Below are positions 1 through 64,000 of a DNA stretch of 64,000 bases, in pieces. Numbering within the stretch: the stretch's first letter is position 1; every line of letters starts with the position of its first letter. This DNA is from Armatimonadota bacterium (GTDB taxonomy: Bacteria; Sysuimicrobiota; Sysuimicrobiia; Sysuimicrobiales; Humicultoraceae). The notes under the pieces were generated by a model. That model ran no database searches. It was not told the origin of the DNA and was given only the letters and a program-made list of their open reading frames with translations. The DNA lies in the NCBI GenBank assembly GCA_031081715.1, contig JAVHMA010000016.1:1-64000 (forward strand). The letters run 5' to 3'. The translations under genes were made by a program, and so were the position numbers.

Positions 1-485
1 GCGATCTCCCGGTTGGCGAGGCCCTCGGCCAGGAGCTGCAGGACCTGATGCTCGCGCTGGGTGAGGTCCTCGACCAGGGGGTCCGGCTCGCGGCGGGCCA
101 CCGGCGCGGCCAGCGCCGGATCGAGCACCACGAGCCCGGCGGCGGCGGCCGATGCCGCGGCTGCTAGGACGTCCGGGTCCGCGTCGCGCGGAAGGATCCC
201 GTGCGCGCCACCAGCCAGGGCCCGTGCGGCCTGCGCGGAATCTGCGACCAGCACCACGACGGGCGGGCCGCCGGCGTCTGCTGCCGCAAGCCGCTCGCGC
301 GCGAGGCCCCCGGCGCCCGGATCCCAGAAGACCACGTCGGGACCGACCGGGTCCGCGAGATGGCCGCCACCGGGCGCCGGCCCGCTCCCCACGACCTCCA
401 CGTCCCGCCGGCCGCGCAGCAACGCTTCCAGACCGTCACGCGCCGCGTCGTCGCCCGCGGCGACGAACACACGCACCGCGCTCAT
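1..485 (-). CDS. LuxR/NarL-family response regulator (3' end outside the window)
   Basis: Reads from an ATG at 485 (MSAVRVFVAAGDD) and runs off the left edge. The N-terminal ~120 residues form a receiver-like domain with an acidic pair near residues 12-13 and a likely phospho-acceptor Asp in VVFWDPG near residue 54. An Ala-rich linker follows. The last visible residues, DLTQREHQVLQLLAEGLANREI, are the first half of a LuxR helix-turn-helix (the recognition helix is missing). Family knowledge says it is a DNA-binding transcription regulator phosphorylated by a sensor kinase; the partner kinase is not visible. Its 5' end overlaps the 3' end of a small secreted-protein frame at 436-741 by 50 bases. 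Confidence 0.85.
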   Translation of the reverse strand, partial: MSAVRVFVAAGDDAARDGLEALLRGRRDVEVVGSGPAPGGGHLADPVGPDVVFWDPGAGGLARERLAAADAGGPPVVVLVADSAQAARALAGGAHGILPRDADPDVLAAAASAAAAGLVVLDPALAAPVARREPDPLVEDLTQREHQVLQLLAEGLANREI

Positions 486-741
486 CGGATACGGGCCAAC
501 GCGAGGCCGCGGCGCGGTATTCCGTGGCGGGGCTAGGCTGGCCCTGCGGCCGCTCGGGCTCCGCAAGCTCTGGCGGCTGCGGCGCCTGCCCCCACGCGGG
601 CGCAGTGACGGTCGCGGCAATCGCCGCGCTCACGATCAGCAAGCACACCGGCAGGCGGGACGCGCGTCGGCGCGCGTGCCGCACAACGGCCGCGGGGCGC
701 AGGCGAAGAGGAGCGGCGGACGTGCGACGGCGGAGGCGCAT
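436..741 (-). CDS. Small putative secreted protein, 101 aa
   Basis: The frame starts at ATG 741, preceded on the minus strand by GGAGG with four bases of spacing. Residues 1-30 are Arg-rich and are followed by a hydrophobic stretch (LPVCLLIVSAAIAATV) and an AWGQA-type signal peptidase site, so a Sec signal peptide is plausible. The remaining ~50 residues are Pro/Arg-rich with no recognisable domain. It overlaps the response-regulator start by 50 bases. Its start codon lies in the loop of the hairpin at 729-753, so the gene could be a chance frame, or its ribosome-binding site could be masked by that hairpin. Confidence 0.4.
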   Translation of the reverse strand: MRLRRRTSAAPLRLRPAAVVRHARRRASRLPVCLLIVSAAIAATVTAPAWGQAPQPPELAEPERPQGQPSPATEYRAAASRWPVSDERGACVRRRGRRRGA

Positions 742-753
742 GGCGCCTCCGCC
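729..753 (-). terminator. Perfect 11-bp hairpin, 3-nt loop, behind the M20 peptidase gene
   Basis: GGCGGAGGCGC and GCGCCTCCGCC flank a three-base loop. It starts 24 bases after the M20 peptidase stop codon. No T-run follows, so it would be a U-less terminator or mRNA-end hairpin. Read from the minus strand it pairs the GGAGG of the small downstream frame with that frame's codons 2-4 and leaves its AUG in the loop, so translational control is an alternative. Confidence 0.5.
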
Positions 754-776
754 GCGCGGCCCGGACGCGCGGACGC

Positions 777-2033
777 CTACTGGTCAACGCTCTCCCTGGT
801 GGATCGGCCCGCGCTCGTCGAATCGATCACCGCGAACTTTGTCAGGGCCGGGCGCCGGAGCAGCGAGGCGGCCACCAGGCAGGCCTGGGTCAGCCCGAGC
901 GGGAGCGCGCCGACGTCGACCGCCTCGTCGCGCGTGTGCGCGCCCTCGCCCCGCGCGAGCCCCAGGCAGACCGCCGCGGCCCCGTGGCTCAGCGGCACGT
1001 TCGCGTCGGTGCTGCCGGACTCCCACTCCACCGGTACGCCGACCGCCTCGGCCGCGGCATTCACCACGCTGAAGAGCGGGTGGCCGTCGGGCAGCCGGCC
1101 GCCTGGCCGGTCGCCCACGACCTCCACCGAGACCTCCACGTCCGATGCCGCGGCGACCGCCGCCGCGAGGTCGCGGACCGTCCGGTCCAGCGCGTCCAGC
1201 GCCGCCGGATCTTCCGATCGCATGTCGAGCAGCAGGCTGGCGGAGGCCGCGATCGAGTTGACGGTCGTGCCGCCGCGCAGCACGCCGACGTTGTAGGTCG
1301 TGCGCGGCTCCCGCGGCGGGCGGATCGCCGCGATCTGATCCACGAGCCGGCCGATCGCGTGCACCGCGCTGGGCCGGCCGAAGTCGAGCCAGCTGTGGCC
1401 GCCGGCCGCGCGGTAGCCCACTTCGAGTCGCCGCGAGCAGACGCCGGCGTAGACCGCGCGGTTGAACGTGGCACCTTCGAGCACGATCCAGGCATCAGCC
1501 CGCGCGCCGTAGCGGTCCCACGCGGCGCGCGCGCCGCGCAGGTCGCCCAGGCCCTCCTCGCACGTGTTCGCCACCAGCACGAGCGTGCCGCGGCCGGGCA
1601 GCGCCCGGAGCGCGCCTCCGAGCCACAGGAGGCCGGCGACCCCCAGGCTGTTGTCCCCGATGCCGGGGGCACGCAGGACCGCGCCCTCACGGCGCACCCG
1701 CACGGGCACATCCGCCTCGAACACCGTGTCCAGGTGGGCCGTCAGCACGACCGTCGGGCCGTCTGCGGCACCGGGCAACTCCGCGACGACGTTGCCGGTC
1801 TCCTCCAGGCGCGGGGCGCCCAGCCCGAGCGCGCGCATGCGGCGGAGCACGTGGCGCGCCCGGCGGGCTTCGTGAAACGTGGGCGCCGGGATCTCGCAGA
1901 TCGCCACGGCGTCGACGATGACCTCCTCGGTGCGGGCGGCTAGCGCTCGGGCGAGCCGCGTCAGGTCCGCGGGTACGGCCATGCCCAGGAGGTTCTCGGC
2001 CGCGGCCGCCCGCTCCTCGACAGGAGGGGCCAC
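777..2033 (-). CDS. M20-family metallopeptidase (PepT/CPG2-like)
   Basis: A 418-residue dizinc aminoacylase/carboxypeptidase-fold protein that probably hydrolyses a peptide or N-acyl amino acid in the cytoplasm. Visible M20 signatures in order: TAHLDTVF (metal His and Asp), GIGDNSLG (bridging Asp), NTCEEGLGD (catalytic Glu and metal Glu), EGATFNR, GGHSW in the dimerisation lobe, STDANVP and EGAHTRDE (last metal His). No signal peptide. The GTG at 2033 has GGAGG directly abutting it, which is too close; the ATG at 1982 (MAVPADL) is an alternative start. It is divergent from the cyclodeaminase-family gene with only 48 bases between them. Substrate is not predictable. Confidence 0.88.
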   Translation of the reverse strand: MAPPVEERAAAAENLLGMAVPADLTRLARALAARTEEVIVDAVAICEIPAPTFHEARRARHVLRRMRALGLGAPRLEETGNVVAELPGAADGPTVVLTAHLDTVFEADVPVRVRREGAVLRAPGIGDNSLGVAGLLWLGGALRALPGRGTLVLVANTCEEGLGDLRGARAAWDRYGARADAWIVLEGATFNRAVYAGVCSRRLEVGYRAAGGHSWLDFGRPSAVHAIGRLVDQIAAIRPPREPRTTYNVGVLRGGTTVNSIAASASLLLDMRSEDPAALDALDRTVRDLAAAVAAASDVEVSVEVVGDRPGGRLPDGHPLFSVVNAAAEAVGVPVEWESGSTDANVPLSHGAAAVCLGLARGEGAHTRDEAVDVGALPLGLTQACLVAASLLRRPALTKFAVIDSTSAGRSTRESVDQ

Positions 2034-2081
2034 CCTCCGTTCCCCAGAACGAGCACGTCAGTTCAAGGCCGGAGCGACGCG

Positions 2082-3101
2082 ATGACAGTGCTCGTGCTCG
2101 GTCAGGACGACGTCGGGAACCTGCTGCCGATGGGCGAGTGCATCGCCGCGATGGAGCGCGCGCTCGCCGCGCTCTCGGCCGGCGAGGCGGTGATGCCGCT
2201 GCGCTCGATCATGTGGCTGCCCGGCCGCAGAGGCGCGCTCGGCACCATGCCGGCGTTTCTCCCCGAGGCCGGGGTCTTCGGCCTCAAGGTGATCAGCGTC
2301 TTCCCCGACAACCACGGCACGCCGTTCGACGCTCACCAGGGCGCGGTCATGCTCTTCGAGGCGGCGCACGGCCGCCCGCTGGCGCTGGTGGACGCCACGG
2401 CGATCACCGCCATCCGCACCGCGGCGACGAGCGCGGTGGCGACGCGCCTGCTCGCCCGCGAGGATGCCGGCGACCTGGCGCTGCTGGGGTCGGGTACGCA
2501 GGCCCGGACGCACCTCGAGGCGATGCGCGCGGTCCGCCCGCTACGCCGCGTGCGCGTCTGGAGCCGCACCCCCGAGCACGCCGAGCGCTTCGCGGCGGTC
2601 GAAGGCCGCCGGTGGGGCATGGCGATCGAGGCCGTGCGGTCGGCGCGCGAGGCCGTCGCCGGGGCCGATCTCATTTGCACGGTCACGGCCGCACGCGAGC
2701 CGGTGCTGCTCGGCGACTGGATCGCTCCTGGTGCGCACGTCAACGCGGTCGGGTCCAGCGTGCCGTTCGCGCGCGAGCTCGACACCGCGGCCGTCCTCCG
2801 CGCGCGCCTGGTCGTGGACCGCCGCGAGTCCGCGCTGCAGGAGGCCGGTGACTTCCTCATCCCCCGGCAGGAGGGCGCGGTCACCGACGACCACATCCGG
2901 GGCGAGCTCGGCGAGCTGCTGCTCGGCCGGACGGCGGGCCGCACCGCGCCCGGGGAGGTCACGCTGTTCAAATCGCTGGGGCTGGCAGTGGAGGACCTGG
3001 CCGCCGCCCACCACGTCTACCGTCGGGCGCTGGAGGCGGGACGCGGCGCGCACGTGGAGCTCGGCGGGGCCAGCCGCGCCGGCGCCGCGGGCCCGCCCTA
3101 G
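2082..3101 (+). CDS. Ornithine cyclodeaminase / mu-crystallin family protein
   Basis: A 339-residue NAD(P)-dependent enzyme of the OCD/mu-crystallin family, which includes ornithine cyclodeaminase, alanine dehydrogenase and ketimine reductases. The N-terminal half contains MPLRSIMWLP and FGLKVISVFPDN, typical of the substrate-binding domain. A Rossmann motif (LALLGSGTQARTH) lies near residues 130-142, followed by the usual RVWSRTPEHAERF. The acceptor signature VNAVGSSVPFARELD is intact. The stop codon shares the bases CTAG (3098-3101) with the stop of the convergent cyclase. The exact reaction cannot be told; the M20 peptidase next door hints at amino-acid or peptide catabolism. Confidence 0.88.
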   Translation: MTVLVLGQDDVGNLLPMGECIAAMERALAALSAGEAVMPLRSIMWLPGRRGALGTMPAFLPEAGVFGLKVISVFPDNHGTPFDAHQGAVMLFEAAHGRPLALVDATAITAIRTAATSAVATRLLAREDAGDLALLGSGTQARTHLEAMRAVRPLRRVRVWSRTPEHAERFAAVEGRRWGMAIEAVRSAREAVAGADLICTVTAAREPVLLGDWIAPGAHVNAVGSSVPFARELDTAAVLRARLVVDRRESALQEAGDFLIPRQEGAVTDDHIRGELGELLLGRTAGRTAPGEVTLFKSLGLAVEDLAAAHHVYRRALEAGRGAHVELGGASRAGAAGPP

Positions 3102-4363
3102 TCCGGCCGGGCCGCGAGCCGCAGGGCCGCGCCGCGGGGATCGGCCTCCGGGCGCGGGCCGCGCAGCAGGTAGGTCGTCATCATCCCCTTGCCCTTGATC
3201 GCCACCGGGCCGCGCGGCTCGAACGCGAAGCAGTCGGCCAGCCGCTGGTAGGTTTCCGGCGAGACCTGGATCACACCGGGCAGGCCGTGCGACTCCATCC
3301 GGCTCGCGGTGTTCACCGTGTCGCCCCACAGGTCATAGATGAACCGGTGCTGACCGATCACGCCGGCCACCACAGGGCCCGTGCTGATCCCCACCCGCAG
3401 CTCGAGCGGCAGCCCGGCGCGCGCCGCGCACCCCCGGATCGCGTCCTGCATCCCCAGCGCCATGGCCGCTACCGCGTGCGCGTGGTCGGCTCGTGGCCGC
3501 GGCAGGCCGCCGACCACCATGTAGGCGTCGCCGATGGTCTTGATCTTCTCGAGGCCGTGGCGCTCGGCGAGCTGGTCGAACGTCGAGAAGATGTCGTTGA
3601 GCATCTGCACGAGGTCCCGCGGGGCGACGCCGGTCGAGTGACGCGTGAAGTCGACGATGTCCGCGAAGAGCACGGTGACCTCGGCGTAGTGGTCGGCGAT
3701 CGCCGCGGGGTCCCGCTTGAGGCGCTCGGCGATCGGCGCTGGCAGGACGTTCAGCAGCAGCCGCTCTGAGCGCTCCTGCGCGCGCTCCTTCTCGCGCACA
3801 AAGTGTCGGACGACGAGATAGGTAATCGACGCGAGGCCGGCGATGTTCATGACGAAGAACCCCCGGGCGACCGTCTCCGCGACCGGGGCGGCCGCCTCGG
3901 CCGCCCGGCCGTCCAGGATCCCGGAGGCGACCGCCAGCCCCAAGAACGCCCCGAGCCATCCGACCGCCGCCCGGGGCCCAGCGAACAACAACGCGCCGAG
4001 GGGCGCCATGAACGCCCACATCATCACCGCGCCCGACGCGGCAAACCCACCCAGCGCCCACTGGGTGGCGAACGGCAGCACCAGGATCAGCAGCAGCTGT
4101 CCGAAGCGGAACGCGCGGTAGTCCCCCGCCACCGCGAAGTGCAGCAGCGTGCCCGCGGACAGCACGGAGTAGGCGAGCGGGATCGACGCGGGCCCGCGCA
4201 GCCCGAGGAGAGCGTAGCACGCGCTCCACACCAGTCCGGTGACGATAATGAGCCCGGCGGCGATGGTCAGCGTAGACTTGCGGAGCCGCTCGTCGTCGGA
4301 GTCCTGCGGCCGAACGCCGACGGACGCGAACCGGGTGATCGCCTGCGCGAGCCGCTGGTGCAT
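3098..4363 (-). CDS. Membrane-bound class III adenylate/guanylate cyclase
   Basis: A 421-residue integral membrane nucleotide cyclase. About six hydrophobic segments occupy residues 30-195, then a short coiled linker with the typical LLNVLPAPIAERLK, then the catalytic domain (about 225-400). Metal-binding Asp residues lie in LFADIVDF and GDAYMVVGG. The purine-selecting positions are Lys in EKIKTIGD and Asp in DLWGDTVN, which favours ATP and thus cAMP. The transition-state Asn/Arg are in NTASRM. The start at ATG 4363 was chosen because everything upstream in frame is Pro/Arg-rich and overlaps the ABC ATPase gene. The class is Bacillus/cyanobacterial-like. Trigger unknown. Confidence 0.92.
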   Translation of the reverse strand: MHQRLAQAITRFASVGVRPQDSDDERLRKSTLTIAAGLIIVTGLVWSACYALLGLRGPASIPLAYSVLSAGTLLHFAVAGDYRAFRFGQLLLILVLPFATQWALGGFAASGAVMMWAFMAPLGALLFAGPRAAVGWLGAFLGLAVASGILDGRAAEAAAPVAETVARGFFVMNIAGLASITYLVVRHFVREKERAQERSERLLLNVLPAPIAERLKRDPAAIADHYAEVTVLFADIVDFTRHSTGVAPRDLVQMLNDIFSTFDQLAERHGLEKIKTIGDAYMVVGGLPRPRADHAHAVAAMALGMQDAIRGCAARAGLPLELRVGISTGPVVAGVIGQHRFIYDLWGDTVNTASRMESHGLPGVIQVSPETYQRLADCFAFEPRGPVAIKGKGMMTTYLLRGPRPEADPRGAALRLAARPD

Positions 4364-4407
4364 GCGGGCCCCTTCGGGCCGCGGCCGGGCTCTCCTGCTC
4401 GCGGGCG

Positions 4408-5454
4408 TCAGGCGCTCGGGGTGGCCAGCGCCGCGGGCCGCGGCCGGGCCGTCCCGGAGGCGATCTCCTGCCAGAAGTGGCAGGCGACGACCTGGCCCCC
4501 GCCCGCGGGCTCGCGGCGCGGCGCCTCGGTGCGGCAGCGCTCCTGCGCGAACGGGCAACGGGGGTGGTAGCGACACCCGGGGGGCGGCTGGAGCAGGCTC
4601 GGCACGTCGCCTGCCACGAGCCGGGCCGCCGCGGCCAGCTGGTCGCGGGCACCCAGGCCGGGCCGCAGCACCGAGGCCACGAGCCCCTGCGTGTAGGGAT
4701 GCCGGGGCCGCGCGAATAGCGCGTCGGTCGGCCCCTCCTCCACAATCTGGCCGAGGTACATGACGGCGACCCGGTCGCTGATGTGCCGGGCCACGGCCAG
4801 GTTGTGGGAGATGAACAGGTAGGCGACCCCGAACCGCGCCCGGAGGTCGACGAGCAGGTTCAGCACCTGCGCCTGCACCGACACGTCGAGCGCGGAGACG
4901 GGTTCATCGCAGACCACGAGCTTCGGCCGCGTGACCAGCGCCCGCGCGAGCGCGACCCGTTGGAGCTGGCCGCCGCTCAGCTGACTCGGGCGCTGCCGAT
5001 CGTAGATCGCGTCAAGCCCCACGAGCGCGAGCATCTCGCGGGCCGCGCGGGCCGCCTCCTGCGGGCCGGCCAGGCGGTGCACCCGCAGCGGCTCCTCGAC
5101 GATGCGGCGGATCGCCATCCGCGGGTCGAGCGACCCGCGCGGGTCCTGAAAGACGATCTGCATGTGCCGGCGCATCGCGCGCAGCGGCTCGCCGTCGAGC
5201 GCGGTCAGGTCCTGCCCCATGAACGCCACGCGCCCCGCGGCTGGGCGCACGAGCTGCAACAGCGCGCGGCCCAGCGTCGATTTCCCGCAGCCGCTCTCGC
5301 CGACCAGGCCGAGGGTCTCGCCCGGGCCGATCTCGAGACTCACGCCGTCCACGGGCACGATCACCGCTCCGCCGCGCACCGAGAACCGCACGGTGACGTC
5401 GCGGGCCTGCATGAGTGGCGCGGCGGGCGCCGGGGCAGGCGGCACGACGGTCAT
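4408..5454 (-). CDS. Peptide/nickel-type ABC transporter ATPase, DppF-like
   Basis: A 348-residue ATPase of the dipeptide/oligopeptide importer class, energising uptake through the membrane pair encoded just upstream. Walker A GESGCGKST, Q-loop VFQDPRGSLDPR, signature LSGGQLQRVALARAL, Walker B LVVCDEP and H-loop ISHNLAVA are complete. The C-terminal extension carries the cysteine cluster CRYHPRCPFAQERC typical of Opp/Dpp ATPases. The start ATG at 5454 overlaps the stop of the preceding dppD-like gene (ATGA), indicating coupling. Substrate could be a peptide, nickel, glutathione or another small molecule. Confidence 0.93.
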   Translation of the reverse strand: MTVVPPAPAPAAPLMQARDVTVRFSVRGGAVIVPVDGVSLEIGPGETLGLVGESGCGKSTLGRALLQLVRPAAGRVAFMGQDLTALDGEPLRAMRRHMQIVFQDPRGSLDPRMAIRRIVEEPLRVHRLAGPQEAARAAREMLALVGLDAIYDRQRPSQLSGGQLQRVALARALVTRPKLVVCDEPVSALDVSVQAQVLNLLVDLRARFGVAYLFISHNLAVARHISDRVAVMYLGQIVEEGPTDALFARPRHPYTQGLVASVLRPGLGARDQLAAAARLVAGDVPSLLQPPPGCRYHPRCPFAQERCRTEAPRREPAGGGQVVACHFWQEIASGTARPRPAALATPSA

Positions 5455-6473
5455 CGCCGGCCGCCCGCGGGGATCGGCGCGGGCGCGGGCCGGACGCCGT
5501 CGGCCGAGAGCCAGCAGAGACTGATGTGCTCGGTCGCCAGCGCCACGGCGGGCGGCGTCTCCTGGCGGCACCGGTCCATGACGTAGGCGCAGCGCGCCGC
5601 GAACCGGCAGCCCCCCACCGGGCCGACCACGGGCGCCGGCTGGCCGGGGATGGGCACCAGGGGCTCGTCGCGCGGCTGATCGAGGTCCGGCACCAACCGC
5701 GTCAGCGCCGCCGAGTACGGGTGGCCAGGCCGCTCGAGAATCTCCTCGACGCTCCCCCGCTCGACGATCCAGCCGCCGTACATGACCAGGACGCGCCGGC
5801 TCGTGGCCGCGATCACGCCCAGGTCGTGGCTGATCATGATGAGCGACATGCCCAGCTCCCGCTGCAGCCGCTCCAGGAGCACCAGCACCTGGGCCTGCAC
5901 GGTCACGTCGAGCGCGCTGGTCGGCTCGTCGGCGATCAGCAACTTGGGCTCGCAGGCGATCGCGATGGCGATCATGATGCGCTGGCGCATGCCGCCGCTG
6001 AACCGGTAGGGCAAATCGTCGGCACGCCGGGCCGGGTCGGGGATGCCGACGAGTTCCAGCAGCTCCTCGGCGCGCCGCCGCGCGGCGACGCGCGAGAGCC
6101 CGCGGTGGGTGCGCAGGCTCTCGGCGATCTGCTCCCCCACCGGGAGCGCGGGGTTGAGTGATGTCAGCGGGTCCTGGAAGACCATCCCGATTTTAGCCCC
6201 GCGGACCTCGCGCAGCTCGGCCTCCGAGAGCCGCAGCAGGTCCGTCCCCTCGAACAGCACCTGCCCCGAGACGGCGACACGGGCCAGCGGCGGGAACAGA
6301 CGCAGCACCGAGAGCATCGTGACGCTTTTCCCGCTCCCGCTCTCGCCGACGATGCCGACGGTCTCCCGCGGCGCCACCGAGAACGACACGTCGTCGACCG
6401 CGCGCAGCAGGCCCCGCGGCGTCTCGAACCGCACGCGCAGGTTGCGGACGTCGAGCAGCGGCTCCTGGATCAC
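5451..6473 (-). CDS. Peptide/nickel-type ABC transporter ATPase, DppD-like
   Basis: A 340-residue partner ATPase. Walker [10 protein letters not shown]-loop [10 protein letters not shown], signature [16 protein letters not shown], Walker [14 protein letters not shown] and H-loop ISHDLGVIA are visible. A C-terminal oligopeptide-ATPase region has [15 protein letters not shown]. The start is the GTG at 6473 (encoding MIQEPLLDV), which overlaps the permease stop by four bases (GTGA); upstream in-frame sequence lies inside the permease gene. It forms a heterodimer with the 4408-5454 product in the family model. Confidence 0.93.
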
Positions 6474-7354
6474 GCCGCGCTCCCGCTGGCGACCTCGAAG
6501 CGCCGCGCCAGCATGTTGAAGGCGAGCACGGCCAGGCCCAGCAGCACGCCCGGCATCGTCACCAGCCACCAGGCCACGGCCAGGTAGGGGCGGCCGCGCG
6601 CGATCAGCAAGCCCCAGGTGACGTCCGGCGGCTGCACGCCGATGCCCAGGAAGCTGAGCCCGGCCTCCGCGAGCATCACGTGGCCCACCTCGATCACCGT
6701 CAGCACGGCGACGCGCGGAGCCACGTTGGGCAAGATATGCGACCACAGCACCTGGGGACCGGTGCAGCCGGTGGCGACCGCCGCCTCCACGTAGAGCGTC
6801 TCGCGCAGGCGCAGGGTTTCCGCCCGCACCAGCCGCGCGAACGCCGGCCAGACGAGCGCCGGGAGCAGGATGATGACGTTGAAGACCGACGGCCCCAGCA
6901 CCACCAGGAACAGGATCGCCACCAGGAACATCGGCATCGCGGTCTGGGCCTCGGCCAGGCGCATGACCAGCCGGTCGACCGAGCCCCCGTAGTACCCGGC
7001 GGCCATACCCAGGCCGACCCCGATGACGAGGCCGATGAAGGTGGCGGTGACGCCGATGAACAGCGACAGGCGCGTCCCGGCGATCATCGTCGAGAGCAGG
7101 TCGCGGCCGAGCGGGTCGGTGCCCAGCAGATGGAACCCGCGGGACGAGGTCGCAAACGGCGGCAGCAGCCTGGCGCCGACGTCCTGGGCGGTCGGCGCGT
7201 AGGGCGCCAGGGCGTCGCCGGTCAGGGCCAGGAGCACGAGTGCGACGATCACCGCCGGCCAGAACAGGTCGCCCGCGCGCGACAGCGTCGCCTGACGCGC
7301 GAGCGCGCGCGCTTCCTCGATGTCCTCGTTGCGGCCGAGCCGCGCGTCCAGCAT
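6470..7354 (-). CDS. Peptide-type ABC transporter permease, DppC-like
   Basis: A 294-residue inner-membrane permease. It has an N-terminal cytoplasmic helix, one TM segment (PAVIVALVLLALTGDALA), then the DppC hallmark HLLGTDPLGRDLLS and five further TM segments. The EAA loop reads YVEAAVATGCTGPQVLWSHILPN. ATG 7354 lies five bases after the stop of the DppB-like gene. Partner of the 7360-8295 permease. Confidence 0.93.
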   Translation of the reverse strand: MLDARLGRNEDIEEARALARQATLSRAGDLFWPAVIVALVLLALTGDALAPYAPTAQDVGARLLPPFATSSRGFHLLGTDPLGRDLLSTMIAGTRLSLFIGVTATFIGLVIGVGLGMAAGYYGGSVDRLVMRLAEAQTAMPMFLVAILFLVVLGPSVFNVIILLPALVWPAFARLVRAETLRLRETLYVEAAVATGCTGPQVLWSHILPNVAPRVAVLTVIEVGHVMLAEAGLSFLGIGVQPPDVTWGLLIARGRPYLAVAWWLVTMPGVLLGLAVLAFNMLARRFEVASGSAA

Positions 7355-7359
7355 GGCGG

Positions 7360-8295
7360 CTACGCGACCCGCAGCCGCGCGTCCATCAGCCGGTAGCCGA
7401 TGTCGACCAGGGCGTTCGTGGCCACGACGAACGCGCCGGCGATGATCACCGCGCATTGGAGGACCGGGAAGTCGTGGCGGTTGGCCGCGTTGATCATCAG
7501 CTGCCCGATGCCCGGCCAGGCGAACACGACCTCGACTGCGAACGCCGCGCCGCCGAGCATCCGCACGTACTCCCAGCCGATCGTGGTCGCCACCGTGACG
7601 CTCGTGTTGCGCAGCACGTGCTTCCAGAGGATCAGCCGGTCGGGCAGCCCCTTGCTGCGGGCGACCATCGCGTAGGGCTTGGTCATCTCCTCGAAGGTTG
7701 CCGACCGCACCAGCAGGTGGATGCGCCCGCCGTGGACCACCGCCAGCGTGACCGCGGGGAGCACCAGGCTCTGCCACCCCGTAAACCCCGAGGTCGGGAA
7801 CAACTGGATGCGGACCGCGGCGACCGCGATGAGGATGAGACCCACCCAGAAGCTCGGCACCGAGACCGCGGCGACCGTGAGGAAGTTGGTCGCGCGGTCG
7901 AACCGCGACCCGGCCCAGAACCCGGCGAGCGTCCCGTTAATGCCGCCGAGCAGCCCGGCGAGCACGAGCGCGGTCGCGGTCAGCAGCAACGTGAACGGTA
8001 GCGCCTCGAGCACGATCGGGAGCGCCGGGCGGTACTGCCAGAGCGACTCGCCGAAGTCGCCCCGGAGCAGGTGGCCGAAGTAGTCCACGAACTGCACGTA
8101 CAGCGGCCGGTCGAGCCCGAGCAGCCGGCGCAGGTTCTCGATCTCCTCGGGCGTGGCGTCCACCGGCGACATGAGCGCCGCGGGGTCGCCCAGTCCGTAG
8201 CCCAGCAGAAAGATGACCACGGTAACCAAGAGCAAAATCCCCAGCCCGTCGCGAATCCGGGTGACCACGAACCGACCCGGCGACTGCGCGTGCAC
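7360..8295 (-). CDS. Peptide-type ABC transporter permease, DppB-like
   Basis: A 311-residue permease with an N-terminal TM (LGILLLVTVVIFLLGYG), a long periplasmic segment including LGLDRPLYVQFVDYFGHLL and DFGESLWQYRP, and five more TM segments. The EAA loop is seen in YAMVARSKGLPDRLILWKHVLRN. The GTG start at 8295 is preceded by GGAGGGA at a good distance. It follows the binding-protein gene after a strong hairpin, so its transcript level may be lower than that of the binding protein. Confidence 0.93.
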   Translation of the reverse strand: MHAQSPGRFVVTRIRDGLGILLLVTVVIFLLGYGLGDPAALMSPVDATPEEIENLRRLLGLDRPLYVQFVDYFGHLLRGDFGESLWQYRPALPIVLEALPFTLLLTATALVLAGLLGGINGTLAGFWAGSRFDRATNFLTVAAVSVPSFWVGLILIAVAAVRIQLFPTSGFTGWQSLVLPAVTLAVVHGGRIHLLVRSATFEEMTKPYAMVARSKGLPDRLILWKHVLRNTSVTVATTIGWEYVRMLGGAAFAVEVVFAWPGIGQLMINAANRHDFPVLQCAVIIAGAFVVATNALVDIGYRLMDARLRVA

Positions 8296-8317
8296 GCGAT
8301 CTCCCTCCAGGTGGGCG

Positions 8318-8350
8318 GCCGGCGCCGCGGGCCGAGCCCGCGGCGCCGGC
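8318..8350 (-). terminator. 15-bp perfect hairpin between binding-protein and permease genes
   Basis: Arms GCCGGCGCCGCGGGC and GCCCGCGGCGCCGGC surround a 3-base CGA loop, 12 bases after the binding-protein stop and 22 bases before the DppB start. No U-run. In known importer operons such a hairpin protects the 3' end of the binding-protein message and lets only part of the transcripts continue into the permease genes; that role is inferred here. Confidence 0.7.
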
Positions 8351-8361
8351 GTGCCGACGGC

Positions 8362-9897
8362 CTACCGCACCAGCCGCATATCGGCGATGCGGACCTCATC
8401 GTCCAGCCGGTTCCGCCACTGGATGCGGGCGGAGAGGCCGTAGATGAGATTCTGCTGCAGCAGGTAGATCGAGTACGGGTTTTCGTTCAGGATCTGCCAG
8501 ACCTGCTGGTACATCTCGTCGCGCGCGCGCTGGTCCACGGTGCCGTTCGCACGCGTCATCAGCTCGTCGATGCGCGGGTCACAGATCTTGCTAGAGGTGC
8601 CCCGGCACGTGATGTGCGCGATGATCCGGGAGCCGTCGAACCACTCGTTGGAGTTCCAGCCGTACTTGAGGTCGAAGGCGCCCGGCCGGTCGCCGGGGAT
8701 CCGTCCCAGGTTCTGGTAGGCGGTCCACTCGTGGAGCTGCACGCGCGCCTGGATACCGACCTGCGCGAGCTGCTGGGCCACGTACTCCGAAGTTTCCTCG
8801 CCCTTCAGGTAGCGGCCGATCGGCGTGTTGAGCACGACCGCGAAGCCCTGCGGGAAGCCGGCCTCGGCCAGGAGCTGACGGGCCCGCGCCGGGTCGTAGG
8901 GGAACGGGCGCAGGTTGGGGTTGAAACCCACCATGCCCGGGGAGAGGTGCTGGGACATGTTCGGTCGGGCGTGCCCCTGGTAGATGGTCCGCGCCAGGCG
9001 CTCCTTGTCCACCGCCAGGTTCATCGCGATCCGCACCCGCGGGTCGGCCATCTCGCGCTTGTGGGTGTTGAAGGCGATGTAGCTGTACTCGGGCGCCGGG
9101 TGCGAGACGTGCTTGGGCGCGAGCTGGATCTGCTCCGGGAGCAAGTCGAGGACGACGTCCACCTCGCCCGCCCGTAGCGCCAGCAGCTCGGTCTGCTTGT
9201 CCGGGATGATGCGGACGACCACCTCGCGGATCGTCGGCTTGGGCCCCCAGTAGTTGTCGTTGATCGCGATCCGCATCTCGCGGCCGCGCACCCACCCCAG
9301 GAACCGGTACGGCCCGGTGCCCACGGGCCGCCACGCGAAGTCCCGCTGCTGCGACGCCCGTGGCGGGACCATCGGGAGCGAGGTCATCTGGACCGGAAGC
9401 GTCGCGTTCACGCCGGAGGTAAGGACCTCCACCGTGTACTCGTCCACGACCCGCGCACCGGCGATGCCCACCGTGTAGGAGCCGCGCGTCGTGCGGTAGT
9501 TGCGGTCGATGATGCGGTTCACGCTGTAGGCCGCGACCTCGGCGTTGAACGGCTCGCCGTTGTGGAACGTGACTCCGCGCCGCAGCCGGAACCGCCAGGT
9601 CGTGGGGTTCACGGCCTCGTAGGACTCCGCGAGCAGCGGCACCAGCCGCCCGGTCCGGTCACGGTCGAGCAGGGTCTCGAAGATGTTCCCGCTCACCACG
9701 CGCGAGTGCCGGTCGTTGACGGCCTGCGCGTCGAGGGTCGCGGGCTCGGTCGTGATGGTGAGGACCACCGGGCGCGTTGCCGTCCCGGCGAAGGCGCCGC
9801 CGAGCTCCAGCCACGGCCCGATCGCCACGAGCGCCACCGCCAACCCGACCGCGGTCAGCACCGCGGCCCGCGGCAGCACGAGCTTGGACACTGGCAT
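8362..9897 (-). CDS. Peptide-type ABC transporter substrate-binding protein (family 5)
   Basis: A 511-residue extracytoplasmic binding protein (SBP_bac_5, DppA/OppA class). Residues 1-35 are a signal sequence (LPRAAVLTAVGLAVALVAIG, then GGAFAGTA); no lipobox cysteine is seen. The family pattern follows: TEPATLDAQ, LLAESYEAVNPTTWRFRLR, FHNGEPFNAE, GTGPYRFLGW, IAFNTHKREMADPRVRIAMN. The ATG at 9897 has GGGGGGTGA upstream. It is first in an operon with dppB-, dppC-, dppD- and dppF-like genes and may also be cotranscribed with the aromatic locus that ends 71 bases upstream. The aromatic neighbourhood leaves a non-peptide ligand possible. Confidence 0.93.
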   Translation of the reverse strand: MPVSKLVLPRAAVLTAVGLAVALVAIGPWLELGGAFAGTATRPVVLTITTEPATLDAQAVNDRHSRVVSGNIFETLLDRDRTGRLVPLLAESYEAVNPTTWRFRLRRGVTFHNGEPFNAEVAAYSVNRIIDRNYRTTRGSYTVGIAGARVVDEYTVEVLTSGVNATLPVQMTSLPMVPPRASQQRDFAWRPVGTGPYRFLGWVRGREMRIAINDNYWGPKPTIREVVVRIIPDKQTELLALRAGEVDVVLDLLPEQIQLAPKHVSHPAPEYSYIAFNTHKREMADPRVRIAMNLAVDKERLARTIYQGHARPNMSQHLSPGMVGFNPNLRPFPYDPARARQLLAEAGFPQGFAVVLNTPIGRYLKGEETSEYVAQQLAQVGIQARVQLHEWTAYQNLGRIPGDRPGAFDLKYGWNSNEWFDGSRIIAHITCRGTSSKICDPRIDELMTRANGTVDQRARDEMYQQVWQILNENPYSIYLLQQNLIYGLSARIQWRNRLDDEVRIADMRLVR

Positions 9898-9968
9898 CGT
9901 CACGTCACCCCCCCTTGAGGTGTCCTGCTGAATCGAGCGCCGTTCGATACCCATGGGCCCCGTCACGC

Positions 9969-10784
9969 TCAGAACTCCACGGTCGTGCTCTTCCACCGGG
10001 CGGCGCGTCGCTCGAGCGCCTTGAGCGACTCGCTGATCGCGGTGCCGATCAACAGCAGCGTGACGACCGGCACGAAGTACTTGGCGGTCTGGAACGTATT
10101 CCCGAACAGCGCCAGCAGGTGGCCCAGGCCCGTCAGCGCCGTGTAGAGCTCCGCGACCACGGTGCCGATGACCGCGAGCGCCGCACCGATGCGCAACCCG
10201 GTGACCACGTAGGGCAGCGCCGACGGGAGCATGATGTGGCGGAAGACCTGACTCTGCCGGGCGCCGAACGAGCGGGCGGCTTCGATGAGTCCCCAGTCGG
10301 TGTTCTGCACGCCCACATAGGTGTTGATGAGGATCGGGAAGACCGCTGTGAGCCAGACGATGACCACCTTGGCCTTGATGCCCAGCCCGAACCACAGCAC
10401 GATCAGGGGGATGAACGCGACCCGCGGCGTGGAGTTCATGGCGTGGACGAAGATCTCCAGGGTTTCACCGAACGGCCGGATGCCTCCCATCAGCACACCC
10501 AGCGAAACCCCGGTCAGGATCGCCAGGCTGTAGCCGCTGAACAGCACCGTCAGGCTGCTGGCGGTCGCGGCGAGGAGCTCACCGCTCCGCAGGAGCGCGA
10601 CGAACTGCGGCGCGACGGCGAGCGGCGAGGGTAGCAACAGCGCTCCCGCCGGGATCGACGCCACATGCCAGGCGCCCAGGATCATCCCCAGGGCGATCAG
10701 GCGCCAGGCGGTGACACCCAGCCGCCGGTGGCCGGCCGCGCGGACGCGCGGGGCGGGGAGAACCTGCGCGCGGTCAGTGCCCAT
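9969..10784 (-). CDS. SsuC/TauC-type ABC transporter permease
   Basis: A 271-residue inner-membrane permease of the nitrate/sulfonate/taurine/bicarbonate importer class. Six TM segments; the EAA loop is GLIEAARSFGARQSQVFRHIMLP, and STPRVAFIPLIVLWFGLG is the class signature. The ATG at 10784 overlaps the 3' end of the LigA-like gene by 11 bases. It works with the ATPase at 11066-11923 and the binding protein at 11952-13031. The aromatic genes around it suggest uptake of an aromatic acid or sulfonate, by inference. Confidence 0.9.
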   Translation of the reverse strand: MGTDRAQVLPAPRVRAAGHRRLGVTAWRLIALGMILGAWHVASIPAGALLLPSPLAVAPQFVALLRSGELLAATASSLTVLFSGYSLAILTGVSLGVLMGGIRPFGETLEIFVHAMNSTPRVAFIPLIVLWFGLGIKAKVVIVWLTAVFPILINTYVGVQNTDWGLIEAARSFGARQSQVFRHIMLPSALPYVVTGLRIGAALAVIGTVVAELYTALTGLGHLLALFGNTFQTAKYFVPVVTLLLIGTAISESLKALERRAARWKSTTVEF

Positions 10785-11088
10785 AGGCCTGGTCTCGCGC
10801 GCCCAAGTAGTAGTCGTAGAACGGGTTCGGCACACCCTGGAGCCGGGGCACGACCTCACGTACGTAGCGTTCCCGCGATCCAATCACGGTGGCGAAGTGG
10901 AACAGCAGGAGCGGGTGTGCGCCAAGCCGGTACAGCCTGACGAAGTCGGCGTGCTCGATCGCCCGGCGCTCCTCGGGATCGAGCGCCAGGCTGGCCAGCG
11001 CGCCGAAGTCGCCCGCGCGCACCGCGGCGCCGGCCTCACGGCTGGCGATCACACGGTGCAGGGCCTTACACAGGTCGTAGCTGCCCAT
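10774..11088 (-). CDS. LigA-like alpha subunit of an extradiol ring-cleavage dioxygenase
   Basis: A 104-residue protein resembling the small subunit of protocatechuate 4,5-dioxygenase (LigA). Recognisable features are YDLCKALHRVIA at the start, LALDPEERRAIEHADFVRLYRLGAHPLLLFHF in the middle, and a C-terminal GARDQAYGH-type end. In the family this subunit covers the active site of the catalytic LigB subunit. It is sandwiched between and overlaps both ABC genes (23 bases with the ATPase, 11 with the permease), an odd location about 2 kb from the LigB-like gene of the same operon. The start ATG 11088 was taken at the beginning of the conserved region. Confidence 0.82.
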   Translation of the reverse strand: MGSYDLCKALHRVIASREAGAAVRAGDFGALASLALDPEERRAIEHADFVRLYRLGAHPLLLFHFATVIGSRERYVREVVPRLQGVPNPFYDYYLGARDQAYGH

Positions 11089-11923
11089 GCGCCTCGTCGT
11101 CCCCCGGCCCCCCCAGCAACCAGGCAAACTCGGGTTGGTCCGCGACCATGCGGCGGATCCGCTCCCACAGATGCGCCCGCAACGCGACGAACTCGGACCG
11201 GGCGTGGAAGTCATACGTCCACCGGGGCCGCGGCAGCGGCACGGCCAGCACCTCTTCCACGGCCCCCGGCCGCGGCCGCATGAGGATCACCCGGTCCGCC
11301 AGGAACAGCGCCTCATCCAGACTGTGGGTGACGAAGACCACGGTCACCCGGTTCGCCTCCCAGATGCGACTGAGCGCGATCTGCATGAACTCACGGGTCT
11401 GCGCGTCCAGTGCCGCGAACGGCTCGTCCATGAACAAGATCTCCGGCCCCATCGCGAGTGCGCGGGCCAGGCCTACACGCTGCTGCATGCCGCCGGACAG
11501 CTCGTGCGGGTAGCGCTGCTCGAACCCAGCCAGGCCGACCATGCGGATGTACGTCGCCGCGCGCTGCCGCTGCTCGGCCGCGTCCTTGCCCTGGATCTCG
11601 AGGGGGAAACGCACGTTGTCGAGTACCGTCCGCCATGGCAGCAGCCGGTACGACTGGAACACGAAGCCGGCGTGCGGGCCTGGCACCGGTGGCCGCGTGC
11701 CGTCGATGAGAATCTGGCCGCGGTCGATCGGGATCAGCCCGCTCATCATCCGCAGCAGGGTCGTCTTGCCGCACCCCGACGGCCCCACCAGGCAGACGAA
11801 CTCGCCGGGCATCACCGCGAACGTAACGTCGCGCAACACCTCGATGCCGGCCGCCTGGCCCTGGTCGCCCCGGCCGAACCACTTCCCGACGGCACGGACA
11901 TCGATCTTGGGAATGGTGGTCAC
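11066..11923 (-). CDS. SsuB/TauB-type ABC transporter ATPase
   Basis: A 285-residue nitrate/sulfonate/taurine-class ATPase. Walker A GPSGCGKTT, Q-loop VFQSYRLLPWRTV, signature LSGGMQQRVGLARALA, Walker B ILFMDEPFAALD and H-loop VTHSLDEA are complete. The C-terminal end (WTYDFHARSEFVALRAHLWE) is typical of the SsuB/TauB branch. The start is GTG 11923, 28 bases after the binding-protein stop. The last 23 bases overlap the LigA-like gene. Confidence 0.92.
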   Translation of the reverse strand: MTTIPKIDVRAVGKWFGRGDQGQAAGIEVLRDVTFAVMPGEFVCLVGPSGCGKTTLLRMMSGLIPIDRGQILIDGTRPPVPGPHAGFVFQSYRLLPWRTVLDNVRFPLEIQGKDAAEQRQRAATYIRMVGLAGFEQRYPHELSGGMQQRVGLARALAMGPEILFMDEPFAALDAQTREFMQIALSRIWEANRVTVVFVTHSLDEALFLADRVILMRPRPGAVEEVLAVPLPRPRWTYDFHARSEFVALRAHLWERIRRMVADQPEFAWLLGGPGDDEAHGQLRPV

Positions 11924-11951
11924 CTCACCCGAGCCTCCCCGGCGCCCGGCC

Positions 11952-13031
11952 CTACCGGATCTGCCGCCCGGGACTGTCGAACCGCCCGTACACGCCGATC
12001 TCCTTCAGCACCGCGTCGAGGAACCGCGTATCCGCCCAGTCCCACACCGGGATTTTGGGCACCTGTTTGAAGTCATCGGTCTGGTAGAGGAAGTCGGCGG
12101 TCCGCACGTACTCGCCGAGGTTCATCAGCCCGTTGACCGCCCACGATGTCCGGTAGATGTCCCACAGGTCGCCGAGCTCCGGCCGGCCGATGTCGGTGCG
12201 ACGCCTGGCTATGGCGTCCACCCAGGCCGCCTTGTTCTCGGCGAAGTGCCGGCTGGCCTTGACGATCGCCGCGGTGAACGCGCGCACGACCTCGGGCCGC
12301 TCCCGCGCGGTCCGGAGCGTCACCGCGTTCACCTTCTGCACCAGGGGCGCGGCGTTGTGAAACGCCTCGTGGTCGAGCAGGACCTTGATGGTGCGGGCGG
12401 TCCGCACGGTCATCCATGTGCCGACCGAGAACGTCGTGGCGTCCACGCGGCCGGCCACCACCGCCTGCGCGCGCACCGACGGCGCCCCGACGCCGACGAA
12501 CCGCAGCTCGTTAGCGCCGATGCCGTGTTGCGCCAGCACGAGCTCGGTGAGCGAGTAGTCCAGGCTGCCCAGGCGCGCAACCGCGTAGGTCCTGCCTCGC
12601 AGGTCTGCCACGGCGCTCAGGTCCGGCCGCGAGACGATCTGGAAGTACAGCCGGGCGTCGGGCGAGTGGATCGCGCGCAAATCCAGGCTCCGGGTCGCGA
12701 CGAGCCGGATGACCTCCTCGGTCGCCACGTTGCCGATGTCGAGCTCGCCGGTGCGCAGCGCCGTGAGGATCGGCGGCGTCCCCTGGACCTCCACCACGTC
12801 GACGTCGAGCCCCTCGCGCTCGTAGAAGCCCAGGTCTTTGGCGAGCCAGAGCACCGAGTTGGGCAACAGCGCGACCGGCGTCGAGGCGACCCCCAGCCGC
12901 AGGCGGATCAGCCGCGGCGCCGCCGCGCCCTCCTGGGGCACGAGCAGGCCTGCGACCCACGCGAGACAGACCACCGCCAGCACCATCACCCACACCGCCC
13001 GGGCGCTCCTCCTGCGCGACATCGTCGTCAC
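11952..13031 (-). CDS. SsuA/NMT1-type ABC transporter substrate-binding protein
   Basis: A 359-residue extracytoplasmic binding protein. The N-terminal signal sequence has a basic n-region and the core VWVMVLAVVCLAWVAGLLV. The mature fold has LGVASTPVALLPNSVLWLAKDLGFYEREGLDVDVVEV and GELDIGNVATEEVIRL, typical of SsuA/NMT1-like proteins. The GTG start at 13031 is preceded by GAGGAG. It is the ligand-capturing component for the ATPase and permease downstream. Ligand unknown; an aromatic carboxylate or sulfonate is the contextual guess. Confidence 0.9.
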   Translation of the reverse strand: MTTMSRRRSARAVWVMVLAVVCLAWVAGLLVPQEGAAAPRLIRLRLGVASTPVALLPNSVLWLAKDLGFYEREGLDVDVVEVQGTPPILTALRTGELDIGNVATEEVIRLVATRSLDLRAIHSPDARLYFQIVSRPDLSAVADLRGRTYAVARLGSLDYSLTELVLAQHGIGANELRFVGVGAPSVRAQAVVAGRVDATTFSVGTWMTVRTARTIKVLLDHEAFHNAAPLVQKVNAVTLRTARERPEVVRAFTAAIVKASRHFAENKAAWVDAIARRRTDIGRPELGDLWDIYRTSWAVNGLMNLGEYVRTADFLYQTDDFKQVPKIPVWDWADTRFLDAVLKEIGVYGRFDSPGRQIR

Positions 13032-13061
13032 TGCTCCTCACCTCCGCCGGGTCCGCTCTGT

Positions 13062-13892
13062 TTACGACCACCACCACGCCGCAAACGGGCACGCGCCCCA
13101 CGCCGGGACCTGATGGAACTCCAACAGGTCCGGCGGCCGGGTGCCCACCACGCCGAGCAGCATGTCGTAGTTGAGGAACTCCACGGTGGAGTTGCCGGCG
13201 GCGTACAGCCGCTCGACCGTGATCGCCAGCAGATCGTCCACGCGGCCGGCCCGCATCAGCTCGAGCACGGCCCGGTCGAAAGCCTCATCGCGCTGCCCCA
13301 TTCGCGGTCCGCCGACGTCCAGCGAAAGGTTGAATGACGCGATCACCGCTACCCGCGCGTCGTCGGGCCGCTCGCGCACGGCACGGTGGATGAGCGCACC
13401 CACCTCGTAGAAGCGGTGCGGCGAGGGCAGCGGGTAGACGAACAGGTTGGTGAAGATCGGGACGATCGGCAGGTCGGCCTCGGGCCGCAGGCCCGCGAGC
13501 GGCACGCAGAACGCGTGGTCCAGGTCGAACTCGCGCGCCTGCGCCAGGTCGATGTTCCCCCTAAGGCCCGCCTCCAGCAGGTGACCGGCGAGCCCGACGT
13601 CCACGACCGCCTCGTAGCGCGGGATGCGCATGATCTCGGCCTCGTACCACAGCGGGCCCCGGGCGCGGGGCGCCAGGCCCACGCAGAACGGCGAGACATG
13701 GTCGAGAAAGAAGGTGTCCAGGTGGTCGTCGCCGATGACGATCAGCCGGTCAGGGCGCGCCTCGGCCAGTCGGCGGCGGAGCGCGTCGAAGACCGCGTCG
13801 AGGGCCTCCCGCGAGGCACCATCCGCCGCGTCGCGGTTCCAGAAGATGCGCGGGTTGTGCGTCGTCGCGATCGCCGCGACCACGGTCCCCAT
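13062..13892 (-). CDS. LigB-like catalytic subunit of an extradiol dioxygenase, catalytic His apparently replaced
   Basis: A 276-residue class III extradiol dioxygenase-like protein. His12 (ATTHNPR), His57 (GDDHLDTF) and Glu238 (TVEFLNYD) fall where LigB of protocatechuate 4,5-dioxygenase has its iron ligands (H12, H61, E242). The region that usually reads GGLSH, holding the acid-base His195, reads FNLSLDVGG here, so the catalytic His seems to be Leu191. The protein also contains EFDLDHAFCVPL. It may cleave a different substrate, act by another proton donor, or have another reaction. ATG 13892; same operon as the LigA-like and Rieske genes. Confidence 0.85.
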   Translation of the reverse strand: MGTVVAAIATTHNPRIFWNRDAADGASREALDAVFDALRRRLAEARPDRLIVIGDDHLDTFFLDHVSPFCVGLAPRARGPLWYEAEIMRIPRYEAVVDVGLAGHLLEAGLRGNIDLAQAREFDLDHAFCVPLAGLRPEADLPIVPIFTNLFVYPLPSPHRFYEVGALIHRAVRERPDDARVAVIASFNLSLDVGGPRMGQRDEAFDRAVLELMRAGRVDDLLAITVERLYAAGNSTVEFLNYDMLLGVVGTRPPDLLEFHQVPAWGACPFAAWWWS

Positions 13893-13924
13893 CCGCCGCC
13901 TCTGGCGCTCCCGCCCTCGCCGTC

Positions 13925-15169
13925 TCAGAGCGTGATCGGCCGCGCCTGGGCCCGGTGCGCCTGCCGCTCGGCCTCGGTGATCCACCGCTCGTAGGCGGTG
14001 ATCTCGATCAGCTCGTTCTGCGCCGGGTCGCGCACGGTGCCGATCGGATCGCGCCCAGCCCGCACCTTCTCCACCTCGCGCAGGTACATCGTCCGCAGCA
14101 CGAACATGCCGAAGTCGCCCTGCGGGTGCAGGTACTCCTTCTCGCGTTCGACGATCGGGCCGAGGCTGTCGATCAGGGTGGCGTCCTCGGTCGCGACGAA
14201 CCGCGGGATCGTGTACCCGAGGGTCACCGACCCGTCCTCGTTGCGGTGCTTGTACTCCTTGTAGGGCTCCACCGTGACCGCCTTCCACACCGGCGGCAAC
14301 GGGTCGCGCACAAACCGCCCGGGGTTGTCCGCGGGCTTGAGTGTGCAGCGCAGAATGAGCGTGGTCGTGTCGTCGATCGGCACGCTCCACCGCGCGCTCA
14401 TCAACGGTGTCCCCGCCGAGCCTTCCACGTAGCGCCCCGGTGTGCCGCCGCAGCTGATGCCCGGGAACAGCAGGTGGTGCTCCCGGTAGTTCCACCGGCC
14501 GTCCCGTTCCGGCCGGTAGGCCTTGTGAACCAGGCCCCACGGCGTCTCCTCGAAGAACATGTCGGGCTCGACGTCGAGGCCCTCCAGCGAGGTGCCGCCG
14601 TGCGTGTAGGCGACGTGCAGGGGGTCCATGCCGTTCTCTACGCACTGGAGCCAGTTGCAGTTCGAGATGCCGGTGATCTTCGCGTGGCGCTCGCCCGGCG
14701 CGGCCAGGAATTGGAAGCGGGGCAATAGCGGCGCCGGCTGCGGCCCCAGGTAGGCGAAGATCAGCCCCCCGAGCTCCTGCACCGGGTAGGCCAGGTGCTG
14801 CACGCCCGCCATGTAGGCCTCGGGGTCCGGTACCTCCTTTGGCACGTAGACGAGCTTCCCGGCGACGTCGAAGGTGAAGCCGTGGTAGCGACAGCGCAGG
14901 TCCTCGCCCACGACGTTCCCCAGGCAGAGGTTCGCGCGTCGGTGCGGGCAGTAAGCGCCCAGCAGGCCGGCCTTGCCGCTCTTGCCCCGGAACAGCACCA
15001 GGTCTTCGCCGAGGACGCGGATGAACGTCGGCTTCTCCTTGAGGTCCGCGGAGACCCCCACGGGCCACCAGTAGCGCCGCAGCAGCTCGCCCATCGGCGT
15101 GCCGGGCCCCACCCGGGTCAGGATCTCGTTCTCTTCCTTCGTCGTGCCGCGCAGCTGGAGCATTTTCAT
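13925..15169 (-). CDS. Rieske non-heme iron oxygenase, phthalate 4,5-dioxygenase type
   Basis: A 414-residue oxygenase component. Its N-terminus has LTRVGPGTPMGELLRRYWWP, characteristic of the phthalate-4,5-dioxygenase/vanillate-demethylase branch. Rieske [2Fe-2S] ligands are in CPHRRANLC and CRYHGFTFD (residues ~75-100). The mononuclear iron site is NGMDPLHVAYTH near residue 185. It would hydroxylate or O/N-dealkylate an aromatic ring and needs a reductase, which is not in the window. ATG 15169 chosen (a second Met lies two codons on). The LigA/LigB genes in the same operon make ring hydroxylation before cleavage the likely role. Confidence 0.92.
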   Translation of the reverse strand: MKMLQLRGTTKEENEILTRVGPGTPMGELLRRYWWPVGVSADLKEKPTFIRVLGEDLVLFRGKSGKAGLLGAYCPHRRANLCLGNVVGEDLRCRYHGFTFDVAGKLVYVPKEVPDPEAYMAGVQHLAYPVQELGGLIFAYLGPQPAPLLPRFQFLAAPGERHAKITGISNCNWLQCVENGMDPLHVAYTHGGTSLEGLDVEPDMFFEETPWGLVHKAYRPERDGRWNYREHHLLFPGISCGGTPGRYVEGSAGTPLMSARWSVPIDDTTTLILRCTLKPADNPGRFVRDPLPPVWKAVTVEPYKEYKHRNEDGSVTLGYTIPRFVATEDATLIDSLGPIVEREKEYLHPQGDFGMFVLRTMYLREVEKVRAGRDPIGTVRDPAQNELIEITAYERWITEAERQAHRAQARPITL

Positions 15170-15204
15170 CGGTACGCCTCCACGGGAAAGCGGATCTCCG
15201 TCGG

Positions 15205-16179
15205 CTACACCGCGGCCGGGGCGGCGTCGAGCGCCGGGTCCCACGACCGCAGCAGCCGCAGGTCGTGCATGGCTTCCTTCAGGAAGGTGAAGTTGTAGTA
15301 GGCGTGGATCGGCCGCGGGGGCAGGTTCCACTCGCGGGTGTAGATCTCCACCTTGCGTTCGTAGGGTTCCGGGGTCGTCGGTGGGACCCAGTCGTCGTGG
15401 CAGATCGTCCACACCTCGGCGGCGCGCTCGCGGGTCATTCGGGCGTCGTGCCGCAGCACACAGTCCAGCGTCTCCTCCCGGTTCTGCCGCGCGAACTCCA
15501 CGCCCCGCAGCACCGCGCGCACCATCCCGCGGACCACGTCGGGGTGCCGCTCGATGACCTCGGGCGAGGTGCCGATCCCGGCCTCCGGCAGCTCGAGCAG
15601 GTCGCGCGCTGAGGCCAGGCGTCGGCCGCCCATCGCCACGGCCTCGTTCCAGTGCGGCGGGTCGCAGCAGACCGCGTCGAGTTCCCCGCGGTCGAACAGC
15701 GCCAGGCGGTAGCGCTCCGTGTCCGGCGGCTGGCCCCGGCTGTCCACCCAAGTCAGCTCCGCGGGGTCCACCCCGAAGTGCCGGAGCGCGATCTTGGCGT
15801 CAATGCCCGACCCGCCCTTGAAGTCCGCCCCGATCCGGCGGCCGCGCAGGGCCGCGTGGTCAGCGATCTCGGGCCGGGCCACCAGGACGTGCGCGGTGTA
15901 CCGCGCCACGGAGATGACGTTGACTTCCTGGTCGCTGCGATCGCGGCCTTCCAGGACCGAGCGGAAGGGCCCGGACCCACACGGCGACGCGAAGACCAGC
16001 CGGCCTTCTCGCCGCCACTGGAACCGGGGGTGCTCGCCCTGGGAGCGGAAGACCGCGGCAACGTCGACCTCGAGCCCCTCCTCCCGGAAGAACCCCTTGT
16101 CCAGGGCGACCCACAGCGGGGTCAGATTGATGGGGAACGCTGGAACGAAGACGACAACAGGAGCCCGCAACGCGCCCAC
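15205..16179 (-). CDS. NMT1/THI5-fold protein without signal peptide (binding protein or decarboxylase-like enzyme)
   Basis: A 324-residue protein of the periplasmic-binding-protein fold (LTPLWVALDKGFFREEGLEVDV near the N-terminus). It starts directly in the fold with no signal peptide. It should therefore be cytoplasmic, unlike the secreted binding protein at 11952-13031. THI5-type pyrimidine synthases and 4,5-dihydroxyphthalate decarboxylase are, to my knowledge, enzymes with related folds that are often mis-annotated as transport proteins. Since the next gene is a phthalate-dioxygenase-type Rieske oxygenase and LigAB-like subunits follow, an enzymatic role is attractive but unproven. GTG 16179 with GGAAGG upstream; first gene of the minus-strand operon. 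Confidence 0.75.
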   Translation of the reverse strand: MGALRAPVVVFVPAFPINLTPLWVALDKGFFREEGLEVDVAAVFRSQGEHPRFQWRREGRLVFASPCGSGPFRSVLEGRDRSDQEVNVISVARYTAHVLVARPEIADHAALRGRRIGADFKGGSGIDAKIALRHFGVDPAELTWVDSRGQPPDTERYRLALFDRGELDAVCCDPPHWNEAVAMGGRRLASARDLLELPEAGIGTSPEVIERHPDVVRGMVRAVLRGVEFARQNREETLDCVLRHDARMTRERAAEVWTICHDDWVPPTTPEPYERKVEIYTREWNLPPRPIHAYYNFTFLKEAMHDLRLLRSWDPALDAAPAAV

Positions 16180-16265
16180 AGAACACCTTCCCTGTGCACC
16201 CGGCCGGCTGGCGGTGGCCCGGGTACTCGCTGGTCAGGACTTTGGATGCAGTATACGATGCGCGG

Positions 16266-17093
16266 ATGGGTCTTCCTCCTTTGACGGCCGGCCAGTTCGT
16301 GGAGGCCGCGGGGATCCGGACCTTCTACCTGCGGGCGGGGCACGGCCCGGCCGTGCTCCTGATCCACGGCGCCGGCCCGGGCGCCTGCGCCCAGGTCGTC
16401 TGGAAGCCCACGATCCAGCCGCTGGCCGAGGCCGGCTTTGCGGTGTACGCGTACGACCAGCCGGGGTTCGGGCACAGCGCGAGCCCGGCGGACCACGGCA
16501 TGGAGTTCCGCGTAACCCATGCCCGGGCGGTCATCGCCGCGCTCGGCCTGGGCCGCGTGCACCTAGTCGGCAGCTCGATGGGCGCCTACATCGCCGCGCG
16601 CCTCGCGCTGGAGGAACCCCGGGCAGGCCGGCTCGTGCTGGTGGCCAGCAGCACGCTGGCACCCGCGGGCTCGGAGGCGGCCGCGACGCGGGCGCGCGCG
16701 CATGCCCAGGAGCTGCGTGACTTCGCCCCGAGCCGCGAGGCGATCCGCACGCTCACGCTGAGCACGGTCTTCAACCAGGCACTGGTGACCGACGAGCTCG
16801 TCGAGGAGCGGCTGGCGATGAGCCTGGGCCCACGGCAGGAGGCGCACGCGATGCGGCGGCAGGCCGGCCGGCCGCGGCCGCTAGACAGCGAGCTGGCGCG
16901 CCTGGCCACGCCGACCCTGATCGTCTGGGGCCGCAACGACGCGGGCGCCGCGGTCGAGCGCGCCCCGCTGCTGCAGGCCTTGATCCCGGGCTCCGAGCTG
17001 CACGTCTTCGACCGCGCCGGGCACTGGGTGCAGTGGGATCAGGCCGCGCGGTTCGTCACGCTGGTCGCCGGGTTCCTTCGCGAAAACTCCTAG
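16266..17093 (+). CDS. Alpha/beta hydrolase, MhpC/BphD-like (meta-cleavage product hydrolase)
   Basis: A 275-residue alpha/beta hydrolase. The oxyanion motif HGAGPGACA is the version found in C-C bond hydrolases such as BphD and MhpC. The nucleophile elbow is GSSMGAY (Ser near residue 105), the acid is probably in IVWGRNDAG, and the catalytic His lies in RAGHWVQWD. In the family it splits ring-opened vinylogous diketones from extradiol cleavage. It is divergent from the oxygenase operon and leads a plus-strand group with AspDH-family and MFS genes. TATACG at 16252-16257 lies nine bases before ATG 16266, suggesting a very short or absent leader. Confidence 0.88.
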   Translation: MGLPPLTAGQFVEAAGIRTFYLRAGHGPAVLLIHGAGPGACAQVVWKPTIQPLAEAGFAVYAYDQPGFGHSASPADHGMEFRVTHARAVIAALGLGRVHLVGSSMGAYIAARLALEEPRAGRLVLVASSTLAPAGSEAAATRARAHAQELRDFAPSREAIRTLTLSTVFNQALVTDELVEERLAMSLGPRQEAHAMRRQAGRPRPLDSELARLATPTLIVWGRNDAGAAVERAPLLQALIPGSELHVFDRAGHWVQWDQAARFVTLVAGFLRENS

Positions 17094-17143
17094 CGCGACC
17101 GGATCAGGGCGATTTGGCCGCAATCAGAAGGGACGGATGCCAG

Positions 17144-17953
17144 GTGCGAGTAGGGCTGCTGGGGTGCGGGGCCATCGGAACGTTCGTGCTCGAGGCGGCG
17201 GCCGCCGGGCTCACCGGCGAGGCGCGGATCGTGGCCGTGGGCGGCCGCCCCGCCTCGCCGGCCCGCGAGGTGGCCGCGCGCTTCGGTGTGCCGTACGTGG
17301 CGCCGGAGGCGTTGCCCGACTGGGACCTCGCCGCGGTGGTCGAGGCCGCCGGGCACGCGGCGCTGCGGGCGTACGGGGCCGGCTACCTGCGCCGCGGCCT
17401 GGCGCTGGTCGCGCTCAGCGCGGGTGCGCTGGCCGACGACGCGCTGTACGCCGAGCTGGAGGCGGCCGCGCGCGCGGGGCGGACCCGCATCTACGTGCCG
17501 TCGGGCGCGATCGCTGGCCTCGACACCGTCGGCGCGCTGACGGTCGGCGGCGAGGGCCGCGTAACCATCACGACGTCGAAGCCGCCGGCCGCCTGGCGGG
17601 GTATCCCCTATGTGGACGACCTGAAGGTGGACCTGGACGCGCTCGCCGCCCCGCGCGTCCTCTACGAGGGCGAGGCGCGACGCGCGGTCGCGCTCTTCCC
17701 GCAGAACGTCAACGTGGCCGCGGCGCTCAGCCTGGCTGGCCTCGGACTGGACCGGACACAGGTGCGCGTGGTCGCCGATCCGGGGATTGTCCGCAACACA
17801 CACGAGATCGATGTGGACGCCCCGCGTGGTCGCCTGCACCTGCGCGTGGAGAACGTGCCGACCCCGACCAACCCCAAGACCGGCTACCTGGCCGCGCTGA
17901 GCGCGGTCGCGGCGCTGCGCAAGCTCGCCGGCCCGTGGTGGGTGGGGGTGTAG
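17144..17953 (+). CDS. L-aspartate dehydrogenase family protein (NadX-like)
   Basis: A 269-residue NAD(P)-dependent oxidoreductase matching the aspartate dehydrogenase family in length and motifs. These are the Rossmann GLLGCGAIG, PSGAIAGLD, TTSKPPAAWRG, FPQNVNVAAALSLAG, NTHEIDV (likely catalytic His) and TNPKTGYL. Known members oxidise L-aspartate to iminoaspartate or run the reductive amination. The GTG start at 17144 is taken because the Rossmann fold begins at once; upstream in-frame sequence lies in the hydrolase gene. Placement after a ring-cleavage hydrolase suggests an imine- or amine-bearing aromatic breakdown product, an inference only. Confidence 0.85.
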   Translation: MRVGLLGCGAIGTFVLEAAAAGLTGEARIVAVGGRPASPAREVAARFGVPYVAPEALPDWDLAAVVEAAGHAALRAYGAGYLRRGLALVALSAGALADDALYAELEAAARAGRTRIYVPSGAIAGLDTVGALTVGGEGRVTITTSKPPAAWRGIPYVDDLKVDLDALAAPRVLYEGEARRAVALFPQNVNVAAALSLAGLGLDRTQVRVVADPGIVRNTHEIDVDAPRGRLHLRVENVPTPTNPKTGYLAALSAVAALRKLAGPWWVGV

Positions 17954-18005
17954 ACCGATCGCCCGCGCGCACAAGTCCGACACCACGGCGCCGGCGGCGC
18001 GGCCG

Positions 18006-19232
18006 GTGAGCCTGTGGCCGACCTTCCTGCTCGCCACCACCCACGTCATCACGATGAACGCGATCACCCCGCTGATTCCGCTCTACGCGGTCAGCCGGGG
18101 CGCCACGCCGGCGCTGGTCGGCGTGGTGGTATCGTCGGCGTCGGCGTTGCCGCTGGTGCTCGGCGTCTGGGCGGGGCTGGCCTCGGACGTGCTCGGCTCG
18201 CGCCGGATGGCCGTGGTGGGCTCGCTCGGCTTCGTGGCCGCGACGGCCCTGCTCGCCTCGGCCACCGGCATCTCGCTGCTCATCACCGCCGCCGCGCTGG
18301 CGGGCATGGCCCACAACCTGATGGTGGTGGCGAACCAGACCGCGGTCGCCAGCGCCAGCCGCGTGGGCCGCCACGACCGCGACTTCGGCCTGTTCGCCTT
18401 CTGGATCTCGGTCGGACAGCTCCTGGGCCCGCTGCTCGGCGGGTTCCTGGCCGACCGCTACTCCCTGCAAACCGCCCTGTACGCCTGCGCGGCCGCCGGC
18501 CTTGTACCGTTCGCGATGGCGCTCTCGGTGAGCGCCAACCCGCCGGCGCGGGGCGAGGAGGCGCTGCGGCCGCTGCGCCCCGACCACGCGTACCGCGCGG
18601 CGTGGACGCTGGCGCGCCGCCAGGACGTCCGGTTCGTTCTGTGGATCGCCTTCCTGGTCATCTTCGCGTGGAGTATCCGAGCGAGCTTCCTGCCGATCTA
18701 CCTGGAGTCGGTGGGGCTCACGAAGGCGCAGATCGGCATCGTGTTCTCGTGCATCGGCGGCGGCGCCACGCTGGTGCGGCCGATGATCGGCGCGCTGTCA
18801 ACACGCCTCGGCCGGCGCCGCCTGCTGCTGGGCGCGGTCGCGCTGGCCACGCTCACGCTGGCGGGCATCCCGCTCCTGCGCGAGTTCTGGCCGCTGGTGG
18901 CGGTCACGCTCGTCGGCGGCGTGGGCTGGGGCGTTACGCAGCCCATGACCATCAGCCTGATCGCCGGTGCGGTGGCCGCGCAGGAGCGGGGCGTGGCGTT
19001 GAGCCTGCGGATGACCAGCAACCGCCTAGCCGAGTTGCTGAGCCCGATCATCTTCGGCGCCGTGGCGACGCGGGCCGGGCTCGGTGGCGCGTTCACCCTC
19101 GCCGCGGGCGCCATGACGGTGGGGCTGGTGGTGGTGGCGAGGGCCTTCCGGGCAACGGCGCTGGCCGCGGACCCGCACGCCGCGGTGCCAGGCCCCGGGC
19201 GGCCGGCTACCGCCGGAGCGCGTCGTCCATGA
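18006..19232 (+). CDS. MFS transporter
   Basis: A 408-residue, 12-TM major facilitator. The loop 2-3 motif appears as GLASDVLGSRRM, and the mirror motif after TM8 as GALSTRLGRRRLLLG. A long cytoplasmic loop (residues ~180-205) separates the halves. The most upstream possible start in frame is GTG 18006. It follows the AspDH-family gene by 52 bases and probably moves an aromatic acid, an amino acid or a drug. The last 26 bases overlap the 3' end of the convergent histidine kinase gene. Confidence 0.9.
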   Translation: MSLWPTFLLATTHVITMNAITPLIPLYAVSRGATPALVGVVVSSASALPLVLGVWAGLASDVLGSRRMAVVGSLGFVAATALLASATGISLLITAAALAGMAHNLMVVANQTAVASASRVGRHDRDFGLFAFWISVGQLLGPLLGGFLADRYSLQTALYACAAAGLVPFAMALSVSANPPARGEEALRPLRPDHAYRAAWTLARRQDVRFVLWIAFLVIFAWSIRASFLPIYLESVGLTKAQIGIVFSCIGGGATLVRPMIGALSTRLGRRRLLLGAVALATLTLAGIPLLREFWPLVAVTLVGGVGWGVTQPMTISLIAGAVAAQERGVALSLRMTSNRLAELLSPIIFGAVATRAGLGGAFTLAAGAMTVGLVVVARAFRATALAADPHAAVPGPGRPATAGARRP

Positions 19233-20421
19233 CCTTGAGCAGCACGCGGACGTTCAGCGGCTTCGTCAGGTAGGCGAAGGCGCCCATGGCCATCACGCGC
19301 TCCATCTCGCTGCGCCGCGTCTCGGCGCTGATGATCACGACGGGCACGTCGCGCGTCTCGGGCGCCTCCTTCAGCCGCCGCAGGACCTCCTCGCCGGCGA
19401 TGTCCGGCAGGTGGAGGTCGAGGAGAACCAGGTCGGGGTAGTGCTCGGCGGCCAGCTCGAGCCCGAGCTGGCCCTGCATCGCGGTCACCAGCCGCACGCG
19501 CACGCGCGGGGCCAGCAGCCGCTGCACGACCTCGAGGTTGGAGAGATTGTCCTCGATATAGAGGATGGTCCGGGCCTTGTCGAGCTCCGGGTGGCGCGGC
19601 GGGCTGAGCGCCTTCCGCTGCACCTGAACGTACCGCTGGACCTGGCCCTCGACCAGCGGCAGCTCCACCCAGAAGGTGCTGCCCTCGCCGAGCGTACTCT
19701 CGACGCCGATCTCGCCGCCCATGACCTCGACGAGCCGCTTCGAGAGGGCCAGGCCCATGCCCGAGCCCTCGACGTCGCTCTGCTCCGCGCCGAGTCGGTC
19801 GAACGGCGTGAACAGCCGCGCTAGCTTGTCCGCCGGGATGCCGGCCCCGGTGTCGATCACCCGCAGCACCAGCGTACGCTCGGCGGTCTCCTCCGCGGAT
19901 AGCGTGACCGACCCGCCGGGCCGATTGTACTTCACCGCGTTGTTGAGGAGGTTGAGGAGCACCTGCTTCAGGCGCTGGCGGTCGGCCATGACGTGCCACG
20001 GCGCCCCTTGCGGAATCGTGCACCCCAGCTTCAGGTCGCGCGGTGTGGCCAGGGGGCCGATCAGCTCCATGCACTCGAACGCGACCTCGTCCACCGGGGT
20101 GGGCTCCTTGGACAGCGGGAGCCGGCCGGCCTCGATGCGGGAAAAGTCGTGCACCTCGTTGATGAGCGTAAGCAGGTGGTTGCCCGCGCGCAAGATCTGC
20201 TGGACCGACTCCGCCTGGTCGCGCGTCAGGGCGTCGAGCTCGAGGATCTGGGCGAACCCGAGGATGGCGTTGAGCGGGGTTCGTAGCTCGTGGGTCATGC
20301 GCGCCACGAACGCGCTCGTCCGCTCCTGGAGCGCGGCGGCGCCGTCGCGCGGCTCCGCGGCGGTAAAGACCCGCTGTGCGGAGGGCCGCTGTCCGGTCTC
20401 TGTGACCGTGGGCTCGCGCAT
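19207..20421 (-). CDS. Soluble hybrid histidine kinase with C-terminal receiver domain
   Basis: A 404-residue kinase without transmembrane or PAS segments. HisKA H-box MTHELRTPLNAILGF near residue 42, N-box LLNLLNNAVKYN, G1 DTGAGIP, F-box LFTPFDRLG and G2 GSGMGLALSKRL are complete. A receiver domain follows (~residue 280 to the end): YIEDN acidic pair, LLDLHLPD phospho-acceptor, TKP lysine. The sensory input must come from the short N-terminus or a partner protein. ATG 20421 was chosen because upstream in-frame sequence is low-complexity. A TATAGT at 20522-20527 (minus strand) could be the -10. Its receiver closely resembles the stand-alone receiver at 22826-23266. Confidence 0.93.
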   Translation of the reverse strand: MREPTVTETGQRPSAQRVFTAAEPRDGAAALQERTSAFVARMTHELRTPLNAILGFAQILELDALTRDQAESVQQILRAGNHLLTLINEVHDFSRIEAGRLPLSKEPTPVDEVAFECMELIGPLATPRDLKLGCTIPQGAPWHVMADRQRLKQVLLNLLNNAVKYNRPGGSVTLSAEETAERTLVLRVIDTGAGIPADKLARLFTPFDRLGAEQSDVEGSGMGLALSKRLVEVMGGEIGVESTLGEGSTFWVELPLVEGQVQRYVQVQRKALSPPRHPELDKARTILYIEDNLSNLEVVQRLLAPRVRVRLVTAMQGQLGLELAAEHYPDLVLLDLHLPDIAGEEVLRRLKEAPETRDVPVVIISAETRRSEMERVMAMGAFAYLTKPLNVRVLLKVMDDALRR

Positions 20422-20641
20422 GGAGTGTGCCCAGCCCTTGACTCCCGGAGCGGGCGGCCGCCTCCGGCGTCGCGCGACCCCGTGGCCGGTGACGGCCTTG
20501 TCTTTCCGGGACTCTAGTGGGACTATACCCGACCGCGCGGCCACCCAGACCCGCCTGCCCGCCCGGCGCAGCATGCAGGAATTCCACCACCGGGCACATA
20601 GCAAGAACAGCAAGCAGGATCCTTCACGGGAGGGAGTCACG

Positions 20642-21055
20642 ATGCCGGACGTGGTTCGTGTCGTGGACTACTTCTATGTTGTCGCCGGCGACCGGCCGGG
20701 GGAAGGCGCCCGCGCGCTCGCCCACCTCCGCGACGCCGGCGTGAACCTGTTCGCGTTCCACGGCTTCCCCGCGGGCCGCCGCTCCCAGCTCGACTTCGTG
20801 CCGGCCGACCCGGCCGCGTTCAGGAAGGCCGCGCGCGCCGCCGGCTGGAAGGTCGTGGGACCGAAGAAGGCGTTCCTCATCGAGGGCGAGGACCGCGTCG
20901 GCGCGCTGGTGGACGCCTTCGAGGCGCTCGCCCGGGCGAAGGTGAACGTGACCGCCAGCAGCGCCGTGGTCGCCGGCGCCGGCCGTTACGGCTCGATCCT
21001 CTGGGTCAAGCCGCGGGACGTGCGGAAGGCCGCCGCCGCGCTCGGCGCACGCTGA
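20642..21055 (+). CDS. Small ACT-like domain protein
   Basis: A 137-residue protein that looks like two ACT-like beta-alpha-beta halves: DYFYVVAGDRPGEGARALAHL followed by FAFHGFPAGRRSQLDFV, and later AFLIEGEDRVGALVDAFEAL followed by VNVTASSAVVAGAGRYGSIL. ACT domains bind amino acids or small effectors; this one has no enzyme domain attached. The start at ATG 20642 is set by the strong GGGAGGGA just upstream. It is divergent from the hybrid kinase and convergent to the XRE-TPR gene. Role unknown. Confidence 0.8.
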   Translation: MPDVVRVVDYFYVVAGDRPGEGARALAHLRDAGVNLFAFHGFPAGRRSQLDFVPADPAAFRKAARAAGWKVVGPKKAFLIEGEDRVGALVDAFEALARAKVNVTASSAVVAGAGRYGSILWVKPRDVRKAAAALGAR

Positions 21056-21070
21056 CGACGGCCTGGCCCG

Positions 21071-22378
21071 CTACCGCGTCGCCGCGACGCCTGAAGGCCT
21101 CTGATCGCGGGTCAGGTCGAGTTCGACCTGGGCCGCCGCCGCGTGGGGCCGCATGCCCAGGCGGCGGAGTTGCACCATGGCAGCCTGGAGGTGCTCGATG
21201 GCCTCCTTCCGGCGGCCCTGCGCGCGCAGCACCTGGCCGAGTGTCATCGTGGCCACGGCCTGGCGTGACCGGTCCCCTGAGGCCCGCCCGAGCTCGATCG
21301 CGCGCCGCGCCGCCCGCGCCGCCTCGGCGAGACGGTTCATGGCCAGGAGCACCTGTGCCGTCTCGTCGGCCGTGGCAGCCAGCCCGCGCGCATCGCGCTG
21401 GCGCTCGCGCAGCCGCGCCGCCCGTTCGAGCACCGCGAGCGCCTCAGCGTAGAGTCCCTGCTCGCGCCGGATGAGCCCCAGGTTGCTGAGCACCCGGGCC
21501 ATTTCCGGCAGGTCCTCGTCCTGCTCGAACGCGGCGTAGGCCTGGCTGAAGACGCTCACCGCCTCGTCGAGGCGCTTGAGCATCCACTCCACCATGCCCA
21601 GGCCCGTGAGCGCCCTGCCGCGCATCCGCGGCAGGTGGAGCCGCGTGGCCACCGCGAGCGCCTGCCGGTAGGCGCGGCGGGCGCGCGCCGCCTGCCCGGT
21701 GCGACCGAAGGCCGCGGCGAGCGAGAGCAGCGCCCAGACCCCTTCCTCAGAGCGCACGGACGACGTCCGCCGCATGATGCCGAGCGCCCGCTGCAGGGTG
21801 GCGATTGCGGCCCGGTACTGCCCGCGGCGCTCGTCGATGACGCCGCGCAGCGCGAGCGCGCTCCCAAGCGCCCGGGCGTGTCGCGCCCGCCGTGCCAGCG
21901 CCGCGGCCTCGTTAGCGGCCACCGCGGCTTCACCCAGGCGACTCGCGGCCATCGCGACGCGGGCCCGGACCAGCACCGCGCGCGCCCGCATCTCGGGGGG
22001 GAGACCGCCGGCCAGCGCCCCGGCCGCGTCCGCCAGGCGCAGGGCCTCTTCGCCCCGCGTCGCCGGGTCGAGGAGCCACGCGAGGTGCAGCAGGTTGTGC
22101 GCGGTCTCGCGCCGCAGCTCGTCGGCGTCGAACAGCAGCGAGGCCACCGAGGTGTCGAGCCGCGAGGCCAGGCTGATCACCGTCTCGACCGAGGGGTACG
22201 AGCGCGCGCTCTCGAGCAGGCTGATGAAGCTCTTGTTCAGGTCCGGCGCGGCGAGCCGCTGCTGCGTGAGGCCGGCGCGGCCTCGGGCGAGCCGCAGGCG
22301 ATGCCCGAACTGCACCAGCCAGTCGGGGCGCGCCAGGGTGGTGCGGGACACGACCGTCGGGGAGGAGGGTTGAGCCAT
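21071..22378 (-). CDS. XRE-family regulator with TPR repeats (RRNPP-like architecture)
   Basis: A 435-residue protein. An XRE helix-turn-helix fills residues ~22-80 (GHRLRLARGRAGLTQQRLA, then NKSFISLLESARSYPS). About 300 residues of tetratricopeptide repeats follow, with signatures such as GEAAVAANEAAALARRA, GQYRAAIATLQRALGI and GLYAEALAVLERAARL. This layout is that of Rap/Rgg/NprR/PlcR-type receptors, whose TPRs bind a short secreted peptide. A gene for a 43-residue signal-peptide-bearing product sits 122 bases upstream on the same strand. The start ATG 22378 lies nine bases after a good sigma70 -10, so the mRNA may be leaderless. Other XRE-TPR proteins bind proteins rather than peptides. 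Confidence 0.88.
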   Translation of the reverse strand: MAQPSSPTVVSRTTLARPDWLVQFGHRLRLARGRAGLTQQRLAAPDLNKSFISLLESARSYPSVETVISLASRLDTSVASLLFDADELRRETAHNLLHLAWLLDPATRGEEALRLADAAGALAGGLPPEMRARAVLVRARVAMAASRLGEAAVAANEAAALARRARHARALGSALALRGVIDERRGQYRAAIATLQRALGIMRRTSSVRSEEGVWALLSLAAAFGRTGQAARARRAYRQALAVATRLHLPRMRGRALTGLGMVEWMLKRLDEAVSVFSQAYAAFEQDEDLPEMARVLSNLGLIRREQGLYAEALAVLERAARLRERQRDARGLAATADETAQVLLAMNRLAEAARAARRAIELGRASGDRSRQAVATMTLGQVLRAQGRRKEAIEHLQAAMVQLRRLGMRPHAAAAQVELDLTRDQRPSGVAATR

Positions 22379-22387
22379 AGTAAAGTG

Positions 22388-22416
22388 AGTGTAGCAGCGA
22401 ATCGGCGGGTGGGCAA
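22388..22416 (-). promoter_or_regulatory. Sigma70-type promoter of the XRE-TPR gene
   Basis: On the minus strand TTGCCC (22416-22411) and TACACT (22393-22388) are spaced by exactly 17 bases. The last base of the -10 lies 10 bases before the A of ATG 22378, so transcription would begin at or 1-3 bases before the start codon. No Shine-Dalgarno can fit, consistent with leaderless translation. Confidence 0.7.
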
Positions 22417-22500
22417 GTGAGGGTGCGAGAGCCCCTGGGTCCTCCCCCGCCGCGCGTCGCCGACCGGCCTCCCTCCTCCTCCGACCGCGTCTAGGTCAGG

Positions 22501-22632
22501 CTAGCCGCCGCCGGGAAAGTCGCCGTCGGCGACCTGCCTGGGGGTCAGGTCCGTCGGGGGGGCCACCGGGGTGGCCGCAACCAGCACAAAGGCGGCGATC
22601 GCCGCCATCGCCAGGCGAAGCAGCGTCTTCAT
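22501..22632 (-). CDS. 43-residue secreted peptide precursor beside the XRE-TPR regulator
   Basis: This small gene has an ideal GGAGGAGG seven bases before ATG 22632 and ends in TAG at 22501. Residues 1-20 (MKTLLRLAMAAIAAFVLVAA) are a textbook signal peptide. The remaining 23 residues (starting TPVAPPTDL, ending DFPGGG) are Pro/Gly/Asp-rich with no Cys. There is no second membrane segment and no domain, so it should be exported and perhaps processed. Neighbours are an XRE-TPR regulator downstream on the same strand and a receiver-domain gene divergently upstream. The size and position match the propeptides of RRNPP quorum-sensing systems. Function is inferred from architecture only. Confidence 0.75.
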   Translation of the reverse strand: MKTLLRLAMAAIAAFVLVAATPVAPPTDLTPRQVADGDFPGGG

Positions 22633-22811
22633 GGAGTTCCTCCTCCGGCACCAGGTGTGGGGGCTCTCGGCGTGGAAGGTTCGGGCCTACAATCACTAAT
22701 CCTGTCGAACAGAGGCTCGGGGTCCGCCCCGCGACCGCACCGTACCAACGGCAGCGCGCCCGGCGGGCTGTGAGACCTGGCGTTGGAGGCCATGCTCTTG
22801 CGAGTCTGATC

Positions 22812-22817
22812 TACAAT
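22812..22817 (+). promoter_or_regulatory. Candidate -10 element for the lone receiver gene
   Basis: TACAAT lies eight bases before a TTG (22826) and 14 before a GTG (22832) that could start the receiver gene; no Shine-Dalgarno is visible. The -35 region is weak. The flanking CTACAATC resembles CTACAATC at 22687-22694 and CTACACTC in the XRE-TPR promoter. Confidence 0.45.
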
Positions 22818-22825
22818 CTTTAGAC

Positions 22826-23266
22826 TTGGTAGTGGTGGGTAGGACACGCGCGGACGCCGGGCCGCCGGTGGTGCTCTACATCGAGGATGCCCTCTCGAGT
22901 CTGGCTCTCATCGAGCGGCTCCTGGAGCGCAGCGGCGTGACCCTGCTCACCGCCGCGGACGGCGCGACCGGCCTGGCACAGGCCCGCCATACCCCCCCGG
23001 ACCTGGTGCTCCTGGACCTCCACCTGCCCGACATGCCGGGCGAGGAGGTATTGAGCCGGCTCCGCGCCGTCCCGGAAACCCGCGCCACGCCGGTGGTGGT
23101 GATCAGCGCGGACGCCTCGCCGCGTCGCATCCGCGCGCTGCTGGGGGCCGGGGTCCTCGACTATCTGACCAAGCCCATCGACGTCAAGCGGCTGCTGGCG
23201 CTCTTCGACCAGGCGCTGGGCAGACCGATGACGCAGGAGGGCTTCCCCCGCTCCACCGAAGTCTGA
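22826..23266 (+). CDS. Single-domain response regulator (CheY-like receiver)
   Basis: About 146 residues, essentially a receiver domain: acidic pair in LYIEDA, phospho-acceptor in LVLLDLHLPDMPGEEVL, Ser/Thr in VVVISADA and Lys in YLTKPIDVKRLL. No output domain. The sequence is strikingly similar to the C-terminal receiver of the hybrid kinase at 19207-20421 (shared LLDLHLPD, GEEVL.RL, PETR, VVIISA/VVVISA, YLTKP), so the two are likely paralogues and may compete for phosphate. The start could be TTG 22826 or GTG 22832/22835; all lack a Shine-Dalgarno. Confidence 0.88.
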   Translation: MVVVGRTRADAGPPVVLYIEDALSSLALIERLLERSGVTLLTAADGATGLAQARHTPPDLVLLDLHLPDMPGEEVLSRLRAVPETRATPVVVISADASPRRIRALLGAGVLDYLTKPIDVKRLLALFDQALGRPMTQEGFPRSTEV

Positions 23267-23277
23267 GCCCGACCACC

Positions 23278-23544
23278 ATGGCGGGCGCCGATCCGCTCCG
23301 CGCGGTACTCCAGTTTCTCTCCACGATCGCCCATGAGCTGGGCCGGGCGATTCTCGCCGGCATTCAGACGCTGCTGCCGCACGCCTCGCTGCCGGACGAC
23401 CTGGTCGATCCCGTGGGGTTCCTGGCGGTGCTGACGCTGTTCGTTGTGCTCGCGGGGGTGGCGCGGCGCATCGCCTGGATCGTGGTGGTCACCGGCTGGG
23501 TGCTGCTGGCGGTGCGGATCGCGCTGATCCTGGCGGGGCGGTAG
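23278..23544 (+). CDS. Small membrane protein, 88 aa
   Basis: Starts 12 bases after the receiver gene. An amphipathic N-terminal region (AVLQFLSTIAHELGRAILAGIQ) precedes two closely spaced hydrophobic segments, GFLAVLTLFVVLAGVA and IAWIVVVTGWVLLAVRIALIL, split by ARR. I do not recognise the family. Cotranscription with the receiver gene suggests a link to the same signalling system. Confidence 0.65.
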   Translation: MAGADPLRAVLQFLSTIAHELGRAILAGIQTLLPHASLPDDLVDPVGFLAVLTLFVVLAGVARRIAWIVVVTGWVLLAVRIALILAGR

Positions 23545-23566
23545 GCGCGCGCGGCGAAGCGCCGGT

Positions 23567-24745
23567 CTATCGCCGCTGCCGGCGTCCCCGCTCCACCCTG
23601 AGCGGCGGAAATCGCTGTGGCAATCCAGGCGCTGCGACCTGGAAGAGCACCTCGGCGGTCCGGAGCCCGGGCAGGCGGTGGCGCCCCAGGCTGCGGAAGC
23701 GGATGCCGCCCGGCGGGGCCAGGCCGACTGCCGCCCGGGCCTCGGCGGAGACGACGATCTGGCCGCCGTGCGCCGCGGCGCACACGCGGGCCGTCGTGTG
23801 CACGGGCAGTCCAATGTAGCCGGCGTCGGTCAGGGTTGGCCGGCCGCTATGGATGCCGATACGCACGCCCACCCGCACGCCGGCGGGCCAGCGTCGCGCG
23901 CGCAGCGCGCGCTGCGCGGCCACCGCCGCCTCCACCGCGTCGCGCGCGCGGCCGAAGACCGCGAAGAACTCGTCGGCGCGCGCGTCTATCTCGTGGCCGC
24001 CGCGCGCGGTCGCGGCGCGCAGCACCGCCCTCACCTCGTTCAGCAATCGCGCGTAGCCGTCGCCCAGCGTGTGGAGCAGGCCGATCGAGCGCTCGATGTC
24101 GGTCATCAGCAGGGTCACGAACCCCGTCGGGAGCATGGCCGCGTCGGCCGCGGTCGCGCGGACCTCGCCGTAGGCGCGGTCCCGCTCGACAACGAAACGG
24201 ACCGCGGCGCGCACGGTCTCGGCCAGCGCCGGATCGTCGAGCACGGCCGGGGCGTGGACCAGCGCGGTCATGGGCCGGCCGCCGCGCTGCAGGAGCGTCA
24301 CCCGCCGCCGGTCGTCCCCGCGAGGGAGGCGGACCGGCCGCCCCGCCCGATCCAGATACGCCCCGGCCGCGTCGGACCAGTGCAGCACCGTGAGGGTGGG
24401 GTCGCGCAGCACGCGGCGCAGGCGCTCCTCCAGCTCGCCGGGCGCGCCGACGCGGCCCAGCTCGATCACCAGCCGGCCAGCCGCGGCGTGGCGGCGTTCC
24501 TGGCGCAGCTGCCCGGTCACGAACCCGACGGGCACGATGCCGTAGCGCCTGGCGGCGACGAGCAGGCGCGTGCGCGCGCGCTCACGCGCGGCCTCGTCCT
24601 CGAAGACGACCTGGTTGAACCGCGCCAGCGCGTTCTTCACGTGCGCGCGATCGTGGATCGGGAGCCGCCGGCGGCCGCGCGAGTCGATGTAGGCGAAGGC
24701 GGTTGCCGGCAGCCGGGCCCGTGCGCCGGCGCTGAGCCTGGGCAT
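23567..24745 (-). CDS. Class III nucleotide cyclase-domain protein with sensor-like N-terminus
   Basis: A 392-residue soluble protein. Residues 1-75 (YIDSRGRRRLPIHDRAHV, ALARFNQVVFEDEAARERAR) form a conserved block of unknown role. Residues ~95-190 (ELGRVGAPGELEERLRRVLRDP, VTLLQRGG, ALVHAPAVLDDPALAETV) resemble the GAF-like input region of actinobacterial NarL-type kinases. A cyclase domain covers ~205-370. MTDIERSIGLL holds the first metal Asp, ARADEFFAVF the second (Ala instead of the usual Gly before it), and YIGLPVHTTARV the substrate loop; the canonical Asn is His. Activity is therefore uncertain. ATG 24745 sits seven bases after TATTGT, implying a leaderless mRNA. Confidence 0.82.
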   Translation of the reverse strand: MPRLSAGARARLPATAFAYIDSRGRRRLPIHDRAHVKNALARFNQVVFEDEAARERARTRLLVAARRYGIVPVGFVTGQLRQERRHAAAGRLVIELGRVGAPGELEERLRRVLRDPTLTVLHWSDAAGAYLDRAGRPVRLPRGDDRRRVTLLQRGGRPMTALVHAPAVLDDPALAETVRAAVRFVVERDRAYGEVRATAADAAMLPTGFVTLLMTDIERSIGLLHTLGDGYARLLNEVRAVLRAATARGGHEIDARADEFFAVFGRARDAVEAAVAAQRALRARRWPAGVRVGVRIGIHSGRPTLTDAGYIGLPVHTTARVCAAAHGGQIVVSAEARAAVGLAPPGGIRFRSLGRHRLPGLRTAEVLFQVAAPGLPQRFPPLRVERGRRQRR

Positions 24746-24751
24746 GGCCAT

Positions 24752-24757
24752 ACAATA
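24752..24757 (-). promoter_or_regulatory. -10 element for a leaderless cyclase mRNA
   Basis: TATTGT on the minus strand ends seven bases before ATG 24745, exactly where transcription would be expected to begin. It abuts the other ATG (24751), which would then be untranscribed. The -35 region is poor. Confidence 0.45.
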
Positions 24758-24832
24758 CCGGGGCGCTGGCGGAGGCGTCTACCGAACAGCGCGGGCAGGA
24801 AGCGCAAGACACCGCCGGGAAGAAGGGCGCCC

Positions 24833-25321
24833 ATGACCATGATTCAGCGCCTGCTCTAGCACAACGTCTGGGCGACGCGCATCCTCCTCGAGCGCTGCCG
24901 CGCGCTCACGCCTGAGCAGTTTCGGCAGCGGTTCGACATCGGTCCCGGGTCGCTGCACGATACCTTGCGCCACATCGTCGGCGCCATGTTCCGGTGGTCA
25001 GACCGCATCGCCGGCCGGCCGGTGCGCGAGTCGATCGAACGGGTCCCGCAGCCGCGTACGCCCGGCGAGCTGCTCGAGCTGCTCGAGCAAGCGCACCGCG
25101 AGCTCGAAGACGTGGCCCTGCGCGTGGAGCGGGACGGCCGTCACGACGAGCCGATGCAGGCGGAGTTCCGGCCGGAGCACTTCACACGCGGCACGGCGAT
25201 CGTGCACGTGCTCACGCACGGCATGCACCATCGGGCGCAGGCGCTGAACATGCTGCGGCGCCTGGGGGTCGCCGACCTGCCGGCGCTCGACGCCATCGAG
25301 TGGGAGGTCCGGACCCGCTAG
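24833..25321 (+). pseudogene. DinB-family gene with in-frame amber stop at codon 9
   Basis: Reading from ATG 24833 gives MTMIQRLL, then TAG at 24857-24859, then HNVWATRILLERC and about 150 more residues of an uninterrupted DinB-like four-helix protein. Metal-ligand histidines are in HNVW, LRHIVGAMFRWSD and HGMHHRAQALNML. The stop falls just before the first ligand His. Without readthrough only a restart at an internal codon such as TTG 24965 could produce protein, and that would lack helix 1. An intact DinB gene lies at 62684-63208. A recent nonsense mutation or sequencing error is most likely. Confidence 0.8.
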
Positions 25322-25343
25322 CCGCGCGGGCGCAGCGCCGTGG

Positions 25344-26141
25344 CTAGCGTGGGGAGAGGCTGAAGATCATGGTGCCCACGCCGCCATGCAGCCGCAGCGC
25401 CAGGTCGTCGCCCCGGCGATTCATCAACTCCACCTGCCCGAGCTGCGCCAGGTAGCGCCGATCGAGCGATCCGGGCGGGCATGCCGCCCGGGTGACCGCG
25501 CGCACGGCGATCGTCAGGGTCTGACCGCGGCGCACGTACGTCCCCGTGGCCCGGTTGCAGTCGGCGCGCACGGCCACTCGCCCGTCGGGCGAGAACTCGA
25601 TCGTGTAACGTCGCGGATCGGCCGGCACCAGCTCCCGGACATCGCCGCGCCAGCTGATGAGCCAGTACCAGGTGAGCCCTTCCAAACGCTGCGCCTCGCT
25701 ATCGAGCCCGACGCCGGGCTGCGTGTACATGCGGGCGATCACGGCCCGGCCCGGGAGTGCGCGCCGCAGCCCCTCCGCCAGGCGCGCGGCCCACTGGTTG
25801 GCCACCTCGTGGATCGGAACGCCGGTCCCCGCCGCGTCGGCGGGGGTCACCGTGATGACCGTGATGCCGGCCGCGACGATCGCGACTGTGCCCGAGACCG
25901 GGCGGACTTCTACAAGGATCTGCGACCGCCGCAGCGGCAGGCTCAGCACGTCGGCGATGCGCTGATCGATCTGCCGGACCCGCTGCTCCAGCGTCAGGCC
26001 GGAGGCACCCTGCGTGAGGCGGCAGATCCAGACCCCGCCGACCGAGATGTTGGCGGACTGTGCTGCCGCGGGCGCCGGCGCGGCGGTGTGCGCCGCCACG
26101 AGCCCCGCGAGCGCGACCAGCACCGCGAGACGTCGCTCCAT
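25344..26141 (-). CDS. Secreted META (HslJ-like) domain protein
   Basis: A 265-residue protein with a signal peptide (RRLAVLVALAGLVAA, cleavage near APAAAQ). The middle part (SVGGVWICRLTQGA, RVRQIDQRIADVLSLPLRRSQI) is of unknown function. The C-terminal ~110 residues are a META domain: LEGLTWYWLI, YTIEFSPDGRVAVRADCNRATGTY, LTIAVRAVTRAACPPGSLD. META domains occur in HslJ and related stress or heat-shock-linked envelope proteins. ATG 26141 is preferred over the GTG at 26150 because GGGGGGTGA precedes it at the right distance. Confidence 0.85.
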   Translation of the reverse strand: MERRLAVLVALAGLVAAHTAAPAPAAAQSANISVGGVWICRLTQGASGLTLEQRVRQIDQRIADVLSLPLRRSQILVEVRPVSGTVAIVAAGITVITVTPADAAGTGVPIHEVANQWAARLAEGLRRALPGRAVIARMYTQPGVGLDSEAQRLEGLTWYWLISWRGDVRELVPADPRRYTIEFSPDGRVAVRADCNRATGTYVRRGQTLTIAVRAVTRAACPPGSLDRRYLAQLGQVELMNRRGDDLALRLHGGVGTMIFSLSPR

Positions 26142-26384
26142 GACGATCACCCCCCTGCTCGGGCAGGACCCTGTTCCCTCTCGCGGCCCGGCTACCTGCC
26201 GCCGCGCGCCAGCATGCTACGGCCGACGCGTGACGCCGTGCCCGCGCATGGCACCGCCGGTACCACGCGGCGCGGCTCGGGCGGCCGGCCGATGCCAGGG
26301 CGGCCCGTGGGGCTTGCCGACGTGCCCGGCGTTGTGGCAATAGAGAAGACGGAAGCCATGTCGTGCCCGGAAGGAGGCCATGGA
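26142..26384. other. Intergenic stretch between META-protein and small-protein genes
   Basis: The 243 bases hold the divergent start regions of both genes. I see no convincing promoter pair, RNA or repeat in it. Confidence 0.4.
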
Positions 26385-26561
26385 ATGCCTGTTCGCACGC
26401 AGGTTCGCGACGCCGCTGCCGACGCGCGCCGGGAGGTCGCGCGCATCGCGAGAGAGCTGGAGGGACTGTCCAAGTACCCGTCGAGCGAGGATCTGGCCAA
26501 GCACCTGAAAGCCCTGACGAAAGCCTTCGATCGCTTCCTCGCGGACATCTCCGGCGCCTGA
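26385..26561 (+). CDS. Small charged helical protein, 58 aa
   Basis: MPVRTQVRDAA start at ATG 26385 with AAGGAGG nine bases upstream. The sequence is strongly amphipathic and charged (ARREVARIARELEGL, AKHLKALTKAFDRFLADI), predicting two helices and perhaps a coiled coil. There is no membrane segment or known motif. An earlier in-frame ATG at 26358 is possible. Unknown function; the regular helical pattern and good ribosome-binding site make it likely real. Confidence 0.6.
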   Translation: MPVRTQVRDAAADARREVARIARELEGLSKYPSSEDLAKHLKALTKAFDRFLADISGA

Positions 26562-26682
26562 GCAGGCGCGGTGGCATGGTCCTGCGGGTTTTCGGACCGT
26601 GCTCCCAGAAGGCGAGCGCATTGAACGCCGATCTGTCCTCAACGTAGTAGCGGGCGTTGACGGCAGGGCCACGAGCTGATGA

Positions 26683-26726
26683 ATGCGAGGAGGGGCACCG
26701 GCTCAGAGCCGTGCCCCTCCTCGCAT
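26683..26726 (-). terminator. 20-bp hairpin with one bulge, downstream of the initiator tRNA
   Basis: ATGCGAGGAGGGGCAC plus CGGCT pairs with AGCCG plus TGCCCCTCCTCGCAT across a CAG loop, with a single extra C on the left arm. It begins four bases after the 3' CCA of the minus-strand tRNA gene. No T-run follows on either strand, so it would be a U-less terminator or processing signal. It could also serve the small gene ending at 26561. Confidence 0.7.
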
Positions 26727-26729
26727 GCC

Positions 26730-26806
<77 letters not shown>

Positions 26807-26817
26807 TCGCAATCTTC

Positions 26818-26845
26818 ATGGTACCACGCGCCCGACGCCTGTCAA
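26818..26845 (-). promoter_or_regulatory. Consensus sigma70 promoter for tRNA-fMet
   Basis: Minus strand TTGACA (26845-26840), 16-base spacer, TACCAT (26823-26818); the tRNA 5' end is 11 bases further. The perfect -35 stands out in this GC-rich sequence. Confidence 0.8.
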
Positions 26846-26891
26846 CCGCCCGCCCCGGCGCCCACGGGCGCTTCCCATCCCTCTGGCGGCC

Positions 26892-28187
26892 TCAAGCCGC
26901 CTCCCCGGCCCCGCGCCGCAGGTCGAGGATGCGCTGGATTGCGGCCGGGCGCGCCGCGATGACCTCCAGCTCCCATGCGCGCGCCCTGGCCAGGGCCTCC
27001 GCCATGGAAGACGCCTCCTCCCGCACCCGATCGAGCGCGGCGCGGACGTCGCCCGCCGCCACAGCTCCCCGCACCGCGCCGACGAGCGGCACCGCGCAGC
27101 CGATGGCCTGGCACCGCGCGGCCAGGGCGGGCTGGTCCGCGAAGAACGGGTACGAGATCATCGGGACGCCGTGGTAGATCATCTCATGGGTCGAGTTGAG
27201 CCCGTTGTGCGTCAGACAGGCGGTCGCGTCGCGGAGCACGTTCCACTGGTCCACGTAGTCGGCCACGCGGACGTTGGAGCGCTCTAGACGCGTCCTCGTC
27301 ACCGCGGGCAACCCATGACCGCCCAAGCTGATCAACGCCCGGGCGCCGGCGAGTGCCGCGATCGCGTCGGCGAACGCCTCGAGCGCGGCCGCGGCCTCCT
27401 CCGCGAAGTACCGCCATACCACCGACCCGAACGACGCGTACACGCGTACCGCCGCGCCGTCGCGCCCGTCCCACGCCGGATCGGGGCTCGGGCGGCTCGC
27501 GTCCCTGGCGTCGGGGAACAGAGAGCCGAAGTAGACGATCGGGTGGAACGCGGCCGCGCCGACGGGGTTCAGGAACTCCGGTGGCTCGCAGTAGACGTTG
27601 AGGTACGGGCTCACCCCGGTGAAGTACGCGAAGGGGCCCGCCTCCGCGATGCCCCAGCGGTCGCGCAGGACCTCCACCGCGCGCCAGCACGCCTCCGAGG
27701 GCGCAACCCGACGGTCGTCGGCGAGCGACCGGAGCGCGACGGCCGGGGTCATGCCGTGCCCCGCGCAGACGTTGACGTAGGGGACGCCGAGGACGCGCCC
27801 GAGCAAGAACCCGATCACGGCGAACGTGTCATAGACGATCACCGACGGCCGCAGGCCGACCATCTCCTGGATCAGCGCCTCGGCGTAGTGCGCGGCGAAG
27901 GTGACGTAGCGGCACGGAACGGGCCGGGAGGTCGCATCTGCGGCCCCCAACGGGAAGCGGCCGAAGAGGTCCGCGAAGCGCCCGCCGGCGCGCTCGGTCG
28001 CCGCCTGGAACTCGGTCGCGGTATAGACCACGACCGGCGTCCCGCGGTCGGCCAGCCCGCGGATAAGCGGCAGCACCCGCTGGAAGTGCCCGCGTTCGGG
28101 CATGCAGAAGACCACGGCCGGGCCGACGCTCAGGGCGACCCCTCCACTGCTTTGGCGATCTCCTCCTCCGATCGGTGGTTCACCCAC
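26892..28187 (-). CDS. MGT-type (GT1/GT-B) glycosyltransferase
   Basis: About 415-431 residues of a UGT-like GT-B fold. The N-domain opens with VVFCMPERGHFQRVLPLIRGL, the usual beta1-loop acceptor-side His. The C-domain carries the nucleotide-sugar motif VADYVDQWNVLRDATACLTHNGLNSTHEMIYHGVPMISYPFFADQ, close to macrolide and zeaxanthin glycosyltransferases. It probably glycosylates a small hydrophobic acceptor. The start is unclear: GTG 28187 overlaps the methyltransferase by 58 bases, while the fold begins near 28130 where only non-AUG codons such as CTG are available after a GGAGG. Last gene of a three-gene coupled set. Confidence 0.85.
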   Translation of the reverse strand: MGEPPIGGGDRQSSGGVALSVGPAVVFCMPERGHFQRVLPLIRGLADRGTPVVVYTATEFQAATERAGGRFADLFGRFPLGAADATSRPVPCRYVTFAAHYAEALIQEMVGLRPSVIVYDTFAVIGFLLGRVLGVPYVNVCAGHGMTPAVALRSLADDRRVAPSEACWRAVEVLRDRWGIAEAGPFAYFTGVSPYLNVYCEPPEFLNPVGAAAFHPIVYFGSLFPDARDASRPSPDPAWDGRDGAAVRVYASFGSVVWRYFAEEAAAALEAFADAIAALAGARALISLGGHGLPAVTRTRLERSNVRVADYVDQWNVLRDATACLTHNGLNSTHEMIYHGVPMISYPFFADQPALAARCQAIGCAVPLVGAVRGAVAAGDVRAALDRVREEASSMAEALARARAWELEVIAARPAAIQRILDLRRGAGEAA

Positions 28188-28960
28188 GGGTAGGTCGACA
28201 GCAGCACGCGCGCGCCCTTCATGGCCACCACGGTGATGCGGTCAGGGGCCTTGCCGGGTTCCAGCGGGGCGTGGCCCTCGAGCACGGAGGTGAAGCCCGC
28301 GTCGTGCAGCGCCCGCACCAGCGACTCGCGCGCAAACCGGAAGCTGAAGGTATTGTCGATGGACCGCAGCACGCGGCTGCGGCGCACCTCGGGCGGATCG
28401 TCGTCGCCGTGCTCCCGGTGCCGCGCTCCCCGGTAGCGGCAGCCCCGCCAGGCGACCTCACAGTCCGGGGCGAGGCTCACCAGCGTGTCCACGATCATCA
28501 TCCGCGCGCACAGCGCGTGCAGGTTCTCCAGGACGGCGAACACGTCGGGCGCGTCCAGGTGATAGAGCAGGCCCAGGCAGTAGACGACGTCGAAGTCGCC
28601 GTAGGCCTGCCTGGTGACGTGCCGCACGTCCGCGAGGACGAACTGCACGGTCCGGATCCCCACGCGCGCCGCGCATGCGGCGCCCAGGTCCATGCGCTCC
28701 GAGCGCGCGTCGAGCGCGACGACCCGGGCGCCCCGCAGGGCGGCCTCGATGGCGTAGACGCCCTCGCCGCAGCCCACGTCCAGGATCCGCAGGGCCTCGA
28801 ATGGTCGGCCCGCCAGGTCGCGCGTGAGCTGCATCACCCGGCGCACCTTGACCCCGTTGGCCGGTCCGGTCTGCGGTGCGCCCGGCCCGGCCTCCCATCC
28901 CTTGCGGGCGAAGAGCGCCAGGCTTTCGGCGTCCAGCGGGTGGACGCGCTCCTCGCTCAC
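28130..28960 (-). CDS. Class I SAM-dependent methyltransferase
   Basis: A 276-residue protein. Motif I is ILDVGCGEGVYAIEAA (residues ~60-75), the acidic end of beta2 is VVALDARSERMD, followed by VQFVLADVRHV and DVVYCLGLLYHLDAP. The C-terminal part (NTFSFRFARESLVRALHDAGF) is typical of small-molecule O- or C-methyltransferases. The GTG start at 28960 is preceded by AGGAGG and overlaps the stop of the CapK-like gene (GTGA). Substrate is probably made by the neighbouring adenylating enzyme, an inference. Confidence 0.87.
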   Translation of the reverse strand: MSEERVHPLDAESLALFARKGWEAGPGAPQTGPANGVKVRRVMQLTRDLAGRPFEALRILDVGCGEGVYAIEAALRGARVVALDARSERMDLGAACAARVGIRTVQFVLADVRHVTRQAYGDFDVVYCLGLLYHLDAPDVFAVLENLHALCARMMIVDTLVSLAPDCEVAWRGCRYRGARHREHGDDDPPEVRRSRVLRSIDNTFSFRFARESLVRALHDAGFTSVLEGHAPLEPGKAPDRITVVAMKGARVLLSTYPWVNHRSEEEIAKAVEGSP

Positions 28961-30576
28961 GGGGCGCCTCCTGGCAGGGCCGATGCCTCCGACTCGGCGA
29001 CGTACGCCCGCCACACATGCGGGACCTTGCCCCGGGCCGAGGCGGCGGGCGGACGGCGCTCGACGCGCGGCAGGCCGGCGCGGCGCCAGTTGAGCGTCAT
29101 GATGCGCTCCGCGCCGTCGCCACGCCCGATCGCCGCGAGAAAGACCTCCCGCACGGCTTCGGCGTCGAGCGGCCCGAGGCGCGGGTGCACGGCCAGAATC
29201 ACGGTGGCGCCGTCCGCCGCCTCCTCCTCCACGAGCTGGTAGTCCGCGGGCCCGCCGCCGAACCGCGCCGGCAGTTCCTCTTCGAGGACGCCCACGACGT
29301 CGGTATCGAGGAACGTCATGCCGGCCGCGGTCAGCTTCTCGAAGCTCCGGATCGCGCTGAGGTGCGTCTCCCAGCCAAAGGCGCCGAGCGGGCAGCCGCA
29401 CGGCCGGCGTTCGACGACGGCCTGGTCGCCGATCGAGACGTTGAGGAGCACCAGCGGTGAGGTCAGCCGCAACGAGGTCAGCAGCAGCGCGCGCGGCGGC
29501 AGCCCGTGCGCGCCCGGTCCGGGCTGGATGAGGGCGTGGAGGTCGTGGAAGAAGTGGGCGTCGTCGGGGCTCGACGGGCGCAGGCACCCGTGGCTCACCG
29601 GACCGCCGGCGTCCACGGCACCATAGTCCATCGTGGCCACGACCCCGGCGGCGCGCACGACCGCCAGTCGGGCCGCCGTCACCGCTTCACCCGTCATCGT
29701 CACCCGGGCCCCACGGATGTCGATGCGCGCCTGACTCGCGGCCTGGCAAAGCCGGACAATGGGGCTCGCGAAGCCGTAGAGATGCGGGACAGCGCCGGCG
29801 CGCAGGGTCTGCGCCATCCACCGGGCGATCGGTAGCGGATCGCCTACCGGGACCACTTCCGGCCGGGGCAGCCCACGGCCCGCGAGCGCCGCGGCCAAGC
29901 GGAGCGCCGGCGAGACCCAGCGATAGCGCGGGTGGAGGCCGGACGCCGTCGGCGGGACCTGCACGAACCATCGCGCGACCGACGCCCCGAACGAGCTGTA
30001 GCGGAGCACGACGGGCGCAGACCCCGCAGAGAGGCCCCAGACCGCCTTGACCCACGCGAGCCCTCCCTGCGCCTCGAGCGCGAGCAGCGCGTTGACCGCG
30101 CGATCGCGGATAGACGGCAGGTCGTAGGCGACCGGACTCGGCGCGCCGCCGCTCCCGCCGGTGTAGGCCGGGAGGCGCGGGTCACGGAGGGGGCTGCAGA
30201 GCGCGGTGGGACTTACCGTGACGACCGCGGACCCGCGCTGTGCCGGCCGGCGGCCCTTGAACTCATCCACGGTCAGGTAGACGCCGCTGCGAAACAGGAC
30301 GGCGAGCGCGCCCTCGACGCCCTCCCGCGCCACGAGGGCGTGCAGATCGCCCGGCTCGCACCCGGCGAGCGCCAGCAGGCGGCGGTAGGGACTACGGGGG
30401 TTCGCGTAGACCGCCGCGTCCACGAGCCGCAAGAAGTCGGCGGCGCGACGCTCGAGCCGACGGCGCACGATCGCTGCGGCCGCCGTGCGATCGAGCGGAT
30501 CTCGAAGGTGGCCTCGCAACTTCCACACGAACCGGGCGGCCGCGTGCAGGTCCGCCATCGTCACGCCTGAGGGCAT
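28957..30576 (-). CDS. PaaK/CapK-like adenylate-forming enzyme
   Basis: A 539-residue protein similar to the phenylacetate-CoA ligase/CapK group found in specialised-metabolite clusters. The N-terminal helical region (RRLERRAADFLRLVDAAVYANPRSPYRRLLALAG) and FRSGVYLTVDEFKGRRP are typical. The phosphate-loop equivalent is YTGGSGGAPSPV, later VTMTGEAVTAA and MDYGAVDAGG (adenine region), and the C-terminal domain has ADYQLVEEE. It should activate a carboxylic acid as an acyl-AMP or CoA ester. ATG 30576 is one base from a 15-base palindrome; a second Met at 30558 is possible. First of three overlapping genes. Confidence 0.8.
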   Translation of the reverse strand: MPSGVTMADLHAAARFVWKLRGHLRDPLDRTAAAAIVRRRLERRAADFLRLVDAAVYANPRSPYRRLLALAGCEPGDLHALVAREGVEGALAVLFRSGVYLTVDEFKGRRPAQRGSAVVTVSPTALCSPLRDPRLPAYTGGSGGAPSPVAYDLPSIRDRAVNALLALEAQGGLAWVKAVWGLSAGSAPVVLRYSSFGASVARWFVQVPPTASGLHPRYRWVSPALRLAAALAGRGLPRPEVVPVGDPLPIARWMAQTLRAGAVPHLYGFASPIVRLCQAASQARIDIRGARVTMTGEAVTAARLAVVRAAGVVATMDYGAVDAGGPVSHGCLRPSSPDDAHFFHDLHALIQPGPGAHGLPPRALLLTSLRLTSPLVLLNVSIGDQAVVERRPCGCPLGAFGWETHLSAIRSFEKLTAAGMTFLDTDVVGVLEEELPARFGGGPADYQLVEEEAADGATVILAVHPRLGPLDAEAVREVFLAAIGRGDGAERIMTLNWRRAGLPRVERRPPAASARGKVPHVWRAYVAESEASALPGGAP

Positions 30577-30577
30577 A

Positions 30578-30592
30578 CGAACCCCGGGTTCG
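30578..30592. promoter_or_regulatory. Palindrome abutting the start of the CapK-like gene
   Basis: CGAACCC-C-GGGTTCG, 7-bp arms around one base, one base upstream of ATG 30576. It could be an operator or a small RBS-masking hairpin; no Shine-Dalgarno is otherwise visible there. Confidence 0.4.
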
Positions 30593-30695
30593 CGGGCGGG
30601 AACGCGCGGCCCTTCAGACCGTCCCGGGGGATTCCCACGCTCCCGGCGCGAAGACCGCAGGCAAGCCGGACCACGTGCCCTGATTCGGAGGACGC

Positions 30696-31343
30696 ATGCC
30701 GCGCCTGCGCGTCACCGCCGTCCTGTTCGACCTGGACGGGACCCTGATCGACTCCTACGACCTGATCGCCGCAGCGTTCCGCGAGGCCTGCCGCACGGTG
30801 CTGGGGCGGGAGCCCACGGAGGCCGAGGTCACGTCGCGCTGGGGCGAGCCATTGCCGGTGCGCCTCGCCGCGGTCGATCCCACGCGCGTCCCGGAGCTCG
30901 CCGCGGCCTACACCGCGGCTTACGAGCGCGACCACGACCGGATGGCCGTCGTTTTCCCGGGCGTGCGCGAGATGCTCGCGGCACTCGCGGCCCACGGGCT
31001 CAAGATGGGCATCGTTACCTCCAAGCGCCGGCGCTCTACAGAACTGGCGATCGCGCGGTTCGGGCTGGCGCCATACATCGCGGCGGCGGTGAGTGCCGAG
31101 GACACCTCCGCGCCGAAGCCCGCGGCCGAGCCGGTGTTGGAGGCCGCCCGGCGGCTCGGCGCAGACGTGGCTGCGATCGGCGTGGTGGGTGACGGGGCCT
31201 ATGACGTGCAGGCTGCGCGCGCCGCCGGGGCTCGCAGCATCGCGGCCCTGTGGGGAACGCGCGACCGCGAGGCCCTGCTGGCGAGCGGCCCGGACTACGT
31301 GGCGGAGCGTCCCGAGGACGTCGTGGCGCTGGTCTCGGGATAG
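30696..31343 (+). CDS. HAD-family phosphatase (phosphoglycolate phosphatase/PpaX-like)
   Basis: A 215-residue HAD hydrolase. Motif I FDLDGTLID, cap domain ~residues 20-80, motif II IVTSKRR, motif III Lys in SAPKPAAEP, motif IV VVGDGAYDVQAA. This arrangement fits phosphoglycolate phosphatase, pyrophosphatase PpaX or beta-phosphoglucomutase-like enzymes. GGAGG lies five bases before ATG 30696. Its 3' end overlaps the convergent ABC ATPase gene by 49 bases. Confidence 0.9.
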   Translation: MPRLRVTAVLFDLDGTLIDSYDLIAAAFREACRTVLGREPTEAEVTSRWGEPLPVRLAAVDPTRVPELAAAYTAAYERDHDRMAVVFPGVREMLAALAAHGLKMGIVTSKRRRSTELAIARFGLAPYIAAAVSAEDTSAPKPAAEPVLEAARRLGADVAAIGVVGDGAYDVQAARAAGARSIAALWGTRDREALLASGPDYVAERPEDVVALVSG

Positions 31344-32389
31344 AGCACGGCCCGCCGCACCGCCAGGCGGACCTCCTCGCCGACCCGGAGGTCGAGGTCC
31401 GGACCGCCGGCGAGGCGCACGGTGTGCGGGCCCACCGCCACCAGGTAGTCGAGCCCGCTGCCCAGGTAGGTACGCCGCACCACCTGACCGCGCAACGGGC
31501 CGTCGGGGTCGCAGGCGAGCGCCTCCGGCCGCACGCAGACGAGCACGCGCCCCGCGGGCGCCGCACCGGGCACGCGCAGGCTGTCCGCCTCGGGCAGCCC
31601 GTCCAGGCGCACCCGCGCGGCGCCGCCGTCAGCGCCGACCACCTCGCCCCGCAGGAAGTTGGCCACGCCCAGGAACGACGCGACGAAGGGGTCGGCGGGC
31701 CGCTCGTAGAGCTCCTCCGGCGCGCCGACCTGCACGATCCGCCCGCTGACCATGACCGCGATCCGGTCCGAGAGCACCATGGCCTCGCCCTGGTCGTGCG
31801 TTACGTAGAGCACGGTGATGCGCAGGCGCCGCTGCAGGTCTTGGATCTCGAAGCGCATCTCCTCGCGCAGCTTCGCGTCGAGGTTGGACAGGGGCTCGTC
31901 CAGCAGCAGCACCGCGGGCTCGTTCACCAGCGCGCGGGCGAGCGCGACGCGCTGCTGCTGGCCGCCCGAGAGCTGGTGCGGGTACTGCCCGGCCAGCCCC
32001 TCCAGGTGCACGAGCTCGAGCGCGCGGGTCGTGCGGCCGGCGACCTCGTGGCGGGACAGACCGGCCACGCGCAGCGGGTAGGCCACGTTGTCGAAGACGG
32101 TCATGTGCGGCCACACCGCGTAACTCTGGAACACCATGCCCATGCCGCGGCGCTCCGGCGGCACCATGACATGGCCCTCGACCGCCGAGAGCAGGCGGCC
32201 GTCGAGCACGATGCGGCCCGCCGTCGGCCGGATGAAGCCGGCCACCATCCGCAGCGTGGTCGTCTTGCCGCACCCCGACGGCCCGAGCAGGGTCACGAAC
32301 TCGCCGTCGGCGACGGCGAGCGAGACGTCGCGCACGGCCCACACCGCGCCGTAGGCCTTGCTCAACCCCTCCAGGACCAGCTCCGCCAC
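31295..32389 (-). CDS. ABC transporter ATPase, PotA/FbpC/PhnT type with TOBE domain
   Basis: A 364-residue ATPase. Walker A GPSGCGKTTT, Q-loop VFQSYAVWPHMTV, signature LSGGQQQRVALARALV, Walker B VLLLDEPLSNLDAKLR and H-loop VTHDQGEAM are complete. The C-terminal ~100 residues (VCVRPEALACDPDG, YLGSGLDYLVAV) form a TOBE-like regulatory domain. The start is GTG 32389, 19 bases after the permease stop. The class imports Fe3+, spermidine/putrescine or 2-aminoethylphosphonate. Confidence 0.92.
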   Translation of the reverse strand: MAELVLEGLSKAYGAVWAVRDVSLAVADGEFVTLLGPSGCGKTTTLRMVAGFIRPTAGRIVLDGRLLSAVEGHVMVPPERRGMGMVFQSYAVWPHMTVFDNVAYPLRVAGLSRHEVAGRTTRALELVHLEGLAGQYPHQLSGGQQQRVALARALVNEPAVLLLDEPLSNLDAKLREEMRFEIQDLQRRLRITVLYVTHDQGEAMVLSDRIAVMVSGRIVQVGAPEELYERPADPFVASFLGVANFLRGEVVGADGGAARVRLDGLPEADSLRVPGAAPAGRVLVCVRPEALACDPDGPLRGQVVRRTYLGSGLDYLVAVGPHTVRLAGGPDLDLRVGEEVRLAVRRAVLYPETSATTSSGRSAT

Positions 32390-32408
32390 GGCGCCGCTCC
32401 CTCGACGC

Positions 32409-34130
32409 TCAGGTGACCAGCTCGCGCTGCGTGAGGCCGCGCGCGATCAGGTGGATGCCGACGAGCATGGTCGTGGCCAAAAACGCCGCGGCGGCCGCGA
32501 GCGCGAACTTCCCCTCCTCGTGCAACCCGTAGACGACCACGCCCAGGGTCTCGTTGCCCACGGAGAACAGCAGGATGGACAGCGTCAGCTCGGTGACGGC
32601 CGGCACGAACACCAAGAACCACCCGGCCGCGATGCTGGGCCGGATGATGGGCAGCGTGATCTCGCGGAACGCGCGGGCCCCGCCGGCGCCGCTGATGCGC
32701 GCGGCCTCCTCGAGCGAGTCGTGGACCTGGCTCAGCCCGGCCATCAGCGTGCGCACGCCGAAGATGAGGAAGCGCGCGACGTAGGCGAGCAGGATGATCC
32801 AGATCGTGTTGTAGAGGTGCACGCCCAGGATCGGGATCGGCCGAATCCACGCCAGGATCATGGCGAGCGCCACGACGGTGCCGGGCACGGCGTAGGGGAT
32901 GGTGACCAGGACGTCGAGCACGTGGCCCCCGCGCACGCGCAGCCGGGCGATCAGGTAAGCGATCCCCAGCGCCAGCACCACGATGATCGTCGCGGCCCCG
33001 GACGCGAGCGCCAGGCTGTTGGCTACCGCGCGGGGCAGCTTGGGAATGCCCAGCACCACGGTCTCGAAGTGCTGCAGGGTCAAGTTCTCGAGGGCCGGCG
33101 GGAGCCCGTAGGCGCGGATCGTGGCGGTCAGGAGCATGGCACCGACGGGCAGGACCGCGCCGACCAGGACGAACGCACCCAACACCGCGGCGACCGGGGT
33201 CGCCCACCGGCCCAGCTCCACCCGCGAGGGCGCGGTGGCCTGCCCGGTGACCACCGTAAAGCGGCTCAGCCGCAGCAGGCGGCGCTGGAGGAAGAGCAGC
33301 ACGACGCCGATCGCCACCAGCCACATCGACAGCGCGGCGGCGATCTGGAGGTTGTTCGGCAGGTCGAAGTTGAGGATGGTCCGGTAGATGCGCGTCGGCA
33401 GCACGAAGTAGCGCGCCGGAAAACCGATGACCGCGGGAATGCCGAAGTTGGCGAGCGAGGACATGAAGAGCAGCAGCGCGCCCGCCAGCACCCCGGGCAG
33501 CATGAGCGGCACCGTGACGTCGCGCAGCAGCCGGGCCGGCGTGGCGCCGGCGATCCGGGCAGCCTCCTCCAGGGCCGGGTTCATCTGCTGCAGCACCCCG
33601 CGCATCGTCGCGTAGACGATCGGGTAGCCGTAGAGCGTAAGCGCGAAGACGATGCCCGCGGGGCCGTAGATCACCACCAGGGGATCGGGCGACCCGGTCG
33701 CCGCCATCCAGAGCTGGTTCAGGTACCCCGCGGGCCCCAGCAGGTAGACCCAGGCGATGGCGCCGATGAACGGCGGGATCATGTACGGCAACAGGAGCAG
33801 CGTGTCCCAGTGGCGTCGGCCCGGCAGGTCGGTGCGCGTGACCAGCCAGGCGAGTACGGTGCCCAGCGCGGTCCCGAGCACGGTCGCGGCGGTGGACACG
33901 ACCAAGCTGTTGCCCAGCGTGGCCACCGCCGCGCGGTCCTGGAATGTCCGCCAGTAGTGGGCCAGCGTGAGGCGGCCGTCGGCCAGCAGCGACCCCGCGA
34001 CGAGCATGAGCGAGGGGTAGACCACCAGCACCGCGAGCGCCGCCGCGAGCGCGACGCCCGCGGCGACCAGGGCGCCGCCGGCCAGCCGCGGACCGCGGGC
34101 TGGCGCGACAGGCAGGGCGGCCTCACGCAC
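32409..34130 (-). CDS. Fused two-domain ABC permease (FbpB/ThiP/PhnV type)
   Basis: A 573-residue inner-membrane protein with about 12 TM segments and two permease domains in one chain. Each half carries an EAA loop: EEAARIAGATPARLLRDVTVPLMLP near residue 195 and EEAARISGAGGARAFREITLPII near 475. Fusions of this kind serve iron(III), thiamine and aminoethylphosphonate importers. ATG 34130 lies ten bases after the binding-protein stop. Confidence 0.92.
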   Translation of the reverse strand: MREAALPVAPARGPRLAGGALVAAGVALAAALAVLVVYPSLMLVAGSLLADGRLTLAHYWRTFQDRAAVATLGNSLVVSTAATVLGTALGTVLAWLVTRTDLPGRRHWDTLLLLPYMIPPFIGAIAWVYLLGPAGYLNQLWMAATGSPDPLVVIYGPAGIVFALTLYGYPIVYATMRGVLQQMNPALEEAARIAGATPARLLRDVTVPLMLPGVLAGALLLFMSSLANFGIPAVIGFPARYFVLPTRIYRTILNFDLPNNLQIAAALSMWLVAIGVVLLFLQRRLLRLSRFTVVTGQATAPSRVELGRWATPVAAVLGAFVLVGAVLPVGAMLLTATIRAYGLPPALENLTLQHFETVVLGIPKLPRAVANSLALASGAATIIVVLALGIAYLIARLRVRGGHVLDVLVTIPYAVPGTVVALAMILAWIRPIPILGVHLYNTIWIILLAYVARFLIFGVRTLMAGLSQVHDSLEEAARISGAGGARAFREITLPIIRPSIAAGWFLVFVPAVTELTLSILLFSVGNETLGVVVYGLHEEGKFALAAAAAFLATTMLVGIHLIARGLTQRELVT

Positions 34131-34139
34131 AGCCGGACC

Positions 34140-35156
34140 TCACTGGATGCCGAAGATCTCCCCAAACGTGGACCGGATCGTGGCCCGGTTCTGCTCGATG
34201 AACGCGAGGTTCGGCTTGAGGATCCTCAGGTTCGCGATATCCGGCGTTCCGGCCGGGTAGGGAATGTCGCGCACCGCCGGAATGTAGGAGCGCTGCACGA
34301 AGATGCGCTGGGCCTCGGGCGTGTAGAGGTAGTTCACGAACGCCTGCGCGGCCTCGAGGTTCTGCGTCCCCTTGATGATCGCCACCGGGGTGGGAATCAG
34401 CAGCGCGCCCTCGCTCGGCCAGATGTGGTCCACTGGCGAGCCCTGGGCCTTGAGGTTGCGCACGAAGAAGTCCACGATCTGCGCGATGACGATCTCGCCC
34501 GAGGCGAGCGCGCGGGCGACGTCGCCGTTGCTGTTGAGCACCTTCGCGTCGTTGGCGCGCAGCTTCCGGTAGAAGTCCCACCCGAACTCGCGCATGGCCG
34601 CGAACGTCCCCACGTGGTTGAACGCCGCGCCCGAGATGAAGGGGCTCGGCATGCCGGCCCGGCCCCGGTAGCGCGGCAGGCTCAGGTCCCACCAGCTCTC
34701 GGGCTTGAACCGGACCGCGCGGGTGTTGAAGGCGACGACGTTGAAGATCAGCCGCACCTCGTGCATGCGGTTGTTGTCGTAGTGGAACTCCCCGGGCGCG
34801 CGCCGGCCCGCCGGCGGGCTGTAGGACTCGAGCAGGTCGCGCTGCGCGAGCGAGCGGAAGAAGTCGATGTCGGCGAACCAGATGACGTCGGCCTGGATGC
34901 GCCCGGCCTGCAGCTCGGCCTGGATGCGCGAGACCACCGGCCCGGAGCCGGCCCGGAAGACGTTGACCCGGATGCCAGGGTTCCGCTGGGTGAAGTCGCG
35001 CGTGAGCAGGTTGACGTCGTCGTCGGACTCCGACGTGTACAGCGTAATCGTGCCCGACGGCGCCGGGGCGCCGCCGGCCATGGTCCCGACGACGAGCACG
35101 GCCGCCGTCCCCAGGGCGACCGCCACGATGCACAGCTTCCTGTATCCCATGTTCAT
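34140..35156 (-). CDS. ABC transporter substrate-binding protein, Fe3+/phosphonate type
   Basis: A 338-residue extracytoplasmic binding protein. The signal sequence is YRKLCIVAVALGTAAVLVVGTMAGG. The mature fold has TITLYTSESDDDVNLLTRDFTQRNPGIRVNVFRAGSG and QADVIWFADIDFF, then YNNRM-like FHYDNNRMHEVRLIFNVVAFNT. These are typical of the AfuA/FbpA family, which also includes 2-aminoethylphosphonate binders. The classical Tyr-Tyr iron ligands are not obvious, so iron is not certain. ATG 35156 or 35150 (better spacing to GAGGAG). Confidence 0.9.
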   Translation of the reverse strand: MNMGYRKLCIVAVALGTAAVLVVGTMAGGAPAPSGTITLYTSESDDDVNLLTRDFTQRNPGIRVNVFRAGSGPVVSRIQAELQAGRIQADVIWFADIDFFRSLAQRDLLESYSPPAGRRAPGEFHYDNNRMHEVRLIFNVVAFNTRAVRFKPESWWDLSLPRYRGRAGMPSPFISGAAFNHVGTFAAMREFGWDFYRKLRANDAKVLNSNGDVARALASGEIVIAQIVDFFVRNLKAQGSPVDHIWPSEGALLIPTPVAIIKGTQNLEAAQAFVNYLYTPEAQRIFVQRSYIPAVRDIPYPAGTPDIANLRILKPNLAFIEQNRATIRSTFGEIFGIQ

Positions 35157-35214
35157 CTCCTCTCTCCCCCCGTGATGCTGCGATGCCGCCGCGCCCGGGT
35201 GCGCCAGGCGCCTG

Positions 35215-36414
35215 CTACGCTTCGACGAGCGACGCCGCCCGCCACAGTTCCTCGAACTGCGCCTTGTTCCAGCGCGCCAGCTCCTCGCCCGCGCTGATGG
35301 AGAACCCCTCGATGGCGACCGCGCCCCTGAACTCCTGGAGCGCGCGCAGCACGCGCACCAAGTCGCGGCGGCCCTGGCCCAGCGGCAGGTGCAGCCGCGA
35401 CTCGTCCGCGTCGCTGAGGTGCACGTGCACCATGCGGTCGAGGTGTCCGAGGAAGACCACCTCGTCCTGGCCCCACGGGATGTGCGCGACGTCGAGGACC
35501 GTCCCGACGTTGGGCCGCCCCACCTCTCGCACCAGGCGGTTGGCGTGCTCCGGGCTCACCACGTACTCCGCCTGCCGCGGCTCCATGTGCTCCACCCCGA
35601 CGGTCAGCTCCGGCCCGGCCGCGTCCGCCAGCTCCGCGACCGCGGTCACGAGCCCGGGCCAGTAGGCCTCTCCGGCGTCGTGCGGGACCGTGGTGTGGCC
35701 CGGGTGCATGACGAGGACCGAGGCGCCCAGCCGGCGCGCCAGGTCCACCGAGCGGCGCAGCGCGTCCATCGAGGCCTCGCGGATGGGCTCGATGCGCGAC
35801 GTGGGGTTCAGGTCCCAACTCAGGGCGTGCAGCGTAAGTTCCAGTCCGAGCGAGCGGGCGCGCGCGGCCAGGCGTGAGGGGTCGGCGTCCTCGGCCACGA
35901 GCTGGTAGGCCCACAGCTCGACGCCGTCGTAGCCTAGCGCGCGCGCGATCTCGAGGATCTCCTCGGACGGGTGCGCCCACAGCAGCGGCGCGCTCAGCAG
36001 CACCCGGCAGGCGCGCGCCACCGCGGGCAGCTCCCCGGGCATCGCCGGCGGCGCGGGCGCAACCCGACGGTCGGCGGGCCGGCGGCGCGGACGGATGATG
36101 TCCACGGTGGTCCGCAGCTCCGCGGCCACCCGGAACGGCTTCGTCAGCACGCGCCCCGGCAGCGAGGTCACGAAGTCGCGCGGGCTGCGTGCGAACTCGG
36201 TCGTGATCTCCGACGGCTTCGCCAGCAGCCGCCGTACCACCCCGCCCACGTACTGCTCCATGAACTGGAGCGTGCGCACGGTCGCCGCGTGCCCGCAGGC
36301 GATGCACATCACGCGCGAGAGCGCGTCGTCCGCCGTGGTCACCAGGTGCACGGTCGTGCGCCGGCACCTGGGGCAGGGCAACTCGACCTCGTAGCGTTCA
36401 GCGGTGGCCGGCAT
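35215..36414 (-). CDS. Zinc-ribbon protein fused to a xylose-isomerase-like TIM barrel
   Basis: A 399-residue fusion. Residues ~10-45 are a zinc ribbon (CPRC, then CIACGH). A basic linker with TTEFARSPRDFVTSLP follows to ~120. The rest is an AP-endonuclease-2/sugar-phosphate isomerase barrel: LSAPLLWAHPSEEILEIARALGYDGVELWA, VLVMHPGHTT, VGVEHMEPR, VGTVLDVAHI, VHVHLSDAD, VAIEGF. Metal-ligand Glu, Asp and His positions look intact, so isomerase or epimerase activity on a sugar or hydroxy acid is likely. Its start overlaps the E2 gene by 17 bases. The zinc ribbon in front is unusual and might bind nucleic acid. Confidence 0.82.
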   Translation of the reverse strand: MPATAERYEVELPCPRCRRTTVHLVTTADDALSRVMCIACGHAATVRTLQFMEQYVGGVVRRLLAKPSEITTEFARSPRDFVTSLPGRVLTKPFRVAAELRTTVDIIRPRRRPADRRVAPAPPAMPGELPAVARACRVLLSAPLLWAHPSEEILEIARALGYDGVELWAYQLVAEDADPSRLAARARSLGLELTLHALSWDLNPTSRIEPIREASMDALRRSVDLARRLGASVLVMHPGHTTVPHDAGEAYWPGLVTAVAELADAAGPELTVGVEHMEPRQAEYVVSPEHANRLVREVGRPNVGTVLDVAHIPWGQDEVVFLGHLDRMVHVHLSDADESRLHLPLGQGRRDLVRVLRALQEFRGAVAIEGFSISAGEELARWNKAQFEELWRAASLVEA

Positions 36415-37582
36415 CGGCGGCTCCCATGGTCTCAAGGCGCTCGCACAGGTCGCGCAGGAACCGCGCCCCCCCCGCGCCGTCGGTCACGCGGTGGTCGACC
36501 GCGAGCGTCAGCTCGCAGACGGGCCGAGCGACGATCGCGTCCCCGACCACCCACGGCCGAGGCCGTACCGCGCCGACCGAGAGGATCGCGGCCTGCGGCG
36601 GGTTGATCAGCGACGTGAACGCGTCAACCCCCCACATGCCCAGGTTCGACACCGTGAACGTGGCTCCGGTCACCTCGGGCAGAGTCAGGACGTTGTCCCG
36701 GGCCCGCCGCGCCAGGACCTCGATCCCGGCGTGCAGGGCGGGGAGGTCCAGGCGATCCGCGTGGTGTACCACCGGCACGATCAGCCCCTCGGGGGCGTCC
36801 ATCGCCACCCCGATGTGGATGGCCTCGCTCGTCACCACCGCGCCCTGCTGGAACCAGGCGCGCATCAGCGGATGCGCGCGCAGCGCGCGCGAGACGGCCC
36901 ACACCACCACCGCGGTGAACGACGCCCCGCCGCGCGCCGCGGCCGCGGCCGTCATGTCGACGTAGCGCGTGAGGTATATGTGCGGGATCTCGCGCGCACT
37001 CTGCGCCATGCGCCGCGCGATCGCCCCCCGGCGCCCCTCGAGCGCCACCGGCGCGGGCGCCGGGGCCCCGGGGCCGGCCGCACCAGGGTGCCCGGTCGGC
37101 GCCGTCGCGGCGGCCGCGGCCGCGCGCACGTCGGCCTCGGTCACCCGGCCGCCGGGCCCGCTCCCGGCGACGCGCGTCAGGTCCACGCCAAGCTCGGAAG
37201 CCAGCCGGCGTACCGCGGGCGCCGCGGCCACGGCCGGGGCGCCCGCCTTCGCGCCGCCGGCTGCAGGCGCACCGGCGGTGGGTGCGCCAACCGCCGTTGC
37301 CGCGGCGGTCGTCTCCTCGGCCGGAGGGGCCTGGACCTCCTCGCCCGGCTGCACGATGTAGGCGATCACCTGCGCCACGGGCACGGCCTGGCCCGGCCGC
37401 GCGCGGATGCCGGCCAGGATCCCCGACGCGGGCGCCTCGACTTCCATCGTCACCTTCTCGGTCTCCACCTCGAGGATCGGCTCGCCCCGCTCGACGCGGT
37501 CGCCCTCGGCCCGCAGCCAGCGCGCGATGACCCCCTGCTCCATCGTCATGTCGAACTTGGGCAAGATAACCGGGGTCGGCAT
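36398..37582 (-). CDS. Dihydrolipoamide acyltransferase (E2) of a 2-oxoacid or acetoin dehydrogenase complex
   Basis: A 394-residue E2. The lipoyl domain has its lysine in VETEKVTMEVEAP (residue ~43). An Ala/Pro linker follows, then a peripheral subunit-binding domain (VRRLASELGVDLTRVAGSGPGGRVTEADV). The catalytic domain contains IPHIYLTRYVDM, FTVSNLGMWGVDAFTSLINPPQAAILSVG and the active-site DHRVTDGAGGARFL. It transfers the acyl group from E1-bound thiamine diphosphate to CoA. One base separates it from the E1 beta stop. No E3 gene lies in the window. Confidence 0.93.
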   Translation of the reverse strand: MPTPVILPKFDMTMEQGVIARWLRAEGDRVERGEPILEVETEKVTMEVEAPASGILAGIRARPGQAVPVAQVIAYIVQPGEEVQAPPAEETTAAATAVGAPTAGAPAAGGAKAGAPAVAAAPAVRRLASELGVDLTRVAGSGPGGRVTEADVRAAAAAATAPTGHPGAAGPGAPAPAPVALEGRRGAIARRMAQSAREIPHIYLTRYVDMTAAAAARGGASFTAVVVWAVSRALRAHPLMRAWFQQGAVVTSEAIHIGVAMDAPEGLIVPVVHHADRLDLPALHAGIEVLARRARDNVLTLPEVTGATFTVSNLGMWGVDAFTSLINPPQAAILSVGAVRPRPWVVGDAIVARPVCELTLAVDHRVTDGAGGARFLRDLCERLETMGAADAGHR

Positions 37583-37583
37583 C

Positions 37584-38564
37584 TCAGGCCGCCATGACCT
37601 GACGGACCGCCTCGACGATGTCGTCCTCCTGCGGCACCGCCGCCGCCTCGAGTCGCCGGTTGTAGGGAATCGGCACCTCCTGGCCGCCCAGGCGGACGAT
37701 CGGCGCGCGCAGGTGGTAGAACGCCTCGCTCTCGGCGATGCGCGCCGCGATCTCCGCGCCGATCCCCAGCGTCTTGACCGCCTCGTAGACGACCACCACG
37801 CGGCCGGTCTTGCGGGCCGAGGCGACCAGGGTCTCGGCGTCCAGCGGCCGCAGCGTCCGCGGGTCGATGACCTCCACGGCGACGCCGTCGGCCGCCAGCC
37901 GCTCGGCGGCGGCCAGCGCCCGCGGCACCATCACCGAGGTGGCGATGACGGTCACGTCGTCCCCGGCGCGCTTCACCTCGGCCACCCCGAGGGGGATCGG
38001 CACCGGCGCCTCGGGGACCTCGCCCCGCGTGCGGTAGAGCAGCTTGTGCTCCACGAAGATCACCGGGTTGTCGTCGCGGATGCTCGCGAGCAGCAGTCCT
38101 TTGGCGTCGGCCGACGACGACGGCGCCACTACCTTGAGCCCGGGCACGTGCGCGAACCACGCCTCCAGGCTCTCCGAGTGCTGCGCCGCCGCGCCGGTGC
38201 CCGACCCGGCCGGTGTGCGCAAGACCATCGGCACCCGCGCGGTGCCGCCGAACATGTAGCGTATCTTCGCGGCCTGAAGCACGAGCTGCTCCATGGCGAG
38301 GGTGATGAAGTCCATGAACTGGATCTCGAGCACGGGCCGCATCCCGGTGACCGCCGCGCCGATCGCGCACCCGGTGATCGCCGCCTCCGAGATCGGCGTG
38401 TCGCGGACGCGCTCGGGCCCGAACTCGGTCAGCAGGCCCTCGGTGACGCCGAAGGCGCCGCCATAGACGCCGATGTCCTCGCCCAGCAGGAACACGCGCT
38501 CGTCGTCGGCGAGAGCCTGGCGCAGCGCCTCCCGGACCGCCTCGGCGTAGGTGAGCACCCTCAC
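37584..38564 (-). CDS. E1 beta subunit of the dehydrogenase complex
   Basis: A 326-residue transketolase pyrimidine/C-terminal protein. [35 protein letters not shown] (catalytic Glu), [36 protein letters not shown] and [13 protein letters not shown] are family signatures. The GTG start at 38564 overlaps the E1 alpha stop (GTGA). Its length and spacing with the alpha subunit match AcoB/PdhB of heterotetrameric complexes. Confidence 0.93.
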
Positions 38565-39529
38565 GCGTACACGTCCTGTAACAGCGTCGCCGGATCGGGC
38601 TCGGGCTGGGCCTCGGCGAAGCGCAACGCGTCCTCGATCGCCGCCGACGCCTCGGCCGCCAGCGCGTCCGCCTCGGCCTCGGTGAGCGCGCCGTCGGCGG
38701 TCAGGCGGGCGCGGAGCCGGGCGATGGGATCGCGTGCGCGCCAGGCCTCGACCTCGTCGCGGCCGCGGTAGCGCTGCCGGTCGCTCTTGCTGTGCCCCCT
38801 GTACCGGTAGGTCACGCACTCCAGCAGGGTCGGCCCGCCACCCGCGCGGGCGCGCCCGACGGCCGAGGTCGCGGCCTCGTGCACCGCCACGACGTCCATG
38901 CCGTCCACCGTGGCGCCGGGCATCCCGTAGGCCGTGGCCCGGTCGCTCACGCGCTCCACGCGCATCGCCCGCCGGACCGGCATCGACATCGCGTACTGGT
39001 TGTTCTCGCAGACGAAGACCACGGGCAGCATCCAGATCGCCGCCAGGTTGAGCGCCTCGTGGAACGCGCCCTCGTTCGCCGCGCCGTCGCCGAAGAACGC
39101 CACGCAGACCTGGCCGGTCCGGCGCATCTGAATCGAGAGCCCCACGCCCGTGGCGATCGGCAGCCCGCCCGCGACGATGCCGTTGGCGCCCAAGTTCCCG
39201 CCGCGCACGTCGGCGATGTGCATGCTGCCGCCGCGGCCGCGACAGTAGCCTGTCTCCTTGCCCAGGAACTCCGCCATCATCAACCGCGGGTCCGCGCCCT
39301 TGGCCAGGCAGTGCCCGTGGCCGCGGTGGGTGCTCAGGATGTAGTCGTCCGCGCGCAGCGCCGCGCACACCCCGACGGCGACCGCCTCCTGCCCCAGGCT
39401 CAGGTGCATGGTGCCGTGGATGCGGCCCAGCGCGAACAACTCGTCGGCCTTCTCCTCGAAGGCGCGGATGAGCAGCATCGTCCGGAGCATGCCGACGAGT
39501 TGCTCGAGGTCTGGCGAGGCGACCCTCAT
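38561..39529 (-). CDS. E1 alpha subunit of the dehydrogenase complex (AcoA/PdhA-like)
   Basis: A 322-residue thiamine diphosphate-binding subunit. [39 protein letters not shown] and the ThDP-Mg motif GDGAANEG ... ENNQYAMS are clear. Short size and sequence style ([19 protein letters not shown]) fit acetoin or branched 2-oxoacid dehydrogenases as well as pyruvate dehydrogenase. ATG 39529 overlaps the SorC-family regulator stop (ATGA). In context the substrate may be a 2-oxoacid produced by the upstream oxidoreductase. Confidence 0.92.
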
Positions 39530-40488
39530 CGCGCCGCCTCCGCGGTCTCCCGGCTGGCGCGCACCACCGCGCGCGCCGCCAGGTGGTCGGTGATCAGGAC
39601 GTTCACGAGCCGGCCGCGCAGCGCGCCGGCGATGGCATCCGCCTTCTCCATGCCGCCGGCGACCCCCACAACGGTGGGGATCCGACGGAGATCGTCGAGG
39701 TCAACCGCCAGGATGCGCCGGTCGAGCGCGGCGTCGGCCGGCAGCCCATCGCGCGTGAACAGGCGGGTGCACACGTCGCCCACGGCCCCCCGGCGACGCA
39801 GCGCCTTGAGGTCCTCGGCCGTGAAGTAGCCGGTGCGTACCAGGGTGGAAGATGCGATGAGCGCGCCCAGGCCGACCAGCGCCACCTGGCTCCGCCGCGC
39901 CGCCTCCAGCGCCCCGCGGACGTCCGGGTCGGACAGGAGCGCGTCGCGCACGCCGCGCTGCGCCACCACTGCGGGCGCGTGGAGCAGGTGGACGCGGCCG
40001 TCGAGCCGCTCGGCCAGGCGCGAGGCCAGCTCGTTGGCGTGGATGCCCGGGGTCACCTGGCCCACCCCGCCCACGAGCGGCACCACGGTGACGCCGAGCC
40101 GGCGAGCCGTCACCTGCTCGACCGTCGCCTGCACGGTCGTGCCCCACGAGATGCCGATGCGCTGGCCGCGGCGCAGCCGCCGGCCCAGGTAGCGGGCCGC
40201 GGCCTCGCCGACCACCCGGCGCGTGGCCGCCGGGGACTCGCTGCGACCGGTGACCACCACGGCCTCGAGCAGGCCGTAGCGCTCCTCGAGCTCGCGTTCC
40301 AGGGCCCGGTGGCTGGCCTCGGGCAGCGCGATCTCGATCCGGACGATACCCCGCGCGCGCGCGCGCGCCAGCAGCCTGGAGACCGCCGGGCGCGAGAGGC
40401 CCAGGCGGTCCGCGATCTGCTGCTGCGTCAGGTGGCGCAGGTGGTAGAGGTCGGCGACCTTGGCCATCAACGCGTGCTCCGCGGTCAT
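39526..40488 (-). CDS. SorC/DeoR-type sugar-sensing transcription regulator
   Basis: A 320-residue regulator. The N-terminal winged HTH is [35 protein letters not shown] (residues ~12-46). The rest is a SorC effector domain ([65 protein letters not shown]), which in known members binds a phosphorylated sugar or hydroxy acid. ATG 40488 overlaps the oxidoreductase stop (ATGA), so it is inside the operon. The palindrome at 41790-41803 is its probable operator. Confidence 0.92.
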
Positions 40489-41789
40489 GCGCGTCCGCCC
40501 ACCGCTTCCTGCTGCATCATCGCCTCCTGCAGCCGCCACAGGCTCACCACCGACCGGGTCTCGTCCAGCGCCAGGTGGTCCGCCGTGAGCACCGTCCCGC
40601 GCGCCGCGTCGCGCAGCACCCGGGCACCCGCGACCACACCAACGGGCAGCGCCCGGACGGCCGCGGCGCGCTCGACCGCATCGGCCATCCCGTAGACGGT
40701 CTCGCCCCCGATCTCGTCCAGCACCTCCCCGGCGGCCAGGTCGCGCTTGGCGACGGCCGCGCAGGTGGCCACCGGAGGCCCCTGCGGGGCCATCGTGACC
40801 TCGGCGTGGAGCAGCGCCCGGACCACCGACAGCGGTGCCTCCAGGCTGGCCAGGTGATACGGCCGGTGGAGCAGGTAGTACGGTCCGGGCCCCATCTTGA
40901 GGTAGTCCAGGTCGCGGCGCACGACCGCGTCGTCAGCCGCCACGACCAGGAACACCCCAGGCGCCACGTCGCCGATGGCGTACTCCACCGCGCCGCTGCG
41001 GCGCAGGATGCCGCCGTCGGCCTCAGGCACGAAGATCCGGAGCAAGTCGGCCAGGTCCGCCTTGGGACCGTGCATCCCGGGGCAGTCCACGTGCAGGCCG
41101 GCGGCGTTGGCCAGGGCCGCCATCTCTACCATGGTCTTCGTCCCGTCCACGAAGGCGGTCAGCATGCGCGGGCTCATGCCGCGCGCGACGGCCTCGGCCG
41201 CGACCGCCGCCGGCGTCGCCGTGCGGTCCAGCCGGTTGTTCTTGCCCTTGCCGGCGCAGACGATGCGGAAGCCCATCAGGCGCGCGGCGTCCACCATCTC
41301 GCAGAGCACCGCGGGTTCGTCGCCCGCGGCCACGGTGTAGACCGTGCCGGCGGCGCGGGCCATCCAGGCCAGGATCGGCCCCACGGTCACATCGGCCTCG
41401 ACGGTCATCGTCACGAAGGGCCGGCGGCGCGCGATTGCCCCAAGCGCGAGCGCGGCGGCGACCTCCGGGTCGCCGGTCGCGTCCAGCACGACGTCCACGC
41501 CCTCGGCGTCCACGAACCAGGCGGCCCGCGTGCCCACCGCGGTGCGGCCGTCGCGGACCAGGCGCCCGATGTCCTCCACGGAGGCCGCCGGCGCGGCGGC
41601 GAGCCCCGCAGCCGCGGCGGCCGCCGCCGCGCGCGCCTCCACGACGTCGCAGATGCCCGCGACACGCAGCCCCGGCGTCCGCGCGACCTGCCGCACGAGC
41701 CCCGAACCCATCTGGCCCGCGCCCACGACCGCGACCCGGAACGGCCGTCCCTCGCGCTCCAGCGCCTGCAGACGCTCGACCGTGCGCAT
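40485..41789 (-). CDS. Homoserine-dehydrogenase-like NAD(P) oxidoreductase with C-terminal SAF domain
   Basis: A 434-residue protein. The Rossmann motif VAVVGAGQMGSGLV lies near residue 20. The middle has VDVVLDATGDPEVAAALA, PFVTMTVEADVTVGPILAWMA, VCAGKGKNNR and DGTKTMVEMAALANAAGL. The C-terminal ~90 residues form an SAF domain (AKRDLAAGEVLDEIGGETVYG, VLTADHLALDETR). Close relatives are found in sugar-acid catabolic operons; the exact reaction is not known to me. ATG 41789 is chosen over GTG 41804 because the SorC-type palindrome occupies the bases between them. First gene of the operon. Confidence 0.85.
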   Translation of the reverse strand: MRTVERLQALEREGRPFRVAVVGAGQMGSGLVRQVARTPGLRVAGICDVVEARAAAAAAAAGLAAAPAASVEDIGRLVRDGRTAVGTRAAWFVDAEGVDVVLDATGDPEVAAALALGAIARRRPFVTMTVEADVTVGPILAWMARAAGTVYTVAAGDEPAVLCEMVDAARLMGFRIVCAGKGKNNRLDRTATPAAVAAEAVARGMSPRMLTAFVDGTKTMVEMAALANAAGLHVDCPGMHGPKADLADLLRIFVPEADGGILRRSGAVEYAIGDVAPGVFLVVAADDAVVRRDLDYLKMGPGPYYLLHRPYHLASLEAPLSVVRALLHAEVTMAPQGPPVATCAAVAKRDLAAGEVLDEIGGETVYGMADAVERAAAVRALPVGVVAGARVLRDAARGTVLTADHLALDETRSVVSLWRLQEAMMQQEAVGGRA

Positions 41790-41803
41790 TGAACAGATGT
41801 TCA
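41790..41803 (-). promoter_or_regulatory. SorC-type operator palindrome
   Basis: TGAACA-TC-TGTTCA (minus strand), a perfect palindrome directly before ATG 41789 and 11 bases after a TACAAT. Related TGAACA/TGTTCA palindromes are, from memory, bound by several SorC-family regulators, and the operon contains such a regulator. Autoregulation is inferred. Confidence 0.65.
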
Positions 41804-41814
41804 CTCACTGGACG

Positions 41815-41820
41815 ATTGTA
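41815..41820 (-). promoter_or_regulatory. -10 element of the oxidoreductase-SorC-E1-E2 operon
   Basis: TACAAT on the minus strand. The predicted start lies near 41808, which places the operator palindrome at +5 to +18 and gives a leader of about 19 bases. The -35 region is weak, so an activator or low basal activity is possible. Confidence 0.5.
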
Positions 41821-41900
41821 TATCCGCGCCGGGACACTACGCCACAGCCAGCCGGTCCTCCTGCCAGCGGGTGGCCGCCCGGCTCGCCGGTGGACGACGA

Positions 41901-41926
41901 GACGCGGGCGGCGGGCCGCCCGCGTC
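41901..41926 (-). terminator. 12-bp hairpin after the TolC-like gene
   Basis: GACGCGGGCGGC and GCCGCCCGCGTC surround a GG loop (11 bp with a 4-base loop in practice), 25 bases past the TolC-like stop. No U-run. Confidence 0.6.
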
Positions 41927-41950
41927 CGTGGGCGCACGAGCCGCGCCGTC

Positions 41951-43321
41951 TTACTCGACGGCGCCACCCACCGCGCGCTCGAGCTGCGCCCGCGCGACGT
42001 TCAGGTGGAAGAGGGCCTGGATGCGGTTGGCCTGCGCCTGGGAGAGCGCGGCCTGTGCCTGCACGACCTCGAGGTTGGTGGATACCCCGGCGGCGAACCG
42101 CACGTTGGCGATCCGCAATCCCTCCTGCGCGAGTTCCACGGTCTTGTCGGCGCCGGCGAGCTCCTCGGCCGCGGCCTGGTGATTGAGCACGGCGCGCCGC
42201 ACGTCGGCCTCGATCGCCTGCCGGAGCTGTGCCTCCGCGGCCCGAAGCTGCTCGACGCGGGCCTCCGCCTCGCGGATGCGCTCGGCCGTCAGGTGCCCGT
42301 CGAAGAGCACGAGCGTCGCCGACAGCGTCGCGCTCCACGAGAACGCCGCCGGGCCGCCGCCGGTCAGGCTCGCGCCGCTCGTGTTGCCGTAGGCCGGCGC
42401 CGCCTGGAACGCCACCACCGGCCGGAGACCGGCGCGGGCCACGTCCACCGCGGCCGCCGCCGCGGCGATCCGCGCCTGCTGCTCGCCCAGTTCGGGGCGC
42501 GCCTCGAGCGCGCGCCGGACGAGCGCCGCGAGCTCGGTCCGCAGGGGCACGATTGTCATCACCTCGCGCGGCGCCCACTGCGCGTCCAGCGGCTGCGCCA
42601 TCAGACCGTTGAGCCCCTGTAGCGCGAGCGCGACGGCGTTGCGTGACCGGATCTGGCCCACACGCGCGTTGGCCAGGTTGACCTCGGCCTGGATCTCGTC
42701 GAAGCGCGGTGAGGCGCCGGCGGCCACCCGGGCCCGCGCGACGCGCAGGTTCTCTTCCGCCTCGGCGGCCGTGCGGCCGGCGACCTCGAGCCCGGCCTGG
42801 GCCAGCAGCACTTGATAGTAGGCCTGCTTGACGTCCAGCACGAGCTGCTGCTTCGTGCGCTCCAGCGCGGCCTCAGCCCCGAGGAGGTTCGCCCGCGCCA
42901 GCGCGATCTGCGCCTCGTTGCGGCCGCCGGAATAGAGCGGGAGCTGATAGGTCAGGCCCACCGAGTAGAGGTTCGGGCTGGCGGGGGGGATGGTAATGGT
43001 GATCGGCGTGACGACACCCGGAATCGTGCCCGGCGGGATAACGATGGTCGTCGGAGGCCGGTCGTTGACGCGGGTGTAGGCGGCGTTCAGCGTGAGCAGC
43101 CCGCTGCGGAAGGCCTCGGCCTGGTTGACCGCCGCCCGCGCGGCCGCGACCTCGAACGCCGCCACGCGCAGCCCGTGGTTGTGCTGCGCGGCCAGCGTCA
43201 GCGCCTCGGTCAGGGTGATCGGCCTGGGCGCCTGCGCCCCCGCCGGCGCCGCCGGGAGCGCAATCGCGCTCACCGCGGCAGCCGCCAGCCAGGCCGCCAG
43301 GACTCGCACCGTCCTCTTCAT
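41951..43321 (-). CDS. TolC-like outer-membrane efflux protein
   Basis: A 456-residue OEP-family protein. The signal peptide is VRVLAAWLAAAAVSAIALPAAPAGAQA. Two internally similar halves follow the TolC pattern: ITLTEALTLAAQHNHGLRVA, then VKQAYYQVLLAQAGLEVAGRTAAEAEENLRVARARVAAGASPRFDEIQAE; later ELAALVRRALEARPELGEQQARI and NVRFAAGVSTNLEVVQAQAALSQAQANRIQALFHLNVARAQLERAVG. It forms trimeric channel-tunnels for efflux or type I secretion in diderm bacteria. No partner pump is adjacent. ATG 43321 begins the signal peptide. Confidence 0.93.
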   Translation of the reverse strand: MKRTVRVLAAWLAAAAVSAIALPAAPAGAQAPRPITLTEALTLAAQHNHGLRVAAFEVAAARAAVNQAEAFRSGLLTLNAAYTRVNDRPPTTIVIPPGTIPGVVTPITITIPPASPNLYSVGLTYQLPLYSGGRNEAQIALARANLLGAEAALERTKQQLVLDVKQAYYQVLLAQAGLEVAGRTAAEAEENLRVARARVAAGASPRFDEIQAEVNLANARVGQIRSRNAVALALQGLNGLMAQPLDAQWAPREVMTIVPLRTELAALVRRALEARPELGEQQARIAAAAAAVDVARAGLRPVVAFQAAPAYGNTSGASLTGGGPAAFSWSATLSATLVLFDGHLTAERIREAEARVEQLRAAEAQLRQAIEADVRRAVLNHQAAAEELAGADKTVELAQEGLRIANVRFAAGVSTNLEVVQAQAALSQAQANRIQALFHLNVARAQLERAVGGAVE

Positions 43322-43364
43322 CGCGTGCCTCCGTTCGTCTGCGGCCGCGCGGGCCGCGGGCGGC

Positions 43365-43967
43365 TCAGCGCCACCGCGCAAGCGCGGGGTCGTGCGCGAG
43401 CATCCAGGCCTCGTTGAACCGCCACGGCGAGAGCGCCTCGGGCCGGATCACCACACCCTCGGGGGTCCAGCGCACCTCGTCTCGCGCCAGCGGCCGGCCA
43501 TCGGCCCGGTGGTGCCACTTGACGTCCTGGATCAGGAACCACACGAAGTGGACGTACGACGAGGCCACGACCTCGGTGACATCCATGACGCCCGAGTCGA
43601 AGAACCCCACCGGCGCCTCGCCTGCGGCGTCGCGCCGGTCGGTCAACAGCGCGTACGGGTTGCCGCAGCCGTCGCTGGCGACCTCGACGAACGCGTCCGA
43701 CCAGCCGATCGCGCCCCAGTGCGTGCGCGCCTGCCGCGTCGCGAACACGGCGTCGAGCGCCGACTGGATCGGCGGGACGCCCATGAGCGGCTCGTTCACC
43801 ACGAACCCGCCGTTGAACGCCCGCAGCGCCGCGCGCATGGACGGGGGGAGCCCCACACCGAGCTCGGCCTCGGCCTTGGCGATGTCGCGCTCGTCGGCCG
43901 GGGGGTTCAGGCGCACCACCCCCGGCTGGAAGTACGCCAGCTCCTCGAAGATCGCCTTCAGCGTCAC
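43365..43967 (-). CDS. SMI1/KNR4 (SUKH)-family protein
   Basis: A 200-residue cytoplasmic protein. The N-terminal pattern VRLNPPADERDIAKAEAELGVGLPPSMRAALRAFNGG is the SUKH signature, followed by VASDGCGNPYALLTD and VGFFDSG. Some SUKH proteins are toxin immunity proteins, others are housekeeping adaptors. The GTG start at 43967 overlaps the PurR stop (GTGA), so it is coupled to purR rather than to a toxin gene. The RHS locus in this window is 11 kb away and lacks a toxin domain. Confidence 0.8.
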   Translation of the reverse strand: MTLKAIFEELAYFQPGVVRLNPPADERDIAKAEAELGVGLPPSMRAALRAFNGGFVVNEPLMGVPPIQSALDAVFATRQARTHWGAIGWSDAFVEVASDGCGNPYALLTDRRDAAGEAPVGFFDSGVMDVTEVVASSYVHFVWFLIQDVKWHHRADGRPLARDEVRWTPEGVVIRPEALSPWRFNEAWMLAHDPALARWR

Positions 43968-44863
43968 CGCCGGTGGACTGCTCCTCCCAACCCGCCTCCG
44001 CCGCCTGCGTCCACGAGCCAGCGGCTCGGGCTGACGAGCCCCTCACCGGCGGCGCCGCCGCCGTGGTAGGTGACTAGCGCCAGATACCGGTCCAGCATCT
44101 TGTCGGCCGGGTGTTCGGTCTCGACGAGCACGCCCACCCCGACCACCTCGGCCGCAAACTCCCGCATCAGATCATATACCCCCCGGGCGGTCCCGCCACC
44201 CCTGAGCACGTCGTCGATGAAGAGCACCCTCGCGCCGCGCGGCACCGCGCGCAGGGGCAGGGTCATGGACTGCACCATGCGCGAGGACCCGGACACGTAG
44301 TTCACGCTCACCGCCGGCCCCTCCGTGACGCGGCCGCCGCGCCGGGCCGTCACCAGGGGCACGTCGAACGCGCGAGCGGTCATCAGCGCCAGTGGGATGC
44401 CCTTCACCTCCATGGTGAGCACGGCGTCGGGCTGGACGTCCTCGAACAACGTCGCGAACACCTCGCCGATCTCCTCGGCCAGCGACGGGGTGAAGATCAG
44501 GTCGGTGGTGTGGAGGAAGCCGCCGGGCAACACCCGGCCTGGCTCGCGCAGGCGCGCGCAGAGGCGCTCGACCAGCGCGCGGATCTGCGCCGACGTCCGC
44601 ACCGGCCGGTAGCGGACCCCGCCCGCCGCGCCGGGCACGGTCTCGATGCGGCCCAGCCCGAACCGCTCCACGACCGCGCGCAGCAGCCCGAGGTCCTCGC
44701 TGATGGTGGACTTCGCCGCGCCGAGCCGCGCCCCGAAGTCGGCCAGCGCGTGGAGCCGGTTGGGCTCGGCCATCAGGCGCTCGGCCATGACCACCATCCG
44801 GTCTCCACGCCGGAGGCGGCCGGTCCTGCGGCGTCCGGGCGCCTGCCCTGCAGCCGGATTCAT
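43964..44863 (-). CDS. purR: PurR-type purine operon regulator (PRT-fold)
   Basis: A 299-residue regulator of the Bacillus PurR family. The winged-helix N-terminus has RMVVMAERLMAEPNRLHALADFGARLGAAKSTISEDLGLLR. The phosphoribosyltransferase-like domain has GGFLHTTDLIFTP, AVLTMEVKGIPLALMTARAF, VNYVSGSSRMVQSMTLPLRA and the PRPP loop LFIDDVLRGGGTARG. In known members PRPP relieves repression of purine genes. An earlier region (MNPAAGQAPGRRRTG) extends the usual start; ATG 44797 is an alternative. It sits in the conserved order ispE - nucleotidyltransferase - purR. Confidence 0.92.
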   Translation of the reverse strand: MNPAAGQAPGRRRTGRLRRGDRMVVMAERLMAEPNRLHALADFGARLGAAKSTISEDLGLLRAVVERFGLGRIETVPGAAGGVRYRPVRTSAQIRALVERLCARLREPGRVLPGGFLHTTDLIFTPSLAEEIGEVFATLFEDVQPDAVLTMEVKGIPLALMTARAFDVPLVTARRGGRVTEGPAVSVNYVSGSSRMVQSMTLPLRAVPRGARVLFIDDVLRGGGTARGVYDLMREFAAEVVGVGVLVETEHPADKMLDRYLALVTYHGGGAAGEGLVSPSRWLVDAGGGGGLGGAVHRR

Positions 44864-44870
44864 GGTCCGG

Positions 44871-45632
44871 TCAGTCCACGCGCGCCGCCGGCTCGAGCGC
44901 GGCCCGCAGCACGGCCACATTCTCGGGACGCTCCGCGTCGACGTCGAGGGCGAGCTCGGGCCGCTCGATGACGACCGCGCGCGCGCGAAACCCGGTGATC
45001 TCCTCGGCGCGCGCCTCCATCTCGGCGATCGACAGGCGGCCCGCGGCGAACTTCAGCACGGTGCTCCACCCGAACACCTGCGCGAGCAGCCAGGGCTTCT
45101 TCCGGGCCGCCACGATCTGCTCGACGAACGGTCGGACGCGGTCGACCACCTCGGCGCGGAACAGCAGGACGCTCCCCCCGCAGAACGTGCCGTCGGTCAC
45201 GGTGACGTAGGTCTTGCGCGCCCCGGGAACGCGCGCCTCGACGGCGGGGCGCGGCACGATCGGGTAGCAGAAGTCGGCGTCCTCGCCGCAGCGGTCGAGG
45301 AACTCGCGCACCGTCGGCCCGTCGAGCAACGGCAGGTCCGCCGCGACGGTGAGGACCCGCCCGACCGGCCCCAGGCGCGCGACCGCCGCGGTGATGTTGT
45401 CGATCATGCTCTCCCGCTCGGGCAGAACCTCCACGTCGGCGCCGAGCACCGCGGCGAGCGCATCCGGCGGGCCGACCGCCACCACGCGGTCCACGCCGCC
45501 CGCGGCCCGCAGGGCGTCGGTGACCCGCGCCACGAGCGGCCGGCCCCCCATCACCAGGAACGCCTTGTTGGGCAGACCGGGCGCCAGGCCGGGGTCCGGG
45601 GGGCCGCCGGCCAGCACCACCGCCGCGGGCAC
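44871..45632 (-). CDS. Nucleotidyltransferase of the MobA/GlmU-like fold
   Basis: A 253-residue NTP-transferase. The N-terminal signature VVLAGGPPDPGLAPGLPNKAFLVMGGRPLVARVTDAL is a variant of LAGG...K. Next come VVAVGPPDALAAVLGADVEVL, TAAVARLGPVGRVLTVAADLPLLDGPTV (metal Asp) and a C-terminal region with GGSVLLFRAEVVDRV. The gene order is like Bacillota, where GlmU lies close to purR and ispE, but this protein lacks the left-handed helix acetyltransferase part. It may activate a sugar phosphate or molybdopterin. The GTG start overlaps the ispE stop by one base. Confidence 0.85.
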   Translation of the reverse strand: MPAAVVLAGGPPDPGLAPGLPNKAFLVMGGRPLVARVTDALRAAGGVDRVVAVGPPDALAAVLGADVEVLPERESMIDNITAAVARLGPVGRVLTVAADLPLLDGPTVREFLDRCGEDADFCYPIVPRPAVEARVPGARKTYVTVTDGTFCGGSVLLFRAEVVDRVRPFVEQIVAARKKPWLLAQVFGWSTVLKFAAGRLSIAEMEARAEEITGFRARAVVIERPELALDVDAERPENVAVLRAALEPAARVD

Positions 45633-46495
45633 TAGCGCTCCTCCGCGAAAGTCCGGGTCACGAAGACGTCCACGTCCCCGCGGCCGGCGAGCTGGTCGGC
45701 CACGCGGCGGGCCGCGGCCTCATTGGCCATGAGCCCGAAGACCGTGGGGCCGGTCCCGGTCATCACGGCACCGTAGGCCTCGCCCCGCAGCACCTGCGCC
45801 TTCAGCTCGCCGACGATCGGGTGGTGGGCCGCGATAACCTCCTCGAAGACGTTCCCGAGCAAGCGCCCCACGGCCGGCACGTCCCGGCGCGAGACGGCCT
45901 CCACGAGCTGCGCGATGTCCGGCCGCCGCGTGATCGCGGCGGGCTGGATCTGCCGGTAGGCCCACTCGGTCAGGACCTCGATCCGCGGCCGCGCCAGCAC
46001 GACCCAGGTCGTGGGCAACGGCGGCAGGGTCTGGACGCGCTCACCGCGGCCGCGCGCCACCGCCGCCCCACCGGTCAGGAAGAAGGTCACGTCGGCGCCG
46101 AGCCGGGCGGCCAGCGCGTGGAGCTCGCGGCCGTCGAGACGGAGTTTCCACATCTGGGCCAGCCCCATCAGAGTGACCGCGGCGTCGGCGCTGCCGCCGC
46201 CGAGTCCCGCGGCTACCGGCACGCGCTTGCGGATCTCGATCTCCACCGGCCGCGCCACCCCGAGCTGCTCGCGCAGCAGGGCGGCGGCGCGGTAGACCAG
46301 GCTGTCGGCGCCCGTCGGGATGTCGTGGTCCGCGGTGACCCGAATGCCGTCGCCGGTCTCCCGCAGGACGATCTCGTCGTGCAGCGCGACCGTGTGCAGG
46401 ACCGTCTCCACCTCGTGGTACCCGTCGGAGCGGCGCTGCAGGACGTTCAACCCCAGGTTCACCTTCGCGTAGGCGTTCAGGCGAAGCTCCTTCAC
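45632..46495 (-). CDS. ispE: 4-diphosphocytidyl-2-C-methyl-D-erythritol kinase
   Basis: A 287-residue GHMP kinase of the MEP isoprenoid pathway; it phosphorylates CDP-ME at position 2. The opening LNAYAKVNLGLNVLQRRSDGYHEVETVLHTV is diagnostic for IspE. The ATP loop is KRVPVAAGLGGGSADAAVTLM, and the third motif is GAVMTGTGPTVFGLM. DVTFFLTGGAAVARGRGE is also conserved. The start is GTG 46495 with AGGAGG upstream. It leads the operon ispE, nucleotidyltransferase, purR, SUKH. Confidence 0.95.
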   Translation of the reverse strand: MKELRLNAYAKVNLGLNVLQRRSDGYHEVETVLHTVALHDEIVLRETGDGIRVTADHDIPTGADSLVYRAAALLREQLGVARPVEIEIRKRVPVAAGLGGGSADAAVTLMGLAQMWKLRLDGRELHALAARLGADVTFFLTGGAAVARGRGERVQTLPPLPTTWVVLARPRIEVLTEWAYRQIQPAAITRRPDIAQLVEAVSRRDVPAVGRLLGNVFEEVIAAHHPIVGELKAQVLRGEAYGAVMTGTGPTVFGLMANEAAARRVADQLAGRGDVDVFVTRTFAEER

Positions 46496-46525
46496 GGGCG
46501 CGGCCTCCTGCGGGTGACAAGCGGC

Positions 46526-46555
46526 ACGATACAGGTTACGTGCCTGGCGCGGCAA
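46526..46555 (-). promoter_or_regulatory. Probable promoter of the ispE-purR operon
   Basis: Minus strand TTGCCG (46555-46550), 18-base spacer, TATCGT (46531-46526). Transcription would begin near 46519, giving a leader of about 24 bases that includes the AGGAGG of ispE. Confidence 0.45.
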
Positions 46556-46592
46556 GTCCTTTCCTTTCCACCTTCCTTCAACCTCCTTTGCA

Positions 46593-46621
46593 TTGCAGGG
46601 TTTGGGCGTTGTCCGTAAGAT
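46593..46621 (+). promoter_or_regulatory. Sigma70 promoter of the LCP gene (leaderless)
   Basis: TTGCAG (46593-46598), 17-base spacer, TAAGAT (46616-46621). The GTG start at 46628 is exactly seven bases past the -10, at the expected +1. No Shine-Dalgarno fits in the six intervening bases. Confidence 0.7.
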
Positions 46622-46627
46622 GGGTGC

Positions 46628-47944
46628 GTGACCGAGCCGGAGTTGCCGCTCCCCGAGCGCCCGCAGAGTCCACCGCCGGCCGGCCCGCTGCCCGGGCCGC
46701 AGGCCGCGCCGCCCCCTCCCCGGCGCCGGCCCTGGCGCACGGTGTTGTGGGCCGTCCCGGCGCTGCTGGTCGTCGTCATCGGGCTCGCGGTGGGCCTCTA
46801 CATCTACGTGCTGACGCAGGTGACGGTCGGGAGCATTGCGCAGCGCCACCCGGGCCTGTTCGGGTGGCCGTTCCGCGTGGCCGACCGGGTGAACGTCCTG
46901 GTCATCGGCGTGGACGTCACCTACGACAACCGGCGCCGCGTCCTCAACGTCGCCCGGGCGGACACGCTGCTGCTGGTCTCGTTCGACCCCGAGCGTCGGC
47001 GCATCGCCGCGGTCTCCATCCCGCGCGACACGCGCGTCGAGATCCCGGGCGTGGGCACGACCAAGATCAACGCCTCGTTCGCCTACGGCGGCCACAACCT
47101 GACCATCCGCACGGTCGAGCGGCTGATGGCCGTCCGGGTGCACTACTACGTCAAGCTGGGTCCGGACTCGTTCAAGAACGTCATCGACGCCCTGGGCGGG
47201 CTCGAGGTGGACGTCGAGAAGGACATGAAGTACACGGACACCTGGGCCGGGCTCCATATCGACCTCAGGCAGGGCCGGCACCGCCTCAACGGCGAGCAGG
47301 TGGCCGGCTACATCCGGTTCCGGCACGACGCGCTCGGCGACATCGGCCGGGTCGAGCGGCAGCGCAAGGTCTTGCAACTCCTGATCGCAGAGCTCAAGGA
47401 CCCCGCGACCCTGCTTGCCGGCCCGCGGCTGCTCCAGGCATTCGTCCGCAACACCGAAACCAACCTGAGCCCGACGCAGCTGGTGGCGCTGGGCCTGTTC
47501 GCGGCGCGGGCGGGCGGAGGGCTCGAGACGCACACGCTGCCGGGCGGCTTCGCGCCCCAATACTGGGAACCGGACTTCGCGAGGATCCGGCCGCTCGTCG
47601 CGGAGCTGTACTACGGCCTGACGGCCGAGGAGCTGGCCGCGATGCCCGTGGAGGTCGTCAATGCCAGCGGCATGCCCGGCCTGGGGCTGCGCGCCGCGGC
47701 GCGGCTGCGGGAAGTCGGCTTCCGTCAGGTGAGCGTGCGCGCCGCGCCCTCGCCCAACGGACGGACCACCGTCGTGGCGCGGACACCCCGCGCCAACGCG
47801 GCGCACCTGGCCGCCGCGGCCCTCGGGCGCGCCAGCGTCCGCCACCAGCCCGGGGCGCCCGGGGCCGCGCTCACGATCCTTCTCGCCCGGGATGCGGTCG
47901 GCGCCGCGCACGGCGCCGTGCTGCGGCGCGCGTCGCCCGACTGA
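46628..47944 (+). CDS. LytR-CpsA-Psr (LCP) family cell-wall glycopolymer ligase with LytR_C domain
   Basis: A 438-residue membrane protein. The Pro-rich cytoplasmic N-terminus is followed by one TM segment (VLWAVPALLVVVIGLAVGLYIYVL). The LCP domain has NVLVIGVD, RADTLLLVSFDP, VSIPRDTRVEI, KINASFAYGG, VDALGGLEVDV-like IDALGGLEVDV, and YIRFRHDALGDIGRVERQ, including the conserved Asp/Arg residues. The C-terminal ~90 residues (PVEVVNASGMPGLGLRAAARL) are a LytR_C domain. Known members attach teichoic acid, arabinogalactan or capsule to the cell wall. Occurrence with a TolC protein suggests a diderm with glycopolymers. Confidence 0.93.
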   Translation: MTEPELPLPERPQSPPPAGPLPGPQAAPPPPRRRPWRTVLWAVPALLVVVIGLAVGLYIYVLTQVTVGSIAQRHPGLFGWPFRVADRVNVLVIGVDVTYDNRRRVLNVARADTLLLVSFDPERRRIAAVSIPRDTRVEIPGVGTTKINASFAYGGHNLTIRTVERLMAVRVHYYVKLGPDSFKNVIDALGGLEVDVEKDMKYTDTWAGLHIDLRQGRHRLNGEQVAGYIRFRHDALGDIGRVERQRKVLQLLIAELKDPATLLAGPRLLQAFVRNTETNLSPTQLVALGLFAARAGGGLETHTLPGGFAPQYWEPDFARIRPLVAELYYGLTAEELAAMPVEVVNASGMPGLGLRAAARLREVGFRQVSVRAAPSPNGRTTVVARTPRANAAHLAAAALGRASVRHQPGAPGAALTILLARDAVGAAHGAVLRRASPD

Positions 47945-47946
47945 CA

Positions 47947-48052
47947 CACGTCAGCGGCCGCCGGCCACCGAGTTAGGCCGGGTTGCTCCCGAAGGAGTAC
48001 CTCCTCCCACCTCGCGCAGCCACGTACCGCTGACGGTGCGACTGTAGCACCG
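47947..48052. ncRNA. Nested inverted repeats between convergent genes (structured RNA or bidirectional terminator)
   Basis: CACGTCAGCGG (47947-47957) pairs with CCGCTGACGGTG (48027-48038) as a long-range stem with one bulge. Inside, on the minus strand, CTCC-TTCG-GGAG forms a UUCG tetraloop hairpin, flanked by CGAG/CTCG and GGG/CCC pairings. CGGTGC/GCACCG (48034-48052) is a mutually exclusive 6-bp hairpin. The region separates the convergent LCP and aminotransferase genes. The minus-strand apical part (GGGAGCAACC, then CCTAAC) loosely recalls SRP RNA domain IV but lacks its GGAAG loop, so I do not assign it. Confidence 0.35.
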
Positions 48053-48066
48053 GGCGGCGTGGAGCG

Positions 48067-49317
48067 TCAATCCGAAACGGTCGTTCCCCGTCTGTGGATC
48101 GTGTGGATAGCCGGCGCGCTCTCGCGCCGCACGAGGCGAGCGAGCCGCGCGATGCCCTCGGCGATCTGCGCCTCGGTCGGATAGGAGAAGTTCAGCCGCA
48201 TCGTGTTGCGGCCGCCCCCGTCGCAGTGGAACGCCTGCCCGGGCACGTAGGCCACGCCCTCGGCGAGCGCGGGCTGGAGCATCGCCCCCGCGTCGAGGCC
48301 CTCAGGCAGGCGCACCCACAGGAACAAGCCGCCCTCGGGTCGGGTCCAGGTCACCCCGGGCGGCATCTCGCGTTCCAGAGCCTCCAGCATCGCCGTACAC
48401 TTGCGGCGGTACCGCGCGACGACCTCCGGCAGCCGGGTGAGGAGCCCGCCGCGCGCGAGCAGCGCCGCGGCGATGGCCTGCGTCAGCGCCGGGCCGCACA
48501 GGTCCATGGCCTGCTTGGCGGTGACGCAGCGCTCGATGACGGCCGCCGGGCCGGCGAGCCAGCCGATGCGGAGCCCCGGGGCCAGGGTCTTGCTGAACGT
48601 GGACAGGTAAAGCGTGCGGCCGGCACGGTCCAGGGCCGCGATCGGCGGCGGGGCCATCCCGGCGAACCGCATCTCGCGGTAGGGATTGTCCTCGACAATC
48701 AACGTGCCGAACTCGCCGGCGAGGGCCAGCAGCTGCTCGCGCCGCTCCTGCGTCCAGGTGATCCCGGACGGGTTCTGGAAGTCCGGCACGACGTAGATGA
48801 ACTTGGGCCGCCTCCCCGCGCGCGCCAGGCGCCGCAGCGCCTCCGCCAGGTCCGCGGGCGCCATGCCCTCGTCGTCCTGCCGGACGCCCACCATCTCCAC
48901 CTGGTAGGCGCGGAATGCCTGAAGTCCGCCCAGATAGGACGGCAGCTCGCAGACGATGGCGTCGCCCGGCTCGAGCAGGACCCGGCCTACGAGATCGAGC
49001 GCCTGCTGAGAGCCGGTGGTGATCAGGATGTCGTCGGGGGCGACCTGCAGCCCGTCCTTGGCCATCCAGGCGGCGAGCTGCGCGCGCAGCCGCGGATCGC
49101 CCTCGGTCGTCCCGTACTGGAGCGCGCGCGCCGCGTCGGTGCGGAGCACCTCGTCCGCCACCGCGCGGAGCTCGTCCACCGGGAACGTCTCAGGGTCGGG
49201 CAGGCCGCCGGCGAACGAGACGACGTTGCCGCGGCCTGCCAGCTTGAGGAGCTCCCGGATCGTGGACCGCTCCGCGGTCCGGGCCGATCTGGAAAAGAAC
49301 GCCTCGAACTCGATCAT
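48067..49317 (-). CDS. PLP-dependent aminotransferase, class I (2-aminoadipate/LysN-like)
   Basis: A 416-residue aminotransferase. It has VVSFAGGLPDPETFPVDEL, ALQYGTTEGDPRLRAQLAAWM, ILITTGSQQALDLVGRVLLEPGD, YVVPDFQNPSGITWTQERRE, IVEDNPYREMRF and the PLP-lysine motif STFSKTLAPGLRIGW. This matches the 2-aminoadipate/aromatic transaminase group (fold type I, MocR-related) without a DNA-binding domain. ATG 49317 starts the protein. It probably acts in lysine, branched-chain or aromatic amino acid metabolism. Confidence 0.92.
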   Translation of the reverse strand: MIEFEAFFSRSARTAERSTIRELLKLAGRGNVVSFAGGLPDPETFPVDELRAVADEVLRTDAARALQYGTTEGDPRLRAQLAAWMAKDGLQVAPDDILITTGSQQALDLVGRVLLEPGDAIVCELPSYLGGLQAFRAYQVEMVGVRQDDEGMAPADLAEALRRLARAGRRPKFIYVVPDFQNPSGITWTQERREQLLALAGEFGTLIVEDNPYREMRFAGMAPPPIAALDRAGRTLYLSTFSKTLAPGLRIGWLAGPAAVIERCVTAKQAMDLCGPALTQAIAAALLARGGLLTRLPEVVARYRRKCTAMLEALEREMPPGVTWTRPEGGLFLWVRLPEGLDAGAMLQPALAEGVAYVPGQAFHCDGGGRNTMRLNFSYPTEAQIAEGIARLARLVRRESAPAIHTIHRRGTTVSD

Positions 49318-49358
49318 CGCGCCACCCGTCCCTTCCAGGACATCTCCACCACGAGAGT

Positions 49359-50219
49359 TCACGGGTGAGGCGCTGCCTCCCTGTCGCGCAGCGCGGCCGC
49401 CAGACGGGCGAACGCGGCCAGGGAAAGACGCTCCCCGCGCTCCCGCGGGTCTATACCCGCGGCCCGGCAGAGCGCCTCGGCGTCGTCGCCGGTCGCCGCC
49501 CGCGGCCCCAGCTGCCGGAGCGCCGAGCGGAGCATCTTGCGCCGCTGTCCGAAGGCGGCCCGGGCAACCGCCATCAGCGGTCCCACGAGTTCCGGCGGCA
49601 CGGGCGGCACCGCCGGAACGTCCAGCCGCACCACCGCCGAGGTGACCTCGGGCGGCGGGAAGAACGCCGCTCGCGGCACGCGCGCGACCACCGCGGCGGA
49701 GGCGTGGGCGCCGACCGCGACGGTCAGCAACCCGTAGGCGGGCGTGCCGGGCGCGGCTACCAGGCGCCGGGCTACCTCGTCCTGCACCATCACGACGTAG
49801 CGGCGCGCGGTGTGCGCCTCCAGCAGGCGAATCAGCAGCGGCGAGGCGATGGCGTACGGCAGGTTCGCGACCACGGCCGTGGGCCGCGGCCGCAGCGCCG
49901 CCGGCTCGAGGGTCATGGCGTCGGCGTGGACCAGGCGCACGCGTGGGTAGGCCGCGCACGACGCCCGGAGCACCGGGATGAACCGCGCGTCCACCTCCAC
50001 CGCGATGACCGCGGCGCCGGTGCGCGCCAGCTCCACGGTCAGGGTCCCGATGCCAGCGCCGATCTCCAGGACGACGTCCGCAGGCGTGAGGCCGGCCGCG
50101 CGGAGCATGGCCTCCAGCGCGCGGCGGCTGACCAGGAAGTGCTGGCCGCGCGATCGTCGCAGCCGCAGTCCCGCCGCGGCGAGCGCGGCGCGGACGCCGG
50201 CGGGGGACGCCAGGTCCAG
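49359..50219 (-). CDS. rsmA: 16S rRNA (adenine-N6,N6) dimethyltransferase, start codon non-canonical
   Basis: About 286 residues of RsmA/KsgA, which dimethylates two adenines near the 3' end of 16S rRNA. It has GLRLRRSRGQHFLV, SAM motif VVLEIGAGIGTLTVELA, AVEVDARFIPVL, VHADAMTL, catalytic ANLPYAIASPLL, MVQDEVARRL, and FFPPPEVTSAVVRL. The expected start lies just after the 3D-protein stop at 50225, but no ATG, GTG or TTG occurs in frame there. CTG 50219 (or another rare codon) would be needed, or there is a sequence error. The order 3D/G5 gene then rsmA is conserved in Bacillota. Confidence 0.9.
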   Translation of the reverse strand: MDLASPAGVRAALAAAGLRLRRSRGQHFLVSRRALEAMLRAAGLTPADVVLEIGAGIGTLTVELARTGAAVIAVEVDARFIPVLRASCAAYPRVRLVHADAMTLEPAALRPRPTAVVANLPYAIASPLLIRLLEAHTARRYVVMVQDEVARRLVAAPGTPAYGLLTVAVGAHASAAVVARVPRAAFFPPPEVTSAVVRLDVPAVPPVPPELVGPLMAVARAAFGQRRKMLRSALRQLGPRAATGDDAEALCRAAGIDPRERGERLSLAAFARLAAALRDREAAPHP

Positions 50220-50224
50220 CGACG

Positions 50225-51241
50225 CTATCGACTCGAGACCGATGGGCGCGCGGGACGGGCCGCGGGTGTGGAGAGGATATAGACGCGCACGACCTTGCGG
50301 CCGAACTGATAGGCCTCGCGCGGGGTATTGTACCCGAGGTCGATGCGGTAGCCCTTGATTGCGCCGCCGGTGTCGCCGGCGATCGCGCGGCCGTAGCCCT
50401 CGATATAGAGGAGGGACCGGAGCGGGATGACGCGCGGGTCCACCGCGACGACGCCGTACCCGGCCTCCAGGCCGATCGCCGTCGTGCCGTCCACACCCTT
50501 CCCATGCCACGGCGCGTACGCCGTGGCTTCCATGTAGACCATCTCCCGGCCGGCGAACTCGCCGCGGCTGGCGACGGTGCGGCGCGTGCCCACGTGCACG
50601 ATCCGATCCAGCGGCGGCCGGGTGATGACGGCTTCCACCGGCTCGCGCCGGACCACGACGCCGTCCGCGGTCGTGACCGCGACGCGGTGGAGGCGCGCGC
50701 CCGGGCGCCCGAGCTGCACGACCTTCTGGAGGCCGCGCGGCATCGTGGCGTCGCCCAGTGTCACGCGGTTGAACGGCATGCGCTCCTCGACCGCCACGAT
50801 GCGCGTGACGATCCGCACCACGCGCACAGTGGCGCCCGCCCACACCTCGGTCCCCGGCGCGGGGTAGACGCGGTCGGCCGCCCCGACGCGCACGCCCGCC
50901 TCCGCCAGGACCTCGTCCACGGTGCGCGCGGCGGTGACCCGAACGTGCGAGCCGCCGTCGGCGATGATACGAATGGGCACGGCGCGGCGCACCGTGATCG
51001 TGGCGCGGTCGCGCAGCGCGCTCTGCGGAGCCGGATGCACGACGTCGTGCGGCCCGACCGCGACGCCGGCGGCACGGACGGCGTCGGCGACCGTGCCGCC
51101 GTAGGTGCGCACGCGCGCGACGGTCGCGCCGGCGCGGACCTCCGCGGCGCGCGGCAGGTCGGCCTGCGCGGCGGCCCCCATCGCCAACGACGCGGCGACG
51201 ACGCCCCAGGCCGCCACCTGCCGGGTCCTCCATGCAGACAT
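50225..51241 (-). CDS. Secreted DUF348-G5-3D domain protein (YabE/Rpf-like)
   Basis: A 338-residue exported cell-wall protein. A signal peptide (RQVAAWGVVAASLAMGAAAQA) is followed by two ubiquitin-like DUF348 repeats (TYGGTVADAVRAAGVAVGP; TVDEVLAEAGVRVGA), a G5 domain (~residues 140-230) and a 3D domain with MEATAYAPW, GTTAIGLEAGYGVVAVDPRVIPL and GDTGGAIKGYRIDL, carrying the three signature Asp residues. Such proteins are linked to spore or cell-wall turnover and resuscitation. ATG 51241 is preferred over GTG 51250 because AGGGGGTGG precedes it. It sits directly upstream of rsmA. Confidence 0.92.
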   Translation of the reverse strand: MSAWRTRQVAAWGVVAASLAMGAAAQADLPRAAEVRAGATVARVRTYGGTVADAVRAAGVAVGPHDVVHPAPQSALRDRATITVRRAVPIRIIADGGSHVRVTAARTVDEVLAEAGVRVGAADRVYPAPGTEVWAGATVRVVRIVTRIVAVEERMPFNRVTLGDATMPRGLQKVVQLGRPGARLHRVAVTTADGVVVRREPVEAVITRPPLDRIVHVGTRRTVASRGEFAGREMVYMEATAYAPWHGKGVDGTTAIGLEAGYGVVAVDPRVIPLRSLLYIEGYGRAIAGDTGGAIKGYRIDLGYNTPREAYQFGRKVVRVYILSTPAARPARPSVSSR

Positions 51242-51424
51242 ACATGCCACCCCCTGCGAACGCGATCGGACTGGGCGGGCCGCCTGCCGCCCGAGGTCGT
51301 GCCGAGGATCGCTGGTATCTGGAGGCCCCGTCCGGCTACGGAGCTCTCCCGATCTGGAACGCGGTGCGAGGTTGTGCCGCTAAGGCCTGGCGATCAGTCT
51401 ACCATGCACGCCAGGCTTCGACAA
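51242..51424 (-). promoter_or_regulatory. Promoter and ~148-nt leader of the 3D/G5 gene
   Basis: Minus strand TTGTCG (51424-51419), 17-base spacer, TAGACT (51401-51396). Transcription from about 51389 would give a leader near 148 bases, far longer than elsewhere in the window. The leader contains GGGAGAGCTCC-type pairings and GC-rich stems. Genes of this class in high-GC bacteria are often under a cyclic-di-AMP (ydaO-type) riboswitch, but I cannot find that riboswitch's conserved core here. Confidence 0.5.
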
Positions 51425-51428
51425 CCGC

Positions 51429-52811
51429 TCAGGCGGGCGCGCGCTGCGGCCGCTCGACCAGCTCGATCAGCACGCCGTGCGTGTGGCGGGGATGCAGGAA
51501 GGCGATGCGGCGACCGTGCGCGCCCTGGCGCGGAACCTCGTCGATCGGGGCGCAACCCGCCTTGCGCGCCTGCGCCAGCGCCGCCTCGAGATCGGGGACC
51601 GCCACCGCGACATGGTGGACGCCTTCACCGCGCCGCGCGAGGAATCGCGCGACCGGTCCGTCGGCATCCGTCGGCTCGAGCAGCTCGATGCGCGTCGCCC
51701 CGACCGGCACGAAGGCTACCAGCACACGGTCCGCGGGGAGCGTCTCCGGCGCGCCTGCGGCCAGCCCGAGCGCCCGCTCGTAGACGGCGGCAGCGGCCGC
51801 CAGGTCGCGCACGGCCACGCCGATGTGGTCGAGGGTCGCGCCCGCGATGCCCGCCCCCACGGCGGGTGCGCCCGCCGCATCCAGCAACCGGGCGGCTGCG
51901 GTGCGGGGGTCGAGCTCACCCCGGGCGACCTTCGCGACCAGCTCGTCCAGGCGACTGGCGGTCGCGCCGTCGAGGAACGCGGCCCGCAGCCGTGCCTCGG
52001 CCGCGCGCACGATGTCGCGGCGCCACCGCTGACGCCGGCGCGCCTCGACCGCGCCGGCTGCCTGCTGTGCGCGCCGGTGGTCGGCGATCGCGGCGAGCAG
52101 CTCTTCGAGCCCGCGCCCCTCGGTCGCCACGGTGGTGAGCACCGGCGCGCGCCACCCGTCGCGCGCGGCCAGACCAAGCGCCATCTTGAGGTCGGTCACG
52201 GTGCGGTCGGCGTCGGCGCGGTCGGCCTTGTTCACCACGAAGACGTCGCCGATCTCCATGACGCCGGCCTTGATCGTCTGGACGCCGTCGCCCAGCCCTG
52301 GCGTGGTGACCACCACGACCGTGTCGGCGGCGGCCACGACGTCGACCTCGGCCTGCCCGGTGCCGACGGTCTCGATGAACACGACCTCCGCGCCCCAGGC
52401 GTCCAGCACCGCGACCGCCTCGTCGGTCGCCGGCGCCAGCCCACCCAGGCTCCCGCGCGTGGCCATCGATCGCACGAAGACCTCCGGGTCGGTGCTGTGA
52501 TCCTGCATGCGCACCCGGTCGCCGAGGAGCGCGCCTCCCGTGAAGGGGCTGGTGGGGTCCACGGCCACGACGGCCACACGCCGGCCCTCGGCCCGCAGCC
52601 GCCGGATCGCGGCGTTCACCAGGCTGCTCTTGCCCGACCCCGGGGGCCCGGTCACGCCCACCACGTGCGCGCGCCCGGTGTGCGGGAAGAGGGCGACGAG
52701 GATCTCGGCGGCCCGCGGGTCGTCGTTCTCGAGCAGAGAGATGAGCCGGGCCGCGGCCTGCGTGGAGCCGGCGACGAGCGAGGCGACCAGGTCGCGGACG
52801 AGGACGGCCAT
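51429..52811 (-). CDS. MeaB-type GTPase fused to methylmalonyl-CoA epimerase
   Basis: A 460-residue fusion. Residues 1-320 are a MeaB/ArgK G3E GTPase: Walker A GVTGPPGSGKSSL, VAVDPTSPFTGGALLGDR, FIETVGTGQAEVDV and VNKADRADADR; this class guards and reloads B12-dependent methylmalonyl-CoA mutase. Residues ~325-460 are a vicinal-oxygen-chelate epimerase: LDHIGVAVRDL (metal His), GVHHVAVAVPDL (His), GVLIELVE (Glu). The two activities normally come from separate genes. The mutase gene lies 5.7 kb away. ATG 52811 is eight bases from TATCCT, again implying a leaderless mRNA. Confidence 0.93.
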   Translation of the reverse strand: MAVLVRDLVASLVAGSTQAAARLISLLENDDPRAAEILVALFPHTGRAHVVGVTGPPGSGKSSLVNAAIRRLRAEGRRVAVVAVDPTSPFTGGALLGDRVRMQDHSTDPEVFVRSMATRGSLGGLAPATDEAVAVLDAWGAEVVFIETVGTGQAEVDVVAAADTVVVVTTPGLGDGVQTIKAGVMEIGDVFVVNKADRADADRTVTDLKMALGLAARDGWRAPVLTTVATEGRGLEELLAAIADHRRAQQAAGAVEARRRQRWRRDIVRAAEARLRAAFLDGATASRLDELVAKVARGELDPRTAAARLLDAAGAPAVGAGIAGATLDHIGVAVRDLAAAAAVYERALGLAAGAPETLPADRVLVAFVPVGATRIELLEPTDADGPVARFLARRGEGVHHVAVAVPDLEAALAQARKAGCAPIDEVPRQGAHGRRIAFLHPRHTHGVLIELVERPQRAPA

Positions 52812-52818
52812 CACCGCT

Positions 52819-52824
52819 AGGATA
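52819..52824 (-). promoter_or_regulatory. -10 element for the MeaB-epimerase gene
   Basis: TATCCT on the minus strand, with seven bases before ATG 52811. No good -35 at 17 bases (a TTGACA lies too far upstream). Another candidate leaderless start. Confidence 0.4.
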
Positions 52825-52911
52825 GCAGGCCCGCGCGCGCCCCGGGACCGCCCGACGTTTGGCGCTGTCAAACACCGTCTAGCGACGCGCCGGCGGGGGC
52901 ATCTACCGGGC

Positions 52912-54966
52912 GTGAACCGACTCGTGGTCCAAGCGACGCTGGCGGCGCGCGCGCTGTTGGACCCCACCCTGCGGCCGGGCCTGGAGGCGACCGAGCAGTT
53001 CATGTCCTGGCTGCGGTTCGGTATCACCGCCGCGGCCGCGGGCACGGCGCTCGTCACCTTCCCGATGGCGCGGCCTGCCGCGGGGGTGTGGGAACTCCTC
53101 GTCGCGGTGGCCTTCCTCTACTCCGTGCCTCAGATCTTCATCCGGCCCGGTCGGCCCACGGCCTGGACGCGGCTGCGCATCCTGCTCAACACGGTGCTCG
53201 ACTTCGTGCTCGCCGCCGCCGCGGTCACCACGAGCGGTGGAGCGGCGAGCCCGTATCTCTGGCTGCTCGCGCTGGTGATCGTCGGGAACGTGCTGCGCTA
53301 CGGCGAGACCGCGGGCGCACTCGCGGTGGCGGGCAGCATGGGGGCGCTGGCCCTCATGACCCTCCGCGTGGACCTGGCGCCCGGCGCGGTCGCCTTCGAG
53401 CTGGTGGCGCGTCTGGGCTTCTTCTGGGTGCTCTACCTGCTGGTCGCCTACCTGAGCCGCTACGCCACCCGCATGGAGCAGGTGGCGCACAAGGGCACGC
53501 GGCTGATGGAGGCGATCGGCCGGATCGGCGTGCCGGTCAAGCTGGCGGGCAATGTCGCCATGGCGCTCCAGGCCGTGTGCGAGGAAATCCCCCGCCTGTT
53601 CGACGTGGACCATGTCTTCATCTGGCTCGTGCAGGGCGACGAGATCGTGGGCTCGGCCGCGACCGGCCCGGCCCGCGACGCGTTCCTCGCGCTGCGCCGG
53701 CCCATCGTCGACACCGACCTGCTCGCGGCCCGAGTGGTCCGCGAGCGCCGGCCGGTCCTCGTCCATCGCCTGCCCGAGGCTGGCGACCACCCGGACGCGA
53801 CGCTGGCCCGAACCTATGGGCTGCAGGGCGCGGTCGGCATCCCGTTGATCCACGGGGAGGCGCCGGTGGGCGCGATGGTGCTCGCGGACTCGCGGCGCCC
53901 ATCGCGCTTCCGCGAGGAAGACCTGCCGCCGGCGATGCTGCTCGGCAACCTGGCGGCGACCGCGCTCTACCACGCGTCGATGCACGACCAGCTGCGCGCG
54001 GCCTACAACCGCACGCTGGAAACGCTCGGCGAGGCCATCGACGTGCGCGACGCCTACACTGGCGGGCACTCGCTGCGCATCGCGCGCCACGCCGAGCTGA
54101 CTGCCCGCGCGCTCGGGTGCGACGAGCAGACCCGCGAGCACATCCGCACCGCCGCGATGCTCCACGACGTCGGCAAGATCGGCATCCCGGACAGCATCCT
54201 GTTGAAGCCCGGCCGGCTCTCCGAACCCGAGATGGAGACGATGCAGAGCCACTCGCTGATCGGCGCCCGGCTGCTGCGCACCGCCGGCTTCCCCGAGGAG
54301 GTCGTAGAGATCGTCCGGCACCTCCACGAGCACATGGATGGCTGGGGCTACCCGGGCCGGCGGGCGGGTGAGGCTATCCCGCTGGGCTCGCGCATCCTGG
54401 CCGTGGCGGACGCCTACGAGGCCATGACGTCCGACCGCGTCTACCGGCCGGCGATGGAGCCGCAGGAGGCCATCGCCGAGCTGCGACGGTGCGCGGGCTC
54501 CCAGTTCGACCCGGCGGTCGTGGACGCATTCGTCCGTGTGCACGAGGAGCGGTCAGCCGCCATGCCGGCCGACGAGTCCGACGGCGAGACAGCGACGTCC
54601 GCGGACGTCTTCGCGCTCATGGCCGGGGGCCTGCTGGACCGGTTCGCGCAGTTCGCGGGCGAGGAGCTCGCGCGCGCGATCGTGCAGCGCGTGCGCCGCC
54701 AGGCGGAGCGCAGCGGCTGGATGGTTGCCTGGCAGGAAGGCGCGCTGGACGTCCGGGCGTCGCACCGCCACCTGACGCTCGAGGCCCGGCGGCAGGTCCT
54801 GGCCTGGCTGCTGGTGGACATCGAGCGGCTCGGCGGCCGGCGCATCGCGATGCACCTGCTGCGCGAGACCGAGCAGGGGCTATCGCCTGAGGCCCGCGAG
54901 GCGTACCGCGGCCTGTTCGCGCCCGGTCACGCGGACGCGCCGACGGTCCCCACTCCGATCGCCTGA
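52912..54966 (+). CDS. Membrane GAF/HD-GYP cyclic-di-GMP phosphodiesterase
   Basis: A 684-residue protein. About six TM segments lie in residues 20-185. A GAF domain covers ~205-355 (VFIWLVQGDEIVGSA, GLQGAVGIPLIHGEAPVGAMVLAD). The HD-GYP domain covers ~365-530, with GGHSLRIARHAELTARALG, MLHDVGKIGIPDSILLKP, SLIGARLL, RHLHEHMDGWGYPGRR and ADAYEAMTSDRVYR. A further ~120 residues of unknown type close the protein. Known members hydrolyse cyclic-di-GMP or related dinucleotides. The GTG start 52912 begins just before the TM region. It divides the methylmalonyl-CoA genes into two groups. Confidence 0.92.
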   Translation: MNRLVVQATLAARALLDPTLRPGLEATEQFMSWLRFGITAAAAGTALVTFPMARPAAGVWELLVAVAFLYSVPQIFIRPGRPTAWTRLRILLNTVLDFVLAAAAVTTSGGAASPYLWLLALVIVGNVLRYGETAGALAVAGSMGALALMTLRVDLAPGAVAFELVARLGFFWVLYLLVAYLSRYATRMEQVAHKGTRLMEAIGRIGVPVKLAGNVAMALQAVCEEIPRLFDVDHVFIWLVQGDEIVGSAATGPARDAFLALRRPIVDTDLLAARVVRERRPVLVHRLPEAGDHPDATLARTYGLQGAVGIPLIHGEAPVGAMVLADSRRPSRFREEDLPPAMLLGNLAATALYHASMHDQLRAAYNRTLETLGEAIDVRDAYTGGHSLRIARHAELTARALGCDEQTREHIRTAAMLHDVGKIGIPDSILLKPGRLSEPEMETMQSHSLIGARLLRTAGFPEEVVEIVRHLHEHMDGWGYPGRRAGEAIPLGSRILAVADAYEAMTSDRVYRPAMEPQEAIAELRRCAGSQFDPAVVDAFVRVHEERSAAMPADESDGETATSADVFALMAGGLLDRFAQFAGEELARAIVQRVRRQAERSGWMVAWQEGALDVRASHRHLTLEARRQVLAWLLVDIERLGGRRIAMHLLRETEQGLSPEAREAYRGLFAPGHADAPTVPTPIA

Positions 54967-54998
54967 ATCGGCACCGAGCCCACGCGTCGGCTGATCGC

Positions 54999-55058
54999 GT
55001 AGCCATCCGGCTACACCCCGAAAGAGCCAGATGGCGCCCCAAAAAGAGCCGGTTGGCG
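54999..55058. repeat. Hairpin and tandem 16-base direct repeats upstream of the RHS gene
   Basis: GTAGCC-ATCC-GGCTAC (54999-55014) forms a 6-bp hairpin 33 bases after the HD-GYP stop. Then AAAGAGCCAGATGGCG (55021-55036) and AAAGAGCCGGTTGGCG (55043-55058) are direct repeats with 22-base period and two differences. Such paired repeats can mark the end of a mobile element or a regulator's sites; no transposase is present. Confidence 0.5.
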
Positions 55059-55128
55059 ACTGCCGCACGCCCGCGGCGCTTCCTATGCTCGTGGCCGCAA
55101 GACTCCACGAGCCAGGAGGCCTGCGGCC

Positions 55129-57693
55129 ATGCGTCCCATCCGGCGGCCCAGCAAGCTCGTCCTGACCTGCCTCATCACGCTGATCTTCCTGGCGGCATCC
55201 TTGACGCCGCGACTGATGCCGCGCGCACACGCAGGGCAAGATCCGTCTCCGCCGCTGCCGGTCCCCGAGGATCCGCTCGGGCAGCAGCCGGAGCACCAGA
55301 CGCCCGAGGTCTCCATCGACGTGGACGTCCGCGACGGCCATGCGACCGTCCGCGTCGTGGACCTCTGGGGGCCGGGGCGGACCCCGTTCATCGTGCGCAC
55401 CTACAGCAACACCAAGCCTACCCCCGCGACCGCGATCGGGATCGGAGGATTCGGGGCCCTCGAGCACTACAAGGGCTGGCAGCTCAGCCAGCTCTCCGAC
55501 ATCACCACCGATCCCAACACGGCCGGCTTCTTCGTGCGCGAGGCCGACGGCAACCGCGGCCGGCACAAGTTCACCGGGTGGGAGCATGGTCCCGGCCCCA
55601 ACGAAAAGTGGGCCATCTACCAGAAGACCATCGGCACCGTCACCACCCTCAAGGAGCAGTACACCTGCTGGCAGACCGACCCCGAGGGCCAGAGCCCCAC
55701 ACCACAGCCGACCCCGGCTCCGCGGCAGCGGGTGCGGATCCAGCGGCGGGTCGGGACCCAGAGCATCGAGTGCGCGCCCACCGGGCTCCTCATGATGTCC
55801 CTCCCCAAGGGTGCCACCCGGCGCAACCGGCTCGCACAGGTCGCCGGCCAGGTCGCGCCCGCCACCCACCTCATCGAGGAGGCACGCGACGCCAACAACA
55901 ACGTCACGACCTACACCTGGACCACCTTCCCCAACCAGATCCAGGCCTACATCGCCAGCGTTCGGGACCCCGTCAACCGCCTGACCACCTACGGCTACGA
56001 ACAGCACCAGCAGGTCTGCGTGGAGGAGCACCCGGAGGCCGGGGCCTGTCTGTCCCACAAGTGGGTCTACCGGCTCCGCACCATCACCGACCCCTGGGCC
56101 CGCACCACCACCTACACCTATAACGCGCAGAACCTCCTGGCTAGCGTCACCAACGGCGCCGGCCGCACCACCAGCTACACCTATGACACCTGGCGGCGCC
56201 TGCGCACCGTCACGAATCCCCGCGGCCACACCTGGACGCTGGACTGGACCCTGACCATCGGGGCCGCCCGCGTCACCCGCGTCACCGCGCCGGACGGCAC
56301 GGCCACGACCTATGCCTACACGGGCACGGCCAGCGTCGCTACGGCGACGGTCACCGACGCCCGCGGGAACAGGACGACCTACCAGATCGTGGAGGCCTCC
56401 GGCGACCCGGAAGACCCCTACGTCGGCAACGTCACCCGGATTACCACCCACCTGGGCCACGTCACCCAGTACACCTACGACACCCGGCGCAACGTCACCG
56501 AGGTCCTCGACGCCCGGGGGCAGCGCACGACCTACCAGTACAACCCCCGCAACAAGGTCACCCAGGTCGTCCGCGCCGTCGGCTCGCTCAACCTCACCAC
56601 CACCGCCACCTGGGATGCGAACGACAACCAGCTCAGCCTCATCAACCCCCGCGGCGTCCGGACGAACTACACCTATGACACCAAGCACAACCTCACGCAC
56701 GTCCGCCGCGCCGTCGGCACCGCCGACGAGAGCCTCACCCAGTACGTCTACACCGCCTGGGGCGGCGTCAGTCAGGTCATCGACCCCCGCGGCTTCACCA
56801 CCGCCTACACCTACACCGCCCGCCGCCAGGTCCAGACCATCACCCCGCCCGCCGGCGGAGTGACCTCCTTCACCTACAACGCCGCCGACGACCCGGTCAC
56901 CAGGACCGATGGGAACGGCCGCACCTGGGCCACCGAGTATGACGCCAGCCGCCTCGTTACCCGGGTGACCGACCCGCTCGGCTACGTCGTCCGCCACGAG
57001 TACGACGAGGCCGGCAACCGCCTCCGCACCTACGACGCCAAGACCCAGCTCACCACCTTCACCTACGACACCCGCGACCGCCTGACCCGGATCACCGACC
57101 CGCTGGGCGGCCAGACCACCTACCAGTACGACGCGGTCTCTAACCTCACCCAGCTCACCACCGCCCGCGGCCACAGCACCACCTTCACCTACGACGCGGT
57201 CAACCGCCTCACCCAGGTCCGCGACGCCCTCAACCAGACCACCACCTCCCAGTACGATCCGGTCGGCAACCGCACCCAGATGACCGACCGCAAGGGCCAG
57301 GTCCACACCTTCACCTACGATGCGGCCAACCGCCTCACCCAGGTCAGTGCCGGCGGCCAGACGATCAGCTACACGTATGACGCCAACGGCAACCGCCTGA
57401 CCCTGGTCGACCCCACCGGCACCACCCAGTTCCAGTACGACCCCCTCGACCGCCTCACCCGGACCACCTCTCCCGACGGCACGGTCGTCCAGGCCACCTA
57501 CGACCGCTCAGGCAACCGGATCACGCTTACCAACCCCGGCGGGGGCACCACCACCGCGACCTACGACGGGGCCAACCGCCTCACCCAGCTCACCCAGGGC
57601 ACGCTGTCCTGGACCTTCCAGTACGACGGGGCCGGCAACCGGACCCGGCTCACCCACCCCACTGGTAGTCCTCGTCGGGGTTGGTGTCCATGA
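55129..57693 (+). CDS. Secreted RHS/YD-repeat protein, truncated before the core cap and toxin
   Basis: An 854-codon frame. A signal peptide (LVLTCLITLIFLAASLTPRL, AHAGQ) is followed by a Pro-rich segment, an N-terminal region (VDLWGPGRTPFIVRTYSN, FFVREADGNRGRH), then many YD repeats of the type TYTYDxxNRLTxVTDPxG to the end. AGGAGG precedes ATG 55129. The protein stops abruptly: at about 57657 the repeat pattern is cut and 12 unrelated codons (GSPRRGWCP) read into an inverted RHS segment. The DPxGxx core-closing motif and a variable toxin tip are absent. The coding strand is strikingly C-rich, unlike neighbours, suggesting horizontal transfer or special codon bias. Confidence 0.88.
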   Translation: MRPIRRPSKLVLTCLITLIFLAASLTPRLMPRAHAGQDPSPPLPVPEDPLGQQPEHQTPEVSIDVDVRDGHATVRVVDLWGPGRTPFIVRTYSNTKPTPATAIGIGGFGALEHYKGWQLSQLSDITTDPNTAGFFVREADGNRGRHKFTGWEHGPGPNEKWAIYQKTIGTVTTLKEQYTCWQTDPEGQSPTPQPTPAPRQRVRIQRRVGTQSIECAPTGLLMMSLPKGATRRNRLAQVAGQVAPATHLIEEARDANNNVTTYTWTTFPNQIQAYIASVRDPVNRLTTYGYEQHQQVCVEEHPEAGACLSHKWVYRLRTITDPWARTTTYTYNAQNLLASVTNGAGRTTSYTYDTWRRLRTVTNPRGHTWTLDWTLTIGAARVTRVTAPDGTATTYAYTGTASVATATVTDARGNRTTYQIVEASGDPEDPYVGNVTRITTHLGHVTQYTYDTRRNVTEVLDARGQRTTYQYNPRNKVTQVVRAVGSLNLTTTATWDANDNQLSLINPRGVRTNYTYDTKHNLTHVRRAVGTADESLTQYVYTAWGGVSQVIDPRGFTTAYTYTARRQVQTITPPAGGVTSFTYNAADDPVTRTDGNGRTWATEYDASRLVTRVTDPLGYVVRHEYDEAGNRLRTYDAKTQLTTFTYDTRDRLTRITDPLGGQTTYQYDAVSNLTQLTTARGHSTTFTYDAVNRLTQVRDALNQTTTSQYDPVGNRTQMTDRKGQVHTFTYDAANRLTQVSAGGQTISYTYDANGNRLTLVDPTGTTQFQYDPLDRLTRTTSPDGTVVQATYDRSGNRITLTNPGGGTTTATYDGANRLTQLTQGTLSWTFQYDGAGNRTRLTHPTGSPRRGWCP

Positions 57694-58390
57694 GGTACGT
57701 GGTGGCGTGGCCGCGGGCGTTCGTGACCACGGTCGTGCCAATGCCGGTCCCCTGGATCGTGTAGCTGTAGGTCGTGACGCTGCCATCGGGCGCGGTGACC
57801 CGGGTGATGCGGCCGGCGTTGGCGAGGGTGCTCCACTGCAGCGCCGTCGTGTGGCCGCGGGCGGTGGTGACGCTGAGGAGGCGGCGCGCGAGGAGCGGCT
57901 CGTAGGTGTAGCTGGTCGTGCGGCCCGCACCGTTGGTGACGGACGCGAGCTGGCCCTGGGCGGTGTAGGTGTACGTGGCCGTGCGGCCCCAGGGGTCGGT
58001 GACCGCGCGCACCCGGTAGTGCCAGCGGGTGGCTTGGCACTGGCCCTGGGGGCCCTCCTGCACGCAGACCTCGTAGGAGCGCTCGTAGGCATACGTGGTC
58101 GTCCAGTTCACCGGGTCGCGGATGGTGGCGATGTAGGCGTGGATCTGGTTGGGGAAGGTCGTCCACGTGTAGGTCGTGACGTTGGCGTTGGCGTCGCGAG
58201 CTTCCTCGATGAGGCCCGGGACGATGTCCTGGGACGCATAGACGAGCCCCACGTCCGGGTTGGCGCGGTCGCGCCGGGTGGCACCCTCAGCCCCGGTTTC
58301 CGTCGGCCTCCCGCACGGAGAGGCGGGTGGGGTTGCCGGGCTCGGGCATGATGAGGGCGGAGAAGTGGTTGAGCAGCCAGCCGCGGGCGG
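57658..58390 (-). pseudogene. Inverted remnant of a second RHS gene
   Basis: On the minus strand this segment encodes a patchwork of the neighbouring RHS protein's N-terminal half. From 58390: ARGWLLNHFSALIM, LSVREADGNRG (as VREADGNRG in the intact gene), then, after a frame change, GATRRDR, LIEEARDANANVTTYTWTTFP, YIATIRDPVN, VTNGAGRTTSYTYE and VTAPDGSVTTYSY, ending DTNPDEDYQWG at the junction. About 95 codons present in the first copy between VREADGNRG and GATRRNR are missing. The longest open stretch is 57650-58252. No start, no repeats beyond the junction: a dead fragment. Confidence 0.85.
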
Positions 58391-58535
58391 TCAGCCCGGC
58401 GACGGTGAAGAAGCTCGTCAGCGAGATCTTCGAGGCGCTGGGCGCGCGCAACCGGGCAGAGGCGGTGGCGGCGGGCCTGGGGATGCTGGAAGTTGAGGCG
58501 GCGGGCGCACGCCGGGACGGCGAGAGGAGCGGGGC

Positions 58536-58539
<4 letters not shown>
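58387..58539 (+). pseudogene. 3' fragment of a LuxR-type HTH gene
   Basis: The plus frame reads VSPATVKKLVSEIFEALGARNRAEAVAAGLGML and ends at TAG 58539. This is the second half of a LuxR/NarL helix-turn-helix, including the recognition helix. The first half is lost where the inverted RHS segment begins. No start codon or receiver domain precedes it. The stop shares CTAG with the stop of the mutase gene. Confidence 0.7.
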
Positions 58540-60139
<1,600 letters not shown>

Positions 60140-60143
<4 letters not shown>

Positions 60144-60658
60144 CGCCCATCCCCCTCCGGCGCCAGCACGATCAGGGCCTGGCCGGCCGCCACCTCCTGG
60201 CCCGCGCGCGCGCGCACCTCGGCCACGCGGCCGTCGGAGGGCGCGGGTAGGTCCATCTGCATCTTCATCGCCTCGACCACGGCCACGGCCTGGCCGGCAC
60301 GCACCTCGGCACCGACCTCGACCGCGACCGCCACCACGAGCCCCGGCATCGGCGCGCGCACTTCCACGCGCCGGGCGCCCGCGGCTGCCGTCGCGCGACG
60401 AACGCGCGCCGGCAGCGCACGCCGCACCCGCACCTCGACGCGCTCGGCGCCGACGGTCACGAACAGCGCGTCGTGCGCCTCGCGAATCCGTACCGCACTG
60501 GCGCGGCCGTCCACCCACAGCCGCGCGCACTCTTCGCCTGCGACTGGTTGCAGCCGCACGGGCACGCGCTCGCCGTCCAGCGTGACGATCAGCGCGCCGG
60601 CGTCGCCGTTCACTTCGAGCTGGCGCCGCTTTCCGGCGGCTTCGACCTCAAGCCTCAC
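60140..60658 (-). CDS. Biotin carboxyl carrier protein of an acyl-CoA carboxylase
   Basis: A 172-residue protein. Residues 1-95 are an Arg/Val-rich beta domain (BT-like), and the C-terminal ~75 residues are a biotinyl domain with [26 protein letters not shown] (biotinylated Lys) and a final [11 protein letters not shown]. The GTG start at 60658 overlaps the biotin carboxylase stop (GTGA). It carries CO2 from the carboxylase to the carboxyltransferase at 63205. Confidence 0.92.
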
Positions 60659-62133
60659 CGCAGTGCCTCCTCGCGGGCGCGCGCCACCCACCGGGGGGCC
60701 GCGCCGTCGACGGGCAGGCGCAGCCGGCCGGCGCGCGCGCGCGTCCAGGCCGCCGCCGCCAGGATCGCGAGCCGCACCGCGGCGGGCGAGGACGGTGCCG
60801 CCCCCCACGCGTCCGCGAACCGGACATCGTAGTCGCCCGCCACGAACGCCGGCTGTTCGAGCGCCCACAGGTGGAACGGGATCGTAGTGTCAACACCCGA
60901 GACCCCGAACTCCCCAAGCGCCCGACGCATGCGCGCGATGGCCCCGTCGCGGTCGGGGGCCCAGGTGATGACCTTCGCCAGCAACGGGTCGTAGTGCCGC
61001 GAGACCGTCTGCCCGGCGTAGAGCCCGCTGTCCACGCGGATGCCGGGCCCCGCGGGCTCGACCACGCCGTCCACGCGGCCGGCCGACGGCAAGAAGCCGC
61101 CGTGCGGGTCCTCGGCGCTGATCCGGCACTCGATGGCGCAGCCGGCTGGCCGCACGTCGTCCTGGCGCACCGGCAGGTCGGCCCCCGCGGCGATCAGGAT
61201 CTGCGCGGCCACCAGATCCACACCGGTGGTCGCCTCGGTCACCGGGTGCTCGACCTGGATGCGCGCGTTCACCTCGAGGAAAAAACAGGCCTCGCCGTCC
61301 ACCAGGAACTCGACGGTGCCGGCGTTGCGGTAGCCGATGGCGCGAGCCACGCGCACCGCGGCGTCGGCCAGCCTCCGACGCAGCGATCCGGAGAGCCCGG
61401 GCGCAGGCGCCTCCTCGATGAGCTTCTGGTGGCGGCGCTGCACCGAGCACGCGCGCTCACCGAGGTGCACGACGCGCCCCGCCGCATCCGCGAGCACCTG
61501 CACCTCGACGTGCCGAGGCCGGTCGAGCCACCGCTCCAGGTAGACGCGCGAATCGCCGAAGGCGGCGCGCGCCTCGCCGCGCGCCAGGCGCAGGGCCGTG
61601 GGCAACTCGTCGGCGACGCGCACCAGGTGGATGCCCTTGCCGCCGCCGCCGCCCGCGGCCTTGATGAGCAACGGATAGCCGATCGCGGCGGCCTCGTGCG
61701 CGGCGCCGCCGTCGTCCACCGGCCCGGTCCCCGGGAGCACGGGGACGCCGGCGGCGGCCGCCGCCTCGCGCGCCGCGGCCTTGTCACCGCAGCGGGCCAG
61801 CACCTCGGCCGGTGGCCCGACGAACACCAGGCCCGCGGCCTCGCACGCCGCCGCGAAGTCCGCGCTCTCCGAGAGGAACCCGTAGCCCGGGTGGATCGCG
61901 GTGGCGCCCGCGCGGCGCGCGAGCCCGACCAGCAGCGGCCCGTCGAGGTAGCTCTCGGCCGGCGCATCGCCCGGCAGCGCGAGCGCCTCGTCCGCGAGCC
62001 GGACGTGCGGGGCGTGGGCCTCAGACGGCGCATAGACCGCCACCGGCGAGAGCCCGAGGTCGCGGCACGCCCGGATCACGCGCACCGCGATCTCGCCGCG
62101 GTTGGCGATCAACAGGCGGCCGGGGTGCGGCAT
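60655..62133 (-). CDS. Biotin carboxylase subunit of propionyl-/acetyl-CoA carboxylase
   Basis: A 492-residue ATP-grasp enzyme. ANRGEIAVRVIRACRDLGL, HPGYGFLSE, GDKAAAREAA, KAAGGGGGKGIHLV, GERACSVQRRHQKLIEEAPAPGL, FLEVNARIQVEHPVTEATTGVDLV and ECRISAEDPHGGFLPSAG are complete biotin-carboxylase signatures. It uses ATP and bicarbonate to carboxylate biotin on the adjacent carrier. The C-terminal ~60 residues are a variable tail. Gene order with the mutase and MeaB-epimerase points to propionyl-CoA. Confidence 0.95.
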   Translation of the reverse strand: MPHPGRLLIANRGEIAVRVIRACRDLGLSPVAVYAPSEAHAPHVRLADEALALPGDAPAESYLDGPLLVGLARRAGATAIHPGYGFLSESADFAAACEAAGLVFVGPPAEVLARCGDKAAAREAAAAAGVPVLPGTGPVDDGGAAHEAAAIGYPLLIKAAGGGGGKGIHLVRVADELPTALRLARGEARAAFGDSRVYLERWLDRPRHVEVQVLADAAGRVVHLGERACSVQRRHQKLIEEAPAPGLSGSLRRRLADAAVRVARAIGYRNAGTVEFLVDGEACFFLEVNARIQVEHPVTEATTGVDLVAAQILIAAGADLPVRQDDVRPAGCAIECRISAEDPHGGFLPSAGRVDGVVEPAGPGIRVDSGLYAGQTVSRHYDPLLAKVITWAPDRDGAIARMRRALGEFGVSGVDTTIPFHLWALEQPAFVAGDYDVRFADAWGAAPSSPAAVRLAILAAAAWTRARAGRLRLPVDGAAPRWVARAREEALR

Positions 62134-62143
62134 CGCCGGACGG

Positions 62144-62617
62144 TCACTCGTCCTCTTCGGGCTCGCGCGGGAGGTCCGGGCGGTAGACGAGGGAGTAGCG
62201 CGCCAGGTGGAATCCGACCGATTCCCAGAAGCGCAGGCCGCGCACGTTGCCGACGAAGACCCCGGCCTGGATCTCGTCGGCGCCGTGGTCTTTGAGCCAG
62301 TCGATGACCGCCTGCGCCATGCGCCGACCGAGGCCCTCGCGGCGGAACTCGGGGTAGATGAAGAACTCGCCGATGACGCCCTGCATCCGGCCCCGGTTAG
62401 CCCAGTGCCGGTTGAGCACGGCGACCGCGAACCCGACCCGCCGGCCGCCGTCCACGCCCCACCAGACGTGGCGGTGCTTGCCGCCGTCGGCGAACAACGC
62501 CTCGGTGTAGCGGTCGAGCCAGGCGTCGTCGGGCGGCTCGCCGGTGATCTCCTCGCGGTACCGGCGGAGCCAGTCGCGGAACTTGGGATCGCCCGCCGTC
62601 ACAGGGTGCAGTTGCAT
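62144..62617 (-). CDS. GNAT-family N-acetyltransferase
   Basis: A 157-residue acetyltransferase with GVIGEFFIYPEFRREGLGRRMAQAVIDWL (acetyl-CoA pyrophosphate loop RREGLG) and NVRGLRFWESVGF. Substrate cannot be told. It sits in the carboxylase operon, ten bases upstream of the biotin carboxylase start. Confidence 0.88.
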   Translation of the reverse strand: MQLHPVTAGDPKFRDWLRRYREEITGEPPDDAWLDRYTEALFADGGKHRHVWWGVDGGRRVGFAVAVLNRHWANRGRMQGVIGEFFIYPEFRREGLGRRMAQAVIDWLKDHGADEIQAGVFVGNVRGLRFWESVGFHLARYSLVYRPDLPREPEEDE

Positions 62618-62683
62618 GGTGTGCCCAACCCGGGGTGGTCTCTGAGGAGGAGATTCCGCCAGCCGCCGCCCGTCTCCTGTGCG

Positions 62684-63208
62684 CTAGGGCTCCTCGACCT
62701 CGACCGGCGCGCCCGCGAGCCAGAGGAAGTCGATGGTCTCGACGGGCGCGCCGAGCTGGCGCAGCATCGCCATCGCCTGCGCGCGGTGATGGATCTCGTG
62801 GTAGCAGAACTGCACGAAGATCCCGAGGGTTGTGCTGTGAATCCGGTAGCGTCGGCGGCTCGGGATGGTCACGACGTACTCGACTGGCCGCGCCCAGTCG
62901 TCGACGGTCTCGAGCACGCGCCGGGTCTGGGGCTCGAGCGCGCGCCACCGGCGCTCGAGCGTCTCAGCGTCGGGATTTGCCTCGGCGCCGAACGGATACT
63001 CGCCTGCTGGGCCGCCGGCGATCTGCCCGACGAGGAACCACTCCGTCCCGGCCAGGTGGTGCATGGTGCGGCGGAGCGTGCCCAGGCCGAACGGGAACGA
63101 CTGTCGGTACTGCTCGGGCGTCAGCCCCCGCAACCGGTCGAAAATCGGCGCGCGCGCGGCGACCAGGTAGGCGTACTGTGCCAGCGGGTCCAACCGCGGC
63201 TCGCTCAC
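62684..63208 (-). CDS. DinB-family metalloprotein
   Basis: A 174-residue four-helix DinB/YfiT-like protein. Candidate metal His residues are in [11 protein letters not shown] and [17 protein letters not shown]. The C-terminal part has [12 protein letters not shown]. Family members include thiol transferases (bacillithiol, mycothiol or glutathione) and proteins of unknown role. GTG 63208 overlaps the carboxyltransferase stop (GTGA). A related, disrupted gene is at 24833. Confidence 0.85.
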
Positions 63209-64000
63209 AGGGGGATGTTCCCGTGCTTGCGCCGCGGCGTCGGCTCGCGCTTGCGGTGCAGGACCTCGAGCGCGGCGATCAGGCGTCGCCGGGTCTCGCG
63301 CGGGGCGATGACATCGTCGATGTAGCCGTGCGCGGCCGCGATGTAGGGGTGCGCGAAGCGCGCGCGATAGTCGGCCACGAGCTCGCGTCGCCGCGCCTCG
63401 GGGTCAGGGGCCTCGGCGAGCTCTCTGCGGAAGATAATGTCGATCGCCCCCTCGGGCCCCATGACCGCGATCTCGGCCGTGGGCCAGGCCAGGTTGAGAT
63501 CGGCGCGGATGTGCTTGCTGGCCATGACGTCGTAGGCGCCGCCGTACGCCTTCCGGGTGATGACGGTCAGCTTGGGCACGGTCGCCTCGCAGTAGGCGTA
63601 CAGCAGCTTCGCGCCGTGCCGGATGATGCCGCCGTGCTCCTGCGCGACACCCGGCAGGAAGCCCGGCACGTCCACGAACGTCACCAGCGGCAGGTTGAAA
63701 GCGTCGCAGAACCGCACGAAGCGCGCGCCCTTCACCGCGGCGTCGATGTCCAGCGCGCCGGCCAGCACCGCCGGCTGCTGCGCGACGACGCCCACCGACC
63801 GGCCGTGCAGCCGCGCGAAGCCGACGATCAGGTTGCGGGCGTACGCGGCGTGGACCTCGAGCAGCTCGCCGTCGTCCACCACGCGCGTGATGACCTCGCG
63901 CATGTCGTACGGCCGGGTGGGATCGTCGGGCACGAGCTCATCCAGCGCCGGGTCCTCGCGGCCGGGGTCGTCGCCGGGCGGCCGGCGCGGCGGGTCGTCC
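63205..64000 (-). CDS. Acyl-CoA carboxylase carboxyltransferase subunit, C-terminal part (5' end outside the window)
   Basis: About 265 residues are visible and run off the right edge. [101 protein letters not shown] and [39 protein letters not shown] belong to PccB-type carboxyltransferases. It moves CO2 from biotin to the acyl-CoA. Position with the biotin carboxylase, carrier, mutase and epimerase genes supports propionyl-CoA as substrate. Confidence 0.95.

Follow-up and report, generated by a model that had tools for sequence, protein, structure and literature searches.

How may a protein of the LigB family proceed with its chemistry when the histidine that its classical counterparts use as a catalytic base has been replaced by a leucine? 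The question is raised by a gene at positions 13062 to 13892, on the minus strand, of the window, by which we mean the whole stretch of 64,000 nucleotides that was analysed. The gene begins with an ATG at 13892, ends with a stop codon at 13064-13062 and encodes a protein of 276 aa, P0001. In the classical enzymes, the equivalent of LigB His127 binds one hydroxyl while that of His195 is the base at the other; as described in the excerpts of PMC3962378 on which we rely, this catalytic base is His192 in DesB and His179 in MhpB, and the His124Phe and His192Phe variants of DesB had undetectable activity (<0.01 vs 116 U/mg). A sequence-only reading of the locus had proposed that the iron-ligand equivalents H12, H57 and E238 were in place in P0001, that leucine occupied the acid-base position and that the enzyme might use a different proton relay or reaction.

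As far as family and fold are concerned, P0001 scores 107 bits against the Pfam model PF02900 (LigB), over a cut-off of 26.3, along residues 7-266. It matched ten NCBIfam models, those of protocatechuate 4,5-, gallate and 2,3-dihydroxyphenylpropionate dioxygenases among them, and stays below the cut-off of every one (best 111.9 of 290). The nearest sequences with a solved structure are DesB, LigB and MhpB. The LigB fold is present in the AlphaFold2 model (mean pLDDT 83.9), which is matched over its full length, most closely by DesB (Z 32.1, 266 residues, 2.3 A) and also by LigB (Z 31.0, 271 residues, 2.6 A).

The details of the active site come from an alignment to LigB (1b4u_B) obtained by hmmsearch with a profile of P0001 and its ten close relatives. 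H12, H57 and E238, the predicted metal residues, pair with His12, His61 and Glu242, as had been proposed, and H126 pairs with His127, the second active-site histidine. The altered motif lies within S186-D192 (SFNLSLD, codons at 13317..13337, minus strand), where F187-N188-L189-S190-L191 pairs, without any gap, with G191-G192-M193-S194-H195: N188 is found in place of Gly192 and L191 in place of His195, so that the histidine of the GGLSH/GGMSH motif is absent and the leucine first read at this position is borne out. All ten relatives carry valine there, and the loss is thus neither a sequencing error nor a private mutation; misalignment or a sequencing error as its cause is excluded by the ungapped alignment together with these relatives. 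P0001 has eight histidines (12, 57, 65, 104, 126, 159, 169 and 260); across the 11 aligned rows only H12, H57 and H126 never vary and, since each of them already has a classical counterpart, none is left in the same chain to replace His195. The two observations that could have overturned the first reading, a region misaligned as judged from homologues and a nearby histidine in the role of His195, were both looked for: the homologues gave no misalignment and, by sequence, no histidine of the chain stands in. The rest of the site is tightly kept, the two-His-one-Glu metal residues being invariant in 11/11 sequences and T11-D21, D125-H126 and S186-F187-N188 strictly conserved in 11/11. Within the first of these stretches, residues 18-21 of the model have a pLDDT <50, and may become ordered once substrate or partner binds.

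The ten relatives (48-50% identity), retrieved by a search of genome contigs that reaches close relatives only, come from Rhodospirillales, Rhodospirillaceae, Defluviicoccus, a Rhizobium, an unclassified alphaproteobacterium and an Eremiobacterota bin. All combine Val at LigB 195 with Asn at 192 and a retained Glu242; we term N-type the proteins with Asn at 192 and Glu242 kept. More distant relatives were drawn from plasmids and further genomes, 13 regions being read that were chosen among the listed rows of 192 and 186 matching plasmid records. In the resulting table of 48 proteins, a set assembled by searching with P0001 or its relatives and not drawn at random from PF02900, residues 192/195/242 read G/H/E in 25 rows, N/(V or L)/E in 11, H/(L, N or V)/G in nine, S/L/E in one (L048), S/H/H in one (L014) and G/H/gap in one (MhpB, its sequence cut short). 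Duplicates (L001, L032, L033, L053, L055-L057) and weak or short matches (L007-L012) were left out; near copies subsist among the N-type rows (L026-L029, L024/L025).

A tree was built, with the motif columns removed, from 46 of these proteins (L006 and L014 omitted). The 21 that lack His195 form a single clade (support 98/91), made up of the 11 N-type rows, P0001 included (monophyletic, 99/97), of a sister H-type group of nine (L017-L021, L047, L049, L050 and L054; monophyletic, 100/96) and of one row with Ser at 192. In the H-type, His195 and Glu242 are both lost and histidine stands at 192 in 9/9, possibly as part of a new metal site; L020, one of the nine, is a plasmid protein of Aminobacter MSH1. 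The equivalents of His12, His61 and His127 are kept in all 21 rows, and Glu242 is missing only in the nine H-type ones. His195 requires one change on this tree, and a single loss in the common ancestor of the clade is the best explanation. The two active-site histidines are lost together in 0/48 rows, a weak indication because, on the tree, His127 accounts for three changes and His195 for only that one. In five pairs of relatives (three of them sharing L026, the window gene having no near pair), dN of 0.017-0.095 is to be set against dS of 0.15-0.75, which indicates purifying selection on those relatives. The proposal of another proton relay or reaction for P0001 is a reasonable one, partly supported, and it gains strength from the fact that a trait of a whole clade under purifying selection meets a DesB His192Phe variant with no detectable activity.

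How the gene reached its present host is a separate matter. It is the only PF02900 gene of the window genome; among 43 genomes of the phylum, matches of this type at 1e-10 were found in that genome and in one other (G016), whose protein is classical, with GGLSH, and there was no match at 1e-10 in ten other genomes of the family. Acquisition by transfer may be at work. Sampling around three genomes (G000, G126 and G168) yielded a single further genome with members of the clade, G363, whose N-type locus (L053) was set aside as a duplicate of L030.

The gene sits in an operon that reads, along the minus strand, NMT1-type substrate-binding protein (15205..16179; PF09084, 46.1 bits), Rieske oxygenase directly upstream of the LigB-like gene (13925..15169, start codon assigned here; PF00355, 61.7 bits), P0001, a second, NMT1/SsuA-type substrate-binding protein (11952..13031; PF09084, 71.7 bits), ABC transporter ATPase (11066..11923; PF00005), LigA-like subunit and ABC transporter permease (9969..10784, start codon assigned here; PF00528). 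Overlaps reach at most 23 bases and gaps at most about 35, figures that vary with the starts chosen. A divergent alpha/beta hydrolase gene (16194..17093, plus strand), for which the best NCBIfam model is HsaD at 157 bits, below its cut-off of 400, is presumably linked to the operon. Ring-cleavage pathways, too, have a Rieske oxygenase with an alpha/beta hydrolase nearby, and the whole set agrees with a route by which an aromatic or heteroaromatic compound is taken up, oxygenated, ring-opened and hydrolysed. Directly after the hydrolase gene lies an aspartate-dehydrogenase-like gene (17126-17953, plus strand; PF01958, over one NCBIfam subfamily cut-off) that could point to a nitrogen-containing substrate, and the operon is followed by a second uptake system, a peptide/nickel-type binding protein (SBP_bac_5) with a DppB-like permease (7360-9900, minus strand).

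The transporter is common to the window and 6/10 relatives, its second binding protein, ATPase and permease each being found in 6/10 N-type loci. Also found near the relatives are DUF2848 (8/10), Amidohydro_2 (seven), HbpS-like (six), CN-hydrolase (five), LysR (five) and gamma-glutamyltranspeptidase-like (four) genes; flank lengths differ, hence the absence of a neighbour means little. Several recur together in L022 (8596-12820) and L026 (720-8103), where gamma-glutamyltranspeptidase-like, Amidohydro_2, HbpS-like and DUF2848 genes are accompanied by CN-hydrolase, luciferase-like monooxygenase and alpha/beta hydrolase genes, and these recurrent neighbours resemble an undescribed catabolic pathway, perhaps one for an amide or N-heterocycle. 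A Rieske gene lies near 1/10 N-type relatives: a relative of the window gene (29% identity) is about 4.6 kb from the LigB-like gene of L030, another (29% identity) immediately precedes the H-type gene in L054, and the other loci, many of them with no more than 1.5 kb of flank, gave no match when searched with the window Rieske protein. In L054, genes for a Rieske oxygenase, an H-type LigB-like protein and a LigA-like protein are consecutive (172-2642), in a genome that also has an N-type copy (L053, the same as L030). Several H-type loci adjoin citryl-CoA lyase and CoA transferase genes.

If a function has been lost from one chain, it may be sought in another. The LigA-like gene of the operon (10774..11088, minus strand) encodes P0002, a protein of 104 aa that scores 24.8 bits against PF07746, just short of the cut-off of 25.3. 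Its model (pLDDT 84.4) had no Foldseek match at E <= 0.001, the nine best matches being DesB chains (E 0.65-2.7), and its alignment to DesB falls on residues 316-396, the LigA-like domain (81 residues, 2.2 A, Z 9.5); for helical proteins a Z of this size may arise by chance, the advised level being about 13. Searches of solved structures with the sequence of P0002 or its alignment did not find LigA. A LigA-like homologue is located upstream of the LigB-like gene, at 2 to 874 bases, in 10/10 N-type relative loci, and LigA-like proteins likewise accompany the other LigB genes that were read (40 loci in all). According to the part of PMC10094722 used here, the active site of LigAB is at the subunit interface, where it is reached by LigA Phe103; gallate touches Glu377' in DesB and, in the complex of its His124Phe variant, Asn387' (PMC3962378, in excerpt). 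By alignment, Glu73 of P0002 comes at LigA Phe103 (DesB Asn387') and His64 at LigA Lys94 (DesB 378, adjoining Glu377'). The 11 N-type sequences all have His11, His64, Arg72 and Glu73, and the two histidines with the Arg-Glu pair are found in 10/10 N-type loci vs 0/30 others. This makes H11, H64, R72 and E73 candidates for an acid-base role that the partner chain would play in place of His195; the correlation is no more than suggestive, since the N-type is one clade, hence one event.

We can then understand P0001 and P0002, with moderate confidence, as a working two-subunit non-haem Fe(II) oxygenase encoded by a catabolic operon, predicted to be most likely of the extradiol, ring-cleaving type, with an altered proton relay; its substrate would most likely be an imported aromatic or heteroaromatic compound. 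H126 would still position and deprotonate one substrate hydroxyl, whereas at the second position a hydrophobic Leu or Val would stand in place of the acid-base histidine; Asn at 192 may hydrogen-bond near the metal, and the second proton transfer could proceed via water, via the substrate itself or via H11, H64, R72 and E73 of the LigA-like subunit. O2 activation at Fe(II) and ring cleavage would most likely be retained. Speaking for this account are the LigB family and fold, the metal residues, the His127 counterpart, the grouping in one clade, the partner gene and an operon with Rieske and uptake genes. Against it one must count the dead DesB variant without the equivalent histidine (PMC3962378, in excerpt), the missed NCBIfam dioxygenase cut-offs, and the amidohydrolase, DUF2848, HbpS-like and gamma-glutamyltranspeptidase-like neighbours of the relatives, which are no textbook meta-cleavage set, as well as the Rieske gene near only 1/10 N-type relatives and a partner with a Pfam score below its cut-off and a Z of 9.5 within the range of chance for helical proteins.

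The chief rival, possible but distinctly less probable, is that the clade performs a different metal-dependent reaction, not extradiol cleavage, that needs no acid-base residue at 195: the breaking of a C-C bond in an enol or a diketone, for example, or a hydrolytic or decarboxylating step. Residue 195 being a catalytic base without which the mutant is dead (PMC3962378, in excerpt), its loss would be readily accommodated by such a change, and the H-type sister is also without Glu242 (9/9); the partners of the relatives, amidohydrolase, CN-hydrolase and DUF2848, with citryl-CoA lyase and CoA transferase for the H-type, point the same way. Yet His12, His57 (LigB His61), the His127 equivalent and, in the N-type, Glu242 have been kept, the LigA-like subunit has been retained, and in the window the operon has a Rieske oxygenase, with an alpha/beta hydrolase close by, as in ring-cleavage pathways.

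A bolder extension of the preferred oxygenase account, which we regard as doubtful, would have this LigB branch rebuild its active site around position 192: the N-type would have moved acid-base function to the partner (H64, H11 or R72-E73) and the H-type would use His192 as third ligand, both pursuing O2 chemistry without His195. In MEMO1, as excerpted from PMC11081632, D189 and H192 are close to the iron but are not ligands of it, and a Cys takes the place of Glu242. These two residues are spaced as LigB 192 and 195, and might by analogy be equated with them; position 192 would then face the metal, in which case the H-type His192 could be a ligand and N188 could contact the bound oxygen or the substrate. 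Three-histidine sites do exist in the LigB fold, in BvDOD and YgiD, where the third histidine corresponds to Glu242 (PMC11926856, in excerpt). Were this extension true, N-type catalysis would be shared by two chains, and the H-type would have reached a three-histidine site by a route other than that of the DOPA dioxygenases.

We find it improbable that P0001 is a pseudoenzyme that binds metal or ligand with catalysis lost, as has been argued for MEMO-like proteins. A residue said to be essential has indeed gone (PMC3962378, in excerpt), and MEMO1 offers a precedent with a retained iron site and, as far as the excerpted part of PMC11081632 goes, no dioxygenase activity found, but the catalytic setting of the operon, with its transporter and oxygenase, the strict conservation of the active-site surroundings in 11/11 sequences and the low dN/dS argue to the contrary. 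That a local shift would bring another histidine of the same chain to the place of His195 in three dimensions is very improbable indeed: the H-type does have a histidine three residues earlier (LigB 192, 9/9) and a C-terminal histidine is nearly conserved (column 259, 10/11), but the clade of the window has Asn at 192 in 11/11, the alignment to LigB is ungapped, and in P0001 the C-terminal histidine (260) is one residue out of register.

Judging from its sequences, then, this branch probably does its chemistry another way. No description of a LigB clade devoid of His195 was found in the literature, nor any paper on an extradiol enzyme with citryl-CoA lyase, within a search of open-licence papers only, which makes weak evidence of absence. 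A natural clade that lacks His195 while retaining metal site and partner is a ready experiment on the role of that histidine; it points to catabolic pathways that are unannotated, and the coupled changes at 192, 195, 242 and in the partner lead to concrete, testable predictions.

It is worth placing the pair among known systems. With LigAB, protocatechuate 4,5-dioxygenase (1B4U, 1BOU), it shares the fold, the metal residues, His127 and a separate LigA-like subunit; it differs by Leu/Val for His195 and Asn for Gly192, with P0001 at about 21% identity, and by Glu for Phe103 and His for Lys94 in the LigA-like subunit. DesB, gallate dioxygenase (3WR8 and related), is the best structural match, and the top NCBIfam matches are among gallate/class III models; DesB, however, carries its LigA-like domain in a single chain and requires His192 (LigB His195), whereas the window has a separate subunit and lacks that histidine in P0001. 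Loss of one active-site histidine is a feature shared with the PydA-like proteins L045 and L046 (a label assigned here from gene order and host plants), with other LigB groups (L002/L034/L037/L038/L040/L044 and L004/L013/L035/L036/L039/L041-L043) and with the beta subunit of 2-aminophenol dioxygenase, but there it is His127 that is lost (to Asn, Asp or Tyr) and GGLSH that is kept where it was read, the reverse of the clade of the window. In the rows L002, L004, L013, L015, L034-L046 and L051, His127 is replaced by Asp, Asn, Tyr or Glu and GGxSH is kept. That the altered motif be common to PydA-like dihydroxypyridine dioxygenases is excluded, the two loci having GGLSH and Asn at His127. Finally, an altered third metal ligand is known in this fold (PMC11081632, PMC11926856, both in excerpt): 4,5-DOPA dioxygenase BvDOD, YgiD and MEMO1 have the fold of P0001 and replace Glu242 by His or Cys while they keep the equivalent of His195, whereas P0001 has neither His nor Cys there, retaining the glutamate as E238, and it is His195 that it has given up.

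Follow-up and report, generated by a model that had tools for sequence, protein, structure and literature searches.

A conserved pairing of small signal-peptide genes with XRE-TPR receptor genes in Candidatus Sysuimicrobiota that probably works like RRNPP signalling

The stretch of DNA analysed here (the window, 64 kb) belongs to a genome of Candidatus Sysuimicrobiota (CSP1-3/ANGP1), an uncultured soil and hot-spring phylum, and this genome amounts to 3.0 Mb in 49 contigs. The phylum holds one class and one order (PMC11604079). On the minus strand of the window, a small gene (P0001) precedes the gene of an XRE-TPR regulator (P0002), and the locus contains the following features.

21071..22378, minus strand: XRE-TPR receptor/regulator P0002, 435 aa (Pfam and AlphaFold2 model)
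22142..22297, minus strand: XRE helix-turn-helix domain of P0002, residues 28–79 (Pfam HTH_3)
21107..22126, minus strand: TPR superhelix of P0002, residues 85–424 (Pfam TPR families; AlphaFold2, mean pLDDT 92)
22501..22632, minus strand: 43-codon precursor peptide gene P0001, stop included (sequence, and orthologues in genomes G003 and G005)
22639..22646, minus strand: perfect Shine-Dalgarno sequence GGAGGAGG, 6–7 nt upstream of the P0001 ATG (from the sequence)
22573..22632, minus strand: predicted Sec signal peptide, residues 1–20 (MKTLLRLAMAAIAAFVLVAA), with a putative cleavage site (by eye and hydrophobicity scan)
22504..22533, minus strand: candidate mature signal VADGDFPGGG, C-terminal, with putative mature ends (orthologue comparison)
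22660..22668, minus strand: GAGAGCCCC, 5´ arm of a possible inverted pair around the peptide gene (strong in several related loci)
22427..22435, minus strand: GGGGCTCTC, 3´ arm in the peptide-receptor spacer (block largely conserved in three orthologues)
22688..22701, plus strand: TACAATCACTAATC, motif 5´ of the peptide gene, possible promoter or operator (partly conserved in G003)
22812..22825, plus strand: TACAATCTTTAGAC, second copy of the TACAATCACTAATC motif, just before a divergent response-regulator gene at 22826

The product of P0001 is MKTLLRLAMAAIAAFVLVAATPVAPPTDLTPRQVADGDFPGGG (minus strand, 22632..22501), in which a basic N-terminus is followed by a hydrophobic segment and a Pro/Gly-rich tail. 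The gap between the end of P0001 and the ATG of P0002 is 122 nt, with both genes on the minus strand. An earlier sequence-only reading had described a 43-codon gene with an ideal Shine-Dalgarno sequence at this distance 5´ of the receptor and on the same strand, which agrees with the sequence, and a signal peptide with a Pro/Gly-rich tail, on which the hydrophobicity scan and the reading by eye concur. In two other genera, the closest orthologues of the receptor (genomes G003 and G005) are preceded by a small frame at the equivalent place, and the tail of the G005 orthologue reads VADGDMGGG(L) where that of the window reads VADGDFPGGG.

P0002 scores far above the Pfam cut-offs for TPR_12, TPR_2 and TPR_1 and slightly below the cut-off for HTH_3 (22.3 against 23 bits). 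The AlphaFold2 model shows a regular superhelix with nine helical pairs across residues 85–424, in agreement with the TPR repeats that had been read from the letters. Both size and architecture are of the RRNPP type (about 250–500 aa, a peptide-binding-type TPR part and an N-terminal HTH). The PDB fold matches of the model include the Rap-CSF and PlcR-PapR-DNA complexes (E about 1e-6), ranking below the best matches, which are generic peptide-binding TPR proteins (LGN). Profile comparison also places generic TPR families best, with RapF at E 2.3e-12, and profile searches of the Pfam/NCBIfam type with RRNPP-specific family models gave no match to the receptor. Of the Asn/Arg residues that hold the peptide backbone in the groove of RRNPP receptors, an Asn (N299) is present in P0002, although Asn at this position is also a common TPR consensus residue. 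It occurs in 22 of 42 peptide-linked receptors and in 3 of 34 others, a count confounded by phylogeny, and is replaced by Gln or Ala in two peptide-less sister paralogues (contig C14 of the window genome; G005). Because of the consensus, the pattern is only a lead. The C14 paralogue (G000:C14:132713-134044) is 49% identical to P0002, has no peptide gene beside it and may, as an orphan, respond to the peptide of the window.

To follow the pair beyond the window, 84 XRE-TPR genes were collected from the order and from named contigs of Ca. Sysuimicrobiota. A strict filter accepted ORFs of 28–95 codons within 500 nt upstream if a Shine-Dalgarno sequence preceded them, if the encoded N-terminus was basic with its first 18 positions free of acidic residues, and if a strongly hydrophobic segment was present. 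Such an ORF is found in 37 of the 84 upstream windows, or 36 once the false match at locus L109, a membrane-protein-like ORF, is dropped, compared with 0.69 expected from the background in the same loci (0.0082 strict ORFs per 500-nt window). No downstream window of the 84 genes contains one. A relaxed reading adds eight clear cases and brings the number of pairs to 44; in 42 of these the receptor is near full length. The spacer from peptide gene to receptor gene ranges from about 0 to 280 nt, and the genes around the pairs vary among loci, so the pair itself is the unit. The small frame is kept beside orthologous XRE-TPR genes across many genera and families; its loss there had been named beforehand as grounds for abandoning the proposal.

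For about 40 of the 84 receptors no peptide gene could be recognised, even when the loci were re-read loosely, and a few of them have too little upstream sequence to judge. On the receptor tree the presence of a peptide is clustered, with about 11 changes compared with 25 in shuffles. In the clade of the motif GHG[GD]GELL and its relatives, 14 of 15 receptors have a peptide gene; for the remaining one the sequence extends only 20 nt upstream. Orphan receptors form some clades of their own, among them that of the C14 paralogue. In the window genome, C36 and C12 each carry one peptide-receptor pair and C14 an orphan receptor. Two observations concern other neighbours. Several peptide-less XRE-TPR genes lie near the gene of a secreted protein of one related type, about 150 aa long and cupredoxin-like by eye, which is upstream at L024, L028, L100 and L103 and on the other strand at L021, L076, L077 and L111. 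In the AGHGDG clade, a second, shorter XRE gene is convergent to the receptor, about 2.5 kb beyond it (G000:C12:36644-37459, minus strand; L195, L196 and L197).

The precursors themselves are repetitive. Among the 42 that are paired with a full-length receptor, 18 contain an exact repeat of at least 7 aa, which occurs in none of 200 shuffles of each sequence. The repeated motifs are 7–18 aa long and present in two to five copies per precursor, for example AGDTWPGGG and AGDVGPGQNG (two copies each), AGHGDGELL (three or four), GHGDGELL, and GDDNGPGAVYGLPPLVPQ, of which there are as many as five copies, one of them altered. Candidate tail peptides of the family include VADGDFPGGG, AGDVGPGQNG and AGHGDGELLNGG. 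Copies within one precursor are identical in amino acids and often diverged at synonymous positions (8 of 11, 7 of 9 and 6 of 9 codons), which indicates that each peptide copy is under selection, unlike the products of a recent DNA duplication; G002, with three identical copies, looks as such a duplication would. Pooled pN/pS for the precursors is 0.43, from 18 close-homologue pairs that partly overlap and are not all independent. The motif GHGGGELL directly follows the signal peptide in three genomes and is C-terminal in three others, while the rest of the precursor differs and the receptors at these loci are sisters. By these sequence comparisons the putative pheromone segment is under selection, most clearly in the multi-copy clades and more weakly for the single copy of the window.

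The more distant two receptors are, the less alike are their peptide tails (r -0.74; none of 2000 permutations gave so low a value). The partial correlation of tail similarity with TPR distance is -0.51 when HTH distance is controlled for (0 of 1000 permutations), and that with HTH distance is -0.07 when TPR distance is controlled for. The comparable partial correlation of the signal peptide is weaker (-0.23). A co-variation of tail and TPR part is seen, with the tail following the TPR domain and hardly the HTH. This correlation is support rather than proof, because shared descent contributes to it and because the TPR domain, being longer, gives a less noisy distance than the HTH.

At E 1e-40 or better, a profile of the receptors matched 34 of the 43 genomes of the order and none of 209 genomes outside it; within the order, those without a strong match are seven f4 genomes, G012 and the incomplete G041. 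Searches of plasmid and phage collections with the window receptor found no match, which speaks against an origin from a mobile element or phage. The window genome encodes two signal peptidases I, as well as the outer-membrane assembly protein Omp85. Among control genomes, Omp85 is present in outer-membrane or outer-sheath organisms and absent from Bacillus and Lactococcus, which suggests that cells of the window organism probably have an outer membrane. Every one of the 43 genomes of the order encodes oligopeptide-binding proteins (SBP_bac_5), the window genome at least 35 of them, so the potential for oligopeptide ABC import is present in the order. These proteins are very numerous there: many genomes have at least 35, and first-look candidates reach 149 in one.

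We consider it probable that the window pair belongs to a phylum-wide peptide signalling family that works like RRNPP. The small gene would encode a pro-peptide exported by the Sec pathway, from which signal peptidase and other proteases would release a short Asp/Gly/Pro-rich peptide, in the window probably within VADGDFPGGG. Oligopeptide ABC transporters would return the peptide to the cell, where it would occupy the TPR groove of the adjoining XRE regulator and alter the binding of this regulator to DNA, including its own locus. Such autoregulation, and a regulon for the pairs, are predicted. The RRNPP-type pair that the sequence-only reading had proposed gains support from the conservation of the small frame, the multi-copy precursors and the co-variation of tail and TPR part. 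At the level of sequence, the working likeness of the family to RRNPP is well supported, because the two share a working plan. We counted against it the roughly 40 of 84 receptor genes that have no peptide, the best fold matches, which are of the LGN rather than the RRNPP type, and the outer-membrane assembly protein gene, since an outer membrane may be an obstacle to a peptide of 9–18 aa passing between cells.

With the XRE members of RRNPP/RRNPPA (PlcR-PapR, NprR-NprX, PrgX, Rgg-SHP and ComR-ComS) the family has in common a receptor of XRE HTH and TPR, a small precursor ORF adjoining on the same strand, and the presence of oligopeptide importers; PlcR-PapR7-DNA is among the fold matches of the window receptor. 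It differs from the RRNPP systems of Bacillota in belonging to another phylum, with an outer-membrane protein gene, in a TPR part nearer to generic TPRs, in its Asp/Gly/Pro-rich peptides and in the many multi-copy precursors. Several pheromone copies per exported pro-peptide, kept by selection, have been described for the tandem pro-peptides of Rap105-Phr105 and Rap3T-Phr3T (PMC11343458). These multi-copy exported precursors under selection are a likeness to the family here. In contrast to these two systems, the receptor here has an XRE domain, which Rap proteins to our knowledge lack as they do any DNA-binding domain, and some loci have three to five near-exact peptide copies. The TPR part also scores against the NCBIfam model of NsdA, a TPR regulator type of Actinobacteria (25.7 and 54.6 bits, well under the curated cut-off of 75 bits); we know of no peptide partner of NsdA-type regulators.

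As far as our literature search reached, accounts of RRNPP signalling come from Bacillota such as Bacillus and Streptococcus. Two large surveys deal with Firmicutes/Bacillota and the mobile elements of these bacteria (PMC10075063, PMC9765709); the large-scale search in the literature was confined to Firmicutes and viruses. Our literature search for RRNPP systems in phyla other than Bacillota found no report, with many journals outside its coverage. If the reading is right, intracellular sensing of peptide pheromones extends, at large scale, to an uncultured phylum that branches deeply and probably has an outer membrane. Since comparison marks the mature peptides in multi-copy precursors directly, dozens of receptor-ligand pairs are testable, and the orphan receptors are natural controls for them. 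The chances are about even for a more specific view, namely that bacteria with an outer membrane have evolved, separately and across a whole phylum, a peptide-hormone system in which each XRE-TPR receptor has a private, often multi-copy pro-peptide, a genome holds several different pairs, operator-like inverted sites flank the peptide gene, and the receptor thereby controls both genes.

Other explanations account for parts of these data. Inside the RRNPP-like reading, with the molecular steps in common, lies a variant in which the peptide is exported, trimmed and re-imported by the same cell and reports the state of secretion or growth instead of population density; the Omp85 gene and the many oligopeptide-binding proteins of the genome fit such a periplasmic self-signal, to which we give a real though minor chance. 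It is quite unlikely that the small gene encodes a secreted product (a bacteriocin, RiPP precursor or surface peptide) and that the adjoining XRE-TPR protein does no more than regulate it. Some RiPP precursors do carry multi-copy cores and bacteriocin genes are often under the control of XRE proteins, but no modification, immunity or transporter genes recur beside the pairs, and this absence of recurrent neighbours speaks against a RiPP or bacteriocin cluster. Moreover, it is the TPR part with which the tail co-varies, and hardly the DNA-binding domain, a pattern more in line with recognition of a ligand than with control of a promoter.

A secretion-monitoring leader of the SecM/MifM/VemP type, whose signal peptide engages Sec while a C-terminal motif stalls the ribosome and so changes expression of the downstream regulator, with no signalling peptide, would explain why a signal peptide and conserved Pro/Gly-rich C-terminus are encoded upstream of the regulated gene and in its orientation, together with the inverted arms that flank the ORF in several loci. 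Such a leader would carry a single arrest motif at a set place, whereas the motif here varies from one to five copies and in its position, with a spacer of 0–277 nt to the receptor gene. Repetition two to five times, and a place directly behind the signal peptide at a long distance from the stop codon, are not what an arrest motif needs; the tail also tracks the TPR domain. We regard this mechanism as very improbable. Chance frames are scarcely credible: spurious ORFs abound in high-GC genomes, but the upstream enrichment, the synonymous divergence of the repeats and a pN/pS below 1 rule out a chance origin for the family as a whole.

The probable RRNPP-like control may be reflected in elements around the peptide gene. 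In two f7 clades an operator-like GCCGTTCGGC or GGCCGTCCGGC stands ahead of the peptide gene (L110, L112, L202, L201, L033, L113, L174, L179 and L186). Most of these loci carry the element a second time, inverted, in the spacer that leads to the receptor gene, and it is strongly enriched near receptors. Inverted arms with other sequences are present in other clades. In the window itself the inverted pair is weak, as 25 of 200 shuffles are as good. The arms could be binding sites of the receptor or the arms of a long-range RNA stem around the peptide ORF; the GCCGTTCGGCGG pairs looked operator-like at first, and the same places also form inverted arms able to pair as RNA. An Rfam search of the locus for a known RNA element gave no match. 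The receptor had also been credited with its own promoter, which the window does not bear out, as no sigma-70-type promoter was found there for P0002; a promoter-like block is conserved in the peptide-receptor spacer of another clade. The motif TACAATCNNTARNC has exactly two matches in the 64-kb window (22688-22701 and 22812-22825) compared with 0.09 expected, and these two copies suggest shared control of the peptide gene and the divergent response-regulator gene.
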